Source: Neoarius graeffei
Taxonomy: Eukaryota > Chordata > Actinopteri > Siluriformes > Ariidae
Assembly: GCF_027579695.1 (NCBI RefSeq)
Contig: NC_083587.1
Coordinates: forward strand, 53,444,521-53,508,520
Reading direction: 5' to 3'
DNA length: 64,000 nucleotides
The translations under genes were made by a program, and so were the position numbers. Under the pieces are notes generated by a model. The model did no database searches. It was not told where the DNA came from and saw only the letters and a program-made list of their open reading frames with translations. Positions 1-64,000 of this stretch are shown here, in pieces (the first letter of the stretch is position 1; every line of letters begins with the position of its first letter).

Positions 1-61
1 GACCGTCTACTATAAAGCTGCGAAGAAGCTCCTTCACACAGGCTTCAAGATGATGAGCAAA
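1..61 (+). CDS. brd9: brd9 exon, end of bromodomain
   Basis: The exon is cut by the window edge. It encodes the end of the bromodomain, including the last helix. The donor gtaaca follows codon AAA in phase 0. Confidence 0.9.
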
Positions 62-3000
62 GTAACACGCTGCCTCTTTGTATTCTGATTTTTGATTCTC
101 CATCAAAATCATTTGTCCACTTCATGCACCCTAACATTAAAACGCGCTTCTAATTCTAATGCTTAGTATTTCCACTAACATGAGTAACATCACTGCGCTT
201 GCTATGCACATGCATGATAGGCTTGCATGCTTCTTTTTTTTTTTTTTTAATCCCCAAGCCAGAGCCCTTTCCATTGCATGCCATCGGCTTTTACGTTCCT
301 ACACTCCCATGGTCATGACCCACTCAGGCCTCATGATGGAGGAGTAAACACATGGCTGCGCGGCTCTTTTTCTGCTCTGTTTGCAGGAACGGCTGTTAGC
401 TCTGAAGCGCAGCATGTCTTTCATGCACGACATGGATTTCTCTCAGCAGGCTGCCATTCTGGGTGACGAGGACGTAGCCGGTGAGGAGCCAGTTCCAGAA
501 GTTGCCCATTTCCACACAGAGTCTGCCAAAAAATCCAAAAAGCAGCCGGTTAAAGAGCCCATGATGAGGTAAAGCTCAAGGTTTGAAGAAAGGATGCTAT
601 GAATACTACAACAGTTGCTGTTTGTTTGTTTGTTTGTTTGTTTATTAGCTCATCCGGCCGGCAGGCCGATGAGCTTATGCCATCATGTGTTGTCCGTTGT
701 CCGGCGTCCATCCAGCGTCGCCCACATTTCACAAAAATCGCTGCTTCTCTCTCAATTTCCCACCGATTTTTATTCTTTTTGGCAGGAAGGTAGATCTGCC
801 TGGCGTGCATATAACTTCTACCCAAATTTGCATAATTGCAATTAACAAAGATACAGAGTAATTAAACCCTCACAAATTGCTTCTTCTCTCTCAATTCTTC
901 ATCAATTTTGATTCTTTCTGGCATAAAGGTAGGGGTACCTAGGGTAGGCTTGACGGCGTGCCGCTGCGCTGATAAACTTCCCGTATGTTTGTATGGGAGA
1001 ACAGCATGTTTTCATTTGCCCTTCAAAGACATTTAAAAGCATTAATCTACATAAGATTCAAGAATAATTAACACATTTACGGAATACGTTGTTCATTTTG
1101 GGCGGCACGGTGGTATAGTGGTTAGCGCTGTCGTCTCACAGCAAGAAGGTCCGGGTTCGAGCCCCGTGGCCGGCGAGGGCCTTTCTGTGCGGAGTTTACA
1201 TGTTCTCCCCGTGTCCGCGTGGGTTTCCTCCGGGTGCTCCGGTTTCCCCCACAGTCCAAAGACATGCAGGTTAGGTTAACTGGTGACTCTAAACTGACCG
1301 TAGGTGTGAATGTGAGTGTGAATGGTTGTCTGTGTCTATGTGTCAGCCCTGTGATGACCTGGTGACTTGTCCAGGGTGTACCCCGCCTTTCGCCCGTAGT
1401 CAGCTGGGATAGGCTCCAGCTTGCCTGCGACCCTGTAGCACAGGATAAAGCGGCTACAGATAATGAGATGAGATGAGATGTTTGTATGGGAGAATAACAT
1501 GTTTTCATTTGCCCTTCAAAGACATTTAAAAGCATTTAATCTACATAAGATTCAAGAATAATTAACACATTTACGGAATATGTTGTTCATTATGGGTGGC
1601 ACGGTGGTGTGGTGGTTAGCGCTGTTGCCTCACAGCAAGAAGGTCCTGGGTTCGAGCCCCGTGGCCGGCGAGGGCCTTTCTGTGCGGAGTTTGCATGTTC
1701 TCCCCGTGTCCGCGTGGGTTTCCTCCGGGTGCTCCGGTTTCCCCCACAGTCCAAAGACATGCAGGTTAGGTTAACTGGTGACTCTAAATTGACCGTAGGT
1801 GTGAATGGTTGTCTATGTGTCAGCCCTGTGATGACCTGGCGACTTGTCCAGGGTGTACCCCGCCTTTCGCCTGTAGTCAGCTGGGATAGGCTCCAGCTTG
1901 CCTGCGACCCTGTAGAACGAACAGGATAAAGCGGCTAGAGATAATGAGATGAGATGTTCATTTTGTGCAGCGTTGTGGTGAGCTTTTACTTTAAGCGTTT
2001 AACGTCGTGTATTGCAATACACCAAATTCACAGGCGCCACCATCTTGGGTTTTTTAGTGATATTCGTCACCAGTCCGTGGTGTTTTGTTGTTGTTGTTGT
2101 TGTTACTTCCGGCTCGCTCACTGTTGGTTCGATCAGCTTGAAACTCATGATTCCCACCTAGTGGTCGAATCTCTCATGTTGACTTGTTTTTCCAATAAAA
2201 TCGGCTGAACCCTCGTGAAAGGTGAGATCACTGAGGAAAATTTTGTATCCTGCCTAAAAATCAATGATTTTCCTATTTTTTTTTTTCTTTCATGGAGAAA
2301 AAATGAGAAGAAGGTGTATACATATCAGTAATACTGTTTTGAAGAGAATTAACAAAAGTTTGACCCTCTTATACACAGCGCATTCGAGCACGACCGTCAT
2401 TAGTCACGCTTGGTGTCCACAATTTAAAGTGAACATACCCACTCAATTCTGGCTTTTATGTTGAAAAACAAAGGATGGACCGATTTCACTGATGCATTAC
2501 TTTTAAGCCTTTTAGGTGCATAATTGTGATATAAAGGAAGAAGCCTTTATCTGTAATTCTTACCCTGATACTCAAAATCCTAAATCTCTTTTTACTTTTG
2601 GCTTTTTGGTCTATTCATTTCTGATTGAGGTTTTTTTTTTTTTTTCTCATTAATGGAAAATTAAGCCAGTGGAAAATGACTGCTGGTTTATGACCGGGGC
2701 AACGGACAGAAATGGAAATGTTATAAAACACTGGATTTTCAAATGTTCACAACTTTTTTTGTTTTTAGACATATTTACAAAATTAAACAAGTTTTCAAAT
2801 CAGATCTTCACGCTCTTTAATTTGATACATTACACAACACTATGACAACTACTTTAAAAAACGGCCTGTCATTGCTACCTCAGGTAGCGATGCTTAATTA
2901 CAATTATTAATAATGAAGTTATGGACTAATTAAGCCTAGTTCAACAAAAATCGCTTCTTCTCGGTCAGTTCCTTGCCGTTTTGGATTCTTTCTGGCAAAT

Positions 3001-6000
3001 AGGTAGGTATTCCTAAGGTGTATCGTATATAGCTTGCAATATTTATTGTGCAAGGTGGCCCACTTTAGATCGTTCCTTCTGGACTAGACGGGATCGGAGT
3101 GAGCTATACCGTCATTGACAGTCTCGCTTATTTATTTAAAGGAACAGTCCACCGTACTTCCATAATGAAATATGCTCTTATCTGAATTGAGACGAGCTGC
3201 TCCGTACCTGTCCGAGCTTTGCGCGACCTCCCAGTCAGTCAGACGCAGTCAGACGCGCTGTCACTCCTGTTAGCAATGTAGCTAGGCTCAGCATGGCGAA
3301 TGGTATTTTTTGGGGCTGTAGTTAGATGCGACCAAACTCTTCCGCATTTTCCTGTTTACATAGGTTTATATGACCAGTGATATGAAACAAGTTCAGTTAC
3401 ACAAATTGAAACGTAGCGATTTTCTATGCTATGGAAAGTCCGCACTATAATGACAGGCGTACTAACACCTTCTGCGCGCTTCGGCAGCGCATTGATATCT
3501 GAGCTCCGTATCAATGCGCTGCCGAAGCGCGCAGGTGTTAGTACGCCTGTCATTATAGTGCGGACTTTCCATAGCATAGAAAATCGCTACGTTTCAATTT
3601 TTTTAACTGAACTTGTTTCATATCACTGGTCATATAAACCTATGTAAACAGGAAAATGCGGAAGAGTTTGGTCGCATCTAACTACAGCCCCAAAAAATAC
3701 CATTGGCCATGCTGAGCCTAGCTACATTGCTAACAGGAGTGACAGCGCGTCTGACTGCGTCTGACTGACTGGGAGGTCGCGCAAAGCTCGGACAGGTACG
3801 GAGCAGCTCGTCTCAATTCAGATAAGAGCATATTTCATTATGGAAGTACGGTGGACTGTTCCTTTAAGCTGAGCTTATATAGTGTGTAGGGTGTGCTTAA
3901 TCACAGTGTCATTACAAAAGAACCTTCCAATGGAACACAAGCGACGTTGTAAAGCTCATAAAACATTTGAGCAGGAACTGATGATGCTAATAATAATAAT
4001 AATAATAATATGTAAATTTAGACAGTCATTGAAAGAAAGAGATTTTACAGAACGTAACGTTGTTGGAAACATTTACAGTACTGTGCAAAAGTCTAAGGCA
4101 CCCTATTATTTTTTTTTTTTCCCCATACAAACTGACTTCTGCATTATCGAGTCAGTACAAAAACATTCTGGAGTCCAAACATTCATTTTCCAGCACAAAA
4201 TTAAATGTTGCCGGGAAAAAATGTGTGTATCTGAGCAGCATATTACATAAGAGGGCACTTTTCAGATGAATAAAGAAATCATAATCAAGGCTACTGGGTT
4301 TTGGGGCAAAATGAAGAAGCGAGTGTGACAGTCAAAGTGTCCAGAAGAACTTTGGCTGGTTCTGTAAGATGCTCAGTAAAACCTACAGCTCATTTCCGCA
4401 TAAAACTGCACTCACTGTACTCGAGACTACCTTTTTTTTTTTTTTTCCTTTTAAAGGCAAAGGGTCATCTCACACCAAATATTGACTTTTGTTTTACTGA
4501 TTATGGCTTACTGATTATAGTATTTATTTTTTTTATGTTGAAACATTTTCATTTCATTATTTTAAGCCATTTTTGGTCTCCAGCATTTCTTTACGTGTGC
4601 CTAAAACTTTTACACAATCCTGTACACATATTGGTGAGATATTTGGGAATGTCTATATGGAAAACTTTATTTTCATAATAGAAATCTTTACGGCTTCAGT
4701 GCAAAACTAAAAAGGCAGCTTCGTACATTAAACATGTCTTCAGTGATTGGCTGATTGACATTTGTAGTAAAGGGAATATTATGTAAATTTAAATTACATC
4801 ACAGCACTGTTGTAGTTTTCTATAACAGCAGCTATGACGGTGGCCTGCAAGGAAAATAACAGGTTTATACTAATGCACTTCTTCTCATATAATATCGTTT
4901 CTATTGCAACAGCTCCTTTACTGAGACTTGTATAGACACCAAAATACCACATAATGTAAGGCTAATTAATATGAGAGTACTTCAAAAAGTTCTCAGCCTC
5001 ACCTGGAAACAAGGGGCGTAACTCCCATTTTGGGGCATAACTGTATGCTATAAAGCCTTATCACTGTCCAGACAAACTCAAATCAAAGAAGCAATCAAAG
5101 AAAAAAAAGAGAAGAAAGCTTCGAGGTAGGGCGGCACGGTGGTGTAGTGGTTAGCACTGTCGCCTCACAGCAAGAAGGTCCGGGTTCGAGCCCCGTGGCT
5201 GGCGAGGGCCTTTCTGTGTGGAGTTTGCATGTTCTCCCCGTGTCTGCGTGGGTTTCCTCCGGGTGCTCCGGTTTCCCCCACAGTCCAAAGACATGCAGGT
5301 TAGGTTAACTGGTGACTCTAAATTGACCGTAGGTGTGAATGGTTGTCTGTGTCTGTGTGTCAGCCCTGTGATGACCTGGCGACTTGTCCAGGGTGTACCC
5401 CGCCTTTCACCCGTAGTCAGCTGGGATAGGCTCCAGCTTGCCTGCGACCCTGTAGAAGGATAAAGTGGCTAGAGATAATGAGATGAGATGAGATGAAGCT
5501 TCAAGGCAGGGCGGCACAGTGGTGTAGTGGTTAGCGCTGTTGCCTCACAGCAAAAAGGTCCGGGTTCGAGCCCCGGGGCCGGCGAGGGTCTTTCTGTGCG
5601 GAGTTTGCATGTTCTCCCCGTGGCCGCGTGGGTTTCCTCCGGGTGCTCTGGTTTCCCCCACAGTCCAAAGACATGCAGGTTAGGTTAACTGGTGACTCTA
5701 AATTGACCGTACGGTAGGTGTGAATGGTTGTCTGTGTCTATGTGTCAGCCCTGTGATGACCTGGCGACTTGTCCAGGGTGTACCCCGCCTTTCGCCCGTA
5801 GTCAGCTGGGATAGGCTCCAGCTTGCCTGCGACCCTGTAGAACAGGATAAAGCGGCTACAGATAATGAGATGAGATGAGCTTCGAGGTAGTGTGCTGTTG
5901 CTCCGGACAATGATCCCGTCCACACAGCGCAGGTGGCAGGGGCAGAATCAGCCAAACGTAGCTTGGATCTGTTGCCTCATGCATCTTACTCACCCGACCT

Positions 6001-9000
6001 GCCACCGTCTGACTTCTATCTGTTCCCCAAACTGAAATCCAACTCGCGTGGTCGCCATTTTCAGAGTGATGATGAAATCATCCGCGGCACGGTGGTGTAG
6101 TGGCTAGCGCTGTCGCCTCACAGCAAGAAGGTCCGGGTTCGAGCCCCGTGGCCGGCGAGGGCCTTTCTGTGCGGAGTTTGCATGTTCTCCCCGTGTCCGC
6201 GTGGGTTTCCTCCGGGTGCTCCGGTTTCCCCCACAGTCCAAAGACATGCAGGTTAGGTTAACTGGTGGCTCTAAATTGACCGTAGGTGTGAATGTGAGTG
6301 TGAATGGTTGTCTGTGTCTGTGTCAGCCCTGTGATGACCTGGCGACTTGTCCAGGGTGTACCCCGCCTTTCACCCGTAGTCAGCTGGGATAGGCTCCAGG
6401 TCGCCTGCGACCCTGTAGAACAGGATAAAGCGGCTAGAGATGATGAGATGAGATGAGATGAGATGAAATCATCCATGCTGTTGAGGAGCATCTGGAGGTT
6501 TAAGATGTGACCATGTTCCGCGAAGGGGTAGTGAAGCTTGAACATTGGTGGACCAAGTGCATTGAAGTCAAAGGAGAGTGCAAGAACAATCTTTCTCCTG
6601 GTGATGCTGAGAACTTTCTGAAGTCATAATCGAGAGTTGTTATGGTAAAGTTTTCTGTAACGAGTCTCCAGTGTCCAAAAAAAGGCCGCTTGTTTGTTCG
6701 CTGCTGTTACATAGGAACCAGCTTCTCTCATGGACGTCCCACAGCATTAAATTTCACTAAAAATGGATTAAAAAGTGCGGCTTGTCATTCATTTAATAAT
6801 TTTTTTTTTAAAATTGTATAAGAGGAATAAAAACACTTCAGGACCTGCGGTTATTGGAAAATAATCAACAGTAACTCCTGTTCAATAGAATTGAATGTGT
6901 TACTCCTTTGTTGGGTATTCCTTCCCTCAGTGACCTGTACGAGCCGGAGGGGAACGCGTGTAGCCTGACGGACAGTACAGCTGAGGAACATGTCCTGGCG
7001 CTGGTGGAGCACGCAGCTGATGAGGCCCGGGATCGTATCAACCGCTACATGCCAAACTCGAAGGTACACGATGTCGATTAAAATACTGTTAAGAGAGACA
7101 AATTATTAAGGTGCTTCCTGATGAGTTTTCTTTGTTTCTCTTATTCAGATAGGATACATTAAAAAAGAAGGAGATGGAACTCTGATTTATACTGTAGTTA
7201 ATCAGGATCCAGAGGCAGAAGGTACACATCACCATAGACAAACATTTTGTTTCTGGAAATTTTGGCACCAGGAAACTGGAGGGCTGCTTTTTTTTTTCCC
7301 TCCTTCCCCAACCCCCCAGCCCACCCCACCCCACCCCACCTTCCTCCCCACCCCACCTTCCTCCCCGTCAGCCAGCTGTCAAGTAGGAAAGTTTCCAAAT
7401 GCATGCTTTTGGTTAACATAACACATGAAACACCGAACATGACACACATAACACAAAATTAAAAAGAAAAAACATTTGTCCGAATCAACATTTTGCTGTT
7501 TTATTTAAAAGAAAGTAACAGCCCAATGTTTTCCCGAGTACAAACTCAGCACAAATGTTATTTTTGTGGGTGTGAAATTCTATTTATTTATAAATCAACG
7601 TGTTGCTGGTACTAAAATAGGACTGAGCATACATTTAAAAAAAATTCTCAATTTCAACATTTGATATTTCAACATTTGATCTTAAACAAGGGCGGCACGG
7701 TGGTGTAGTGGTTAGCGCTGTCGCCTCACAGCAAGAAGGTCCGGGTGCTCCGGTTTCCCCCACAGTCCAAAGACATGCAGGTTAGGTTAACTGGTGACTC
7801 TAAATTGACCGTAGGTGTGAATGTGAGTGTGAATGGTTGTCTGTGTCTATGTGTCAGCCCTGTGATGACCTGGCGACTTGTCCAGGGTGTACCCCGCCTT
7901 TCGCCCGTAGTCAGCTGGGATAGGCTCCAGCTTGCCTGCGACCCTGTAGAACAGGATAAAGCGGCTAGAGATAACGAAATGAGATGAGATCTTAAACAAT
8001 AACTAATTACCATTATTCTATCCACATTCACTGGATATGAGAAAATACGCGCTCTGATTCTACTACTACTACGATATCAGCTCATATACCGTGAGTAGAG
8101 AAAAACAAAATGGCGGAGCGTGTTGCTGAACCAACCGAGGACGTAATAAAAACTCTACTCGAAAACAAAACCCCAAAAAAAACAAAGAAAAAAATATGGA
8201 ATGAATGTATGTCCTCGTACTATTTTCAGTGAAATATAGTGCTTCCATGATTTGCGAATTACCACATTGTTTTTATTTACGAATTGGGGTTGTATGAGAA
8301 ATATTTAACAGTTATTCCACCAAATCGAGTCGTACATGAGCTGATAGCCAACGAGGTGCATAGCACCGAGTAGGCTATAAGCCATGTACGATTCGATTGA
8401 GTGACATCATCTGAAAAAAAAAAAAAACTTGAGGAAAAAATAAGGTACATTCTTACCATCAAATATATTCATACTTTCATTCCATATTTTGTTGCTGGGG
8501 TTTTGTATTTTTTTTTGGGGGGGGGGTTAGTTTTTATTACGTCCTCGGTTGGTTCAGCAACACGCTCCGCCATTTTGTTTTTCTCTACTCACGGTATATG
8601 AGCTGATATCCTAGTAGTAGAGTAGCCAATCAGAACGCATAATTGCTTAGTGAATGTGGATAGAATAATGGTAATTAGTTCTTGTTTAATTAAAAGGGGT
8701 GCAGCATCATAAATTACGTTGATGGTCCTTACAACGTTCTGTTTATTTTGTCAACAAGGAGTTTAAATACAAGTCATTTTAATTTTGGAACAAAGATTTC
8801 TGTGAACAAATTTAGATTTTTCTTCAAGAAATTTTCTGGAAAATGGTATCAGGACCAGAAAATGTACCAGAAGTGGAAAAACACCTACATGTGCATCACA
8901 TTGCTCAAATACAACTACTCTTACAGTCCAAATCCTTCCTGTTTCTAAAATGCAATATTTTACAGATGAAGAGACTCATACCGTAGATTTAAGCTCGCTC

Positions 9001-10433
9001 TGCAATAAGCTCTTACCTGGCCTTACAACATTGGGATTCAAAGATGACCGGAGACACAAGGGTAATTAGTCCAAAGCTCTCACCTTTATGCGCACTGCTT
9101 ATGTTTGGTGCACAGTTCTGATTTCATTCTTTTTTTTTTTCTGCGTTCAGTGACGTTCCTGAGTAGCGCGTACAACACTCAGACGCTGCAGAACAACTCC
9201 ATCTACCCGGACCTGCTTCCTGAGGAGATGGATACGCTGTATTCAGCTTATGGAGACGAGACAGGGGTGCAGTTCGCTCTCAGGTGTGCCATCAAAACTC
9301 TCAATCTGTCCTACCATCTGCTATGAAGAGAGAATTTTGTACAATCCGTTAACGGGTTTTGTTTATGATTATAGTCTATATTTTCCATACTGTATATTGT
9401 ATGTGCGAACTGTATGTGGTGTAACTGATCTGTACTGTGGTGTATCTATTGTATTGTTCTAGTCAATGCTAACTCGTTACTCCTGTCTTTCATTTGTCGA
9501 ACTATTACATTTTATGTGGTTGTGCGCATTAACATCAGTATCTCTGTCCATATGTGATATGGTCATGTTCAGCCTTCAGGAGTTTGTCAAGGACTGTGGC
9601 AGCTTTACCAAGAGGCTCGTCAATGATCTGTTAGATAAAATGACAGGCAACGATCACTCCAAGGCTACCTTCCAAATCCGACAGGTACCCGGGGATGTTA
9701 CTTACACCGATAGTTTGCCCAAAATGTAACTGATTAAAACATTTGGTGTATGAAATGTTTCTTTAGTTTTGCACTGGAGCAATGAGGCTAATGTAGCTTT
9801 AAAAAAAAAAAAAGCAATGGTTACCACTGCTGGTTTGTCAAAATAGTTACACATCAAACCAAGCTATGTGAATCAGTATCTCAGACAGACTTGCTGTGGT
9901 TCCTGAGACCTGGATGACTTACAAAATTGACAAATAATTGCCACGGAGCTTATGGCAACTCTAAATTGCCCATGTGTGTGAATGTGAAGGGTTGTTCGTC
10001 TCTGTGTTAGCCCTGTGATAGATCGGTGACCTGCCCAGGATGTACCCTGCTTTTCACCTGAAATCGGATGAGGAAAGAGGATATATAGATGGATGGATGG
10101 AGATTTGGATGGATGGATGGATGGATGGATGGATGGATGGATGACCAACTAGTGGCCTAGTGGTAGCATGTCCGCCTCTCAATCGGGAGATCGTGAGTTT
10201 TATTCACGGTCGGGTCATACCAAAGACTATCATAAAAATGGTACCTACTACCATCTGGCAAGGCACGCTGCAATACAGATGCGAGTGGGGAGTTAAACTC
10301 TCGTGGTTACCAGAGGACTAGCCCCCCACTGTAACCGTAGCTATGTAATAGGCGAGAGGCCGAGGGCTGCAGAAACAGCGGACATCGGCGCCACCCAATG
10401 CGCCACATGGCGCGGGAAGGACTTTTAACTTAA

Positions 10434-10481
<48 letters not shown>

Positions 10482-13400
10482 TTGAGAGAGAGAGAGAGGG
10501 GGATGGATGGAGATTTGAATGATATGTGGATGGATGGTGATTTGGATGGATATTTGTTTAAATAGATACAGTATTTATAAGACAAATTTTGCCAATGGCT
10601 TCTCTAGAATGTAAAAAAAACATCATAATTCATTCCCTTATGTGCCATAAGTGTAACACGTGGGTAGGAGGTGTGGCTTTGCGTATTTAATTTTTGTGCT
10701 GCTAATCTACACTACCGTTCAAAAGTTTGGGGTCACCCAGACAATTTTGTGTTTTCCATGAAAAGTCACACTTTTATTTACCACCATAAGTTGTAAAACA
10801 AATAGAAAATATAGTCGAGACATTTTTCTGGTCATTTTGAGCATTTAATCGACCCCACAAATGTGATGCTCCAGAAACTCAATCTGCTCAAAGGAAGGTC
10901 AGTTTTATAGCTTCTCTAAAGAGCTCAACTGTTTTCAGCTGTGCTAACATGATTGTACAAGGGTTTTCTAATCATCCATTAGCCTTCTGAGGCAATGAGC
11001 AAACACATTGTACCATTAGAACACTGGAGTGAGAGTTGCTGGAAATGGGCCTCTATACACCTATGGAGATATTGCACCAAAAACCACACATTAGCAGCTA
11101 GAAGAGTCATTTACCACATTAGCAATGTATAGAGTGGATTTCTGATTAGTTTAAAGTGATCTTCATTGAAAAGAACAGTGCTTTTCTTTCAAAAATAAGG
11201 ACATTTCAAAGTGACCCCAAACTTTTGAACGGTAGTGCAAGTGATCACTTTTTGAGGCAAGTGTTCAATGATTTAGATGCAGAGAGGTTTTAAGCTTTTA
11301 TTACTTTCTCCAGTGCAAAATTGCAGAAGTATTTTGGACACCAAGTGTGTTTTGGTGATGTACTACAATTGGTGTAAAGGGGTTGTGGTGATACAAGTCG
11401 GGCAACTTTAAAAAAAAAAAAGAAATAAAATACTTGTGTTCCTTTTCAGAAAAGAAACATGCCAGTGGATGAAGCCAAGTCTGTTTTGTGTGATATGCAG
11501 GTAATGCTGTTTGCATTACAACACAACAATGAAGAGTTTGTTTATCTAAAGCTGGGCATACACTGTGCGATTTTTTTTTTTTTTTTTCAATCGCGGTATT
11601 CAGCTGCTGCTCACACTGTACGAGTGAATCGCAGGGGTAAACAGCACGCAGCTTACGATTCCTGTTCTCACGCTATACGATGCGATGCTCGGATCCGATG
11701 CTCAGGATTTCAAACAGGTTTGATTTTCATCCGGTCGATCGGGAGGAGGTCGTGAGGTGTTAATCGCTTGTCGTTACCCCGTGTATACTACACGATCCGA
11801 GACGCACGATTGAGCCAAAACTCGGCCCGATCTCCAAAATAGTCGCACGAGTGAAAATCGTGTCAAAATCGGGCCAAAAATCGCAGTGTATGCCCAGCTT
11901 AAGAATCTTTTCCATGACTGATGAAGGAATGTGAGAACGTGAAACAGAGCCTCCTGTGTTACTCCACCGTCTTATGGTGCCTTTTAACTTCACATTCATT
12001 CAAAGGAGCACCAACATGCCAACTGATGAAACAGCTGTAGGAGAATATAATTTGATCTAAGACCTACAGAGTAGTCCTTTATGTACATATTCATAAGACA
12101 TGACTATGTGTGCATATGAGGATTATTTGCATGAAACATGTCCTAATTTATGACACTATTAAGGCAATAAATAAAGTTTTAGGGGACAACCATCAAAGAT
12201 CAACACGGAAGGTTTCGAATCGTATTTATAAAGCAATTGTATGTGGACTGTTCTAAACTCTTTTTTCCATCAAGTCTTATGGCAGACTAACCGTTCTTGC
12301 TCACTTTATGATCTCAGAGTACAGACGAAGCCATGATGGACAGCGGCTCGGTCCTGGACTTCATGAGTCTAAAGAATTACCCAGACATGACCCTGGACAT
12401 GCTGAACCCTCTGAGTAAGTCTTTCTTTCATCTTTTCATCGCAGAAGGAACAACTGAGCAGCACTGATGCACATCTCATCTCTCATCGTTTTTTTTCCCC
12501 ATTCTGTAGCAGGGAAGCCTGTGAAGAAAGAGCCCGAGCATGAGGAGAGCCACCAGCACTTTGATGACACGGCCAAGCTGTTGCAGGAATTCCAGGACGC
12601 AGCGGTGGACAGGGTCGGATCCAGACCTTCCTCCAATCTCTCCTCTCTCTCCAATGCCTCGGAGAGAGACCAGCACCATTTAGGTAACACACCATGCAGC
12701 ACTGAAAAGAAAACATGACTCTGAAACAATTACTGCTTATTAATTAAACCCTATGGACACGGTACCAGAACCAGCCGAACGCTACTATAATTGACTTCCG
12801 GTAAAAAGTTCAAAAAATGCTGTCTTGGTAAGTTCTATACTTGCAAAAACTTTTGTAGGATCTATATACTTTGTGGTATTTCTGTTTTTTGGTCCAGTTG
12901 TAGTCAAGGAGTTGCTGAATGGAAAAAAAATGGCATCTTTGTGCATGTCTAGTCGAGAATAAACTTTAGGCGAGGATTTTTAAAGGTCCCATGGCATGAA
13001 ATTTTCACTTTCTGAGGTTTTTTAACGTTAAAATGAGTTCCTCTGACCTTAAGTCACCCCAGTGGCTAGAAATTTCATAATGTGTAAACCAAACTATGCC
13101 CAACATTTGAGAATGGCGCGTCAAAACGGCGCGTTGATAAGCTCTTCCCTTTACTACGTCAGCAAGGGAGATGATCCCCACGCTCCCCCTCTGGATTCCC
13201 ACCCACCGTATGGATTGCCCCGCCCAGTTGTAGTGAGGAGACCATAGAGGGAGGACACAACAACATGGCATCACCTAAGCGAGCGAAACATGGAAATTGC
13301 GCTGTACATGGATGTGACAACACAGAAAAGAGTGTGTTTTTACTACCGAAGGGAGAGCCCCTGAAGACGCAGTGGCTTAATTTTATTTACTTCAATAATA

Positions 13401-16400
13401 CGCCGTCGAGTCTACCTAAGACGGTGTATGTTTGTCGGAAGCATTTTCCTGAGGAATGTTTCCACAACTTGGGACAGTACAGGGCAGGTTTTGCACATCA
13501 ACTGTCACTGAAGCCTGGGTCCGTACCAAGCATCCCTGCCGCATCAGCACCAAACACCGAACAAGTAAGTGTGTAACTGGTCGTTTTGCCGTGTTTTAAA
13601 ATCGGTGCGTTAGCCTAGCAATGGCTACATTAGCTGTGCAGCTAACCGCTTCCTGTAGTTAGCCAGGTAATCTGCGCTACAAAACTAAAGAGCATGCAGC
13701 ATGCTGTGTTAAACTGAGTTTAGTCTGGAAATCGACTGTAACTTATGAGCTTATGTTTGACTATTGCTCCGCAATGCATGTCTTCTGTTGGATAAGCGAT
13801 ATGTTGTTGTAGTTGCTGCTTCTATCCTCTTTGGTTATGGAGTGCGTGTTCAAGCCTAGGGTATTATACATTCGTAAACTACCACTCCGAACACTCTCAC
13901 TCTCTGTTCTCTGTGTCACTTTGAGTTTACGAAAGGAGTCCGAGGGAGAACAGGGTTTTGTCTTAGCAGCGTGGCTACAGGCGCTGATAGCAGCGAGTAT
14001 GTGTGTGCGCGCGCACAGCTTGGTCAAGCCCCTCCCCCTCCCCCCATGGCCCGCCCCCACCCTCTACCCTTCCCCGCCTCCTGCTTCTCATTAGCAAAAC
14101 GACGCACTGGGAAAAGCGCTGAAATGGGGCTTTCTCCCAGGAGGCTATATCTACGTGCCGAGGGTTCATTTCGAGAAAGGCTGCGGATATAACATCTGGA
14201 AGCCTCCACGAGCCCGTTTAAAGCATCAACAAACCACCATGCCATGGGACCTTTAAAAAAAAAAATGTCAGTTGCTTGGTTGGGTTATCACAATTTACTC
14301 AAGCATAGTAACAGTCACAGTGCTACTGATACTGGAAATATATGAGGTCGTACAAATCCATAGAGACCAAGATTATGTATATTAACCTGATCATTGTAAT
14401 TGTGGAGCTATTTTTGATTAATTATACCCCCGCTCTGAAGGAATGGGGGTATACTGGTTTACCTCTGTCTGTCCGTCCGTATTTCCGTCCATCCGAAACA
14501 CCCTTTTTCTCAGCAACTACAAATCACAACTGCTTGATATTTGGTACCAAGCTTCAGCTTGGGATTCTACACCATCTGTACCATTTTCAGGTCTGTCGCA
14601 CATCAACTTCCTGTTTACTGAATGTATTTACAAAACATATAGCGTGAATTTACAAAATTTTCGTAACACTTTTCTCCACAACTACAAACCACAACTGCTT
14701 GATATTTGGTACCGAGCTTCAGCTTGGGGTTCTTTACCATGTATACCGTTTTCAGGTCTGTCACACATCAACTTCCTGTTTACTGACTGAATGTATTTAC
14801 AAAACATATAGCGTGGAATTACAAAATTTTCCTAACACTTTTCTCCGCAACTACAAACCACAACTGCTTGATATTTGGTACCGAGCTTCAGCTTGGGGTT
14901 CTTTACCATGTATACCGTTTTCAGGTCTGTCACACATCACATCAACTTCCTGTTTCCTGACTGAATGCATTTACGAAACTTATAGGGTGGATTTTGACGC
15001 CATTTCAAGAAGCAAAATGCTATTTCAAAATGACAGTTTACCAGGATGCTATTTGTAATCCTTGGGGAGAGACACTGCTCTTTACTTACTTGTTTCAGGG
15101 TTGATTATTTGTTGAAGTCAACAGTCATAATAAGTGTCCGATTCCTGCGATTGTTTGGATTCTGATATAAGCGAGAATGGGGGGATAGGTAAGTGAGCAG
15201 TAGGTCACAGTTGATCTTGTTTTGGGTATGTCTGTCTCAGTGAGTCATACCTCCCAACACCTTGGGCCTTAAGAGGTTAAAAGTGTTGTTAATAGTTCCT
15301 TGTGTTTATTGAGCACCTTTATCACTCAGGGTTGCTTTATGATTAAAGATGAGTAAAGCTCATCGGAGGCAAAGAATTGAGATAATGGTGAGGTTTTTGG
15401 TTTTTTTTTTTGTATGGGTTTAAAAGATTCTAGAAGATTAGAGTATAGAGTCTGTATCTTTCCTTCTGGGATGACTGACGTTCAATTCAGGATGCACACC
15501 AAAACTGGCAGGTACAAAAGCCACGCCTCTTTTACCAAGACTGGAACTGGAAGTTTCAACCACAGAGGTGACACTTCCTTCACTTGACTTGACCAGCACA
15601 GAGACCAGACTTCATTCACCAAGAACTGACAGGCAGATAGACTCCACCTCCTTGTTCATAGACCCTGAACTCAAAGACAATGTGGAATGGCGTTGTGCCT
15701 TTAGTCACGATTATTTTTTTTGTGGAATGTCTGGAACCAAATAAAAATTCCTACATATGAAAACTCCATTTGATATCAGTGTGTAGCAGCGGGGGCGTGG
15801 TCAAGCGCCGGTCTGTGATCAGAGGGTGGAGTCAGGGAAGTGGCAGAATCACTACACCTGATGTCAATTAACCTGTGTTTGTGTGTCTTCCCCAGTGACC
15901 ACGCCCTATATAAAGAGAGGGAGAGCAGAGGAAGTGAGCTCTCTCCTGAACCAGACGACTTGTGTATGACTGGGAGAGTAATTTGTGTCTGAAAAGAACA
16001 AATAAACTAAAGTTATGGAACTTTATTCTGGTCTGCCGTCTTTCTGTGCCCCTCCCCCTCCTACGAACTGCCACAGTGGTGCCGAAACCCGGGACGGAGC
16101 ACAGAAAGACGGCAGGCCAGAATAAAGTTCCATAACTTAGTTTATTTGTTCTTTTCAGACACAAATTACTCTCCCAGTCATACACACACACATACAGGTC
16201 GTCTGGTTCAGGAGAGAGCTCACTTCCTCTGCTCTCGCTCTCTCTCTCTATATATAGGGCGTGGTCACTGGGAAGACACACAAACACAGGTTAATTGACA
16301 GGTGTAGTGATTCTGCCACTTCCCTGACTCTGCCCTCCGGTCACAGACCGGCGCTTGACCACGCCCCCGCTGCCACACAGTGATTGTGTTTAAAGTTTAC

Positions 16401-16574
16401 TGTTTAACGGTGACATTGTAGGTATTTTAATCTGGGTTAAATAAGTAAAATTACTTTCCCCCCCCCCTGCAAGCAGGAAGCTCACCTCACCTGGGTGTCG
16501 GAGACCAGGCTGAGATGGTTCACGACCCCTACGAATTTCTGCAGTCTCCAGAGCCGGAGTCGGGCACCAGCTGA
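1..16574 (+). CDS. brd9: brd9, bromodomain-containing protein 9, 3' part (11 exons)
   Basis: BRD9 is a nuclear reader of acetylated lysine and a defining subunit of the non-canonical BAF (GBAF) SWI/SNF remodeller (family knowledge). The window opens inside the last bromodomain helix ([20 protein letters not shown]) and continues through the DUF3512-type region to the stop at 16572-16574. Recognisable blocks are [63 protein letters not shown] and the tail [13 protein letters not shown], which resemble BRD9 much more than its paralogue BRD7. Exons: 1-61, 387-568, 6931-7063, 7149-7221, 8966-9061, 9151-9283, 9573-9684, 11450-11500, 12318-12414, 12510-12683, 16477-16574. All introns are GT-AG and the phases join without a frame break, giving 1209 coding bases after the first partial codon. 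No stop or frameshift is seen, so the gene looks functional. The promoter, 5' exons and most of the bromodomain lie upstream of the window. Confidence 0.95.
387..568 (+). CDS. brd9: brd9 exon, post-bromodomain linker
   Basis: The acceptor is tttgcag and the donor gtaaag. The exon begins [18 protein letters not shown] and continues with an acidic EEPVPEV block and a basic [10 protein letters not shown] block, matching the BRD9 linker. It ends in phase 2, and the split Ser codon is completed by the next exon. Confidence 0.93.
618..644 (+). repeat. (GTTT)n microsatellite
   Basis: About six GTTT units lie in brd9 intron 2, just before a degenerate dispersed repeat. Confidence 0.8.
648..970. repeat. 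degenerate dispersed repeat with internal subrepeats
   Basis: It begins with an inverted GC-rich motif (gagct-catc/gatgagctt). It contains two similar blocks, each with 'aatcgcttcttctct..caatt' and 'gattctttctggca.aaaggtag'. Similar blocks reappear at about 2945-3010, suggesting one element split by later insertions. No coding capacity is seen. Confidence 0.4.
1100..1480 (+). mobile_element. V-SINE type A (copy 1)
   Basis: This is a tRNA-derived SINE. The head has a pol III A box (tggtatagtgg) and a B box (ggttcgagccc). The body has the conserved vertebrate V-SINE core around 'cagtccaaagacatgcagg', and the tail is (ATGAG)n. It is the first member of the tandem duplication. Confidence 0.92.
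1593..1956 (+). mobile_element. V-SINE type A (copy 2)
   Basis: This is the second member of the duplicated unit, with the same insertion point as copy 1. It differs by substitutions and a small deletion in the gtgtgaatg repeat. The A box is tggtgtggtgg. Confidence 0.92.
1957..3135. other. intron 2 sequence without a gene
   Basis: AT-rich intron DNA with a (GTT)n run at 2084-2104, several T-runs, and a further piece of the degenerate subrepeat family at about 2860-3060. No splice-bounded open frame resembles a protein. Confidence 0.6.
3140..3863. mobile_element. palindromic TTAA-flanked element
   Basis: Two arms of about 360 bases form an almost perfect inverted repeat centred near 3503. 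The termini are AGGAACAGTCC and its complement, flanked on both sides by TTAA (3136-3139 and 3864-3867). Open frames in it are mirror images of each other and not genes. TTAA targets are typical of piggyBac and Kolobok transposons; no transposase is present, so it is a non-autonomous or fold-back element. Confidence 0.88.
3989..4010 (+). repeat. (TAA)n microsatellite
   Basis: Short run of about seven TAA units in brd9 intron 2. Confidence 0.8.
4076..4622 (+). mobile_element. Tc1-type relic with degraded transposase end
   Basis: Left terminus CAGTACTGTGCAAAAGTCT and right terminus (about 4599-4622, agactttt-like in reverse) are inverted and flanked by TA. About 547 bases remain. The middle retains a scrap resembling the end of a Tc1 transposase (a CSPEELW-like stretch, about 4325-4420) with stops. 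A T-run interrupts it. Confidence 0.7.
5129..5496 (+). mobile_element. V-SINE type A (copy 3)
   Basis: Full-length SINE with A and B boxes and ATGAG tail, flanked by agcttcgaggtag (left) and agcttcaaggcag (right). Confidence 0.9.
5509..5877 (+). mobile_element. V-SINE type A (copy 4)
   Basis: Full-length SINE directly after copy 3, separated only by one copy of the target duplication. The same duplication follows it (agcttcgaggtag, about 5877-5890). The body has a 3-base insertion (accgtacggtagg). Confidence 0.9.
5878..6545 (+). pseudogene. mariner transposase 3' fragment
   Basis: After correcting one indel the reading is [18 protein letters not shown], then [18 protein letters not shown], then [17 protein letters not shown]. 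This is the second catalytic Asp block and the YSPDL.PSD..LFP block of mariner (DD34D) transposases, where the Asp of PSD is the last catalytic residue. SINE copy 5 interrupts it between DDEII and HAVEE. An in-frame stop follows HLEV. Non-functional. Confidence 0.82.
6084..6462 (+). mobile_element. V-SINE type A (copy 5)
   Basis: Inserted inside the mariner coding fragment. The target duplication atgaaatcatcc lies on both sides (about 6072-6083 and 6464-6475). It shares its insertion point with the SINE at 17821-18176. Confidence 0.9.
6627..6930. other. intron sequence, no feature
   Basis: Plain AT-rich intron up to the brd9 acceptor at 6930; nothing recognised. Confidence 0.6.
6931..7063 (+). 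CDS. brd9: brd9 exon, start of DUF3512-type region
   Basis: The acceptor is ccctcag and the donor gtacac. The 44 full codons include [20 protein letters not shown] and [15 protein letters not shown], almost identical to the vertebrate BRD9 consensus as I recall it. The preceding intron (about 6.4 kb) is long because of transposon insertions. Confidence 0.95.
7149..7221 (+). CDS. brd9: brd9 exon ([19 protein letters not shown])
   Basis: The acceptor is ttattcag and the donor gtacac. There are 24 codons plus one base, which forms the Asp codon with the next exon. It matches the family segment GYLK..GDG.L.Y.VVN. Confidence 0.92.
7290..7370 (+). repeat. C-rich low-complexity tract
   Basis: CCCCA/CCTT-rich stretch in brd9 intron 4. 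It generates the long open frames seen on both strands here, which are not genes. Confidence 0.8.
7690..7990 (+). mobile_element. V-SINE type A with internal deletion (copy 6)
   Basis: The target duplication gatcttaaacaa lies on both sides. About 95 bases of the normal element are missing between the two ccgggt motifs (ccgggttcg and ccgggtgct), so the B box is gone and the copy could not be transcribed normally. Confidence 0.88.
7990..8692. mobile_element. palindromic element with a smaller palindrome in its loop
   Basis: Outer arms (about 7990-8200 and 8480-8692) are inverted copies, e.g. ttattctatccacattcac on the left and gtgaatgtggatagaataa on the right. The loop holds a second inverted module starting aacagttattccac (about 8306-8400). 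Related sequence is found at 40502-41119. No coding sequence. Confidence 0.75.
8966..9061 (+). CDS. brd9: brd9 exon ([20 protein letters not shown])
   Basis: The acceptor is ttttacag and the donor gtaatt. The exon starts with the acidic [11 protein letters not shown] run and ends DDRRHK. Phase 1 at both ends keeps the frame. Confidence 0.92.
9151..9283 (+). CDS. brd9: brd9 exon ([11 protein letters not shown] ... [11 protein letters not shown])
   Basis: The acceptor is ctgcgttcag after a T-run, and the donor is gtgtgc. The exon encodes VTFLSSA and [18 protein letters not shown], diagnostic of BRD9. It ends in phase 2. Confidence 0.93.
9573..9684 (+). CDS. brd9: brd9 exon ([20 protein letters not shown])
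   Basis: The acceptor is gttcag and the donor gtaccc. The exon codes for [10 protein letters not shown], a conserved DLLDKMTG helix and the [11 protein letters not shown] end. The fit to BRD9 is strong. Confidence 0.93.
9685..9944. other. intron sequence, no feature
   Basis: brd9 intron 7 start; only an A-run is visible. Confidence 0.6.
9945..10070 (+). mobile_element. diverged V-SINE body fragment
   Basis: Resembles the SINE 3' body (ctctaaattgccc ... gttagccctgtgatagatcgg ... cccaggatgtaccctgc) but with many substitutions and no head. It is an old copy leading into a (ATGG)n run. Confidence 0.7.
10085..10143 (+). repeat. (GGAT)n microsatellite
   Basis: About a dozen GGAT/TGGA units between the old SINE fragment and the next SINE; probably grew from the SINE tail. 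Confidence 0.85.
10145..10436 (+). mobile_element. second type of tRNA-derived SINE (HAmo-like)
   Basis: The head tggcctagtggtagcatgtc fits a pol III A box, and a degenerate B-box region follows (cgtgagttttattcacgg). The body motif gtcataccaaagactat and the tail aaggacttttaacttaact recall cyprinid HAmo-type SINEs; the family name is from memory. It is distinct from the V-SINEs. Confidence 0.55.
10437..10480 (+). repeat. (TA)n microsatellite
   Basis: About 20 TA units, followed by (GA)n and GGAT repeats; a hypervariable site in brd9 intron 7. Confidence 0.9.
10710..11237 (+). mobile_element. Tc1-type MITE, copy 1
   Basis: Termini cactaccgttcaaaagtttg and its complement; TA on the left. It is 528 bases without coding sequence. 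Other copies lie at 24232-24759 and 46242-47149. Confidence 0.88.
11450..11500 (+). CDS. brd9: brd9 short exon ([17 protein letters not shown])
   Basis: This exon has 17 codons. The acceptor is ccttttcag and the donor gtaatg, phase 0 on both sides. It corresponds to the BRD9 segment around RRNVP..DEAK. Confidence 0.85.
11550..11899. mobile_element. Harbinger-type MITE with TAA target
   Basis: Inverted termini AGCTGGGCATACACTG and CAGTGTATGCCCAGCT are flanked by TAA on both sides (11547-11549 and 11900-11902). A 3-bp TAA target fits PIF/Harbinger. 350 bases, no transposase. Confidence 0.8.
11903..12317. other. brd9 intron 8 remainder
   Basis: No gene or clear repeat seen before the acceptor at 12317. 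Confidence 0.6.
12318..12414 (+). CDS. brd9: brd9 exon ([20 protein letters not shown])
   Basis: The acceptor is atctcag and the donor gtaagt, close to consensus. The exon encodes [20 protein letters not shown], like the BRD9 segment SVLEFMS.KSYPD. It ends in phase 1. Confidence 0.92.
12510..12683 (+). CDS. brd9: brd9 penultimate exon with NAGNAG acceptor
   Basis: The exon encodes [10 protein letters not shown], an amphipathic stretch [13 protein letters not shown] and [20 protein letters not shown]. The 3' splice site reads tagcag. Use of the first AG (exon from 12510) gives Thr-Gly-Lys at the junction; use of the second (exon from 12513) gives Arg-Lys. The donor is gtaaca. Confidence 0.93.
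12684..12983. other. brd9 intron 10 start, no feature
   Basis: Unique-looking intron DNA up to the TTAA-flanked element. Confidence 0.55.
12984..14252 (+). mobile_element. TTAA-flanked element carrying a THAP exon (Kolobok-like?)
   Basis: Terminal inverted repeat AGGTCCCATGGCATG at 12984 and its complement ending at 14252, with TTAA directly outside on both sides (12980-12983, 14253-14256). 1269 bases. Inside is a THAP-type first exon with a consensus splice donor. TTAA targets plus THAP proteins fit the Kolobok superfamily as I recall it; piggyBac also uses TTAA. No transposase core is present. Confidence 0.72.
13265..13564 (+). CDS. THAP-domain first exon inside the transposon
   Basis: An ATG opens 100 codons ending at a perfect donor (gaacaa|gtaagt). 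The protein shows the C2CH THAP finger: CAVHGC (C-x4-C), a WLNF core, VCRKHF (C-x2-H) and a LKPGSVPSI segment in the place of the usual AVPTIF. THAP fingers bind DNA and occur in transposases and in proteins derived from them. No downstream exon is visible within the element, so this is probably an orphan left by internal deletion. Splicing onto brd9's terminal exon is conceivable but unsupported. Confidence 0.6.
14420..15056 (+). repeat. tandem subrepeat element, 165-170 bp period
   Basis: Three units, marked by ttgatatttggtacc at about 14534, 14699 and 14869, are each followed by agcttcagcttggg and ttttcaggtctgtc.cacatc. A leader contains 'ctgtctgtccgtccgt'. The long open frames across it reflect the repeat, not a gene. 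Confidence 0.75.
15057..15779. other. brd9 last intron, unassigned
   Basis: T-runs at about 15400. The stretch 15480-15760 has an AATAAA (about 15739) and could be a piece of an old retroelement, but I cannot identify it. Confidence 0.4.
15780..16075 (+). mobile_element. LTR, + orientation, followed by a primer-binding site
   Basis: Starts TGTG and ends CCACA (TG...CA). It contains a TATA-like box (tatataaag, about 15906) and AATAAA (about 16001), as expected for U3 and R. Directly after it tggtgccgaaacccggga (about 16077-16094) looks like a tRNA primer-binding site. No gag or pol follows. Confidence 0.75.
16098..16379 (-). mobile_element. same LTR in inverted orientation, 3'-truncated
   Basis: Inverted copy of the LTR at 15780-16075 with about 95% match. 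Read on the - strand it starts TGTGTGGCAGCGGGGG and stops about 25 bases short of the normal LTR 3' end. The two LTRs therefore face each other across the 22-base primer-binding-site segment. Confidence 0.8.
16477..16574 (+). CDS. brd9: brd9 terminal exon and stop
   Basis: The acceptor aagcag follows a C-run. The exon encodes [14 protein letters not shown] and [17 protein letters not shown] and then TGA. The [12 protein letters not shown] tail is characteristic of BRD9. The preceding intron (3.8 kb) carries the THAP element, tandem repeats and the inverted LTR pair. Confidence 0.94.
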
Positions 16575-16621
16575 CGTATGCAGTGTTTCTCTGTATAAAT
16601 TAGACTGTGTGATTATGTGCT

Positions 16622-16653
<32 letters not shown>

Positions 16654-16720
16654 CTTGTACAGATTAGCTGCATTTGGTGTCACTTTTTTCTTAGACAATA
16701 AATGCTCCTCATGAAACTGT
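16575..16720 (+). terminator. brd9: brd9 3' UTR with poly(A) signal
   Basis: AATAAA occurs at 16697-16702, about 123 bases after the stop, followed by GT-rich sequence. A (GA)n run at 16631-16651 lies within the UTR. This is the likely polyadenylation signal; the cleavage site itself cannot be read. Confidence 0.65.
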
Positions 16721-17143
16721 ATTTGCATTTGTATTTATTTGGGTCTGTCCTTAAGTGTATTATTTCAGATTTGATCATAAGGTAACAAGATAATGAGGAA
16801 TACTCATAACTATCCATGATGCAATATTGTTTTCTGTACAATTTTCACTAACGTTGGTTATTATTACATTGTATTATACAAGTTATCAACACATTATTAT
16901 TAATAATAATTTAGCCAGAATAGGTGGTAACTATGGAAGCTTGTTTCTGCCACCATAATATTGAGAAGGGTTCTCATAAGATCATGTTCTTATAATCATG
17001 ACTCTCGTATCTCATAATTATGCCTTAGGATCTCATTATTATGAGATAAAATCTTATTAGAATCAAGAATGAATTATAATGAAAATCTAAGTCATGATTA
17101 TATGATCATACTAAATCATGAGAGAGTACATCATTATGACTTA
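16721..17143. other. region just after brd9
   Basis: AT-rich with many short inverted motifs (variants of tcataattatgagat) between 16950 and 17130. No gene seen. Confidence 0.5.
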
Positions 17144-17513
17144 GGACGGCACGGTGGTGTAGTGGTTCGCTCTGTCACCTCGCAGCAAGAAGGTTCTGGG
17201 TTTGAGCCCAGTGGCCGACATGGGCCTTTCTGTGCGGAGTTTGCATGTTCTCCCCGTGTCCGCGTGGGTTTCCTCCGGGTGCTCCGGTTTCCCCCACAGT
17301 CCAAAGACATGCAGGTTAGGTTAACTGGTGACTCTAAATTGACCATAGGTGTGAATGTGAGTGTGAATGGTTGTCTGTGTCTATGTGTCAGCCCTGTGAT
17401 GACCTGGCGACTTGTCCAGGGTGTACCCCGCCTTTCGCCCGTAGTCAGCTGGGATAGGCTCCAGCTTGCCTGCGACCCTGTAGGACAGGATAAGCGGTTA
17501 TGGATAATGGATG
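17144..17513 (+). mobile_element. V-SINE type A (copy 7)
   Basis: Target duplication attatgactta on both sides. The tail reads taatggatgga rather than ATGAG repeats, marking a sub-lineage shared with copies at 23341, 34381, 36018 and 42600. Confidence 0.9.
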
Positions 17514-17820
17514 GAAAATTATGACTTAATCTCTGAATAATGAATAATCTCAAGTCATAATTTTGAAATGTTCTCATTATTATGAAATAGAGCAACGGCT
17601 ACAATTATCAACACCTTAACGATCTTTTGGCCATTGCAAAAGTAGAAAAGGCTTTCAAAAAGTAAATTGTGCATGAATAATTACACAAACTTCCACTGGA
17701 AAAAAATGAGTTGATTCTTGATTACTGAGCATATCAGATCACGTGATACCGTTCCACAAGTATTGACACCTTTGTCCACAATTAGACACCGTTCCACAAT
17801 TATCGACACCTAGACGATTC

Positions 17821-18176
17821 TCATCTCATTATCTGTAGCCGCTTTATCCTGTTCTACAGGGTCGCAGGCGAGCTGGAGCCTATCCCAGCTGACTACGGGC
17901 AAAAGGCGGGGTACACCCTGGACAAGTCGCCAGGTCATCACAGGGCTGACACATAGACACAGACAACCATTCACACTCACATTCACACCTACGGTCAATT
18001 TAGAGTCACCAGTTAACCTAACCTGCATGTCTTTGGACTGTGGGGGAAACCGGAGCACCCGGAGGAAACCCACGCGGACAACATGCAAACTCTGCACAGA
18101 AAGGCCCTTGCCGGCCACGGGGCTCGAACCCAGACCTTCTTGCTGTGAGGCGACAGTGCTAACCACTACACCACTA
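17821..18176 (-). mobile_element. V-SINE type A (copy 8)
   Basis: Nearly complete, - strand, lacking the first dozen head bases. On its 5' side it abuts a mariner sliver at the same point at which copy 5 abuts its mariner. Confidence 0.88.
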
Positions 18177-18226
18177 TGATTTCATCATCACTCTGAAAAT
18201 GGCGACCACGCGAGTTGGATTTCGAG
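18177..18226 (-). mobile_element. mariner sliver adjoining SINE copy 8
   Basis: Reverse complement of the mariner stretch that ends at SINE copy 5 (about 6026-6074: ccaactcgcgtggtcgccat and onward to gatgatgaaatca). About 48 bases match almost perfectly. Confidence 0.8.
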
Positions 18227-18304
18227 TTGAAGTTGGTCGATATTATACTTTGTTGGTATGTTTTTTGTTTGTTGCTTTTGTTTTCTTTTGTACATATAGT
18301 CTAT

Positions 18305-18376
18305 GGTGGCACGGTGGTGTAGAGGTTAGCGCTGTCGCCTCACAGCAAGAAGGTCCGGGTTCGAGCCTGGGGTCCT
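18305..18376 (+). mobile_element. V-SINE head fragment fused to Tc1 sequence
   Basis: The tRNA-like head with A and B boxes ends at tcgagcc and continues directly into Tc1 transposase sequence. This is a deletion or recombination junction. Confidence 0.85.
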
Positions 18377-18957
18377 TTGTGACCTCGCCGACTATTACAC
18401 GCCTTGCTTTTGGAGTGATCTTTGTTGGTCGACCAATACTGGGGAGGGTAACAATGGTCTTGAATTTCCTCCATTTGTACACAATCTGTCTGACTGTGGA
18501 TTGGTGGAGTCCAAACTCTTTAGAGATGGTTTTGTAACCTTTTCCAGCCTGATGAGCATCAACAACGCTTTTTCTGAGGTCCTCAGAAATCTCCTTTGTT
18601 CGTGCCATGATACACTTCCACAAACATGCGCTGTGAAGATCAGGCTTTGATAGATCCCTGTTCTTTAAATAAAACAGGGTGCCCACTCACACCTGATTGT
18701 CATCCCATTGATTGAAAACACCTGACTCTAATTTCACCTTCAAATTAACTGCTCATCCTAGAGGTTCACATACTTTTGCCACTCACAGATATGTAATATT
18801 GGATCATTTCCCTCAATAAATAAATGACCAAGTATAATATTTTTGTCTCATTTGTTTGACTGGGTTCTCTTTATCTACTTTTAGGACTTGTGTGAAAATC
18901 TGATGATGTTTTCGGTCATATTTATGCAGAAATATAGAAAATTCTAAAGGGTTCGAC
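18377..18957 (-). pseudogene. truncated Tc1 element with transposase N-terminus
   Basis: The - strand ORF starts at 18608 with [20 protein letters not shown] and runs through the first helix-turn-helix ([17 protein letters not shown]) and the GRP.KIT AT-hook-like linker, then breaks at VTKDPR where the SINE head begins. The rest of the transposase and the outer TIR tip are missing. It is closely similar to the copy at 37842-39456. Confidence 0.88.
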
Positions 18958-19671
18958 AAGGAGATCATGAAATATCAGTGAATCTGATGAGTAAGAACAT
19001 GCTTACCTGTGATGATAACATCTGGGTTTTCCTCAACTTGCTGATCGTTAGAAAAAGAAAAAAAAATCCCATCTCAGGGTAACCAGCTGCGTCATCAGAC
19101 AAGATCAAAAGGTGAGGGGGCGGGTCTTCCGGTTGATTAATTAGCCAAGAAGAACTGTTGTAACTGAAACTCACCTTTGTAAAATTGTTTTTTATTGGTA
19201 AATCTGAAAAGGTGTCGATAATTATGGACTGTCGATAATTGTAGCCGCCGCTAATGTCTAGTAAGACATTATAATTGTACTTATATCATAACCATTATGA
19301 CAAAACAAATATAATTATGACCAAATAATAATCAGCTGTAACCCTGTTTTCATAGATAACACCTATCTCTAATCAGGTTCTCTCACAATTTAGTATCTTT
19401 TATGTAAATATTTAAAAGTGAGATAATATTTCCACTTACTAACCCTTGTTACTTGTAGTTACACTTCCTAAAAACAGGTTAGCCAGCAGGTTGTTGGTTT
19501 AATCACCATTTTATTTTGATTCGTGCGACAGGACGCACGCTTTAGCTACTGCGCATGCGCAAGAAAGGGACTTTTGGTTCTTTTTAGGGAATCAGATCAT
19601 TTGACTCAGCTCACCGACTCAGAACCGACTCTTTCGACTCCTCAGTGACTCTTTTCTCTCAGAAAGCAGAC

Positions 19672-20049
19672 CTCTCTCTCTCTCTCATTATCTCTAGCCG
19701 CTTTATCCTTCTACAGGGTCGCAGGCAAGCTGGAGCCTATCCCAGCTGACTACGGGCGAAAGGCGGGGTACACCCTGGACAAGTCGCCAGGTCATCACAG
19801 GGCTGACACATAGACACAGACAACCATTCACACTCACATTCACACCTACGGTCAATTTAGAGTCACCAGTTAACCTAACCTGCATGTCTTTGGACTGTGG
19901 GGGAAACCGGAGCACCCGGAGGAAACCCACGCGGACACGGGGAGAACATGCAAACTCCACACAGAAAGGCCCTCGCCGGCCCCGGGGCTCGAACCCGGAC
20001 CTTCTTGCTGTGAGGCGACAGCGCTAACCACTACACCACCGTGCCGCCC
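19672..20049 (-). mobile_element. V-SINE type A (copy 10) with (CT)n tail
   Basis: Target duplication gaaagcagacct on both sides. The (CT)n tract at 19672-19686 adjoins the 3' end in place of the ATGAG tail. Confidence 0.9.
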
Positions 20050-20460
20050 GAAAGCAGACCTATTTTTGATATTTTTGAGTAGCAGAGATGGACAGAGTAC
20101 CCAAGTTCATTACTTAAGTCAAAGTACAGATCCCGCTGGTTAAATGTTACTCTGATACAAGTGAAAGTTGTCCAGTCAAAATTTTACTTAAGTTAAAGTA
20201 CTTGCTTTTAAAATATACTTGTATTAAAAGTTTTGTCAACGCACTGTTGTATTATTGCTACAATGCTTACAATACCGAATGCCTCTGAAGCAACCGACTG
20301 GATTTTCTGACTAGTTTGTAGAACCTGTAGAGCTGAAGCTCCACCTGACGTGCTAGCAAACTCTTTTCAAACTCGAAATCATATTTGGTAGCTAACGCTA
20401 CTAGAAAAGAAAGATTATGTCAAAGTTAACGTTATTCATGTTAGCGTAACTCCATTTTTA

Positions 20461-20800
20461 GGGTGGCATGGTGGTATAGTGGTTAGGATGGTCGCCTCAC
20501 AGCAAGAAGGTTCCGGGTTCAAACCCAGTGGCTGGTGAGGGCCTTTCTGTGTGGAGGTTGTATGTTCTCTCCGTGTCTGCATGGGTTTTCCTTACAGTTC
20601 AAAGGCATGCAGTAGGTTAACGTGGGGCGGCCTTGGGCTGAGGTGCCCTTGAGTGAGGTACCTGCTCCCTGGGCGGTGTAGTATGGCTGCCCACTTCTCT
20701 GGGTGTGTGTGTGTGTTCACTGCTTCAGATGGGTTAAATGCAGAGGATGAATCTCACTGTGCTTGAAATGTGCATGTGACAAAAGTTTCTTATTCTTTTT
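20461..20800 (+). mobile_element. V-SINE type B (alternative 3' half)
   Basis: tRNA-like head and core as in type A. After taggttaacg it switches to a different 3' half (ccttgggctgaggtgccctt ... actgcttcagatgggtt ... gtgcatgtgaca). Two further copies are at 30883 and 31793. Confidence 0.85.
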
Positions 20801-21376
20801 ACATGCTAACTAACAGTGTCCAAGTTAACTAGCTATGGGTTAACGTTAGCCGTGGACAAGGCGATGGCAACTTGGCAGGCAAATCCATAGAAAGTCATTT
20901 GACTAACCAGACTGCATAGCTAACAACGTTATCGCTAGCTCTAAAAGTACAGACAACTTCGTTGCAAGCTTTCTCTTGGAATAAAACATTTATATCCCTC
21001 AATATGCTTCTGCAGGTTGGATGGCGAGTTTTTGTAGGCCGTGATGTGGTTTGTTTTTGGTAAACAAAGCAAACATTGAAAACGAAATGAATCTTTAATC
21101 CTTTCCGAAAACTGAAACATGGGTTCTAGGTAAAGCCATGAGTGCGTGCATCACTGAACTTGATTTTATACAGTCTATGGACGTGACGTGACCCTAGTGA
21201 TTACTGATCGGCTGTCTCAGTGTCACCTGCGAAAAAACCATCACGTTTTAGAAAAGAAAACAGAAAACATCCACTTTCAAAGCCGCTTCATAGTAACGAG
21301 GACCTTGATAGAAATGTAATGGAGTGAAAAGTACGATATTTGTCTTTCAAATGTAGTGAAGTTAAAGTCAGAAGTT

Positions 21377-21752
21377 CATCTCATCTCATTATCTCTAGCC
21401 GCTTTATCCTGTTCTACAGGGTCGCAGGCAAGCTGGAGCCTATCCCAGCTGACTACGGGCGAAAGGCGGGGTACACCCTGGACAAGTCGCCAGGTCATCA
21501 CAGGGCTGACACATAGACACAGACAACCATTCACACTCACGTTCACACCTACGGTCAATTTAGAGTCACCAGTTAACCTAACCTGCATGTCTTTGGACTG
21601 TGGGGGAAACCGGAGCACCCGGAGGAAACCCACGCGGACACGGGGAGAACATGCAAACTCCGCACAGAAAGGCCCTCACCGGCCACGGGGCTCGAACCCA
21701 GACCTTCTTGCTGTGAGGTGACAGCGCTAACCACCACACCACCGTGCCGCCC
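21377..21752 (-). mobile_element. V-SINE type A (copy 12)
   Basis: Full length, inside the hAT element; target duplication aagtcagaagtt(c) on both sides. Confidence 0.9.
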
Positions 21753-21808
21753 AAGTCAGAAGTTTCAAAAAAAAAAAAAATTCACGTAAAGTACAGATAC
21801 TCAAAATC

Positions 21809-23235
21809 TCGCAATCTAATGAACAAATCACACTATTTTGCATTGGTTTTTTTTTTAATATATATTTTTAATCATCAATGCATCGTGTGCTTTCGCAAAT
21901 ACACAATCATTAATGTTATTATAGCCGACCTGGTGCAATTGCTGAAAATCTGATTGAAGTCATTATTAAGATAATTTTAAAATCCAAGCTAAAAATTCAG
22001 CACATATGTATTGCAAAATAAATAAATAAAAAGACTTGTTCGTGATTCGGCTCACCAAAAAGAACTGATTCGTTCCCAAATGACACATCACTCGTATCCA
22101 GGCAATAGTGTCCAACCTGAGGAAACTGAAACAAGCACAACTTCTCCAACTCTACCTGCAGCACACCTGGGGAGTTAGTGTGGGACTTTTTCACATGGAT
22201 GTGAGGATTTAATGGTGTGCTTGTGTACAATGTTCATTTGTGTCACTAATTTTGAGCTGTGCTTGAACTAAACTGCACTTATTTTTATTATAATAATTTT
22301 TTTATAATAATAATAATAATTATTATTATTATAATACTAATAATAATGATTATTATTATTATTTTAGTTAATAACCCAACGCTGGATCTCCTACTGGGAA
22401 TGGGAATTTATGGAGTTAAGGTTTTCTAGGATATACTCTGAAGGACGAATTATTTCATATGGAAATATAAAGAATGCTCAGAAAAGTATAAAATGACGGA
22501 TGTAAGTATTTTTGTGCTTATTTAGACACTGTCAATAGACTATTTCATCACAGTTGGCTCACAAAAACAACAGTAATGCTAACTAACCTTTAAAAATGTA
22601 AGAATAACAGTGATAAAATGAGTTCCAGTTGAATAATGAAACTACAGTCTGTTTGCTCATTAATATGTATTTATCCTATATTTCCATAAAGTTAGCTCAC
22701 TCACTGTAACGCTGCTAGGATACAGCACCTCATTAGCATGTTACAGGTGAACCAAACGCCTCAGGTAAATAAATAAAACTAGGGCCTAAGACAAATAGAG
22801 GCACTAAATCCGGTTATAATACTAATACGAATGAAATGTTGACTTTAATAAAGGTAAAAAGCAGGTATAATGTTGATAAATCTTAAAAGAATAATACAAA
22901 AAAATACTACAACACAGATAGGTGAAAAAGAGTCTAAACACAGGTAAGAAATTATATATTAAATTAATATGATGAAGGCAGAATGTAAACTGTTACAGGT
23001 TGGAAGTGGGTCAAAAACAAGGTGAAGACATATAAAAGGTATACTAAATATGTTTAATACAGGTACTATGGAAAACGCAGAAGGTCAAGTTAACACACCA
23101 GCAGGAAAAATGTTTTAACCTAAATATTTACAATCGGTATACTAATAGACGTAAAAAGACTAAACACAGATAGAGGCAGACGAAATAGCACCCTGGACTA
23201 AACATTGATATAACTAGGAGGTAGATGAAATATTG
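21809..23235. other. intergenic AT-rich region
   Basis: Contains T-rich runs and an ATT/TAA-rich block at about 22280-22370. No gene recognised. From 22780 on, short AGGTA-containing motifs recur loosely without a clear period. Confidence 0.5.
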
Positions 23236-23340
23236 GTAAAAGACAGTCGAGTCACTAAACCTCGAGTCCGAGTCCAGTCTCGAGTCCCTAGTGTTCAAGT
23301 CTGAATCATTAAAGAAAATTTCGAGTCAAGTCCAAGAACA

Positions 23341-23690
23341 TGGTGGCATGGTGGTGTAGTGGTTAGCACCGTCGCATCATAGCAAGAAGGTCCTGGGTTC
23401 GAGCCCAGCAGCCGGCGAGGGCCTTTCTGTGTGGAGTTTGCGTGTTCTGCATGGGTTTCCTCCAGGTGTTCTGGTTTCCCCCATAGTCCAAAGATATGCA
23501 GGTTAGGTTAATTAGTGGCTTTAAATTGACCATGGATGAGTGTGAATGGTTGTTTGTCTGTGTCAGCACTGCGATAACCTGGTGACTTGTCCAGGGTGTA
23601 CCCCGCCTCTCACCCATAGTCAGCTGGGATAGGCTCTAGCTCGCCTGTGACCCTGTAGGACAGGATAAGCGGCTACAGATAATGGATGGA
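23341..23690 (+). mobile_element. V-SINE type A (copy 13)
   Basis: Somewhat diverged, with a taatggatgg tail. Target duplication agtccaagaac / agtccgagaac. Confidence 0.88.
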
Positions 23691-23949
23691 GTCCGAGAAC
23701 AAGACTCCAATGGCACCATTTGACGGTGGCTGTTGCTGCCTTTATGTGAAAGCGTCTCTACTACTGTGCTGGACTAACGTTACTGCTCGACCGCCCCATT
23801 TTAGTCAACAGGCTACAGATAAAAAGCTTGTTCATCGCTCAGCAAGCCCTGCCCGCTAACAACAGGGCAAATAACATGAGAGACGGTTAACACTAGCTAG
23901 TTCATCAGTCAGCAAGCAAGCTCCGCTATCAACAGAGCAATGAACATAG

Positions 23950-24085
23950 CATGTCACTTCCTTCTCTGGGTGGAGTCTTGCCAAATGACGATTGAAGTTC
24001 GAGGTTGTCCCCGTCATCTCCTCGATAGTTCTTCTACATATGGAACACACAGCAGGGCATTTTTTCCCACTGCACGAGAAGTCTG
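23950..24085 (-). pseudogene. BED-type zinc-finger remnant of hAT transposase
   Basis: The - strand reading CSICRRTIEEM then TSNFNRHLARLHPEKE has C-x2-C and H-x4-H spacing, like the N-terminal BED finger of hAT transposases. No catalytic domain remains in the element. Confidence 0.6.
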
Positions 24086-24231
24086 TATAAGCAAAGCGGA
24101 CAATCCTAGGTGCTTCTCTCCAGGCATTTTAGCGCCATTAACGTTAGGTTGTTCCTCAACATGACGTATGAACAGGTGAATGTGCATTCTCTTGCACAAA
24201 ATTAGGATAAAAATGAATGTAGATATAAATA

Positions 24232-24759
24232 CACTACCGTTCAAAAGTTTGGGGTCACTTTGAAATGTCCTTATTTTTGAAAGAAAAGCACTGTTCTTTT
24301 CAATGAAGATCACTTTAAACTAATCAGAAATCCACTCTATACATTGCTAATGTGGTAAATGACTATTCTAGCTGCAAATGTCTGGTTTTTGGTGCAATAT
24401 CTCCATAGGTGTATAGAGGCCCATTTCCAGCAACTCTCACTCCAGTGTTCTAATGGTACAATGTGTTTGCTCATTGCCTCAGAAGGCTAATGGATGATTA
24501 GAAAACCCTTGTACAATCATGTTAGCACAGTTGAAAACAGTTGAGCTCTTTAGAGAAGCTATAAAACTGACCTTCCTTTGAGCAGATTGAGTTTCTGGAG
24601 CATCACATTTGTGGGGTCGATTAAATGCTCAAAATGGAGAGAAAAATGTCTTGACTATATTTTCTATTCATTTTACAACTTATGGTGGTAAATAAAAGTG
24701 TGACTTTTCATGGAAAACACAAAATTGTCTGGGTGACCCCAAACTTTTGAACGGTAGTG
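24232..24759 (-). mobile_element. Tc1-type MITE, copy 2
   Basis: TA...TA flanks and cactaccgttcaaaagtttg termini. About 95% like copy 1, opposite orientation, inserted in the hAT element. Confidence 0.9.
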
Positions 24760-24884
24760 TATCTTCTGCCAAATTATTATGGCATGTTACAAAAAATAAA
24801 GAAAAACTCACAGTCCAAGTCAAGGAACAAGTCTTTAAAATTAGGGCATGAGTCAGACTCGAGTACTACAAGCCTGGTAAAAGA

Positions 24885-25936
24885 TAAACTAATCCAGATT
24901 TTTATATAAAATGGATGAACTGCAAGAAAACAGCAGTACGTGGACTGATATACTCTACTCTAGCTTGGATGTTGAACAAACACAGGCAGGAGATTAATAC
25001 GAATTAAAGGTATGCGAACCGCGGATGCAATAATATTACAATAATATTAGGTCTAACCCCGATACAGATATAATAATAAACTTAGACATGCAAAATGCAT
25101 GTGATACCATTTTAACACAACGTTTCGTGAAATACAACAAAAAAAGATTACTAGAACTCAAAGGAAGAAAGAATCAGAACCAGAATCATGTTCTCACATA
25201 CAAGGAATTTGCTTTGGTGATTAGTGCTTGAGCAGTTAAAACAGAAGAATTTAGCAAAGACAAACAGTAGCTATAGACATAGAATAAAAAATAGAAGAAT
25301 CTGAAATATATCTGAAAATTTGAAAAGTGAGTGAGTTGTTGAAGTCCAAGCTGTACAGTATGTCCTGGAATGTGCAGAAATACTGTAGGTTACATGATGA
25401 AGCTGGAGAAGAGTCGTGATAAGAATGTGTGAGAAGATAATACAGGTAAACGACTGATACAGGTGCATGGTGGACTAAACGCTGGCTCGACCCAGCAGGA
25501 GCGTACAACATGACAGGAGATTTGTGGTTATATTTGCTAGGCAACCCAATTACTTTGCTCACTTTCCACATCGACTGGCACAAAGAACTCCTCCCGACAG
25601 CGAAACAGGTCTCTCTTTAGTCAGGTTGCTTAGTTTGCTTGAATACAAACTTGAGTAGAAACAGTATTTTGTTCTCTAGGGAAAATCGAGTTCATAAAGT
25701 AAAAGTACCAATGGATGGGGTAATAACCTATTATACCCTGAGGCGTGTGTACCTAGAACACAATCAGGTATATCCTGAAGGTGTAGAAGACGTGCTTCAT
25801 TTTTCTTTTCCTGGGTAAACAGCGCATTAATGTTTGGACTTGTATATGTAGCTCATTTCACTGGCAAATGAAACGGAGTTAAAGATTCGCTCTGTACAAC
25901 AGGAACATCCTGTATTCGGGAGCGCAGGCTGTAGAG
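24885..25936. other. intergenic, no gene recognised
   Basis: A stretch at about 25170-25240 (agaaccagaatcatgttct, caaggaatttgctttgg) resembles a dispersed fish repeat. The rest looks unique. Confidence 0.45.
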
Positions 25937-25974
25937 GTATAAATAAGCACTGAGTCAGAGCAGCGCACACTGGG
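25937..25974 (+). promoter_or_regulatory. possible TATA-type core promoter
   Basis: gtataaataagcac is followed about 25-30 bases later by cagcgcacac. The spacing would suit a pol II start, but no transcript or downstream exon is identifiable. Low confidence. Confidence 0.15.
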
Positions 25975-26271
25975 CAGGGTGACCATATTTTGATTTCCAA
26001 AAAAGAGGACACTCGGCCCGGCCTCGAGACACAAATTCAGACAGGCTTCTCAGAGGTTAATGAACATGCTTTATTATGCCTCAATGGTACAAAAATAACT
26101 TCTGTAATAAAATAAAATTAAATCTGTAACAAAATGATAGCTCTCTTTTCAAATCAATAAATAATATGAAATAATGTTCTAAATATGACCTCTTCTGTGT
26201 TAGAAAATCCAGCTTCAACAAAATATCTCTTAATACCTTTTCAGTGTAATAAGATAAATAGTAAAACAGTT

Positions 26272-26408
26272 GGTGGCACGGTGGTGTAATGGTTAGCGCT
26301 GTCGCCTCATAGCAAGAAGGTCCGGGTTCGAGCCCCGTGGCCGGCGAGGGCCTTTCTGTGTGGAGTTTGCATGTTGTCCGCGTGGGTTTCCTCTGGGTGC
26401 TCCGGTTT
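26272..26408 (+). mobile_element. V-SINE type A, 5' part (copy 14, split)
   Basis: Head and core stop at gctccggtttc. The core resumes at 27287 after an inserted palindromic element. Confidence 0.9.
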
Positions 26409-27286
26409 CTATGGAAGCAATTTTGTGCCAAAATGTTCATACAATACTTTTGAAATATCAAACGAAAACAACAAATCTCATCTCATTATCTCTAGCCACT
26501 TTATCCTTCTACAGGGTCGCAGGCAAGCTGGAGCCTATCCCAGCTGACTACGGGCAAAAGGCGGGGTACACCCTGGACAAGTCGCCAGGTCATCACAGGG
26601 CTGACACATAGACACAGACAACCATTCACAGTCAATTTAGAGTCACCAGTTAACCTAACCTGCATGTCTTTGGACTGTGGGGGAAACCGGAGCACCCGGA
26701 GGAAACCCACGCGGACACGGGGAGAACATGCAAACTCCACACAGAAAGGCCCTCGCCGGCCCCGGGGCTCGAACCCAGACCTTCTTGCTGTGAGGCGACA
26801 GCCAGCGCTAACCACTACACCACCGTGCCGCTAAAACGACAAATCAAAATACAAAAAAAAGAACAAAAAGTCAATTTTTTTAGACTGGCAAACAAATTAT
26901 TCGTGTAATCGTGCAAAATATCAGTCTATTACTCTTCAGAAACCTTTTATTTTTGTTCCGCGTCTTTCTCAGTTTTGTTTGACGTAATTTGCAAAACTGA
27001 GAAAGACGCGGAACAAAAATAAAAGGTTTCTGAAGAGTAATAGACTGATATTTTGCACGATTACAAGAATAATTTGTTTGCCAGTCTAAAAAAATTGACT
27101 TTTTGTTCTTTTTTTGTATTTTGATTTGTCGTTTTTGTTTGATATTTCAAAAGTATTGTATGAACATTTTGGCACAAAATTGATTCCATAAATCTCTACC
27201 CAACCACCCGTCATTTTAATTCTCCTCGGATCAGCACCTTATGGAAGCAATTGTATGAATTTTGGCACAAAATTGATTCCATAGGT
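26409..27286. mobile_element. palindromic element inserted in SINE copy 14
   Basis: Ends tatggaagcaattttgtgcc and ggcacaaaattgattccata are inverted. Long arms pair around about 26982-26992. The SINE bases ggtttc occur on both sides, consistent with a target duplication of about 6 bp. An extra copy of the right end lies at about 27240-27286. SINE copy 15 sits in the left arm. Confidence 0.8.
26477..26832 (-). mobile_element. V-SINE type A (copy 15)
   Basis: Inserted in the left arm of the palindromic element; target duplication aaaacaacaaat / aaaacgacaaat. Confidence 0.9.
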
Positions 27287-27354
27287 TTCCCCCACAGTCC
27301 AAAGACATGCAGGTTAGGTTAACTGGTGACTCTAAATTGACCGTAGGTGTGAAC
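27287..27354 (+). mobile_element. V-SINE type A, 3' part of copy 14
   Basis: Continues the SINE core (tttcccccacagtccaaaga ... accgtaggtgtgaac) and then stops, so the 3' end is lost. Confidence 0.85.
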
Positions 27355-27402
27355 GCATGGGTTAAAGTTTTCCGTCGTGTGACGGATTTCCGTCAACTGA
27401 AC

Positions 27403-27489
27403 TCTCTTTTTTTGTATTTTGATTTGTCGTTTTCGTTTGATATTTCAAAAGTATCGTATGAACATTTTGGCACAAAATTGCTTCCATAG
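27403..27489. mobile_element. solo right arm of the same palindromic family
   Basis: ttttgatttgtcgttttcgt through to gcacaaaattgcttccata matches the right arm of 26409-27286. Confidence 0.7.
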
Positions 27490-28489
27490 AGATTGGGTTA
27501 TAACACTGATGTGTTGCAACACCATCAACTATCAGCAGGGTTTATTTAACTTTTTTGTTTTTGAGCCATGCTTTGTGTCGTTCATTTCCTATGTTTGATC
27601 ATGTTTAAACGTTCGCTGTCTACAGTGCGGCATTAAAAAAACATGCGCTGTCAAAATTGGCAAAATACATTCCCATGTGCTTGGCGTGCTTGTGTCTGAC
27701 CATTTCTGCTTTGTATTAAATTAAATCTTGCCAAAATGACTTAGTTCAAACTTGGGCATATAGAAATAGAGCATGTTAAAAAAAACACGAAAAAATAAAC
27801 CCCGGAAAGCCCGCTCCTCTGCTTCAGCCAGACTTGAAGACCCGACAGTGCAATGCTTGCAGACTGTCAGAAGTAATTAGACCTAAATTTATAGCTAACA
27901 AATCAGCAGACGCCCCAACAATTATTTTCGTTAGGCCAATGTGTAAGGTATGTTAGAACCGTGCCTTATAGCCTACGTTATATCACAATTTAAAGGACGT
28001 TTGAGGAGTTGGAGGCTGCGAGCGCAATGATGTTCCGACATGCGCTAAACTTTATTCCCTGAAAATCATACACCAGCGTTCAACGCCCCAAACAGTCAAA
28101 ATGTCTAGAAGACTACAGTTAAATAATCATCATAGCCTACTAAGTTAAATTATGTCAAAGCATCTGTTTCTGGCCTATGAAATGATGGAGGAAAATGAGA
28201 ACGAACGCAAAGTAGATAGCAGCCAACTTCACGCGATTTTTTAGGTAATTTAACACTCGTGTTGGCCACAATATTTCTCTTAATAAAATCTTGAATTGTT
28301 TTTGAAGTCGTATTCAACACAAAGTAAGGTCAAACCCCAATTTTAATTTAAGCGAAGATCCAAACTTTTTTCTATTATTGACGTTCGGCACAGAGGAGCA
28401 TGTCATTCTGCTTTCGGTTTCGGCAGCATGGATGCGCTTTACATGAAAGAATGCACTGATGTGTCTGCCATCGATAAAGGTGTAAAACA
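27490..28489. other. intergenic, no gene recognised
   Basis: No open frame with recognisable protein content; may be the interior of the composite hAT. Confidence 0.45.
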
Positions 28490-28640
28490 AGTGGAGGTGG
28501 GCTTGGCTGTACGAAATGGGTGAAAACGGAAAGCCATTTAGTTCATGGTGCAAAAAACTAAACATTCCAGGCGCTTGCATTTGTGTGGTTTGCCACAAAA
28601 AAAATATACAGAAGCAATGGAAAGAAAGTGCAATAAATTG
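28490..28640 (+). pseudogene. possible zinc-finger fragment of a transposase
   Basis: One frame reads WRWAWLYEMGENGKPFSSWC, then KKLNIPGACICVVCHKK before a stop, with a C-x2-C pair. It resembles N-terminal fingers of some fish hAT-like proteins. Short and unsupported on either side. Confidence 0.35.
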
Positions 28641-28728
28641 AATATATTAATCCGTTAATTAATTGATAAAGTTATCAGTTCTAAGTTAACCATTCTCAGA
28701 ATTTCATCGATCGAAATCCACCCATAAC

Positions 28729-28750
28729 CCCCCCCCCCCCCCCCCCCCCC
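28729..28750 (+). repeat. poly(C) tract
   Basis: About 22 consecutive C residues. Such runs are prone to length error in sequencing. Confidence 0.9.
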
Positions 28751-28792
28751 GTAAATTTTCAGTCAAATAATTTTTTTTTGCTTTAATCCATG

Positions 28793-28818
28793 TGAATGTG
28801 AGTGTGAATGGTTGTCTG
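28793..28818 (+). mobile_element. V-SINE fragment, left piece (copy 16)
   Basis: tgaatgtgagtgtgaatggt of the SINE body, ending at the inserted TIR element. Confidence 0.8.
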
Positions 28819-29577
28819 TACGTTCAGACTGCACCCTGAAACGACCCATATCCGATTTTTTTGCCCATATGCAACCTGTATCCGATTTGTTATTGACAAT
28901 CTGAACGACACAGATCGATTTTTTTCACATGCGACCCAGGCCGCTTGGATATGTGGTCCTAATTCCGATGCATATCCGTTATTTTCACATGCGACTGCAG
29001 TCTGACCGGGACAGGTCGCATTCACGCGACCTACACATCATCAACAAGAGACAAACGTCACTATTCTGCGTTGGCTAATCCCGCCTCTTTGGTGGAAAAC
29101 AACAACATTTGTACAGTTCAGAATTTAAATAGACTTTTATAGAATTGATCAAGCTAATGGTGGATTTGGTAGGGGACCTGGATGTTAAATCATCCTGTAT
29201 TACAAGATTATAAGATTGTTCTGGAAATTTCCAGTAATTTGACACCTTCGGTCTCATTAGTCTGCTGCCCACATTAATCAGATTATTGTGCGAGTTCCGC
29301 CGCCGCCACAAAAACCACATCGCCAAGGTCTCGCCTCATCTCCATGCTTTACTTGCAAACTTGAAGAGTGCGCTTTTTTTTTGTTTATGTATTACGTAGA
29401 TGTGCTTATTACATGTCAATTTGCGCATGCGGGACACTTTTGGGTCGTTTTCCGTTCATATTGGAGATCGCATACAAGTCTCATATATCTAATTGGTAAT
29501 GTGAACGGCCTAACAAAAAAAATCGGATTTCACAACAAATCGGATATGGGTCGTTTCAGGTTGCAGTCTGAACGTAG
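28819..29577. mobile_element. TIR element splitting a V-SINE
   Basis: Inverted ends cgttcagactgcaccctgaa and ttcaggttgcagtctgaacg, with more inverted motifs (atccgat/atcggat) inside and TA at both borders. 759 bases, no transposase. The outer SINE pieces are otherwise contiguous. Confidence 0.75.
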
Positions 29578-29708
29578 TGTCAGCCCTGTGTATTGACCTG
29601 GCGACTTGTCCAGGGTGTACCCCACCTTTCGCCCGTAGTCAGCTGGGATAGGCTCCAGCTTGCCCTGCGACCCTGTAGAACAGGATAAAGCGGCTACAGA
29701 TAATGAGA
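29578..29708 (+). mobile_element. V-SINE fragment, right piece (copy 16)
   Basis: Resumes at gtgtcagccctgtg and runs to the end of the SINE. Confidence 0.85.
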
Positions 29709-29754
29709 ATAAAACAGTCTCACAAAGATACTAACTCAACAAACAAAAAGGATC

Positions 29755-30774
29755 TATACTTTTAATCTTTAGTTGTCTACTTCATCCTGCTTTTCTTCTT
29801 CATCATGCTTTTCTTCTTCATCCTCCTTGTCTTCCCATCCATATTTTGTTGTAGAGCTGGTCTTTCCCAGCAGTTTTCGGTTGCTCAACAAATAAGCATA
29901 AAAGTCTTTGCAAGAAGTGTCTTTGAAATTGTATTGCACTAATCCCCTTCAGTGACTCAACAGATAGCTGGTTCCTCTCCTTGGTCCACTGGCTCTGCAT
30001 CAGTGAGAAAACCCTCTCAACATTTGCATTGTGAGAGGGAAGTGCAAAGACAAACTGTGCGATCTTCAGTAGCTCTGAGTAACATGCAATGCTTTTTGCC
30101 TTCTCAAAATATTTGGTCCACTTCTGGTGCACCTGCAGGCCACTGAACTCCTCATCACCGTTGTATCTTTCTGTGAATTTCTTCAGATTGGTGACCTGGT
30201 CAAAACACTTGACATCAACTGGCACCCCCTTCTCTCCGAGGTACTTGATGCAGGCCTCCACATCATTCCAGTTTGGTGGCTCACTCAGATCCATCCACAT
30301 GAATGTTGAGAACTCTTCCATGGGAGTCATCCACTTCTCCAGATACTCCAGACATGCACTGTACAGGCCTTGTACATCAGCACAGAACTGGTCACAGCCC
30401 TTACCAAGTCCATCTTTGCGCTTTTGTGCCAGTAGTCCCTTAACTTTAAGGGGCATGAAGTTGTTGCTCTTGCGTTGAAGAAGAATGGTGTGGATATTGT
30501 TCAATATTTTCTTCACCTCCAGAATGGACATGCTCTCCTGTTCCATTTCTTGAATGTGGGTGTGGAACACAGACATGAGTGAGTGCATGTGCCAGAGGTA
30601 GATCTCAACGAAGTCCATGTGAGCTTTGAGATCTCCAGCACCTTTATTAGACACTGAAACATATGTGCCAGCTTTGCACACAGTGCACTCAGCCTCCAAC
30701 TTGTCCCGACTGGGACGGTACGTGGGAAAATTTTTTTGCAGTTCATCTGTGAAGCTGCACTTTCGCTTTGACAT
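29755..30774 (-). pseudogene. hAT transposase, internally deleted
   Basis: The - strand frame starts MSKRKCSFTDELQKNFPTYR at 30774 and shows a C-x2-C finger-like region (CTVCKAGTYVSVSNKGAGDL). It then jumps to a later region and ends with the hAT dimerisation signature (LPSHNANVERVFSLMQSQWT, then KERNQLSVESLKG). The catalytic centre present in full hAT transposases is missing. The frame stops at 29818. A one-base shift would give a long acidic tail (DEEEKHDEEEKQDEVDN) to 29773, so a frameshift is likely. The first part of the longer open frame (30775-31044) is SINE sequence. Confidence 0.75.
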
Positions 30775-30882
30775 TTTGTGCGCAATGCTGCTCCGCTGTC
30801 TGCTCTGCTCCCTCTGTGTGTGTGCGTCGCAGAGCTGCCCACAAGACAGTCTCTCGGGAATTACGTCATGCACCAAAGTACG

Positions 30883-31235
30883 GCATGGTGGTGTAGTGGT
30901 TAGGACAGTCGCCTCACAGCAAGAAGGTTCTGGGTTCAAACCCAGTGGCCGGTGAGGGCCTTTCTGTGTGGAGTTTGTATGTTCTCCCCGTGTCTGCGTG
31001 GGTTTTCTCCGGGTGCTCCGGTTTCCCCTACAATCCAAAGACATGCAGTTAAGTTGACATGGGCTGAGGTGCTTGTGTTGCCTTGGGCTGAGGTGCCCTT
31101 GAGCAAGGTACCTAACCCCTGGGTGCTCTGGTGTGGCTGCCCACTGCTCTGAGTGTGTGTGCGTGTGTTCACTGCTTCAGATGCAGAGGATGAATTTCAC
31201 TGTACTTGAAGTGTGCATGTGACAAATGAAGGTTT
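30883..31235 (+). mobile_element. V-SINE type B (second copy)
   Basis: Type A head and core with the type B 3' half (cttgggctgaggtgcccttg ... actgcttcagatg ... gtgcatgtgacaa). Confidence 0.85.
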
Positions 31236-31792
31236 CTTCTTCTCTTTCTTCTTTTTCTACCGTAGTATTCTGTGCAAAGTGCCAGTCAATTTAAGTACAC
31301 GCTTAATGGTCCCATGAAAAACAGTGAAAACCGGACATTTTCATGAATTTATAAAAACCCCTGGACGCCCCAGACAGGACGTAAAAAGTGGACATGTCCG
31401 GGCAAAAGAGGACGTTTGGTCCTAACCCATCTTCCCTACCCCACTCGTCCAAGAAACAACAACCAAAGAATAGGATGCCATTCAGGTACATGACCTATGC
31501 AAATTAGATGTGATTACTTACACATTATGTGATATCTGCAGCGGAAACTGCAGCAAGTCCAACGTTTCGGGTCTTTCAGACTTAAAGTGAGTTATTTTCA
31601 GTCTCCAAGTCTCATTTTTATTTAAATACGATCAAGAACGGCAACTAGATTAACACATTACAACTAAAGCGGCCTGTTTTTGTCTTTCGTTCCAGAAAAC
31701 GGGATAAATACAGGACGCTATCTTCGGCTTGCCATTGCTAGTTAGCCTTTTAGCAGTTAGCCTGGTGGCCATGCCGTGTGCTCGACTCCAGT

Positions 31793-32150
31793 GGGCGGCA
31801 TGGTGGTGTAGTGGTTTGCATGGTCACCTCACAGCAAGAAGGTTCCGGGTTCGAACCCAGCAGCCAGCGAGGGCCTTTCTGTCTGGAGTTTGCATGTTCT
31901 CCCTGTGTCTGTGTGGGTTTCCTCCGGGTGCTCCGGTTTCCCTCACAATCCAAAGACATGCAGTTAGGTTAACGTGGGGCGGCCTTGGGCTGAGGTTCCC
32001 TTGAGCAAGGTACTGAACCCCTGACTGCTCCCCGGGCGCTCTGGGCTGCCCACTGCTCTGGGTGTGTGTGCGTGTGTTCACTGCTTCAGATGGGTTAAAT
32101 GAAGAGGATGAATTTCACTGTGCTTGAAGTGGCATGTGATGAATAAAGGT
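31793..32150 (+). mobile_element. V-SINE type B (third copy)
   Basis: Head gggcggcatggtggtgtagt, type B 3' half and tail gatgaataaaggttt. Confidence 0.85.
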
Positions 32151-32205
32151 TTGTTCATCACGCAGTCTAGCGTCTTCTGGTGAGATTATTTTGGCAACAC
32201 TGGCT

Positions 32206-33120
32206 AAGGCCCTGTCCACACGGCAACGGATTCAGGTGAATCTGATAAAATTGTTTATCGTTTCGGCCTGGCATCCACACGGCACCGGCGTTTTGGGTGC
32301 CCCAAAACGAAATCTTTTGAGAACGGGTTCCAGAGTGAAAAAATCTGGCAACGGAGCCGTTGCGAAGTCGTCTGGATGAGTAGAACGAATTTGTTTACAA
32401 TGACATCACAACCACATGACTGTGAGTGCTTCACGCCGGGTAGAAGTGTAATGAACTCGATGCGAGTTGTCAACAAATCCTATAACTTGGTTCATGAAAC
32501 GCGCTTACAAAATATTTTCACTGTGAATATTTATTGTGTAATCGTGCAAAGTGAGAGAGAGAGAGAGAGAGAGAGAGGGCAGAGTCAATCCCGCCAGCAA
32601 AAATAGGGAAAAAAAAAGGAGCGATCTCACCTCTTCAGATGTTGGTTTAAGTCCGACAATACATTCCTCAAAAAGGGCGTAGAAGAACAAAGTAATCCAT
32701 CAACATGTAGCATTCAATTTATTCTGGACCATTAAAGAATTCTGGAGGATATCAGAATGTTGGCGTACCGGCTTCCATCTACCCCCGTTCATTCCTCTTT
32801 CCGCGTCTCCATTCAAAAAACGAGCACGTAATTTAAGGGGACTATATCCATAGGATAGGGAGTGAGAAAGTGTGTGCGTGTGACAGTGACAGGGATAGTC
32901 ACTGTGCGCATGCGCAGTTATGCACATGCGTCTACTTCTATTGTTCTGGTGTCTCCGATGGGACCGTCTTACAGCGCACGTAGTGGTGTGGCATGTGTAT
33001 TGTATCGTTTTCAGCAAGCGTTGCGTTGCCATATGAACCTGATATTTTACTGATCCGTTGCCCATGTGGACGCGATATTTAAAAAAAAAATCTCGTTGCC
33101 GTTGTCGTGTGGATGTAGCT
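32206..33120 (+). mobile_element. TIR element X, copy 1
   Basis: Ends gccctgtccacacggcaacg and cgttgccgttgtcgtgtgga are inverted. Contains a (GA)n tract (32550-32577). About 915 bases, no intact gene. A longer inverted copy lies at 61536-63203. Confidence 0.78.
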
Positions 33121-33640
33121 TAAAGGCTAATTTATGCTGACAACCCAGTCCTCGCAGATGGCGTCTGCGTAGCCCCCCCCTTCACAGACGCTCTGCGCGC
33201 ACCTCCCAAAAATTGTGACCACCGCAGAAGCCTCGCAGACAGCGTCGCAGACAAGAGGGCTCTGATTGGTCCACTCTACATCCGCTGTACACGCACTTCC
33301 GCTTCCCTACTTTCCCGGTTTGGTTTGTTTTCACTACCGCCATTTTTAAAAACATGAGCGAAGATGGAGCAGCACGAAGAGCGGTTGATCGAGGAAGTGA
33401 GGAAGTACGTACATCTATACGACTCCAGTTCTAGTCATTATAAGTAACCAGAGGATAAACACTCCACTAACCACACCCACCAACTACTCCTAGCGATTTC
33501 ACGACTTCGCGCCCCCTTGCGTTGTGGTGGTGAATAACATCGCGCACGCCTATTACTCCCCGCTCAATGATAAATTACAACTGTCTGCGAAAAGCTATCT
33601 GCGAAAGCCTTGTCGCAAGAGCATGCAGAGGCCCTAAGTG
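33121..33640 (+). mobile_element. Harbinger-like fragment with MADF start exon
   Basis: Sequence after taaaggctaatttatgctg holds an ATG at 33364 reading MEQHEERLIEEVRKYVHLYD then SSSSHYK, like the first helix of MADF-domain proteins, the DNA-binding accessory protein of PIF/Harbinger transposons. It then meets TAA (33445-33447) or a splice donor (tataa|gtaacc). No right terminus identified. Confidence 0.5.
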
Positions 33641-33656
33641 TCCGTGAAGATGTGGT

Positions 33657-34231
33657 TGTCACAGTCCGGTCCGGTCCATCCATGCCTGAGTATGTGGGAC
33701 TCCAATGCCAGCTCCAGGCCGGATCTGGGCCAGGAATTCAGTCCTGTCTTGCTGAAGGCCATTTTCCTGCTACCACTCCTCTCCCATCAGCCAGGGCCTT
33801 TTTAAGAACTGTTTGGAGCCACTCCAGTTGCCAGACTGTCTCCTGTAGACTTTCCTCGCCTCGCTACAGCCTTTTGATATTGTGCCTTCTTGATTCCCCC
33901 TGCTTGAATTGTTCCTTGTTTTTTCTTGTCTAGTTTTCTGTCCAGTTTTGTACCTGCCTGTTCTTTGGGATTGTGTTTTCGCTTCCTCTGCCTGGATTTC
34001 CCTTGTTCCTGTGTTCTTCGTTTTTTGTGAAGATTTTTCTGTCCTGTTTTTGTCCCTGACCGTGCGTCCACTGTGTTTTTGATCTCTTGGCCCGTTCTTT
34101 GACCACTGATTTTTGCCTCAGCCCTATTGTAACTCTGCCCTCTACTTCATTAAATAAGTTTTTCTCTGAACACTGCCTGTTTTGAGTCTGCTCTTGGGTC
34201 CTCACTTCACCTCAGCTCGCCATTTCTGACA
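33657..34231. mobile_element. solo LTR with 5-bp target duplication
   Basis: 575 bases beginning TGTCACAGTCC and ending TTTCTGACA (TG...CA), flanked by GTGGT on both sides (33652-33656 and 34232-34236). T-rich middle and attaaataag near the 3' part. This is the product expected from LTR-LTR recombination. Confidence 0.82.
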
Positions 34232-34380
34232 GTGGTCTCTTTGTCTGACAGTCCCAGTAGAGGTGGTGGTCAGTCTCCCTAAAGGAGGCATGGCCTGTGT
34301 GTCTATCAGTGCCAGTCAAGAAGGTGAAGCATCTGTGCTTTTTAATATCAGCGAAGGAGGCATGGTGTCTGGGCCTGTCA

Positions 34381-34742
34381 ATCCATCCATGATCTGTAGT
34401 TGCTTATCCTGTCCTACAGGGTCGCAGGCAAGCTGGAGCCTATCCCAGCTGACTATGGGCGAGAGGTGGGGTACACCCTGGACAAGTCGCCAGGTCATCG
34501 CAGGGCTGACACATAGAGACAAACAACCATTCACATTCACACCTATGGTCAATTTAGAGCCACCAATTAGCCTAACCTGCATGCCTTTGGACTGTGGGGA
34601 AAACCGGAGCACCCGGAGGAAACCCACGCGGAAATGAGGAGAGCATGCAAACTCCACACAGAAAGGCCTTTGTCGGCCACTGGGCTCAAACCCAGGACTT
34701 TCTTGCTGTGAGGCGACAGTGCTAACCTCTAGACCACTGTGC
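34381..34742 (-). mobile_element. V-SINE type A (copy 19)
   Basis: Diverged copy of the taatggatgg sub-lineage; target duplication gcctgtcaa on both sides. Confidence 0.9.
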
Positions 34743-35026
34743 CTGTCAAGTTCAGTGCAATTCACTTTCAGTATGTGCATGTCAGTGAAGGAAGCGTGTT
34801 GGCCGTTTTAAATGTATCTCTCTAGATAATTTATGCACAATCTTTTATATACAATCACAATGCTGACATCCAAAAGCCAGATTAGGTTTTCTTCAATTAA
34901 ATGGTAATAAAAATAAACCTCATATTTAAAGAATGAAGTTCAATATAAATAACAATGTTAAATGTAATTAACATTTCAATTCAGATAGCCATCACAGCCT
35001 CGTAAAGCTAATTTGCTGTGTTCCAG
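34743..35026. other. zdhhc11: upstream of zdhhc11 exon A
   Basis: AT-rich, ending in the acceptor of exon A. No start codon exon recognised here. Confidence 0.5.
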
Positions 35027-35248
35027 GTCGGCTGTTTCGAGCGCCGTTTCAGACGCACAGTGCCGACGTGGGGACAAAGCAGCAATGGACTCGTCACAGC
35101 GCCAATTCACGCTAGAGTGAACGGATGGTCCTTACCACTTCATGTTCTCCAAGGAGTGGCGTGGCTCATATACAGCTTCATGGGTATTGTAGGCTTTGGA
35201 GTTTATATCCCTCTCCTGCCTCCTCCATGGAACTACACTTCATATGGA
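35027..35248 (+). CDS. zdhhc11: zdhhc11 exon A: N-terminus and TM1
   Basis: The acceptor is gttccag. The chosen donor is gga|gtatcc because joining there gives exactly the spacing of the human protein between the PPWNY and DPAD segments. A second GT at 35273 would add residues absent from the family. The exon encodes [14 protein letters not shown] and a hydrophobic helix. The only in-frame Met lies inside TM1, so translation must begin in an exon further upstream that I could not identify. Confidence 0.8.
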
Positions 35249-38200
35249 GTATCCTGCTCAGTTTTTGAGGTACTTTTGGTGTAGCCTACTTTTCTGAAAG
35301 CAAATGGGTTTCAGTCAGTGGTGAACTGTTACTATTAGAGCTGGGACTTCAGCTCAGCCAAAACGTAGCCAGACACACCAAAAAAGCAACAGGGCAAAGG
35401 ATTTTGTAATGGATTAGCGTCGGCAGGCTGCCAGGTCGCTCCATTGTATGTAGTTGTCGATGTTGATTTTAAAAGTAACTAAGTAAATTGCACAGGGAAA
35501 TGAATACTTAAGTATGAGTGAAAAATACTGGGGCGACTGCATGGAAGAAGAGTCTGGAGACAGAAATCTTAGTTTCTCGGTCGTTAGCCTGTGCTACTTG
35601 CTCTCGATAGCACTGGCTTGACCGCTTTATTAGCATTCACTAACACTACTGATGAACGCTACACTGGCTGGAAGGTGACTTCACTGCTGCGCTGATGGCA
35701 CTGATTCATGGTTAAGCTCGCACTGGCATTCAAGAAGGCCTAGGGCGATAAATTTTTGGTCCCTCCCACTATAAATCAAAATCTGATTGGTTAATTCATC
35801 TGTCACTTCCTATATAAACATACACTGTCATGGCCTTCTGTCCCAGCAATGAAGTCCTAACCAATGAGTGAGCCAGATCTAAACTCTTCTCAGCATAGAG
35901 ACAACAAACAAACAAAAAAAATCTCATTGGATAACTTGATTTTAGTGTTTTCAGGACAGTAACCCTTTCATTTCTGAAGCAAATTTGATAGAAAATGAGG
36001 CCAAATTAGAAGAGAATATCCATCCATCCATTATCTGTAGCTGCTTATCCTGTCCTATAGGGTTGCAGGCAAGCTGGAGCCTATCCCAGGTGACTATGGG
36101 CAAGAGGCAGGGTACACCCTGGACAAGTCGCCATGTCATCGCAGGGCTAACACATAGATACAAACAACCATTCACGCTCACACCTACGGTCAATTTAGAG
36201 CCACCAATTAGCCTAACCTGCATGCCTTTGGGGGAAAGCGGAGCATCCGAAGGAAACCCATGTGGACACGGGGAGAGCATGCAAACTCCATACAGAAAGG
36301 CCCTCGCCGGCCACTGGGCTCGAATCCAGGACCTCCTTGCTATGAGGCGACAGTGCTAACCACTACACCACCGTGCCGCCCTTAGAAGAGAATAATTATA
36401 ATGAAATTATGAAAGAAAGAAAGAAATTAAATATAACATTTGAAATGCTGATATGTTTGGGCCTTCTCTGAAGGCCCAAAAAGCCCTGGCGGTTCCCCTT
36501 TGCTTTCAGTGAGTAGAGGAATACAGTGACTGAGTTAATGTCAGGTTTCAGGCGTGCCAATACTAATGGACTCTGTACTATACTGTACAGATATGGGTTC
36601 CAGGACAGATATAACCTTATATCAGTTAACTGTAATTGCTGGAACTTAGAGTTATACACAATAGATTTGTCTCATTGATCCTTTTCACAACACACACACA
36701 CGGAGTTGTGGGTAATATGATGAGTCCAAATGTAGTTTGGAAAACTAAAATTGGAAAATACACAGAGATGATTCAGTCACATGACCCAGACAGTGAGGGT
36801 ACTTTTATATTATATTATAAGGAATGAAGCAGGCTGTGTCACAAGCCACAATATCTAAACCCACTTGAATTGATTGACCCTCTGCCCTGTCTGACACTTT
36901 CTGAATTCACATATCAGTTCACAAACTATGACTTGCTCTCACTCAGTTGATCAGTTGACCTTGTGTCTCGATGTAATATAAAGCCTTAACATAGATCTCC
37001 CAGGTGATCGGTACAGTCTTCGTCCTGCACTTGTTGACTCATCTGGCGGCGGTGACCATGGACCCGGCTGACTATGCTGTGCGTGTGAAGAAGGATTACT
37101 CCAGCCCTATGCCTGTGTTTGACAGGAAGAAACAACCACACGTCATACACAATCAGCACTGCAGCCTGTGTGACGTCGACGTGTATGTACAGTTCAAGGC
37201 CAGTCATGGTCTCTGATGTTACTGTATTTATTATCCCCTGCTGGTTGAAAGGCCTGAAGGGGGATTATGTCGTTGCGATGTCCGTCCGTCCGTCCCAGGA
37301 CGGGTTCTCACATTCTGAAATCAACTCCTTTCACAGTTTTTGGAGGAATTTCACAAAACTTGGCAGGATTCTTTGTTATATGTCGTTACTACGCATATTG
37401 TAATTTTGTTAAATTCGGTCACATTTTACCAGAGTTACAGCCCTTGATTAACAAAATTATACTTTGACAATTTCATGAGTGTGTTTTCTTTCTGAAATCA
37501 ACTTCTCTTTCAGTTGTTGGAGGAATTTCACCAAACTTGGTAAAAGGCATTGTTATATGTCGGTAGTACGCATACTGTTATTTTGTTCAATTCGGTCGCA
37601 TTTTACCAGAGTTACAGCCCTTGATTAAGAAGTTTGTACTTTCACAGTTTCATGAAGGTGCGCTTGCCTTCTGACATCAACTCCTCTCACAATGTTTGGA
37701 TGAATTTCTCGAAGCTTGGCAAAAGGCCTTGTTATATGACGGTAATACGCATATTGTGATTTAATTTCATTTGTGAAAATTTTACCAGAGTTTTGACCCT
37801 TGATTAAATAACTTGTACTTTGACAATTTCACGAGGGTGTACAGTGGTGCTTGAAAGTTTGTGAGCCCCATAGAATTTTCTATATTTCTGCATAAATATG
37901 ACCTAAAACATCATCAGATTTTCACACAAGTCTTAAAAGTAGATAAAGAGAACCCAGTTAAAAAAATGAGACAAAAATATTATACTTGGTAATTTATTTA
38001 GTGAGGAAAATGATCCAATATTGCATATCTGTGACTGGCAAAAGTATGTGAACCTTTGCTTTCAGTATCTGGTGTGACCGCCTTGTGCAGCAATAACTGC
38101 AACTAAACGTTTCCGGTAACTGTTGATCAGTCCTGCACACCGGCTTGGAGGAATTTTAGCCCATTCCTCCATACAGAACAGCTTCAACTCTGGGATGTTG

Positions 38201-41200
38201 GTGGGTTTCCTGACATGAACTCCTCACTTTGGGTCCTTCCACAACATTTTGATTGGATTAAGGTCAGGACTTTGACTTGGCCATTCCAAAACATTCACTT
38301 TATTCTTCTTTAACCATTCTTTGGTAGAACGACTTGTGTGCTTAGGGTCATTGTCTTGTTGCATGACCCACCTTCTCTCGAGCTTCAATTCATGGACAGA
38401 TGTCCTGACATTTTCCTTTAGAATTCGCTGGTATAATTCAGAATTCATTGTTCCATCAATGATGGCAAGCCGTCCTGGCCCAGATGCAGCAAAACAGGCC
38501 CAAACCATGATACTACCACCACCATGTTTCACAAATGGGATAAGGTTCTTATGCTGGAATGCAGTGTTTTCCTTTCTCCAAACATAACGCTTCTCATTTA
38601 AACCAAAAAGTTCTATTTTGGTCTCATCCATCCACAAAACATTTTTCCAATAGCCTTCTGGCTTGTCCACGTGATATTTAGCAAACTGTAGACGAGCAGC
38701 AATGTTCTTTTTGGAAAGCAGTGGCTTTCTCCTTGCAACCCTGCCATGCACACCATTGTTGTTCAGTGTTCTCCTGATGGTGGACTCATGCACATTAACA
38801 TTAACCAATGTGAGAGAGGCCTTCAGTTGCTTAGAGGTTACCCTGGGGTCCTTTGTGACCTCGCCGACTATTACATGCCTTGCTCTTGGAGTGATCTTTG
38901 TTGGTCGACCACTCCTGGGGAGGGTAACAATGGTCTTGAATTTCCTCCATTTGTACACAATCTGTCTGACTGTGGATTGGTGGAGTCCAAACTCTTTAGA
39001 GATGGTTTTGTAACCTTTTCCAGCCTGATGAGCATCAACAACGCTTTTTCTGAGGTCCTCAGAAATCTCCTTTGTTTGTGCCATGATACACTTCCACAAA
39101 CATGTGTTGTGAAGATCAGACTTTGATAGATCCCTGTTCTTTAAATAAAACAGGGTGCCCACTCACACCTGATTGTCATCCCATTGATTGAAAACACCTG
39201 ACTCGAATTTCACCTTCAAATTAAGTGCTAAACCTAGAGGTTCACATACTTTTGCCACTCACAGATATGTAATATTGGATCATTTTCCTCAAGAAATAAA
39301 TGACCAAGTATAATATTTTTGTCTCATTTGTTTAACTGGGTTCTCTTTATCTACTTTTAGGACTTGTGTGAAAATCTGATGATGTTTTAGGTCAGACAGT
39401 ATTTAGCAAAAAATATAGAAAATTCTAAAGGGTTCACAAACTTTCAAGCACCACTGTACATTCTTCTGAAATCAACTCCTCTCACAGTTTGTGGAGGAAT
39501 TTCACCAAACTTGGCAAAAGGCTTTGTTATATGACAGTTATACGCATATTGAAATTTCGTTGAATTTGGGCAAATTTTACCAGAGTTATGCCCTTGATTA
39601 TTAACAAACTTGTACTTTGGCAATTTCATCAAGGTGTGCTTGCTTTCTGAAATCAACTTCCCTCGCAATTTTTATTCCCCACTGGCCCAAAGGCCCAAAG
39701 GCGGATTATGTCGTGGCGATGTCCGTCCATCCGTCTGGCCCAAGAAGGGCACTCATCTTCTGAAATCAACTCCTCTCACAATTTTTGTAGGAATTTCATG
39801 AAACTTGACAGGATTCATTGTTATATGTCGGTAATACGCATCTTGCAATTTCGTTCAGTTCAGTCGCATTGTACCAGAGTTATGGCCTAGTTGCCAGCAG
39901 GGGAGTGCTCTCAGAGCACTCTTGTTTGAATAATATATTATTAGTTTGCAGGACTGCCTCAGGCTGCCCATGCACAACACATTTTATCCCTCAACTGCTC
40001 CAAGAATAAATCAGGTTAAATAAGTACAAGTAGACTAGCTAATTCTACACAGACTTTAATATAGACTTGAAAACTGCTGACGTTCCTACTGATCCCTGGA
40101 GCACTGTTCCAGAGTTTAGGGTCATGAAACTCATCTTTCATTGGCATAGCTGTGAAAAATCCTCAAGATTAATCGTAAGTCTGCATCAGATGAGTGAAGT
40201 TCTCAGAATGGGTTATACTGCTTCAGTAGATCAGCAAGTTATGCCACAGTTGAACCATTCATTATGCTGCAGTTAAACCATTCACTGCTTTCGATGTAGT
40301 CTTTGTAGGCAAAGTGTAACTTAATAGGTGATCAGTGTATGTTTTCCTGGTAAGGATGTGAGCTTGTGCATTCTGAACAATATGAATCTTACCTAAAAAG
40401 AAGCAGAGGAGCCGGCAAGAAATACATTACAATATCTCAGTCCAGAGGTTATGAAAGTATTCATTAGCTTCTCAGCATATTGTTGGGTTCCAATATGTCT
40501 TATTATTCTATCCACATTCACTGGATATGAGCAATCATATGCTCTGATTGGCTACGCTACTACTAGGATATCAGCTCATATACCGTGAGTAGAGAAAAAT
40601 AAAATGGTGGAGCGTGTTGCTGAACCAACCGAGGACGAAATAAAAGCTCTACTCTCAAACAAAACCCCCAAAATTGTTAGCAAGTAAATAGAAATAGCTA
40701 AAACAATATAGTCCCCTCCCCCAATATCTCCCGTTCCACACTCCAGCCCAGCTGGTGGCGGTAATCCACCTTTAAGTTGGTTTGCCAACCACCAAAAGAA
40801 CCCTAAAGAAGAAGCAGAAGACACCCCCCCTCCCCCCCAAAAAAAAGGAATAGCATTTTTCACAAATTGCTCCTGTCATTTCAATGGTTTGTTTCCATTC
40901 TAAATAAAAATGATTTTGTCGGACGTTTTGTATAAAGTTTCTATTTATCGAATTTGCAAAAAATAAAAATGCTCTGTTTCTCAAAATCCAGTGAACGTGG
41001 ATAGAATAAAACAGTTATTCCACTCAATCTCATCATACACGGCTTATAGCCAACTCGGTGTGACATGCCTTGTCGGCTATTAGCTCATGTACGACTCGAT
41101 TTCGTGGAATAACTGTTAATTATGCATCCACCACATGGTGGAAACCATCTAAGGCTCTCATTAGTGCAATATCTCAAGAATGGTTGAATGTTTACATGGG

Positions 41201-44200
41201 ATTATCAATTTAACCAGGAGACAAACTGATTGCATTTTGGAATTGATCCCAAGATCAACAGCTTCAATAGCTTTCTTTATGTTTAACATGTATTTTAAGG
41301 GTATTTAAGGCATATAAATTAGTAAGGACCGAGGCATCCCCATTAACTCCTTTGGCTGCAAGTTCGACTAGTTTTGACTATGTTTCTCAAATAATAAACC
41401 ATTTTAGAGATTGACAAGAGAAGGTAGAGTCTAGAGTCATGTACACCGAGGTCCCTAACTGTAGCTTTATGTTTCACAGAAAAGCAGTCAAGCTCGAGGC
41501 TGAACTCAGCAACTGAAAATCAGTACCCAATATCAGTGTTTCGGTTTTATTAAAATTTAGTGGAAGGACGTTTCTGTTAATACGAACTTTTATATCGTTT
41601 ACACAGTCGTACCATATGAACCTGGCCAAACTGATAGGTACTGTATAACTGTTAAGTTATTGAAAAGTATCATCATCTGCATAGAAGTGGAGGCCTTATG
41701 TTTGTGAAATACATGTCCATCTCATCTCATTATCTCTAGCCGCTTTATCCTTCTACAGGGTCGCAGGCAAGCTGGAGCCTATCCCAGCTGACTATGGGCG
41801 AAAGGCGGGGTACACCCTGGACAAGTCGCCAGGTCATCACAGGGCTGACACATAGACACAGACAACCATTCACACTCACATTCACACCTACGGTCAATTT
41901 AGAGTCACCAGTTAACCTAACCTGCATGTCTTTGGACTGTGGGGGAAACCGGAGCACCCGGAGGAAACCCACGCGGACACGGGGAGAACATGCAAACTCC
42001 ACACAGAAAGGCCCTCGCCGGCCCCGGGGCTCGAACCCAGGACCTTCTTGCTGTGAGGCGACAGCGCTAACCACTACACCACCGTGCCGCCCATACATGT
42101 CCATATAAAGGGAAAATAGTAGGTGACCTAGAAAAGAGCCATGTGGGACACCATATTACATTTTTTTTACACTCTACAGAATCTCTGATAATGGCTGTGT
42201 CTGAAATCACTCACTCATTCACTACTCACTATCTAGGGAATTCTATATAGTGAACTTATTAATAAAATGAAAAAAACACTTTCGGACACTACTCCGCCGC
42301 GCTGTTATTTACGTCATTACTGTCGCACAGTTAAAACATGCCAGATCAGTCGGCTGGTGGGTTTTCAAAATAATAAATGCATGCATGTATTTTTGTGATA
42401 AATCCATATTATACTGAGCACATTTCCCACATTAATCAATACAAAGTACTTTGTGTCTGCTGCATCTTTCAGTTCTTTTAAATCAAGGCTGAATACTTTC
42501 TTCTTTGCCGCTGCCTTTTATTAAATCAAAATTGAGGCTTTTGATTAATTCTTCACTCTGTACTCTAACTTTTATTCTTGTATTTTATATGTCTTATTCC
42601 GGGCAGCACGGTGGTGTAGTGGTTAGCACTGTTGCGTCACAGCAAGAAGGCCCTGGGTTTGAGTCCAGCGGCCGGCGAGGGCCTTTCTGTGTGGAGTTTG
42701 CATGTTCTCCCCGTGTCCGCGTGGGTTTCCTCCAGGTGCTCCGGTTTCCCCCACAGTCCAAAGACATGCAGGTTAGGTTAACTGGTGACTCTAAATTGAC
42801 CGTAGGTGTGAATGTGAGTGTGAATGGTTGTTTGTCTCTATGTCTCAGTCCTGTGATGACCTGGCGACTTGTCCAGGGTGTACCCCGCCTTTCGCCCGTA
42901 GTCAGCTGGGATAGGCTCCAACTTGCCTGCGACCCTGTAGAACAGGATAAGCAGCTACAGATAATGGATGGATGGATGTCTTGTTCTAAACTTATTTTCT
43001 ATTCTCTTACTATTTTTAATTGTACGTGAATGTCCATTTATAATGTGTTTCTTCCTCCGTCCATTCACCCCAACACACTTTTTTTTTCTTTCAGTGCAAC
43101 CGCAATGCATGATGGTGTATGTATTGCTTGGTTAGTGACCATCGGTTGTACACTACTTTTCACGGTGCACTGTAGGATACTATGAGTCCATTATATAGGG
43201 TGTAATAATTCTCACTATACATTCAGACAGCACTACAAAATGGCAAACTCACTATATAGTGAGTAGTGAGTGATTTCGGACACAGGGAATGTTAACAAAC
43301 TGGTAACATTTGGTCAAGTAAGGTCTAAACCTGTCTACACCAGTACAATAATTTATTACGTTCATAATAATTATAATTTATTGCATTTATATGGTGCTAG
43401 TATATATGTACACTCTATAGTGCTTTACAGTTCAAAAAAATGCAAGCAAGCAATAATTATACTTCAAGTCTAAAATCACTACAGGATAATAAATAAATAA
43501 ATAAATAAATTTTAATAAACAAGTCAGAATCTAGGCAGCACGGTGGTGTAGCGGTTAGCGCTGTTGCCTCACAGCAAGAAGGTCCGGGTTCGAGCCCCGC
43601 GGCCGACGAGGGCCTTTCTGTGCGGAGTTTGCATGTTGTCTGTGTGGGTTTCGTCCGGGTGCTCCGGTTTCCCCCACAGTCCAAAAACATGCAGGTTAGG
43701 TTAACTGGTGACTCTAAATTGACTGTAGGTGTGAATGTGAGTGTGAATGGTTGTCTGTGTCTATGTGTCAGCCCTGTGATGACCTGGCGACTTGTCCAGG
43801 GTGTACCCCGCCTTTTGCCCATAGTCAGCTGGGATAGGCTCCAGCTTGCCTGCGACCCTGTAGAACAGGATAAAGCGGCTAGAGATAATGAGATGAGATG
43901 TCAGAACCTAAGAAGCTAAGCTGATTTTAAATCAGAAGGTTTTCAATTGTTTCTTGGAATTGTTAATGTTTTACATGACTCAAGTTCTCTCGGCAAGGTA
44001 TTCCTAACTTGGGACCTGCGTAGGCTTGCATTCTTCCACCAAATGAACTTTTCTTGATCCTAGGAACCACCAAATCATTGTTGTTGTCTGCTCTAGTCCT
44101 CTTTAGGGGCCTGTTCATTATAAAGTCTTCAAGGTACGGTGGAGAAAGACCATTCAGAGACTTCAATATCATGACAATTTGTCTACACCAACCCGTCTGG

Positions 44201-47200
44201 TGTCTTATTTAATATTTAAACAACAGATGGCGCTATAGTTAAGCCCAAGTGAATTTTTAGCATCCCTTTAATCTTTAATACAGCCTTTCCAGACATCCCA
44301 ACCTGCAGAAACTCATTTCAGGGAGGTGTCATGACCCCCCCACCCCCACCCCCGCTGATGGGGAAAAAAGTCATGCCCCCCCCACCCCCACCCCAAAAAA
44401 ATAAAGATGCACATAACAGGGGGGCGATGTAACTTCAACAAATTTTAATTAACTACTAGCATGTTAAGTACTAGCAAGCCATGTAAAACAACACTTATGA
44501 TATTTCCTTTCATTTTTGCTCTTACATGAATAGAACACAACTTTTTCAGTAACTATTTACATAGGTTGGACATAGCCGGAACGTAGGCCTACTTCCATGT
44601 CTTTTCCATGTTAGGATCCAATTTGCTTTCATATCTTCACATGAATAGAACACTGTTTTTTAGCCTAAATGTAGACCTATTCCTTTTCATGTGACTTTTG
44701 CAGGGTTTCATTGTATTTTGATGCTGCTTGCTTTGCAGACTTGAGCAATTTCGCTGAAACTTCAAGCTCATAGCACTTTGTGTCATTGAATTTGTTGATT
44801 TTACAGGACATCAGGTTCACAAGAGTTTGGTGAGACACCTGACACCTGAATTCAGTTTTGATGTGACGCACCAAACTGAATGCTCTCTCCACATCACAAT
44901 TGGAATTAGGCAGAACCAACAACACCTTCATTAACTGGCAGAGCTCCTTGAATCTGACCTGCCCTGAACTTACTGATTTTACCTTGGACAGCTTCCCCCA
45001 GAACTCATCGATTGACAAAGTCTTGTAATTTGGGACCAGTGCTTCCAAATTGGTAGAGGTACCGTATAATCCAGGACTTCCAAGTGGAGTTGTTCTCTGG
45101 CATCTGCCTTCATCACATTAGGGAATCTCGCAGCCAAAGTCAAAATCTGCTCTGGTTTCATATCATCTTGGCTCTCTGGATTAACCACTGACAGATTCGT
45201 CAAGATTTGGTCTCTCATTGGGAACTTTTCCTTTACTTTTTGGAAGCTCCTGACATAGAATGCTCTGGCATCTTTGAAGAATTGCTTTGTCTTGTAAGGG
45301 GGGAGGGCTTCCTCACTTAGCAAGTGCCTCCTTGTCAAGAACCCAACAAAAAGCTCTTCATCTTCACAGTGGATTTCAGGGTTACTCACATCTATCTCCT
45401 GCACTTTCTGTTCTCTCAACACCTTTGGCACAATAAATCTGCTTGCTATGTCATGCAGGAGCTCTTCAACACTGTCATTTAATTTGAAAAGAATGGGTGC
45501 CTTGTTTTTGAAAAATCAAATTAAATTTGTCAAAACACTGTGTGACACGGGCGGCACGGTGGTGTAGTGGTTAGCGCTGTCGCCTCACAGCAAGAAGGTC
45601 CTGGGTTCGAGCCCCGGGGCCGGCGAGGGCCTTTCTGTGCGGAGTTTGCATGTTCTCCCCGTGTCCGCGTGGGTTTCCTCCGGGTGCTCCGGTTTCCCCC
45701 ACAGTCCAAAGACATGCAGGTTAGGTTAACTGGTGACTCTAAATTGACCGTAGGTGTGAATGGTTGTCTGTGTCTATGTGTCAGCCCTGTGATGACCTGG
45801 CGACTTGTCCAGGGTGTACCCTGCCTTTCGCCCGTAGTCAGCTGGGATAGGCTCCAGCTTGCCTGCGACCCTGTAGAAGGATAAAGCAGCTACAGATAAT
45901 GAGATGAGACTGTGTGACACTGTGGAGAAAGCAAGTGTAAATTTTCATAATTGGGTCTGTCAGCCTCTTCTGAATATCACAGGACTTCTGATTCTCATTA
46001 CGTGATTCAAAATAAGAAGTAACGGCAGGCCATTGGTTAAGTAGATGGTCCAAACATTTTCCCAAAGAAAGCCATCGTGTAGGGCAGTGCTTTTGTACTC
46101 TCTGCTGGGCTACATTACAGAAGTCCTGAAACTGTTTAAGTTCCTCTCTTCTTTTTGAACTTTTCTCAAAGTAGTAGTAGATGTCAATTAGTAATTCTTC
46201 AGGTGACACTGAGAGCTCTTTAGCAGCAGTTTTGGCACATACACTACCGTTCAAAAGTTTGGGGTCACTTTGAAATGTCCTTATTTTTGAAAGAAAAGCA
46301 CTGTTCTTTTCAATGAAGATCACTTTAAACTAATCAGAAATCCACTCTATACATTGCTAATGTGGTAAATGACTATTCTAGCTGCAAATGTCTGGTTTTT
46401 GGTGCAATATCTCCATAGGTGTATAGAGGCCCATTTCCAGCAACTATCACTCCAGTGTTCTAATGGTACAATGTGTTTGCTCATTGCCTCAGAAGGCTAA
46501 TGGATGATTAGAAAACCCTTGTACAATCATGTTAGCACAGCTAAAAACAGTTGAGCTCTTTAGAGAAGCTATAAAACTGACCTTCCTTTGAGCAGATTGA
46601 GTTTCTGGAGCATCACATTTGTGGGGTCGATTAAATGCTCAAAATGGCCAGAAAAATGCCTTGACTATATTTTCTATTCATTTTACAACTTATGGTGGTG
46701 GGCGGCACGGTGGTGTAGTGGTTAGCGCTGTCGCCTCACAGCAAGAAGGTCCGGGTTCGAGCCCCGTGGCCGGTGAGGGCCTTTCTGTGTGGAGTTTGCA
46801 TGTTCTCCCCGTGTCCGTGTGGGTTTCTTCCGGGTGCTCCGGTTTCCCCCACAGTCCAAAGACATGCAGGTTAGGTTAACTGGTGACTCAAAATTGAGCG
46901 TAGGTGTGAATGGTTGTCTGTGTCTATGTGTCAGCCCTGTGATGACCTGGCGACTTGTCCAGGGTGTACCCCGCCTTTCGCCCGTAGTCAGCTGGGATAG
47001 GCTCCAGCTTGCCTGTGACCCTGTAGAACAGGATAAAGCGGTATACAGATGATGAGATGAGATGGGAACTTATGGTGGTAAATAAAAGTGTGACTTTTCA
47101 TGGAAAACACAAAATTGTCTGGGTGACCCCAAACTTTTGAACGGTAGTGTATGTTAACCAAGTGACTAGGACAGCCAACACTGTATATATGTGGGGCCTG

Positions 47201-50200
47201 TGCTTTCACTCTTGATAAGACAGAGTTGTTTTTGCCAATCATAACATTGCAGTTGTCACTGCTGAATCCTATGCAATTAGACCATTCAAGGCCTTTTTCA
47301 TGCATGGATGATGCAATGCAGTTGAATATATTTTCAGCTTTGGCATCATTGCACACTTGCATATCCACAAATCTAACTGTCACCTTATCCTGTGCTTCAC
47401 TGTAGTACCTGACTAAAATAGCACATTCTTTCTCACACATGATGTCATTGCTTTCATCAACCAAAATACTGTATGGCCTTTTTTCTGCCCGGATTAATTT
47501 GTATACATCCTCTGAACATTCAGGTTCCAGTGCCAGGTTCATCACAGCTGCTGTCTTAGTGGAGGAGCAGGCATAATTTCTTGCTATTTCCGAGTCTGGA
47601 AACATTTTCCTAAATAACTTGCCAGTGTAGAAGGTCCTGGGTTCGAGCCCCATGGCCGGCGAGGGCCTTTCTGTGCGGAGTTTGCATGTTCTCCCCGTGT
47701 CCGCGTGGGTTTCCTCCGGGTGCTCCGGTTTCCCCCACAGTCCAAAGACATGCAGGTTAGGTTAACTGGTGACTCTAAATTGACCATAGGTGTGAATGTG
47801 AGTGTGAATGGTTGTCTGTGTCTATGTGTCAGCCCTGTGATGACCTGGCGACTTGTCCAGGGTGTACCCCGCCTTTCACCCGTAGTCAGCTGGGATAGGC
47901 TCCAGCTTGCCTGCGACCCTGTAGAAGGATAAAGCGGCTACAGATAATGAGATGAGATGAGATATTTATGTAAACTGGGCGGCATGGTGGTGTAGTGGTT
48001 AGAGCTGTCGCCTCACAGCAAGAAGGTCCGGGTTGGAGCCCCGTGGCCGGCGAGGGCCTTTCTGTGTGGAGTTTGCATGTTCTCCCCGTGTCCGCGTGGG
48101 TTTCCTCCGGGTGCTCTGGTTTCCCCTACAGTCCAAAGACATGCAGGTTAGGTTAACTGGTGACTCTAAATTGACCGTAGGTGTGAATGTGAGTGTGAAT
48201 GGTTGTCTGTGTCTATGTGTCAGCCCTGTGATGACCTGGCGACTTGTCCAGGGTGTACCCCGCCTTTCGCCCGTAGTCAGCTGGGATAGGCTCCAGCTTG
48301 CCTGCGACCCTGTAGAAGGATAAAGCGGCTACAGATAATGAGATGAGATGAGATGAATTAAAATTCCAAAAAACGATAGTTACACTAATGCAGATCATCG
48401 CCACCTCATGCATCATCAAAATTTGTCACACGGACCCCTTTCCCATGTCACAACGTCACTGCCGGGGTCAGCGTATGGTCAACGTGACTGCATATATTTT
48501 ATATGGGGGTGCCTTGAGAATTTGCATACTTCTGAAGGGTGCCGTGACTGAAAAAAGGTTGAGAAACGCTGCTTTAATAAACAGTAAGAGATTAGTTTTT
48601 GTTCAGCTATTTTGTGTATACACCCATTGTGATATGATGTGATGTGATTGTAAGGTATTAATTATCACCTCATAGTGGGAACATTGGATGCCTCTTGCGA
48701 CGGCAGCACATACACTAAAATTGGAATGATACAGAAAAGGTTTGCATGACCTTTGTACAAGGATGACACGTAAAGTCGTGAAGTGTATGTCGCATTGCTG
48801 TTTTGATTATAACTGTTGCTACAACAAAGAGAAACCCAGCATCCTGTCTGACTCAGCGTGTCTACTGTCTCTCTGCAGGGGATCTAAAGTGAAACACTGC
48901 AGCAGCTGCAACAAGTGCATTGCAGATTTTGACCACCACTGCAAATGGCTCAACAACTGTGTAGGAAGTAGGAACTACTGGTAAATATCTGGAACAAAAA
49001 AATATCCTTTTGCAAGAGAAATCATTGTAAATCTAGTTTGCAGTGTTTCCTACAGATCCTGTGTTTTCTGTCCCCAGGCTATTTTTTGTGACTGTGCTTT
49101 CAGCTGTTTGTGGAACGTTCCTCCTCATCCTGGTCATCTTATTTGTTTTTATCGAACATTTTGTGAATCCTGCGACTCTTCGTACAGCAGCAGCTTTTCA
49201 AGGTGAAAACGTGACTCACCCTGTTAACCTGTGCCCTGATCAGTCCCTCATACCTTATACGCAATTTGGTGTTACACCTCATTTGTACACTGTAAAATCC
49301 GATAAGGTCACTGAGCTCAAAAATTTTATTGAATCTCATCTCATCTCATTATCTGTAGCCGCTTTATCCTGTTCTACAGGGTCGCAGGCAAGCTGGAGCC
49401 TATCCCAGCTGACTACGGGCGAGAGGCGGGGTACACCCTGGACAAGTCGCCAGGTCATCACAGGGCTGACACATAGACACAGACAACCATTCACACTCAC
49501 ATTCACACCTACGGTCAATTTAGAGTCACCAGTTAACCTAACCTGCATGTCTTTGGACTGTGGGGGAAACCGGAGCACCCGGAGGAAACCCACGCGGACA
49601 CGGGGAGAACATGCAAACTCCACACAGAAAGGCCCTCGCCGGCCACGGGACTCGAACCCGGACCTTCTTGCTGTGAGGCGACAGCGCTAACCACTACACC
49701 ACCGTGCCGCCCCTTTTATTGAAACCGATTACGTAAAAATTTTTGAGGTAAGTAACTTAAATTTTTTAAGGTAAGATTTCTTAAAAATTACACTATAGTT
49801 ACACTTAATTGTAATTTTTAAGAAATCTTACCTTAAAAAAATTTAAGTTACTTACCTCAAAAATTTTTACGTAATCGGTTTCAATAAAATTTTTGAGCTC
49901 AGTGACCTTATCGGGTTTTACAGTGTATGTTGCGTTCCAAATAAGAATAAAGTAGATTCAGCAGAACACTCCTGACACTCCCTAGCCAATAAAATGAAAG
50001 CCAGTAGATTCAGAGTCCAGTTTAACAAACCTAAAAACTTTGGCGACATGGTTTTAAATATTAACAAATTCGTTGTCATGTTAACATGCACAGTATTGTT
50101 AAAAATGGGCTGCTCTTATTCACTGATTAATACCCAACAGTAAGGACCCTGGCTTATTAACCCTTTATGGTTGTGAGATTTGCCGGTTAAGCTTGGCAAG

Positions 50201-53200
50201 ATCCGAATAATTTTTGGTGGACCTTACAGTTTGAACTTCAATTATTCAGTTAGAAGTCATGTCAATTATTCCACGTGCACTAAAAGGGATTCTTGGGAGG
50301 CGTCAGTACAGTGCATTCATTTATGATAACGGAAATAGGAACAGGTGACAAATTTAAAAGAAAAATACATAGAGGCTGTGCGGCACGGTGGTGTAGTGGT
50401 TAGCGCTGTCGCCTCACAGCAAGAAGGTCCGGGTTCGAGCGCCGTGGCCGACGAGGGCCTTTCTGTGCGGAGTTTGCATGTTCTCCCCGTGTCCGCGTGG
50501 GTTTCCTCCGGGTGCTCCGGTTTCCCCCACAGTCCAAAGACATGCAGGTTAGGTTAACTGGTGACTCTAAATTGACCGTGAGTGTGAATGGTTGTCTGTG
50601 TCTATGTGTCAGCCCTGTGATGACCTGGCGACTTGTCCAGGGTGTACCCCGCCTTTCGTCCGTAGTCAGCTGGGATAGGCTCCAGCTTGCCTGTGACCCT
50701 GTAGAAGGATAAAGTGGCTAGAGATAATGAGATGAGATGAGATGACATAGAGGCTGTGACTAAAGTCACAGTAGTTTACGCTAGCTGTTACAAACCGGGA
50801 CGTCTGGTCACTGTACCCGATAGATCCGGAACGGTAAGCGATAGAGAATGACGCTTAGTGAGGAAAAGTTGCGCCCTGCCGCCCTGAACAAAATAAAACA
50901 AGCGTGCTCTGAGTGCACAATATCCCCTGCTACAATATATTGCAAACGAAATTGCAGTATGTGTATTACCGTCCTGTAACAAAACCTTCTGCCAAGTTGC
51001 GTGAAATTCCTCCAAAAATTGTGAGAGGAGTTGATTTCAGAAGGTGAGAACCCTTTCCTGGGATGGACGGACGGACGGACATCACCATGACTTAATCCCC
51101 CTTCTGGCCTTTCGGCCAGCAGGGCATTAAAAACTGATTGAAAAAATCATGAAAATTGACAGAGTTATAAGTGATTGAAAAAAATCCCGTTTTTCATGGA
51201 TCATTCCAGACAGAGGTGGACAAAGTACCCAACTTCATTACTTAAGTCAAAGTACAGATGCCACTGGTCAAATGTTACTCCGATACAAGTGAAAGTTGTC
51301 CAGTCAATTTTTTACTAAAGTTAAAGTACTGAAGTACTTGCTTTTAAAAATACTTAAGTATTAAAAGTACATTTTCTGTCAATGCGTCGTTGTATTATTG
51401 CCACAACGCTTACAAAACCTAATGCCGTTACCAAAGACAGAAATGTGAATTCACAAAATGAACGCATGCTGTGCCATCATGGTGGTTTAACGTTAAGCTA
51501 GCTAGTCAGTGAAACTCCACCTGACATGCTAGCAAACTCTTTTCAAACTCAAAATCATATTGGGTAGCTAATGCTACTAGAAAATAAACATTTCTACATT
51601 GTTTATTTGGCAAGATTATGCTAAAACATATTTCTGAAAGGACTTCAGATAAGTTAACGTTATTCATCTTAGCATAACACTGTTTTTACATGCTAACTAA
51701 CAGTGTCCAAGTTAACTAGCTATGTGTTAACGTTAGCCGTGGACAAGGTGATGGCAACTTGGCGGGCAAATCCATAGAAAGTCATTTGACTAACCAGACT
51801 GCATAGCTACATTTGCAACATTATCGCTGGCTCTAAAAGCACAGACAACTTCATTGCAAGCTTTCTCTTGGAATAAAACATTTATATACCTCAATATGCT
51901 TCCGCAGGTCGGGCGGTGAGTTTTTGTAGGCCGTGATGTGGTTCATTTTCAGCAAACATTTAAAACGAAACGTGTCTTTATTCCTTTCAGAAAACTGAAA
52001 CATGGGTTCTAGGTATGGCCATGAGTGTGTGCATTCCCCAGAAGAACCGCCTCCTTCCATTCTGACATCAACTGATCGTGTTCAAATAATGCTATTGAGA
52101 AATAATTGAGCTTGATTTTATCCAGTCTATGGACATGACATGAGTCTAGTGATTACTGATAGGCTCTCAGTGTCACCTGCAAAAAAAAATCATGTTTTAG
52201 AAAAGAAAAGAAAAAACATCCACTTTCAAAGCCGCTTCATAGTAACGAGTAACGAAGACCTTGATAGAAATGTAGTGGAGTAAAAGTACGATATTTGTCT
52301 TTCAAATGTAGTGAAGTTAAAGTCATAAGTCCAAAAAAAATAATACTCAAGTAAAGTACAGATACTCAAAAAGTGTACTTAAGTACAGTACTCAAGTAAA
52401 TGTACTTCGTTATTGTCCACCTCTGAGTCCAGATCAGTGATCCAGATCACCACCAAAAGTCATAGCAACGTAATTCAGCCCCAGAGGTATTCTTCATGTG
52501 AAATTTGGTGATGATTGGTTGAAAACTGAGGCAGAAATAGCGTCCTAAAAACATTAGAAGAAGAAGAAGAAAAGTAGAAAGATCCTGAATGAGAGTAACA
52601 ATTTGCACCGGCGCTCCTAGCGCAAATTAAAAAGAGATTGCACCCAAAATAGCACAAAAACAAAACTCACGGCGTGTTATTAAAGGTTAATGTGCCTAAC
52701 AGTGTTTGAATAATGCTCAAAATCACGTTCTATTATCAGAATTAATATTTTCTTGTGTTATTAATTATGAAATGAATGTATGATTAAGTGTTACTCTGTA
52801 ATTTCTCTACACAGCTGTGAATGAGAGCACGACGTGGTTAGTGTTCCTGCCCGTAGCACCAGTACAGACCAGTTCTGCCAGTCTCCTCGTGTTGGCTGGC
52901 ATCACTGTCATCATTGCATTTGCCTCATTCGTACTGCTGTGCCACTTACTGATCTTCCATATATACCTGTGTGAGTGCACATGTCCCAGGATTTCAGGCT
53001 CACCCAGTCATTTGCTTACTCTAAGTCATTAAATTAAATGAGGTAGGGATCTATTTAGTCATTTACAACCCCGATTCCAAAAAAGTTGGGACAAAGTGCA
53101 TATTGTAAATAAAAACAGAATGCAATAATTTACAAATCTCAAAAACTGATATTGTATTCACAATAGAACATAGACAACATATCAAATGTCGAAAGTGAGA

Positions 53201-55895
53201 CATTTTGAAATTTCATGCCAAATATTGGCTCATTTGAAATTTCATGACAGCAACACATCTCAAAGAAGTTGGGACAGGGGCAATAAGAGGCTGGAAAAGT
53301 TAAAGGTACAAAAAAGGAACAGCTGGAGGACCAAATTGCAACTCATTAGGTCAATTGGCAATAGGTCATTAACATGACTGGGTATAAAAAGAGCATCTTG
53401 TAGTGGCAGCGGCTCTCAGAAGTAAAGATGGGAAGAGGATCACCAATCCCCCTAATTCTGCGCCGGCAAATAGTGGAGCAATATCAGAAAGGAGTTCGAC
53501 AGTGTAAAATTGCAAAGAGTTTGAACATATCATCATCTACAGTGCATAATATCATCAAAAGATTCAGAGAATCTGGAAGAATCTCTGTGCGTAAGGGTCA
53601 AGGCCGGAAAACCATACTGGGTGCCCGTGATCTTCAGGCCCTTAGACGGCACTGCATCACATACAGGCATGCTTCTGTATTGGAAATCACAAAATGGGCT
53701 CAGGAATATTTCCAGAGAACATTATCTGTGAACACAATTCACCGTGCCATCCGCCGTTGCCAGCTAAAACTCTATAGTTCAAAGAAGAAGCCGTATCTAA
53801 ACGTGATCCAGAAGCGCAGACGTCTTCTCTGGGCCAAGGCTCATTTAAAATGGACTGTGGCAAAGTGGAAAACTGTTCTGTAGTCAGACGAATCAAAATT
53901 TGAAGTTCTTTATGGAAATCAGGGACGCCGTGTCATTCAGACTAAAGAGGAGAAGGACGACCCAAGTTGTTATCAGCGCTCAGTTCAGAAGCCTGCATCT
54001 CTGACGGTATGGGGTTGCATTAGTGCGTGTGGCATGGGCAGCTTACACATCTGGAAAGACACCATCAATGCTGAAAGGTATATCCAGGTTGTAGAGCAAC
54101 ATATGCTCCCATCCAGACGACGTCTCTTTCAGGGAAGACCTTGCATTTTCCAACATGACAATGCCAAACCACATACTGCATCAATTACAGCATCATGGCT
54201 GCGTAGAAGAAGGGTCCGGGTACTGAACTGGCCAGCCTGCAGTCCAGCTCTTTCACCCATAGAAAACATTTGGCGCATCATAAAAGGGAAGATACGACAA
54301 AAAAGACCTAAGACAGTTGAGCAACTAGAATCCTACATTAGACAAGAATGGGTTAACATTCCTATCCCTAAACTTGAGCAACTTGTCTCCTCAGTCCCCA
54401 GACGTTTACAGACTGTTGTAAAGAGAAAAGGGGATGTCTCACAGTGGTAAACATGGCCTTGTCCCAACTTTTTTGAGATGTGTTGTTGTCATGAAATTTA
54501 AAATCACCTAATTTTTCTCTTTAAATGATACATTTTCTCAGTTTAAACATTTGATATGTCATCTATGTTCTATTCTGAATAAAATATGGAATTTTGAAAC
54601 TTCCACATCATTGCATTCCGTTTTTATTTACAATTTGTACTTTGTCCCAACTTTTTTGGAATCAGGGTTGTAGAATGTTATTTTTTGCCAAAGGAAATGT
54701 ATATTGACTTATACTTAATATATACTGTGTCCATAATAAATTGAAAACATGTACACTGGGCTTACTAATAATAATAATAAGGAGAAGACAAAACAAAATA
54801 ATTTGTTTTCATGCATGATGCTCTTTCTTTGATATACAGTATGCGTGTACCCATCAGCATTACCACATAGGCCATATTTTCCTGTAAGAAACCTTTGAGT
54901 CTGCGACCCACTTTCCATATTAGATCATTGTTTCCTGTCTTCATTACAAAATTATCTGCCTGGTGAATACTTTTCTCCTTTTACTTAATCATGCTGCTTG
55001 TTACCCCTCACTGGCCACTTTAATAGGAATAGGATTCTAAGATTCCTGTTCTTGGCTGGCAGGACCGGAACCCGATGTGTTCTTCTGCTGTTGCATGCTG
55101 AGATGCTTTTCTGCTCACCACGGTTGTAAAGAGTTGCTATGAGTTACTATATCCTTCCTGGCAGCTCGAACCAATCTGACCATTTTCCTCTGACCTCTCT
55201 TATCAACAAGGCATTTGTTTCCACCCACATTGAGAACTGTCGCTCACTCACTCAATGTTTTTTGTTTTTCACACCATTCTGTCTGTGTAAACTCTAGAGA
55301 CTGTTGTGTGTGAAAACCCCAAGAGATTAGCATTTTCTGAAATACTCAAATAAACCAGTCCATCTGGCTCAAACCAACACCCATGCCACAGTGAAAGGAG
55401 GTCACACTTTGAGATCACAATTTTTCCCATTCTGATGTTTGAAGTGAACAGTAACTGAAGCTCTTAATTTGTATCTGCATGATTTGATGCGTTGTGCTGC
55501 TGTCAAGGGATCGGCTGATTAGAGAGCTGCATAAAACAGCAGGGTGTTCCTAATAAAGTGGCTGGGCAGTATATACCTGATGTGGTTGTATGTTCTTTAG
55601 CACAAGTCTAAATCTTGTTTTGTCTGTTTTGTTAATTTTTTTTTCAATGTCTTTGTTTACTGCGTTTCCTCGACTGATGCTCCAAATACTTTTGAACCGT
55701 TCAAGCAAAAAGAAATAATTCCTCAAAAATAATCAGTAACCAGAACCTGGATATTTCTTTTGCCTAGCAATGTCAGAGAAGTTAAAAGCACAAAGCTTTG
55801 ACCACATCTGGATTAAATAGGATTTATTTTTCAAGATGATGTATATAGTAAAGTCTTTGGACTGTAATCTACAGAAATACAGTATTTTTTCTTAA

Positions 55896-55935
<40 letters not shown>

Positions 55936-58900
55936 GTATATAAAGGCATGAGCACGTATGAGTACATAATGAAGCAGCGGCACCTACAGAGCTCCAGGCA
56001 GCAGGAGCAAAGAGCCACACAGCCGTCCTCCTCGAACCAAGCTGCACCTCAGGTACAGTGGTATGCAAAAGTTTGGGCACCCCTGGTCAAAATTGCTGTT
56101 ACTGTGAACAGTTAAGCAAGTTGAAGATGAAATGATCTCCAAAAGGCATAAAGTTAAAGACGACTCATTCCCTTTATATTTTAAGCAAAAGCAATTTTTT
56201 ATTTTCATCTTTAACATTTTCAAAATGACAAAAAAGGAAAAGGGCCCGAAGCAAAAATTTGGGCACCCTGCATGGTTAGTACCTAGTAACACCCACTTTG
56301 GCAAGTATCACAGCTTGTAAACACTTTTTGTAGCCAGCTAATGATCTTTCAGTTCTTACCTGGAGGATTTTCACACATTCGTCCTTGCAAAAGGCTTCCA
56401 GTTCGACAAGTTTCTTGGGCTGTCTTGCATGCACTGCTCTTTTGAGATCTATCCACAGATTTTCAATGATGTTTAGGTCAGGGGACTGTGAGGGCCAGGG
56501 CAAAACCTTCAGCTTGCGCCTCTTGAGGTGTTCCATTGTAGATTTTGAGGTGTGTTTTGGATCATCGTCTTATTGTAGGACCCGTCCTCTTTTTAACTTC
56601 AACTTTTTTACAGATGGTGTGATGTTTGCTTCCAGAATTTGCTGGTATTTATTCGAATCCATGCTTCCCTCGACCAGTGAAATGTGCCCTGTGCCACTGG
56701 CTGCAACACAACCCCAAAGCATGATTGATCCACACCCGTGCTTCAGAGTTGGAGAGGTGTTCTTTTCCTGGAATTTGGCACCCTTTTTTCTCCAAACATA
56801 CCTTTGCACATTGTGGCCAAAAAGTTCTATTTTGATTTCATCAGTCCACAGGACTTGTTTCCAAAATGCATCAGGCTTATTTAGATGTTCATTTGCAAAC
56901 TTCAGACACTGGATTTTGTGGCTCGGACGCAGGAAAGGTTTTCTTCTGATGACTCTTCCATGAAGGTCATATTTGTTCAGGTGTCGCTGCATAGTAGAAC
57001 AGTGCACCACCACTCCAGGGTCTGCTAAATCTTTCTGAAGGTCTTTTACAGTCAAACAGGGGTTTTTATTTGCCTTTCTAGCAATCCAACGAGCAGTTCT
57101 TTCAGAAAGTTTTCTTCATCTTCCAGACCTCACCTTGATCTCCACTGTTTCTGTTAACTGCCATTTCTTAATAACATTACAATCTGAAGAAACAGCTACC
57201 TGAAAACACTTTGCTACGTTCTTGTAGCTTCTCCTGCTTTGTGAGCATCAATTATTTTATTATTCAGAATGCGAGGGAGTTGCTTAGAGGAGCCCATGGC
57301 TGTTGATTTTAGGGACAAGTTTGAGGTGTCAGAGAATTTATACAGCTTTGAAATCTGCATCATCTGACCTTTCCTAACCAAGAATTTGAACAAGCCACAG
57401 CTCAATAAGCTAATTAAGGTCTGGAACCTTGGTAAAAGTTACCTGAGAACTCAAATGTATTGGGGTGCCCAAACTTTCACATGGTGTTCCTTTTCTTTTT
57501 TCACTCTCCAATTGTCCAAAACAAAAATAATACACAAATCTTGCAGAAAACGCTGAAACGAAATGTCTCGTCTTTACCTTTATGCCTTTTGGTGATCAGT
57601 TCATCTTCTGCTCACTCAACTATTCACAGTAACACACATTTTCAGTAAGGGTGCCCAAACTTTTGCATGCCTCTGTAACATCATCAAGCCACATCTGAGA
57701 TTTCATAACATCACGTTTCTTTATTACTCTCACCCTCGACCTTCAGGCTCTGGGAGCTCATCTAAATACGGTGTAACATTCTAACGTTTTAACCCTCTGG
57801 TTGTGTCCCATTGCTCCTGGTCAACTCAGATTATATATCAAAATACAATACATTGCATTTCAAACAATCTCAATGGAATTGGAAATCAATGATGGAGGAA
57901 AGTGAAATACATGGATCGCGCTCCAATTTACTACTTCACTACGTGTTCACTACAGAACCTGAGCCAAGTGCACTCGGTTTCATGTTGGATTCATATTGTT
58001 CCATTCTTCAAAGATAAATAAGCTAAACTAAACTAATTTACTGCATTATAACCTGATTCTGTTTTTTTTTTCCGTCTATGGATCATATTTTAGTCTGAGT
58101 TTCGTCGATGGTATCGTGGCCCTGCCCTGTACTATGATACTAATGACATTTATTTTTCTTCTCTCAGAACCTTGGACAATTTGAGATGCCTCTAGGGTGT
58201 GATGCACCAGTGTCCAGCAATTCAAGGTAACTTTCAGCGTATTCATGACCAGAAGTGGACAGTAACGAAGTGCATTTACTTGAGTACTGTACTTAAGTAC
58301 ACTTTTTGAATATCTGTACTTTACTTGAGCATTATTTTTTTGGGAAACTTATTACTTTAACGTCACTACATTTGAAAGACAAATATCGTACTTTTTACTC
58401 CACTACATTTCTATCAAGGTCTTCGTTACTCATTACTATGAAGTGGCTTTCAAAGTGGATGTTTTTTTCTTTTCTTTTTTAAAACATGACTGTTTTTTTT
58501 CGCAGGCGACACTGAGACAGCTGATCAGTAATCACTAGGGTCACGTCACGTCCATAGACTGTATAAAATCAAGTTCAGTGATTTCTCCGCAGCATTATTT
58601 AACATGATCAGTTGATGTCAGAATGGAAGGAGGCTGTTCTTCTGGGGAATGCACGCACTCATGGCTTTACCTAGAACCCATGTTTCAGTTTTCTGAAAGG
58701 ATTAAAGATTCATTTCATTTTAAATGTTTGCTTTGTTTGCCGAAAATGAACCACATCACGGCCTACAAAAACTCGCCATCCAACCTGTGGAAGCATATCG
58801 AGGTATAAACGTTTTATTCCAAGAGAAAGCTTGCAACGAAGTTGTCTGTGCTTTTAGAGCTAGCGATAACATTGCAATAGCTATGCAGTCTGGTTAGTCA

Positions 58901-60394
58901 CATGACTTTCTATGGATTTGCCCGCCAAGTTGCCATCGCCTTGTCCACGGCTAACGTTAACACATAGCTAGTTAACTTGGACACTGTTAGTTAGCATGTA
59001 AAAACGGAGTTACGCTAACATGAATAATGTTAACTTATCTGAAGTCCTTTCAGAAATACGTTTTAGCATAATCTTGCCAAATAAACAATGTAGAAATGTT
59101 TATTTTCTAGTAGCGTTAGCTACCCAATATGATTTCAAGTTTGAAGAGAGTTTGCTAGCATGTCAGGTGGAGTTTCACTGACTAGCTAGCTTAACGTTAA
59201 ACCACCATGACGGCACAGCATGCGTTCATTTTGTGAATTCACATTTCTGTCTTTGGTAACGGCATTAGGTTTTGTAAGCGTTGTGGCAATAATACAATGA
59301 TGCGTTGACAGAAAATGTACTTTTAATACTTAAGTATTTTTAAAAGCAAGTACTTCAGTACTTTAACTTAAGTAAAAAATTGACTGGACAACTTTCACTT
59401 GTATCGGAGTAACATTTGACCAGTGCCATCTGTACTTTGACTTAAGTAATGAAGTTGGGTACTTTGTCCACCTCTGTTCATGAGAAAACCTAAGGGTTTA
59501 TACGGTCACCGGCCACTTTAATAGGAACACCCATCCATCCGCCTGCTGTTTTATGCAGTTATCTCATCAGGCGATCCCTTGCCATCAACACGATGCATCA
59601 AATCATGCAGATACAAATCAAGAGCTTCAGTTAATGTTCACTTCAAACATTAAAATGGGAAAAATTGTAATCTCAAAGTGTGACTTTCTTTCACTTGGTG
59701 CCAGATGGACTAGTTTGAGTATTTCAGAAAATGCTGATCTCCTGGGGTTTTCACACACAATAGTCTCTAGAGTTTACACAGAATGGTGCGAAAAACAAAA
59801 AACACTGAGTGAGTGACAGTTCTCAAAACAAACGCCTTGTTGATAAGAGAGGTCAGAGGAAAATGGTCAGATTGGTTCAAGCTGCCAGGAAGGATATAGT
59901 AACTCATAGCAACTCTTTACAACCGTGGTGAGCAGAAAAGCATCTCAGCATGCAACAGCAGAAGAACACATTGGGTTCCAGTCCTGCCAGCCAAGAACAG
60001 GAATCTTAGAATCAAGAACGAGTTCCTATTAAAGTGGCCAGGGAGTGTATGTAACTCTAAAACGTGTATTATGACTGAATCCCTTTTAAAGATTAATTAA
60101 TGTGACTGGTCAGAATGTGATTAATACGACTGATGAGTGTAACTGCATCATAAAATATAAGAGCCAGTTGTGTTGCAGTATGCAGAAGAGTATATTAAAT
60201 TCTGGGGCATGTTGAATTCCATATTGCTATAATTTGGTTATTAAGGGAAAAGGCATATTTTTTCCTGTTGTCTAATGATGTTTTATTTTTATAAATATTC
60301 CGTGAATATGTTTTTCCCTCTCTTTAGTATCTTCAAGTACCAAGACAGAGGACAATCAACTGTCTCACAAAACATCTGTTCTAAGGTTCATTAA
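35027..60394 (+). CDS. zdhhc11: zdhhc11, DHHC-type palmitoyltransferase (8 exons, first exon not found)
   Basis: This is a protein S-acyltransferase. DHHC enzymes autoacylate the motif cysteine and pass palmitate to substrate cysteines on Golgi/ER membranes (family knowledge). In the 341-residue model TM1 is about 40-63, TM2 75-95, the Cys-rich zinc domain 127-162 with catalytic DHHC at 152-155, TM3 169-196 and TM4 231-255. A TTxE-type motif (STYE) is at 267-270, then a polar tail. The start [10 protein letters not shown] and the segment LLIFHIYL are shared with ZDHHC11/ZDHHC1. Position just downstream of brd9 on the same strand favours zdhhc11. Exons: 35027-35248, 37004-37182, 48879-48980, 49078-49202, 52815-52970, 55937-56052, 58168-58226, 60328-60394; phases join to 342 codons. 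No in-frame ATG exists at the left end, so an upstream coding exon is missing. The C-terminus is the least certain part. Confidence 0.88.
35316..36502. mobile_element. hAT-type non-autonomous element, second family, copy 1
   Basis: 8-bp flanks gtttcagt / ctttcagt (7 of 8 match). Ends cagtggtgaactg and cggttcccctttg. A second copy is at 61302-63718. SINE copy 20 lies inside. Confidence 0.7.
36018..36381 (-). mobile_element. V-SINE type A (copy 20)
   Basis: Inside the hAT-type element; target duplication ttagaagagaat on both sides. Confidence 0.9.
36503..37003. other. zdhhc11 intron, no feature
   Basis: Short CA run at 36690-36700; otherwise nothing recognised before exon B. Confidence 0.5.
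37004..37182 (+). CDS. zdhhc11: zdhhc11 exon B: TM2, DPAD and start of the Cys-rich domain
   Basis: The acceptor is tctcccag and the donor gtatgt. There are 59 codons plus GT, completed by G of the next exon. Hydrophobic [17 protein letters not shown] is followed by [19 protein letters not shown] and the first zinc-binding pair HCSLC. Confidence 0.92.
37842..39456 (-). mobile_element. Tc1-type element, full length
   Basis: Both ends are cagtggtgcttgaaagtttg in inverted order, flanked by TA (37840-37841 and 39457-39458). 1615 bases, inserted into the subrepeat element. Carries one broken transposase gene on the - strand. Confidence 0.92.
38062..39084 (-). pseudogene. Tc1 transposase with stop and catalytic Glu lost
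   Basis: Reads 341 codons from ATG at 39084 to TGA at 38062-38064 with one internal TGA. The N-terminus has two helix-turn-helix units ([17 protein letters not shown] and the [10 protein letters not shown] region) with [11 protein letters not shown] between. Catalytic Asp blocks are present ([23 protein letters not shown]). The third acidic residue, normally Glu in PIE.LW of DD34E enzymes, is Lys here (NPIKMLWKD). The TGA follows DPK, and the usual tail continues in the same frame ([22 protein letters not shown]). Dead copy. Confidence 0.9.
39925..40501. other. zdhhc11 intron, dispersed-repeat-like sequence
   Basis: Resembles a widespread fish repeat (cagagtttagggtcatgaa, gggttatactgcttcagtag); may be a retroelement 3' region. 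No gene. Confidence 0.4.
40502..41009. mobile_element. second copy of the tattctatccac element
   Basis: Left end ttattctatccacattcact and right end gtgaacgtggatagaataa match the outer ends of the palindrome at 7990-8692, but the interior right arm differs. Confidence 0.7.
41010..41119. mobile_element. small palindrome acagttattccac
   Basis: About 110 bases, inverted around the tagcc...ggcta middle; starts acagttattccac and ends gtggaataactgt. The same module lies in the loop of the element at 7990-8692. Confidence 0.7.
41120..41718. other. zdhhc11 intron, no gene
   Basis: Probably the continuation of the dispersed repeat before 40502; no open frame of interest. Confidence 0.4.
41719..42092 (-). 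mobile_element. V-SINE type A (copy 21)
   Basis: Full length; target duplication atacatgtccat on both sides. Confidence 0.92.
42192..43286. mobile_element. TIR element ctgtgtc(t/c)gaaatc
   Basis: Ends ctgtgtctgaaatcactcac and gtgagtgatttcggacacag are inverted, with repeated tcactactcactat motifs. SINE copy 22 sits inside. No matching target duplication was found. Confidence 0.65.
42600..42972 (+). mobile_element. V-SINE type A (copy 22)
   Basis: Sub-lineage with taatggatgg tail; target duplication atgtcttattc / atgtcttgttc. Confidence 0.9.
43486..43511 (+). repeat. (TAAA)n microsatellite
   Basis: About six TAAA units, just before SINE copy 23. Confidence 0.85.
43533..43899 (+). mobile_element. 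V-SINE type A (copy 23)
   Basis: Target duplication gtcagaatct / gtcagaacct; small deletion before gttgtctgtgtggg. Confidence 0.9.
43925..44190 (-). pseudogene. LINE reverse transcriptase C-terminal fragment
   Basis: The - strand reading has [17 protein letters not shown], then [16 protein letters not shown] and a SFGGR..AYAGPKL block, as at the end of many fish non-LTR ORF2 proteins. 5'-truncated, as usual for LINEs. Confidence 0.6.
45549..45909 (+). mobile_element. V-SINE type A (copy 24)
   Basis: Inside the hAT transposase; target duplication ctgtgtgacac on both sides. Confidence 0.92.
46242..47149 (-). mobile_element. Tc1-type MITE, copy 3, with SINE inside
   Basis: TA...TA flanks and cactaccgttcaaaagtttg termini. 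Interrupted by SINE copy 25 (46700-47065), whose target duplication is aacttatggtggt. Confidence 0.92.
46700..47065 (+). mobile_element. V-SINE type A (copy 25)
   Basis: Full-length SINE nested in the MITE, which is nested in the hAT, which is nested in the zdhhc11 intron. Confidence 0.92.
47629..47963 (+). mobile_element. V-SINE type A, 5'-truncated (copy 26)
   Basis: Begins inside the tRNA-like head at agaaggtcctggg, after the A box; the rest is complete. Confidence 0.9.
47978..48356 (+). mobile_element. V-SINE type A (copy 27)
   Basis: Complete copy 15 bases after copy 26, both inside the hAT element. Confidence 0.9.
48687..48791 (+). pseudogene. U6 spliceosomal snRNA pseudogene
   Basis: cggcagcacatacactaaaa, ttggaatgatacaga, gtttgcatgacc and aaggatgacacg follow U6 snRNA through most of its length. 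There are changes in conserved places (e.g. gacctttgtacaagg for the normal ggcccctgcgcaagg), and no clean U-tract terminator. It is most likely an old retro-copy. It lies about 90 bases upstream of zdhhc11 exon C. Confidence 0.82.
48879..48980 (+). CDS. zdhhc11: zdhhc11 exon C: DHHC catalytic motif
   Basis: The acceptor is ctctgcag and the donor gtaaat. The exon encodes KHCSSCNKC, then [18 protein letters not shown], the full DHHC-CRD signature with the catalytic Cys and all expected zinc ligands. The upstream intron is 11.7 kb, swollen by nested transposons. Confidence 0.97.
49078..49202 (+). CDS. zdhhc11: zdhhc11 exon D: TM3
   Basis: The acceptor is tccccag and the donor gtgaaa. A strongly hydrophobic stretch ([19 protein letters not shown]) is followed by FVNPATLRT, matching the family motif VNP..LRT. 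An open frame continues past the donor into a palindromic element and a SINE and is not coding. Confidence 0.92.
49288..49925. mobile_element. palindromic Tc1-type MITE with TA target
   Basis: Ends cactgtaaaatccgataagg and its complement, TA outside on both sides (49286-49287 and 49926-49927). Arms are near-perfect inverted copies centred near 49795. SINE copy 28 interrupts the left arm. Confidence 0.85.
49334..49712 (-). mobile_element. V-SINE type A (copy 28)
   Basis: Target duplication ttttattgaa on both sides. It extends an open frame from exon D by chance. Confidence 0.92.
49928..50378. other. zdhhc11 intron, no feature
   Basis: Nothing recognised. Confidence 0.5.
50379..50743 (+). mobile_element. 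V-SINE type A (copy 29)
   Basis: Target duplication acatagaggctgtg on both sides. Confidence 0.92.
50990..51128 (-). repeat. inverted piece of the 177-180 bp subrepeat family
   Basis: gtgaaattcctccaaaaatt, gagttgatttcagaaggtga, ggacggacggacggaca and ctggcctttcggccagcagg are the reverse complement of the leader and first unit at 37229. Confidence 0.8.
51211..52425 (+). mobile_element. hAT-type non-autonomous element, copy 2
   Basis: 8-bp flanks attccaga / agtccaga. Ends cagaggtggacaaagtaccc and tattgtccacctctg. On the - strand about 51880-52060 an N-terminal transposase exon remains ([17 protein letters not shown], then [20 protein letters not shown]), a BED-like finger. Confidence 0.82.
52426..52814. 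other. zdhhc11 intron before exon E
   Basis: Has a (GAA)n-like run at 52558-52572; no gene. Confidence 0.5.
52815..52970 (+). CDS. zdhhc11: zdhhc11 exon E: luminal loop end and TM4
   Basis: The acceptor is ctacacag and the donor gtgagt. The exon encodes [14 protein letters not shown] (family TW.LFLPL.PVQ) and then the TM4 helix ending HLLIFHIYL, a hallmark of ZDHHC1/11. Phase is consistent with exons D and F. Confidence 0.94.
53066..54670 (+). mobile_element. Tc1-type element, full length, one nonsense codon
   Basis: Ends caaccccgattccaaaaaag and cttttttggaatcagggttg, TA outside on both sides. 1605 bases in the intron after zdhhc11 exon E. Confidence 0.93.
53428..54450 (+). pseudogene. Tc1 transposase with a single amber codon
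   Basis: 341 codons from ATG to TAA, uninterrupted except for TAG at 53881-53883, where the family has Trp (VL-W-SDESKFE). Order: helix-turn-helix [20 protein letters not shown] and [20 protein letters not shown], basic linker, catalytic [15 protein letters not shown] and SPIENIW (D, D, E all present). The C-terminus ends [19 protein letters not shown]. Dead as it stands, though only lightly damaged. Confidence 0.9.
54671..55003. other. zdhhc11 intron, no feature
   Basis: A (TAA)n stretch at about 54765-54782; otherwise nothing. Confidence 0.5.
55004..55570 (-). mobile_element. Tc1/mariner-type relic, copy A
   Basis: Ends cactggccactttaatagga and cctaataaagtggctgggc are inverted. Inside are eroded traces of a transposase helix-turn-helix region on the - strand. 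A second copy is at 59507-60047. Confidence 0.78.
55899..55932 (+). repeat. zdhhc11: (CT)n microsatellite forming the exon F polypyrimidine tract
   Basis: About 17 CT units end four bases before the ctgtag acceptor's AG, so the repeat itself is the polypyrimidine tract of zdhhc11 exon F. Confidence 0.9.
55937..56052 (+). CDS. zdhhc11: zdhhc11 exon F: TTxE-type motif and start of the tail
   Basis: The acceptor ctgtag is preceded by a long (CT)n tract. The exon encodes [14 protein letters not shown], with the STYE motif that follows TM4 in DHHC enzymes, then a Gln/Ser-rich polar stretch. It ends CAG|gta, and a Tc1 element starts three bases into the intron. Confidence 0.9.
56056..57675 (-). 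mobile_element. Tc1-type element sitting in the exon F splice donor
   Basis: Ends cagtggtatgcaaaagtttg and caaacttttgcatgcctctg, TA outside (56054-56055 and 57676-57677). 1620 bases. The left TA is bases +2/+3 of the intron after zdhhc11 exon F. Confidence 0.93.
56276..57297 (-). pseudogene. Tc1 transposase with at least two stops
   Basis: From [20 protein letters not shown] at 57297 through [15 protein letters not shown] and [16 protein letters not shown] regions. Catalytic [19 protein letters not shown] and IIENLW are present, ending GVTRY at 56276. Stops interrupt it after about codon 59 (RSGR-stop) and just before DDDPKH (RVLQ-stop). Confidence 0.88.
57678..58167. other. zdhhc11 intron before exon G
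   Basis: No repeat or gene recognised. Confidence 0.5.
58168..58226 (+). CDS. zdhhc11: zdhhc11 exon G: C-terminal tail
   Basis: The acceptor is tctctcag and the donor gtaact. Only one frame is open, encoding [19 protein letters not shown], and it is the frame set by exon F. The tail is poorly conserved in the family, so support comes from splice sites and phase. Confidence 0.7.
58250..59476 (-). mobile_element. hAT-type non-autonomous element, copy 3
   Basis: 8-bp flanks ttcatgac / ttcatgag. Ends cagaagtggacagtaacg and tttgtccacctctg. Inverted relative to copy 2. On the + strand about 58623-58808 the N-terminal exon is better kept ([19 protein letters not shown], then NLWKHIE). Confidence 0.83.
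59507..60047 (+). mobile_element. Tc1/mariner-type relic, copy B
   Basis: Ends caccggccactttaatagga and tcctattaaagtggccaggg. The + strand reading has [20 protein letters not shown], a transposase helix-turn-helix remnant. Confidence 0.8.
60048..60327. other. zdhhc11 intron before the last exon
   Basis: Nothing recognised. Confidence 0.5.
60328..60394 (+). CDS. zdhhc11: zdhhc11 putative terminal exon
   Basis: The acceptor tctttag follows a pyrimidine tract. In the frame set by exon G it reads [11 protein letters not shown] and stops at TAA 60392-60394. The +2 frame stays open much longer (to about 60488). A further exon-like segment follows at 60466-60541 (tctcacag ... ccag|gtaggg), so the real C-terminus could differ. 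No poly(A) signal is obvious nearby. Confidence 0.45.
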
Positions 60395-60465
60395 GATCAT
60401 TAAAATTAGCACTTTTCTATCAGCGTTACTGAATACAGATGTGGTGCTGAAACGTATTCTCACAG

Positions 60466-60541
60466 CAGACGAAACCTCAGTCAGCTGATGTTGAGAACTG
60501 TCCAAACTATGGCCCGAAATCAGAAATGCAAGTGGTACCAG
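60466..60541 (+). CDS. possible extra zdhhc11 3' exon
   Basis: A 76-base segment has a good acceptor (tctcacag) and a strong donor (ccag|gtaggg). Two frames are open; one reads QTKPQSADVENCPNYGPKSE, plausible for a polar tail. It is not needed by the main model, and no further exon is recognised downstream. Confidence 0.25.
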
Positions 60542-60623
60542 GTAGGGCTCATTCATTCTTTTGTTCATAAAAGTTAACATCCCATGAGTAGTATGATTTA
60601 TTTAGTTATGATTTACCCAAAAG

Positions 60624-60999
60624 GGCGGCACGGTGGTGTAGTGGTTAGCGCTGTCGCCTCACAGCAAGAAGGTCCGGGTTCGAGCCCCGTGGCCGACGAG
60701 GGCCTTTCTGTGCGGAGTTTGCATGTTCTCCCCGTGTCCGTGTGGGTTTCCTCCGGGTGCTCCGGTTTCCCCCACAGTCCAAAGACATGCAGGTTAGGTT
60801 AACTGGTGACTAAATTGACCGTAGGTGTGAATGTGAGTGTGAATGGTTGTCTGTGTCTATGTGTCAGCCCTGTGATGACCTGGCGACTTGTCCAGGGTGT
60901 ACCCCGCCTTTCGCCCGTAGTCAGCTGGGATAGGCTCCAGCTTGCCTGCGACCCTGTAGAACAGGATAAAGCGGCTAGAGATAATGAGATGAGATGAGA
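60624..60999 (+). mobile_element. V-SINE type A (copy 30)
   Basis: Target duplication atttacccaaaa on both sides; full length, downstream of zdhhc11. Confidence 0.92.
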
Positions 61000-61301
61000 T
61001 TTACCCAAAACAAATTAGACAGAATTCAAGTTAGGCAGTGCTGAGCAGTTGTTCCTGTAAAACTTAAACACTGATCTAAATATTTACAGCCACAGCACAT
61101 AGGATCCTTTGGATAATACTCTAAAAACAAACAATGCTAAATCAGATGAAAAAAAATACTCTAAAACATGATGTTCCTAAGCTGCTGTGACAATCCTGTA
61201 ACAGTAAATTCACAAAGTCAGTGCTGTCAGGCTCGATCTGGTGGAAATTTTCAAATATTCACATCATACTTCATCAAGCTCAGATACTGTATATCCTACA
61301 T
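61000..61301. other. no feature
   Basis: AT-rich; nothing recognised. Confidence 0.5.
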
Positions 61302-61845
61302 CAGTGGCGAACCGCTACTCTTAGAGCTGGGACTTCAGCTCAGCCAAAACGTAGCCAGACACACCAGAAAAAGCAACAGGGCAAAAGATTTTGCAAGGGA
61401 TTAGCAGCGGCAGGGTGCCAGGTAGCTCCGTTGTGTGTAGCTGTCTAAATTACACAAGGAAATGAATACTTAAGTATGAGTGGAAAAATACTGGGTCAAG
61501 CGTACATGGAAGAAGAGTCTGGAGACAGAAATCTTCTACATCCACACGACAACGGCAACGAGATGTTATTTAAAAATATATCGCGTCCAAATGGGCAACG
61601 ATCAGTAAAATATCAGGTCCATATGGCAACGCAACGCTTGCTGAAAACGATGCAATACACATGCCACACCTCTAGGGGCGCTGTAAGACGGTCCCTTCGG
61701 AGACACCAGAACAATAGAAGAAGTAAGGACACATGCGCATAAACTATTATGCGCGAGACTTCATATTAGCCACAAAGTCAGGAAAATCTGTTCGTAAAAT
61801 TACATTATAATGACCAAATACAATGAAAAGTATTTTTCCAGTCTC

Positions 61846-61927
61846 ACCTGTGAAAGGTAATCCTATGTGATCTCGTTTGGACGGTAAACCTGTTGGTACA
61901 GTTAAACGCAGCACATGAATGAGGCAT
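61846..61927 (-). CDS. THAP-like start exon in element X
   Basis: The - strand ATG at 61927 reads MPHSCAAFNCTNRFTVQTRS then HRITFHR and meets a consensus donor (cacag|gtgaga). MP..CAA..C and the F.FH block are the start of a THAP finger. The later C-x2-H part is not found; the next exon is absent from the copy at 32206. Confidence 0.5.
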
Positions 61928-62004
61928 CTTTATTCTCCGCTTTGACCTATCCAATATGGCGGCGAGGATGACGTATGATTCTACGCGGAAGGCGGCGTCT
62001 TTAA

Positions 62005-62645
62005 GGCAGCTGGGCCATAGAAGGTTCACGCTGCACGCTGCATGCTGCACGCTACACGCTACACGTTCACGTGAAGAACCGGGCCCTGGGCCATTAAACT
62101 TCATGCTTGGATGTTCACGTGTTGCGTCTGTTCTACTTTGACCGAGTAACCAACAATATGGACTCTTCGGATGACGACGATTGCCTCATTCTGCTTTTAC
62201 TGAGACAGAGGAAGAGAAAAAGGAACAGAATTTGGAGCCGAGAACACTTCCTTCTGAGAGAAACCCGTGGTGAATTTCACCGAACATTCTATAATCTGCT
62301 TGACAATCCCGATGAAGAACTATTTTTCAATTATACCATTCAATTATATTTTTTCTGAAGTTTTCCCCTGAAAGCATAGAGTTATCTCCCTAGACCCGTT
62401 CTGATTGGCTGGCGTGGCGGTGACCGCATGCATTGACTGGAATTTCCATCTTCACGCCTAGAAAAAAGTGTGCATGTTCATTTCTCGCTTCACGCGTGAA
62501 GTGTGCAGTGTGCAGCGTGCAACGTGAACGCCGTTCTATGGCCCAGAGCAAGTCATGCTACGTTTGTCCACTTTTCTTTACACGCGTGTAGCGTGTAGCG
62601 TGCAGCATGCAGCGTGCAGCGTGAACCTTCTATGGCCCAGCTGCC
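62005..62645. mobile_element. Harbinger-like element with TAA target (inner layer)
   Basis: Ends GGCAGCTGGGCCATAGAAGG and its complement, then long cacgct/gcacgctgc-type inverted subrepeats. TAA on both sides (62002-62004 and 62646-62648), as in PIF/Harbinger. 641 bases. Confidence 0.8.
62158..62358 (+). pseudogene. Harbinger transposase N-terminal remnant
   Basis: 66 codons: acidic MDSSDDDDCLILLLL, basic RQRKRKRNR, then IWSREHFLLRETRGEFHRTF and NPDEELFFNY. The pattern fits the start of Harbinger transposases (basic stretch, W.R..., EFH.., F.Y). The catalytic part is absent. Confidence 0.6.
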
Positions 62646-62810
62646 TAATGGTCCGGAATAAATTGAATGCTACACGTTGATGGATTAATTTGTTGTTCTA
62701 TGCCCTTTTTGAGGAATGTATTGTAGGACTTAAACCAACATCTGAAGAGGTGAGATCGCTCCTTTTTTTCCCTATTTTTGCTGGCGGGATTGACTCTGCC
62801 CTAAGGGCTA

Positions 62811-62814
<4 letters not shown>

Positions 62815-62859
<45 letters not shown>
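62815..62859 (+). repeat. (CT)n microsatellite
   Basis: About 22 CT units inside element X; the other copy has (GA)n at the same place (32550-32577). Confidence 0.9.
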
Positions 62860-62862
<3 letters not shown>

Positions 62863-63718
62863 TTGCACCATTACACAATAAATATTCACAGTGAAAATAT
62901 TTTGTAAGCGCGTTTCATGAACCAAGTTGTAGGATTTGTTGACAACTTGCATCGAGTTCGTTACACTTCTACCCGGCGTGAAGCACTCACAGTCATGTGG
63001 TTGTGACGTCATCGTAAACAAATCCGTTCTACTCATCCAGACGACTTCGCAACGGCAACGTTGCCAGATCTTTCCACTCTGGAACCCGTTCTCAAAAAGA
63101 CTGCGTTTTGGGCACCCAAAACGCCGGTGCCGTGTGGACGCCAGGCCTAAACGATAAGCAATTGTATCGGAGTCACCTGAATCCGTTGCCGTGTGGACAG
63201 GGCCTTAGTTTCTCGGTCGTTAGCTTGTGCTACTTGCTCTCAATAGCTCTGGCTTGACTGCTTTATTAGCATTCGCTAACGCTACTGATGAACGACTCGT
63301 GGTTAAGCTCACGTTGGCCTTCGAGAAGGCCTAGGGTGATCAATTTTAGTCCCTCCCACTATAAATAAAAATCTGATTGGTTAATTCATCTGTCGCTTCC
63401 TACATAAACATACACTGCCATGGCCTTCTGTCCCGGCAATGAAGTCCTAACCAATGAGTGAGCCAGCTCGAAACTCTTCTCAGCCTAGACACAACAAACA
63501 AAAATATTTCATTGGATAACTCGATTTAAATTTTTTTGAGGACAGTAACCCTTTCATTTCTGAAGCAAATTTGATAGAAAATAAGGCCAAATTAGAATTA
63601 GAAGAAAATAATTATTATGAAATTATGAAAGAATGAAAGAAATTAAATATAACATTTGAAATACTGATATGTTTGGGCCTCCTCTGAAGGCCTAGAAGGC
63701 CCTGACAGTTCTCCTCTG

Positions 63719-64000
63719 CCCTACATCATTGAGCTTGAAAGTAATACAGCCAAAGACACAACCCCAAATGGCACAGAGCCGAAAGCATAATAACAGAGAA
63801 GCTTTTGCCATTCAACCTGTCTTTGAGGCAGATAGCTCTCGATAACAATAAAAAGAGATGCAGAATCATGTGGACAGCTTGTAGACTATAAAACAGTAAA
63901 ATAAATAAGTGTTGCCAGGCAAAACAAACCTCGCCCGGTAGCACTTATGATGAATATGAAAGAAGATATCGCAAAAAAAGTAGGTACCCTATGGGTACTT
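63719..64000. other. window end, no feature
   Basis: Unassigned AT-rich sequence; no further exon recognised. Confidence 0.5.

Follow-up and report, generated by a model that had tools for sequence, protein, structure and literature searches.

A Tc1-like transposon at the +2/+3 TA of the exon F donor of a zdhhc11-like gene in Neoarius graeffei, and the predicted use of its terminal repeat as part of a 5′ splice site

Introduction

When a transposon inserts within a 5′ splice site, the question arises of what remains of that site and whether the host exon can still be joined through it. Such a case is found in the fish Neoarius graeffei, in which a Tc1-like element is inserted at the TA that forms positions +2 and +3 of the exon F donor in a zdhhc11-like gene, called zdhhc11 below. 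The terminal inverted repeats (TIRs) of Tc1-like elements typically start with CAGT. As insertion of the Tc1 type duplicates the TA and the TIR starts in this way, the host retains CAG/GUA (the slash marks the end of the exon) and the element supplies the donor from +4 onward. The window in which this locus was studied is a stretch of 64,000 nt of the forward strand of contig NC_083587.1, and positions refer to its first base unless the contig of the paralogue (C28) is given (Table 1).

Table 1. Features of the zdhhc11 locus, of the inserted element and of the paralogue
Feature	Position	Strand	Remarks
Exon C	48879..48980	+	DHHC motif
Exon D	49078..49202	+	Donor GTGAAA
Exon E	52815..52970	+	Donor GTGAGT
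Exon F	55937..56052	+	Ends ...NQAAPQ; first 2 bases belong to a split codon, end in phase 0; basis, paralogue phase
Exon G	58168..58226	+	Starts in phase 0; preceded by TTCTCTCAG
Exon H	60328..60394	+	Contains the stop codon
Present 5′ splice site, intron side	56053..56058	+	GTA from host, CAG from TIR
Target-site duplication, left TA	56054..56055	+	Donor +2/+3
Target-site duplication, right TA	57676..57677	+	ACATC beyond is the probable former +4 onward
Tc1-like DNA transposon	56056..57675	-	1,620 bp; transposase remnants on minus strand
Left TIR	56056..56175	+	Begins CAGTGGTATGCAAAAG
Right TIR	57556..57675	-	
Transposase piece, HTH_Tnp_Tc3_2 (PF01498)	56570..57115	-	Profile match, 1.3e-17
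Transposase piece, end of DDE_3 (PF13358)	56276..56569	-	Profile match, 2.8e-10
Nearest cryptic donor in TIR, GTG/GTATGC	56061..56062	+	Adds 8 nt; TGA at junction, protein ends ...PQVQ
TAA ending the frame upon intron retention	56113..56115	+	
zdhhc1-like paralogue (L057/L058)	C28:44526862-44531586		
Exon F homologue of paralogue	C28:44531465-44531586		Motif LSTYEYIVRQR in common with exon F

The host gene and its repeats

The part of zdhhc11 considered here, exons C to H, forms a single open frame with AG/GT at the junctions, which carries little information, since at a divergence of 1.6-1.8% exons this short would seldom have gained a stop. Exon C matches the DHHC domain profile PF01529 at 2.9e-14, and the tail encoded by exons E to H reaches 2.4e-5 and 24.8 bits against the same profile, under the curated 28.7. 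The name zdhhc11 is that of the first-pass annotation and is retained provisionally, given that another gene, on C28, resembles zdhhc1.

Several repeats lie around these exons. A CT microsatellite (55900-55936) forms the pyrimidine tract of the exon F 3′ splice site, where variation in its length may matter; with the TIR at the donor, repeat sequence takes part in the splice sites at either end of the exon. Another repeat is present in two opposite copies (51210-52425 and 58250-59477), which share 600 nt at 97% as well as shorter arms at 84-94% and flank exons E, F and G. Opposite repeats in this arrangement might promote circularization of E-F-G or the formation of long double-stranded RNA. 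The intron between exons E and F holds a second Tc1-like element (53064-54672; arms of 219 nt, 82%), in which two adjoining open stretches in the same frame, split by one stop, match the HTH and DDE_3 domains. SINE-like copies at 49332-49716, 50380-50706 and 60619-61001 lie in both orientations around the gene, and the likeness of their arms (96-99%) suggests that they were recently active.

The insertion site and the former donor

Exon F ends with ...CCTCAG, its last base being 56052, and is followed by G56053, T56054 and A56055. Directly after this GTA the left end of the element begins, and the right TIR closes with ...CATGCCTCTG, beyond which stand the second TA and then ACATC. The first-pass annotation had placed the insertion on the +2/+3 TA of the exon F donor, and the TIRs, the TA on both sides and the flanks bear this out to the base. 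The present donor, CAG/GTACAG, is likewise read directly, and its wider RNA form is CAG/GUACAGUGG. When the element and one TA are taken away, the former donor is reconstructed as CAG/GTAACATC (CAG/GTAACA), so that the ancestral site proposed by the same annotation is probably the right one.

The end of exon F was compared with that of the zdhhc1-like paralogue, located by a protein search of the same genome through the exon E homologue of the C28 gene. The corresponding exon of the paralogue has 40 codons (38 in exon F). It opens with two bases of a codon shared with the exon before it, and a phase 0 end is available at AAG/GTGAAC, a donor chosen by eye among ten GT in a comparison confined to this exon. 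These phases are those of exon F, and CAG/GT is therefore the expected old donor; the placing of the exon end at 56052 is supported to the extent that such phases, read by eye, can support it. An empty site was also sought in the same genome, where exon F and the flank on the 3′ side of the element each match their own place only, by a DNA search that skips common words.

The Tc1-like element and its copies

The element has the TA duplication, the CAGT-type TIRs and the HTH and DDE transposase domains by which Tc1-like elements are recognised, and its transposase frames are broken. Its inverted arms, counted with the TA (56054-56175 and 57556-57677), are 122 nt long and 82% complementary. The left TIR starts with CAGTGG; the right one reads CAGAGG in the zdhhc11 copy, as against CAGTGG in most other copies.

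At least 39 further long copies, with 95-97% identity, occur in the 2.34-Gb genome; this count is a lower bound, as scoring covered 40 of the 3,286 first-look candidates and yielded the zdhhc11 copy and 39 others. Of the 39 copies, 32 have a TA at the expected left end, 29 at the right end and 25 at both, and where it is missing the end is truncated, shifted or mutated. Relatives were also looked for on viral contigs, with seven pattern matches and none confirmed, and the letters of the TIR matched no paper in the literature searched.

The zdhhc11 copy differs from the majority of its 39 nearest copies by 1.79% (1.57% outside CpG), which gives a rough estimate of age because these copies were chosen for nearness. 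Rates for fish put 1.79% at a few million years. This bears on whether the insertion could be private to the one fish sequenced, heterozygous in it, or the product of a join in the assembly, and so have no weight for the species. Although the insertion is known from one assembly alone, the target-site duplication and both ends of the element are intact, and a divergence close to the median of the other copies (1.66%) argues that this copy is not brand new, so that we consider such an explanation very improbable.

Strength of the present donor

The first-pass annotation had proposed that both donors be scored with splice-site models, and the outcome depends on the model, the two signs being opposed. 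By a human weight matrix the donor falls from 3.23 bits in its former state to 0.57 in its present one, and 56053 ranks seventh of the 115 GT that lie between the first base of exon F and the 3′ splice site. In a model of the duplex with U1, by contrast, the energy goes from -8.1 to -9.5 kcal/mol, a slight strengthening, and the same site ranks first of the 115. On this scale the donors of exons C, E and G lie at -5.3, -6.6 and -6.5, and that of the paralogue's exon F homologue at -6.9.

The gain in duplex energy arises because CAGT at the tip of the TIR gives GUA(C)AGU, which can pair with U1 if the C at +4 bulges. In this modelled register the A, G and U of the TIR would stand in for the consensus +4 to +6, with one extra pair beyond, and a change of AGU in the model weakens the duplex to -7.8. 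Such pairing is not special to the TIR, since 17.1% of the 4,096 hexamers placed after CAG/GTA reach -9.5 or better, while 54% equal the former donor. Bulge registers have been described for natural donors, where they are linked with more alternative donor choice (PMC9311317).

Accessibility of the donor was estimated with a folding model as the mean probability of being unpaired over positions -3 to +8. For the former donor it was 0.54 in three lengths of transcript, and for the present donor 0.36, 0.32, 0.18, 0.26 and 0.27 in growing transcripts and 0.19 in the whole intron. The two TIRs, whose pairing the first-pass annotation had not taken into account, are predicted to form a duplex of -140 kcal/mol, with its base at the donor itself.

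Predicted splicing of exon F

We estimate, with a probability of roughly 0.55, that the present site is still the main donor of exon F, with some leakage. CAG/GUA would retain six U1 pairs, and the A-G-U of the TIR would replace the consensus +4 to +6 with the +4 C bulged out. Some loss of splicing would be expected from the weaker match to the matrix, the lengthening of the intron from 493 to 2,115 nt, the lower predicted accessibility and the hairpin at the donor. Where mis-splicing takes place, it would yield proteins without the last two exons. Among six modelled outcomes canonical joining alone keeps the C-terminus, and the other five end early: intron retention and a donor at 56550 give an identical protein end, skipping of exon F gives ...HIYL with the stop right after the last hydrophobic segment, and the donor at 55956 and the cryptic donor in the TIR (Table 1) also shorten the product. 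The plus strand of the intron contains no poly(A) hexamer of the form AATAAA or ATTAAA.

It could also be that the insertion largely breaks the donor, with exon F skipped, the intron kept in the RNA or splicing shifted to 56061, so that the zdhhc11 protein is truncated or its RNA lost to nonsense-mediated decay. The fall of 2.7 bits in matrix score and the lower predicted accessibility fit with this, as does the order of sites by matrix, in which 56061 scores 1.78 against 0.57 and five more GT outscore 56053. However, 56061 pairs poorly with U1 (-4.2), CAG/GUA is intact, and no second defect was seen across exons C to H, although there has been little time for one to arise. We regard a broken donor as unlikely, though it should be taken seriously. 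The hairpin might instead dominate, hiding the donor or being edited by ADAR once the right arm is transcribed, so that splicing would hinge on U1 having bound earlier, in kinetic competition. A duplex of such strength that starts at the donor speaks for this, but accessibility is already 0.18-0.36 without the right arm, against 0.19 with it. With access to the donor already low ahead of that arm, the hairpin itself makes little difference in the folding model, and folding of 2 kb of RNA is unreliable; a dominant hairpin is thus improbable.

In cells of nematodes and humans, DNA transposons are reported to undergo a hairpin-dependent 'SOS splicing'. Such a process would cut the element from the RNA, after which the former CAG/GUAACA would be used. 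A long TIR hairpin whose base is the donor would suit it, but it is unnecessary for an element inside an intron, and the phrase is absent among the literature matches listed. We see only a very slight chance that it operates here, and return to continued use of the present donor as the reading that we prefer.

Excision and the choice of target

Excision of the element had been expected by the first-pass annotation either to restore or to alter the donor. Sleeping Beauty has TACAGTA and TACTGTA as its consensus footprints (PMC4378557), and the footprint of zebrafish ZB consists of zero to three bases (PMC7913693). Since the usual footprints leave CAG or CTG, only precise excision, with a zero footprint, would restore the donor, and as a rule excision would alter it again. 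Alteration thus agrees with the known footprints, and restoration holds for the zero-footprint case only. With TACAGTA at the zdhhc11 site the modelled U1 energy is -10.0 kcal/mol, and with TACTGTA it is -8.6. Because the transposase frames of the element are broken, excision would require the action of a different copy.

In the window TA occurs 60.7 times per kb, and CAGGTA 28 times over both strands of the 64 kb. In the 32 of 39 copies with a left TA, found with a query that lacked the left flank, the preceding base is A in 22, G in 5, T in 3 and C in 2. The share of G is near that in the window, where G precedes 21% of TA, so that GTA donors are hit occasionally and by chance. Any element with TA as its target will now and then land on the TA of such a donor, and no enrichment is claimed.

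A second search used the junction itself as query, which biases the set to GTA; 40 of 321 candidates were scored, and 30 became loci and were read. Among these GGTA precedes the element at 13 and CAGGTA at four, namely the zdhhc11 site, L061, L067 and L079. Targeting of donors by the element was considered and is not indicated, as CAGGTA with the TIR also stands at the latter three without evident coding sequence. Open frames in the 159 nt that precede each of them, inspected by eye, show no evident coding exon, L067 having an open tail of 45 residues. If transcribed, these three sites are possible new donors.

Relation to known systems and significance

Element ends or target-site duplications that serve as splice sites are already known, from introners and from Tc1 of Caenorhabditis elegans. 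Rushforth and Anderson reportedly described in 1996 that Tc1 insertions of C. elegans are spliced from host RNA, the element sitting in exons. The likeness to zdhhc11 lies in a Tc1-type element that leaves the host RNA through splice sites at the element or close to it; the difference is that those insertions are reportedly exonic, whereas at zdhhc11 a true donor is concerned and the old 3′ splice site stays. PMC4120734 cites the Tc1 splicing work in connection with cryptic sites that become active when a transposon inserts in a coding region.

Introners, too, are DNA elements that supply a 5′ splice site, or share one, through their target-site duplication (PMC9860276), but they make new introns, whereas the zdhhc11 element landed in an existing one. 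The intron extends 492 nt past the right end of the element, to 58167, so that the element is not itself the intron, and the intron phase matches that of the paralogue, read by eye. Natural donors that use a U1 bulge register have one bulged base, as in the proposed GUA(C)AGU, and differ in that the bulged site at zdhhc11, which is proposed from a model, would derive from a transposon end (PMC9311317 for natural donors). In [D1,2] stwintrons an inserted piece also splits a donor, but these are introns within introns, split between donor bases 1 and 2, whereas the zdhhc11 donor holds a transposon after +3 (PMC12403724 for stwintrons). No report of a Tc1 TIR that completes a vertebrate donor through a U1 bulge is present among the literature matches listed, which cover few subscription papers.

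The zdhhc11 locus amounts to a natural experiment in one gene and at one donor, in which three letters of the host remain and a transposon end has taken the place of the others. A position matrix and a U1 duplex that allows bulges predict opposite changes for it, and this donor therefore separates the two ways of scoring. Tentatively, and with more doubt than confidence, we suggest that Tc1-like ends may act as portable half-donors: insertion in GTA makes GUA(C)AGU, so that insertions into GTA donors, as well as TACAGTA footprints, would be partly self-repairing. RNA counts at the zdhhc11 donor could test the idea of self-repairing Tc1 insertions. If it holds, genomes in which such elements abound would be expected to retain more insertions in the TA of donors than in other TA that are equally constrained.
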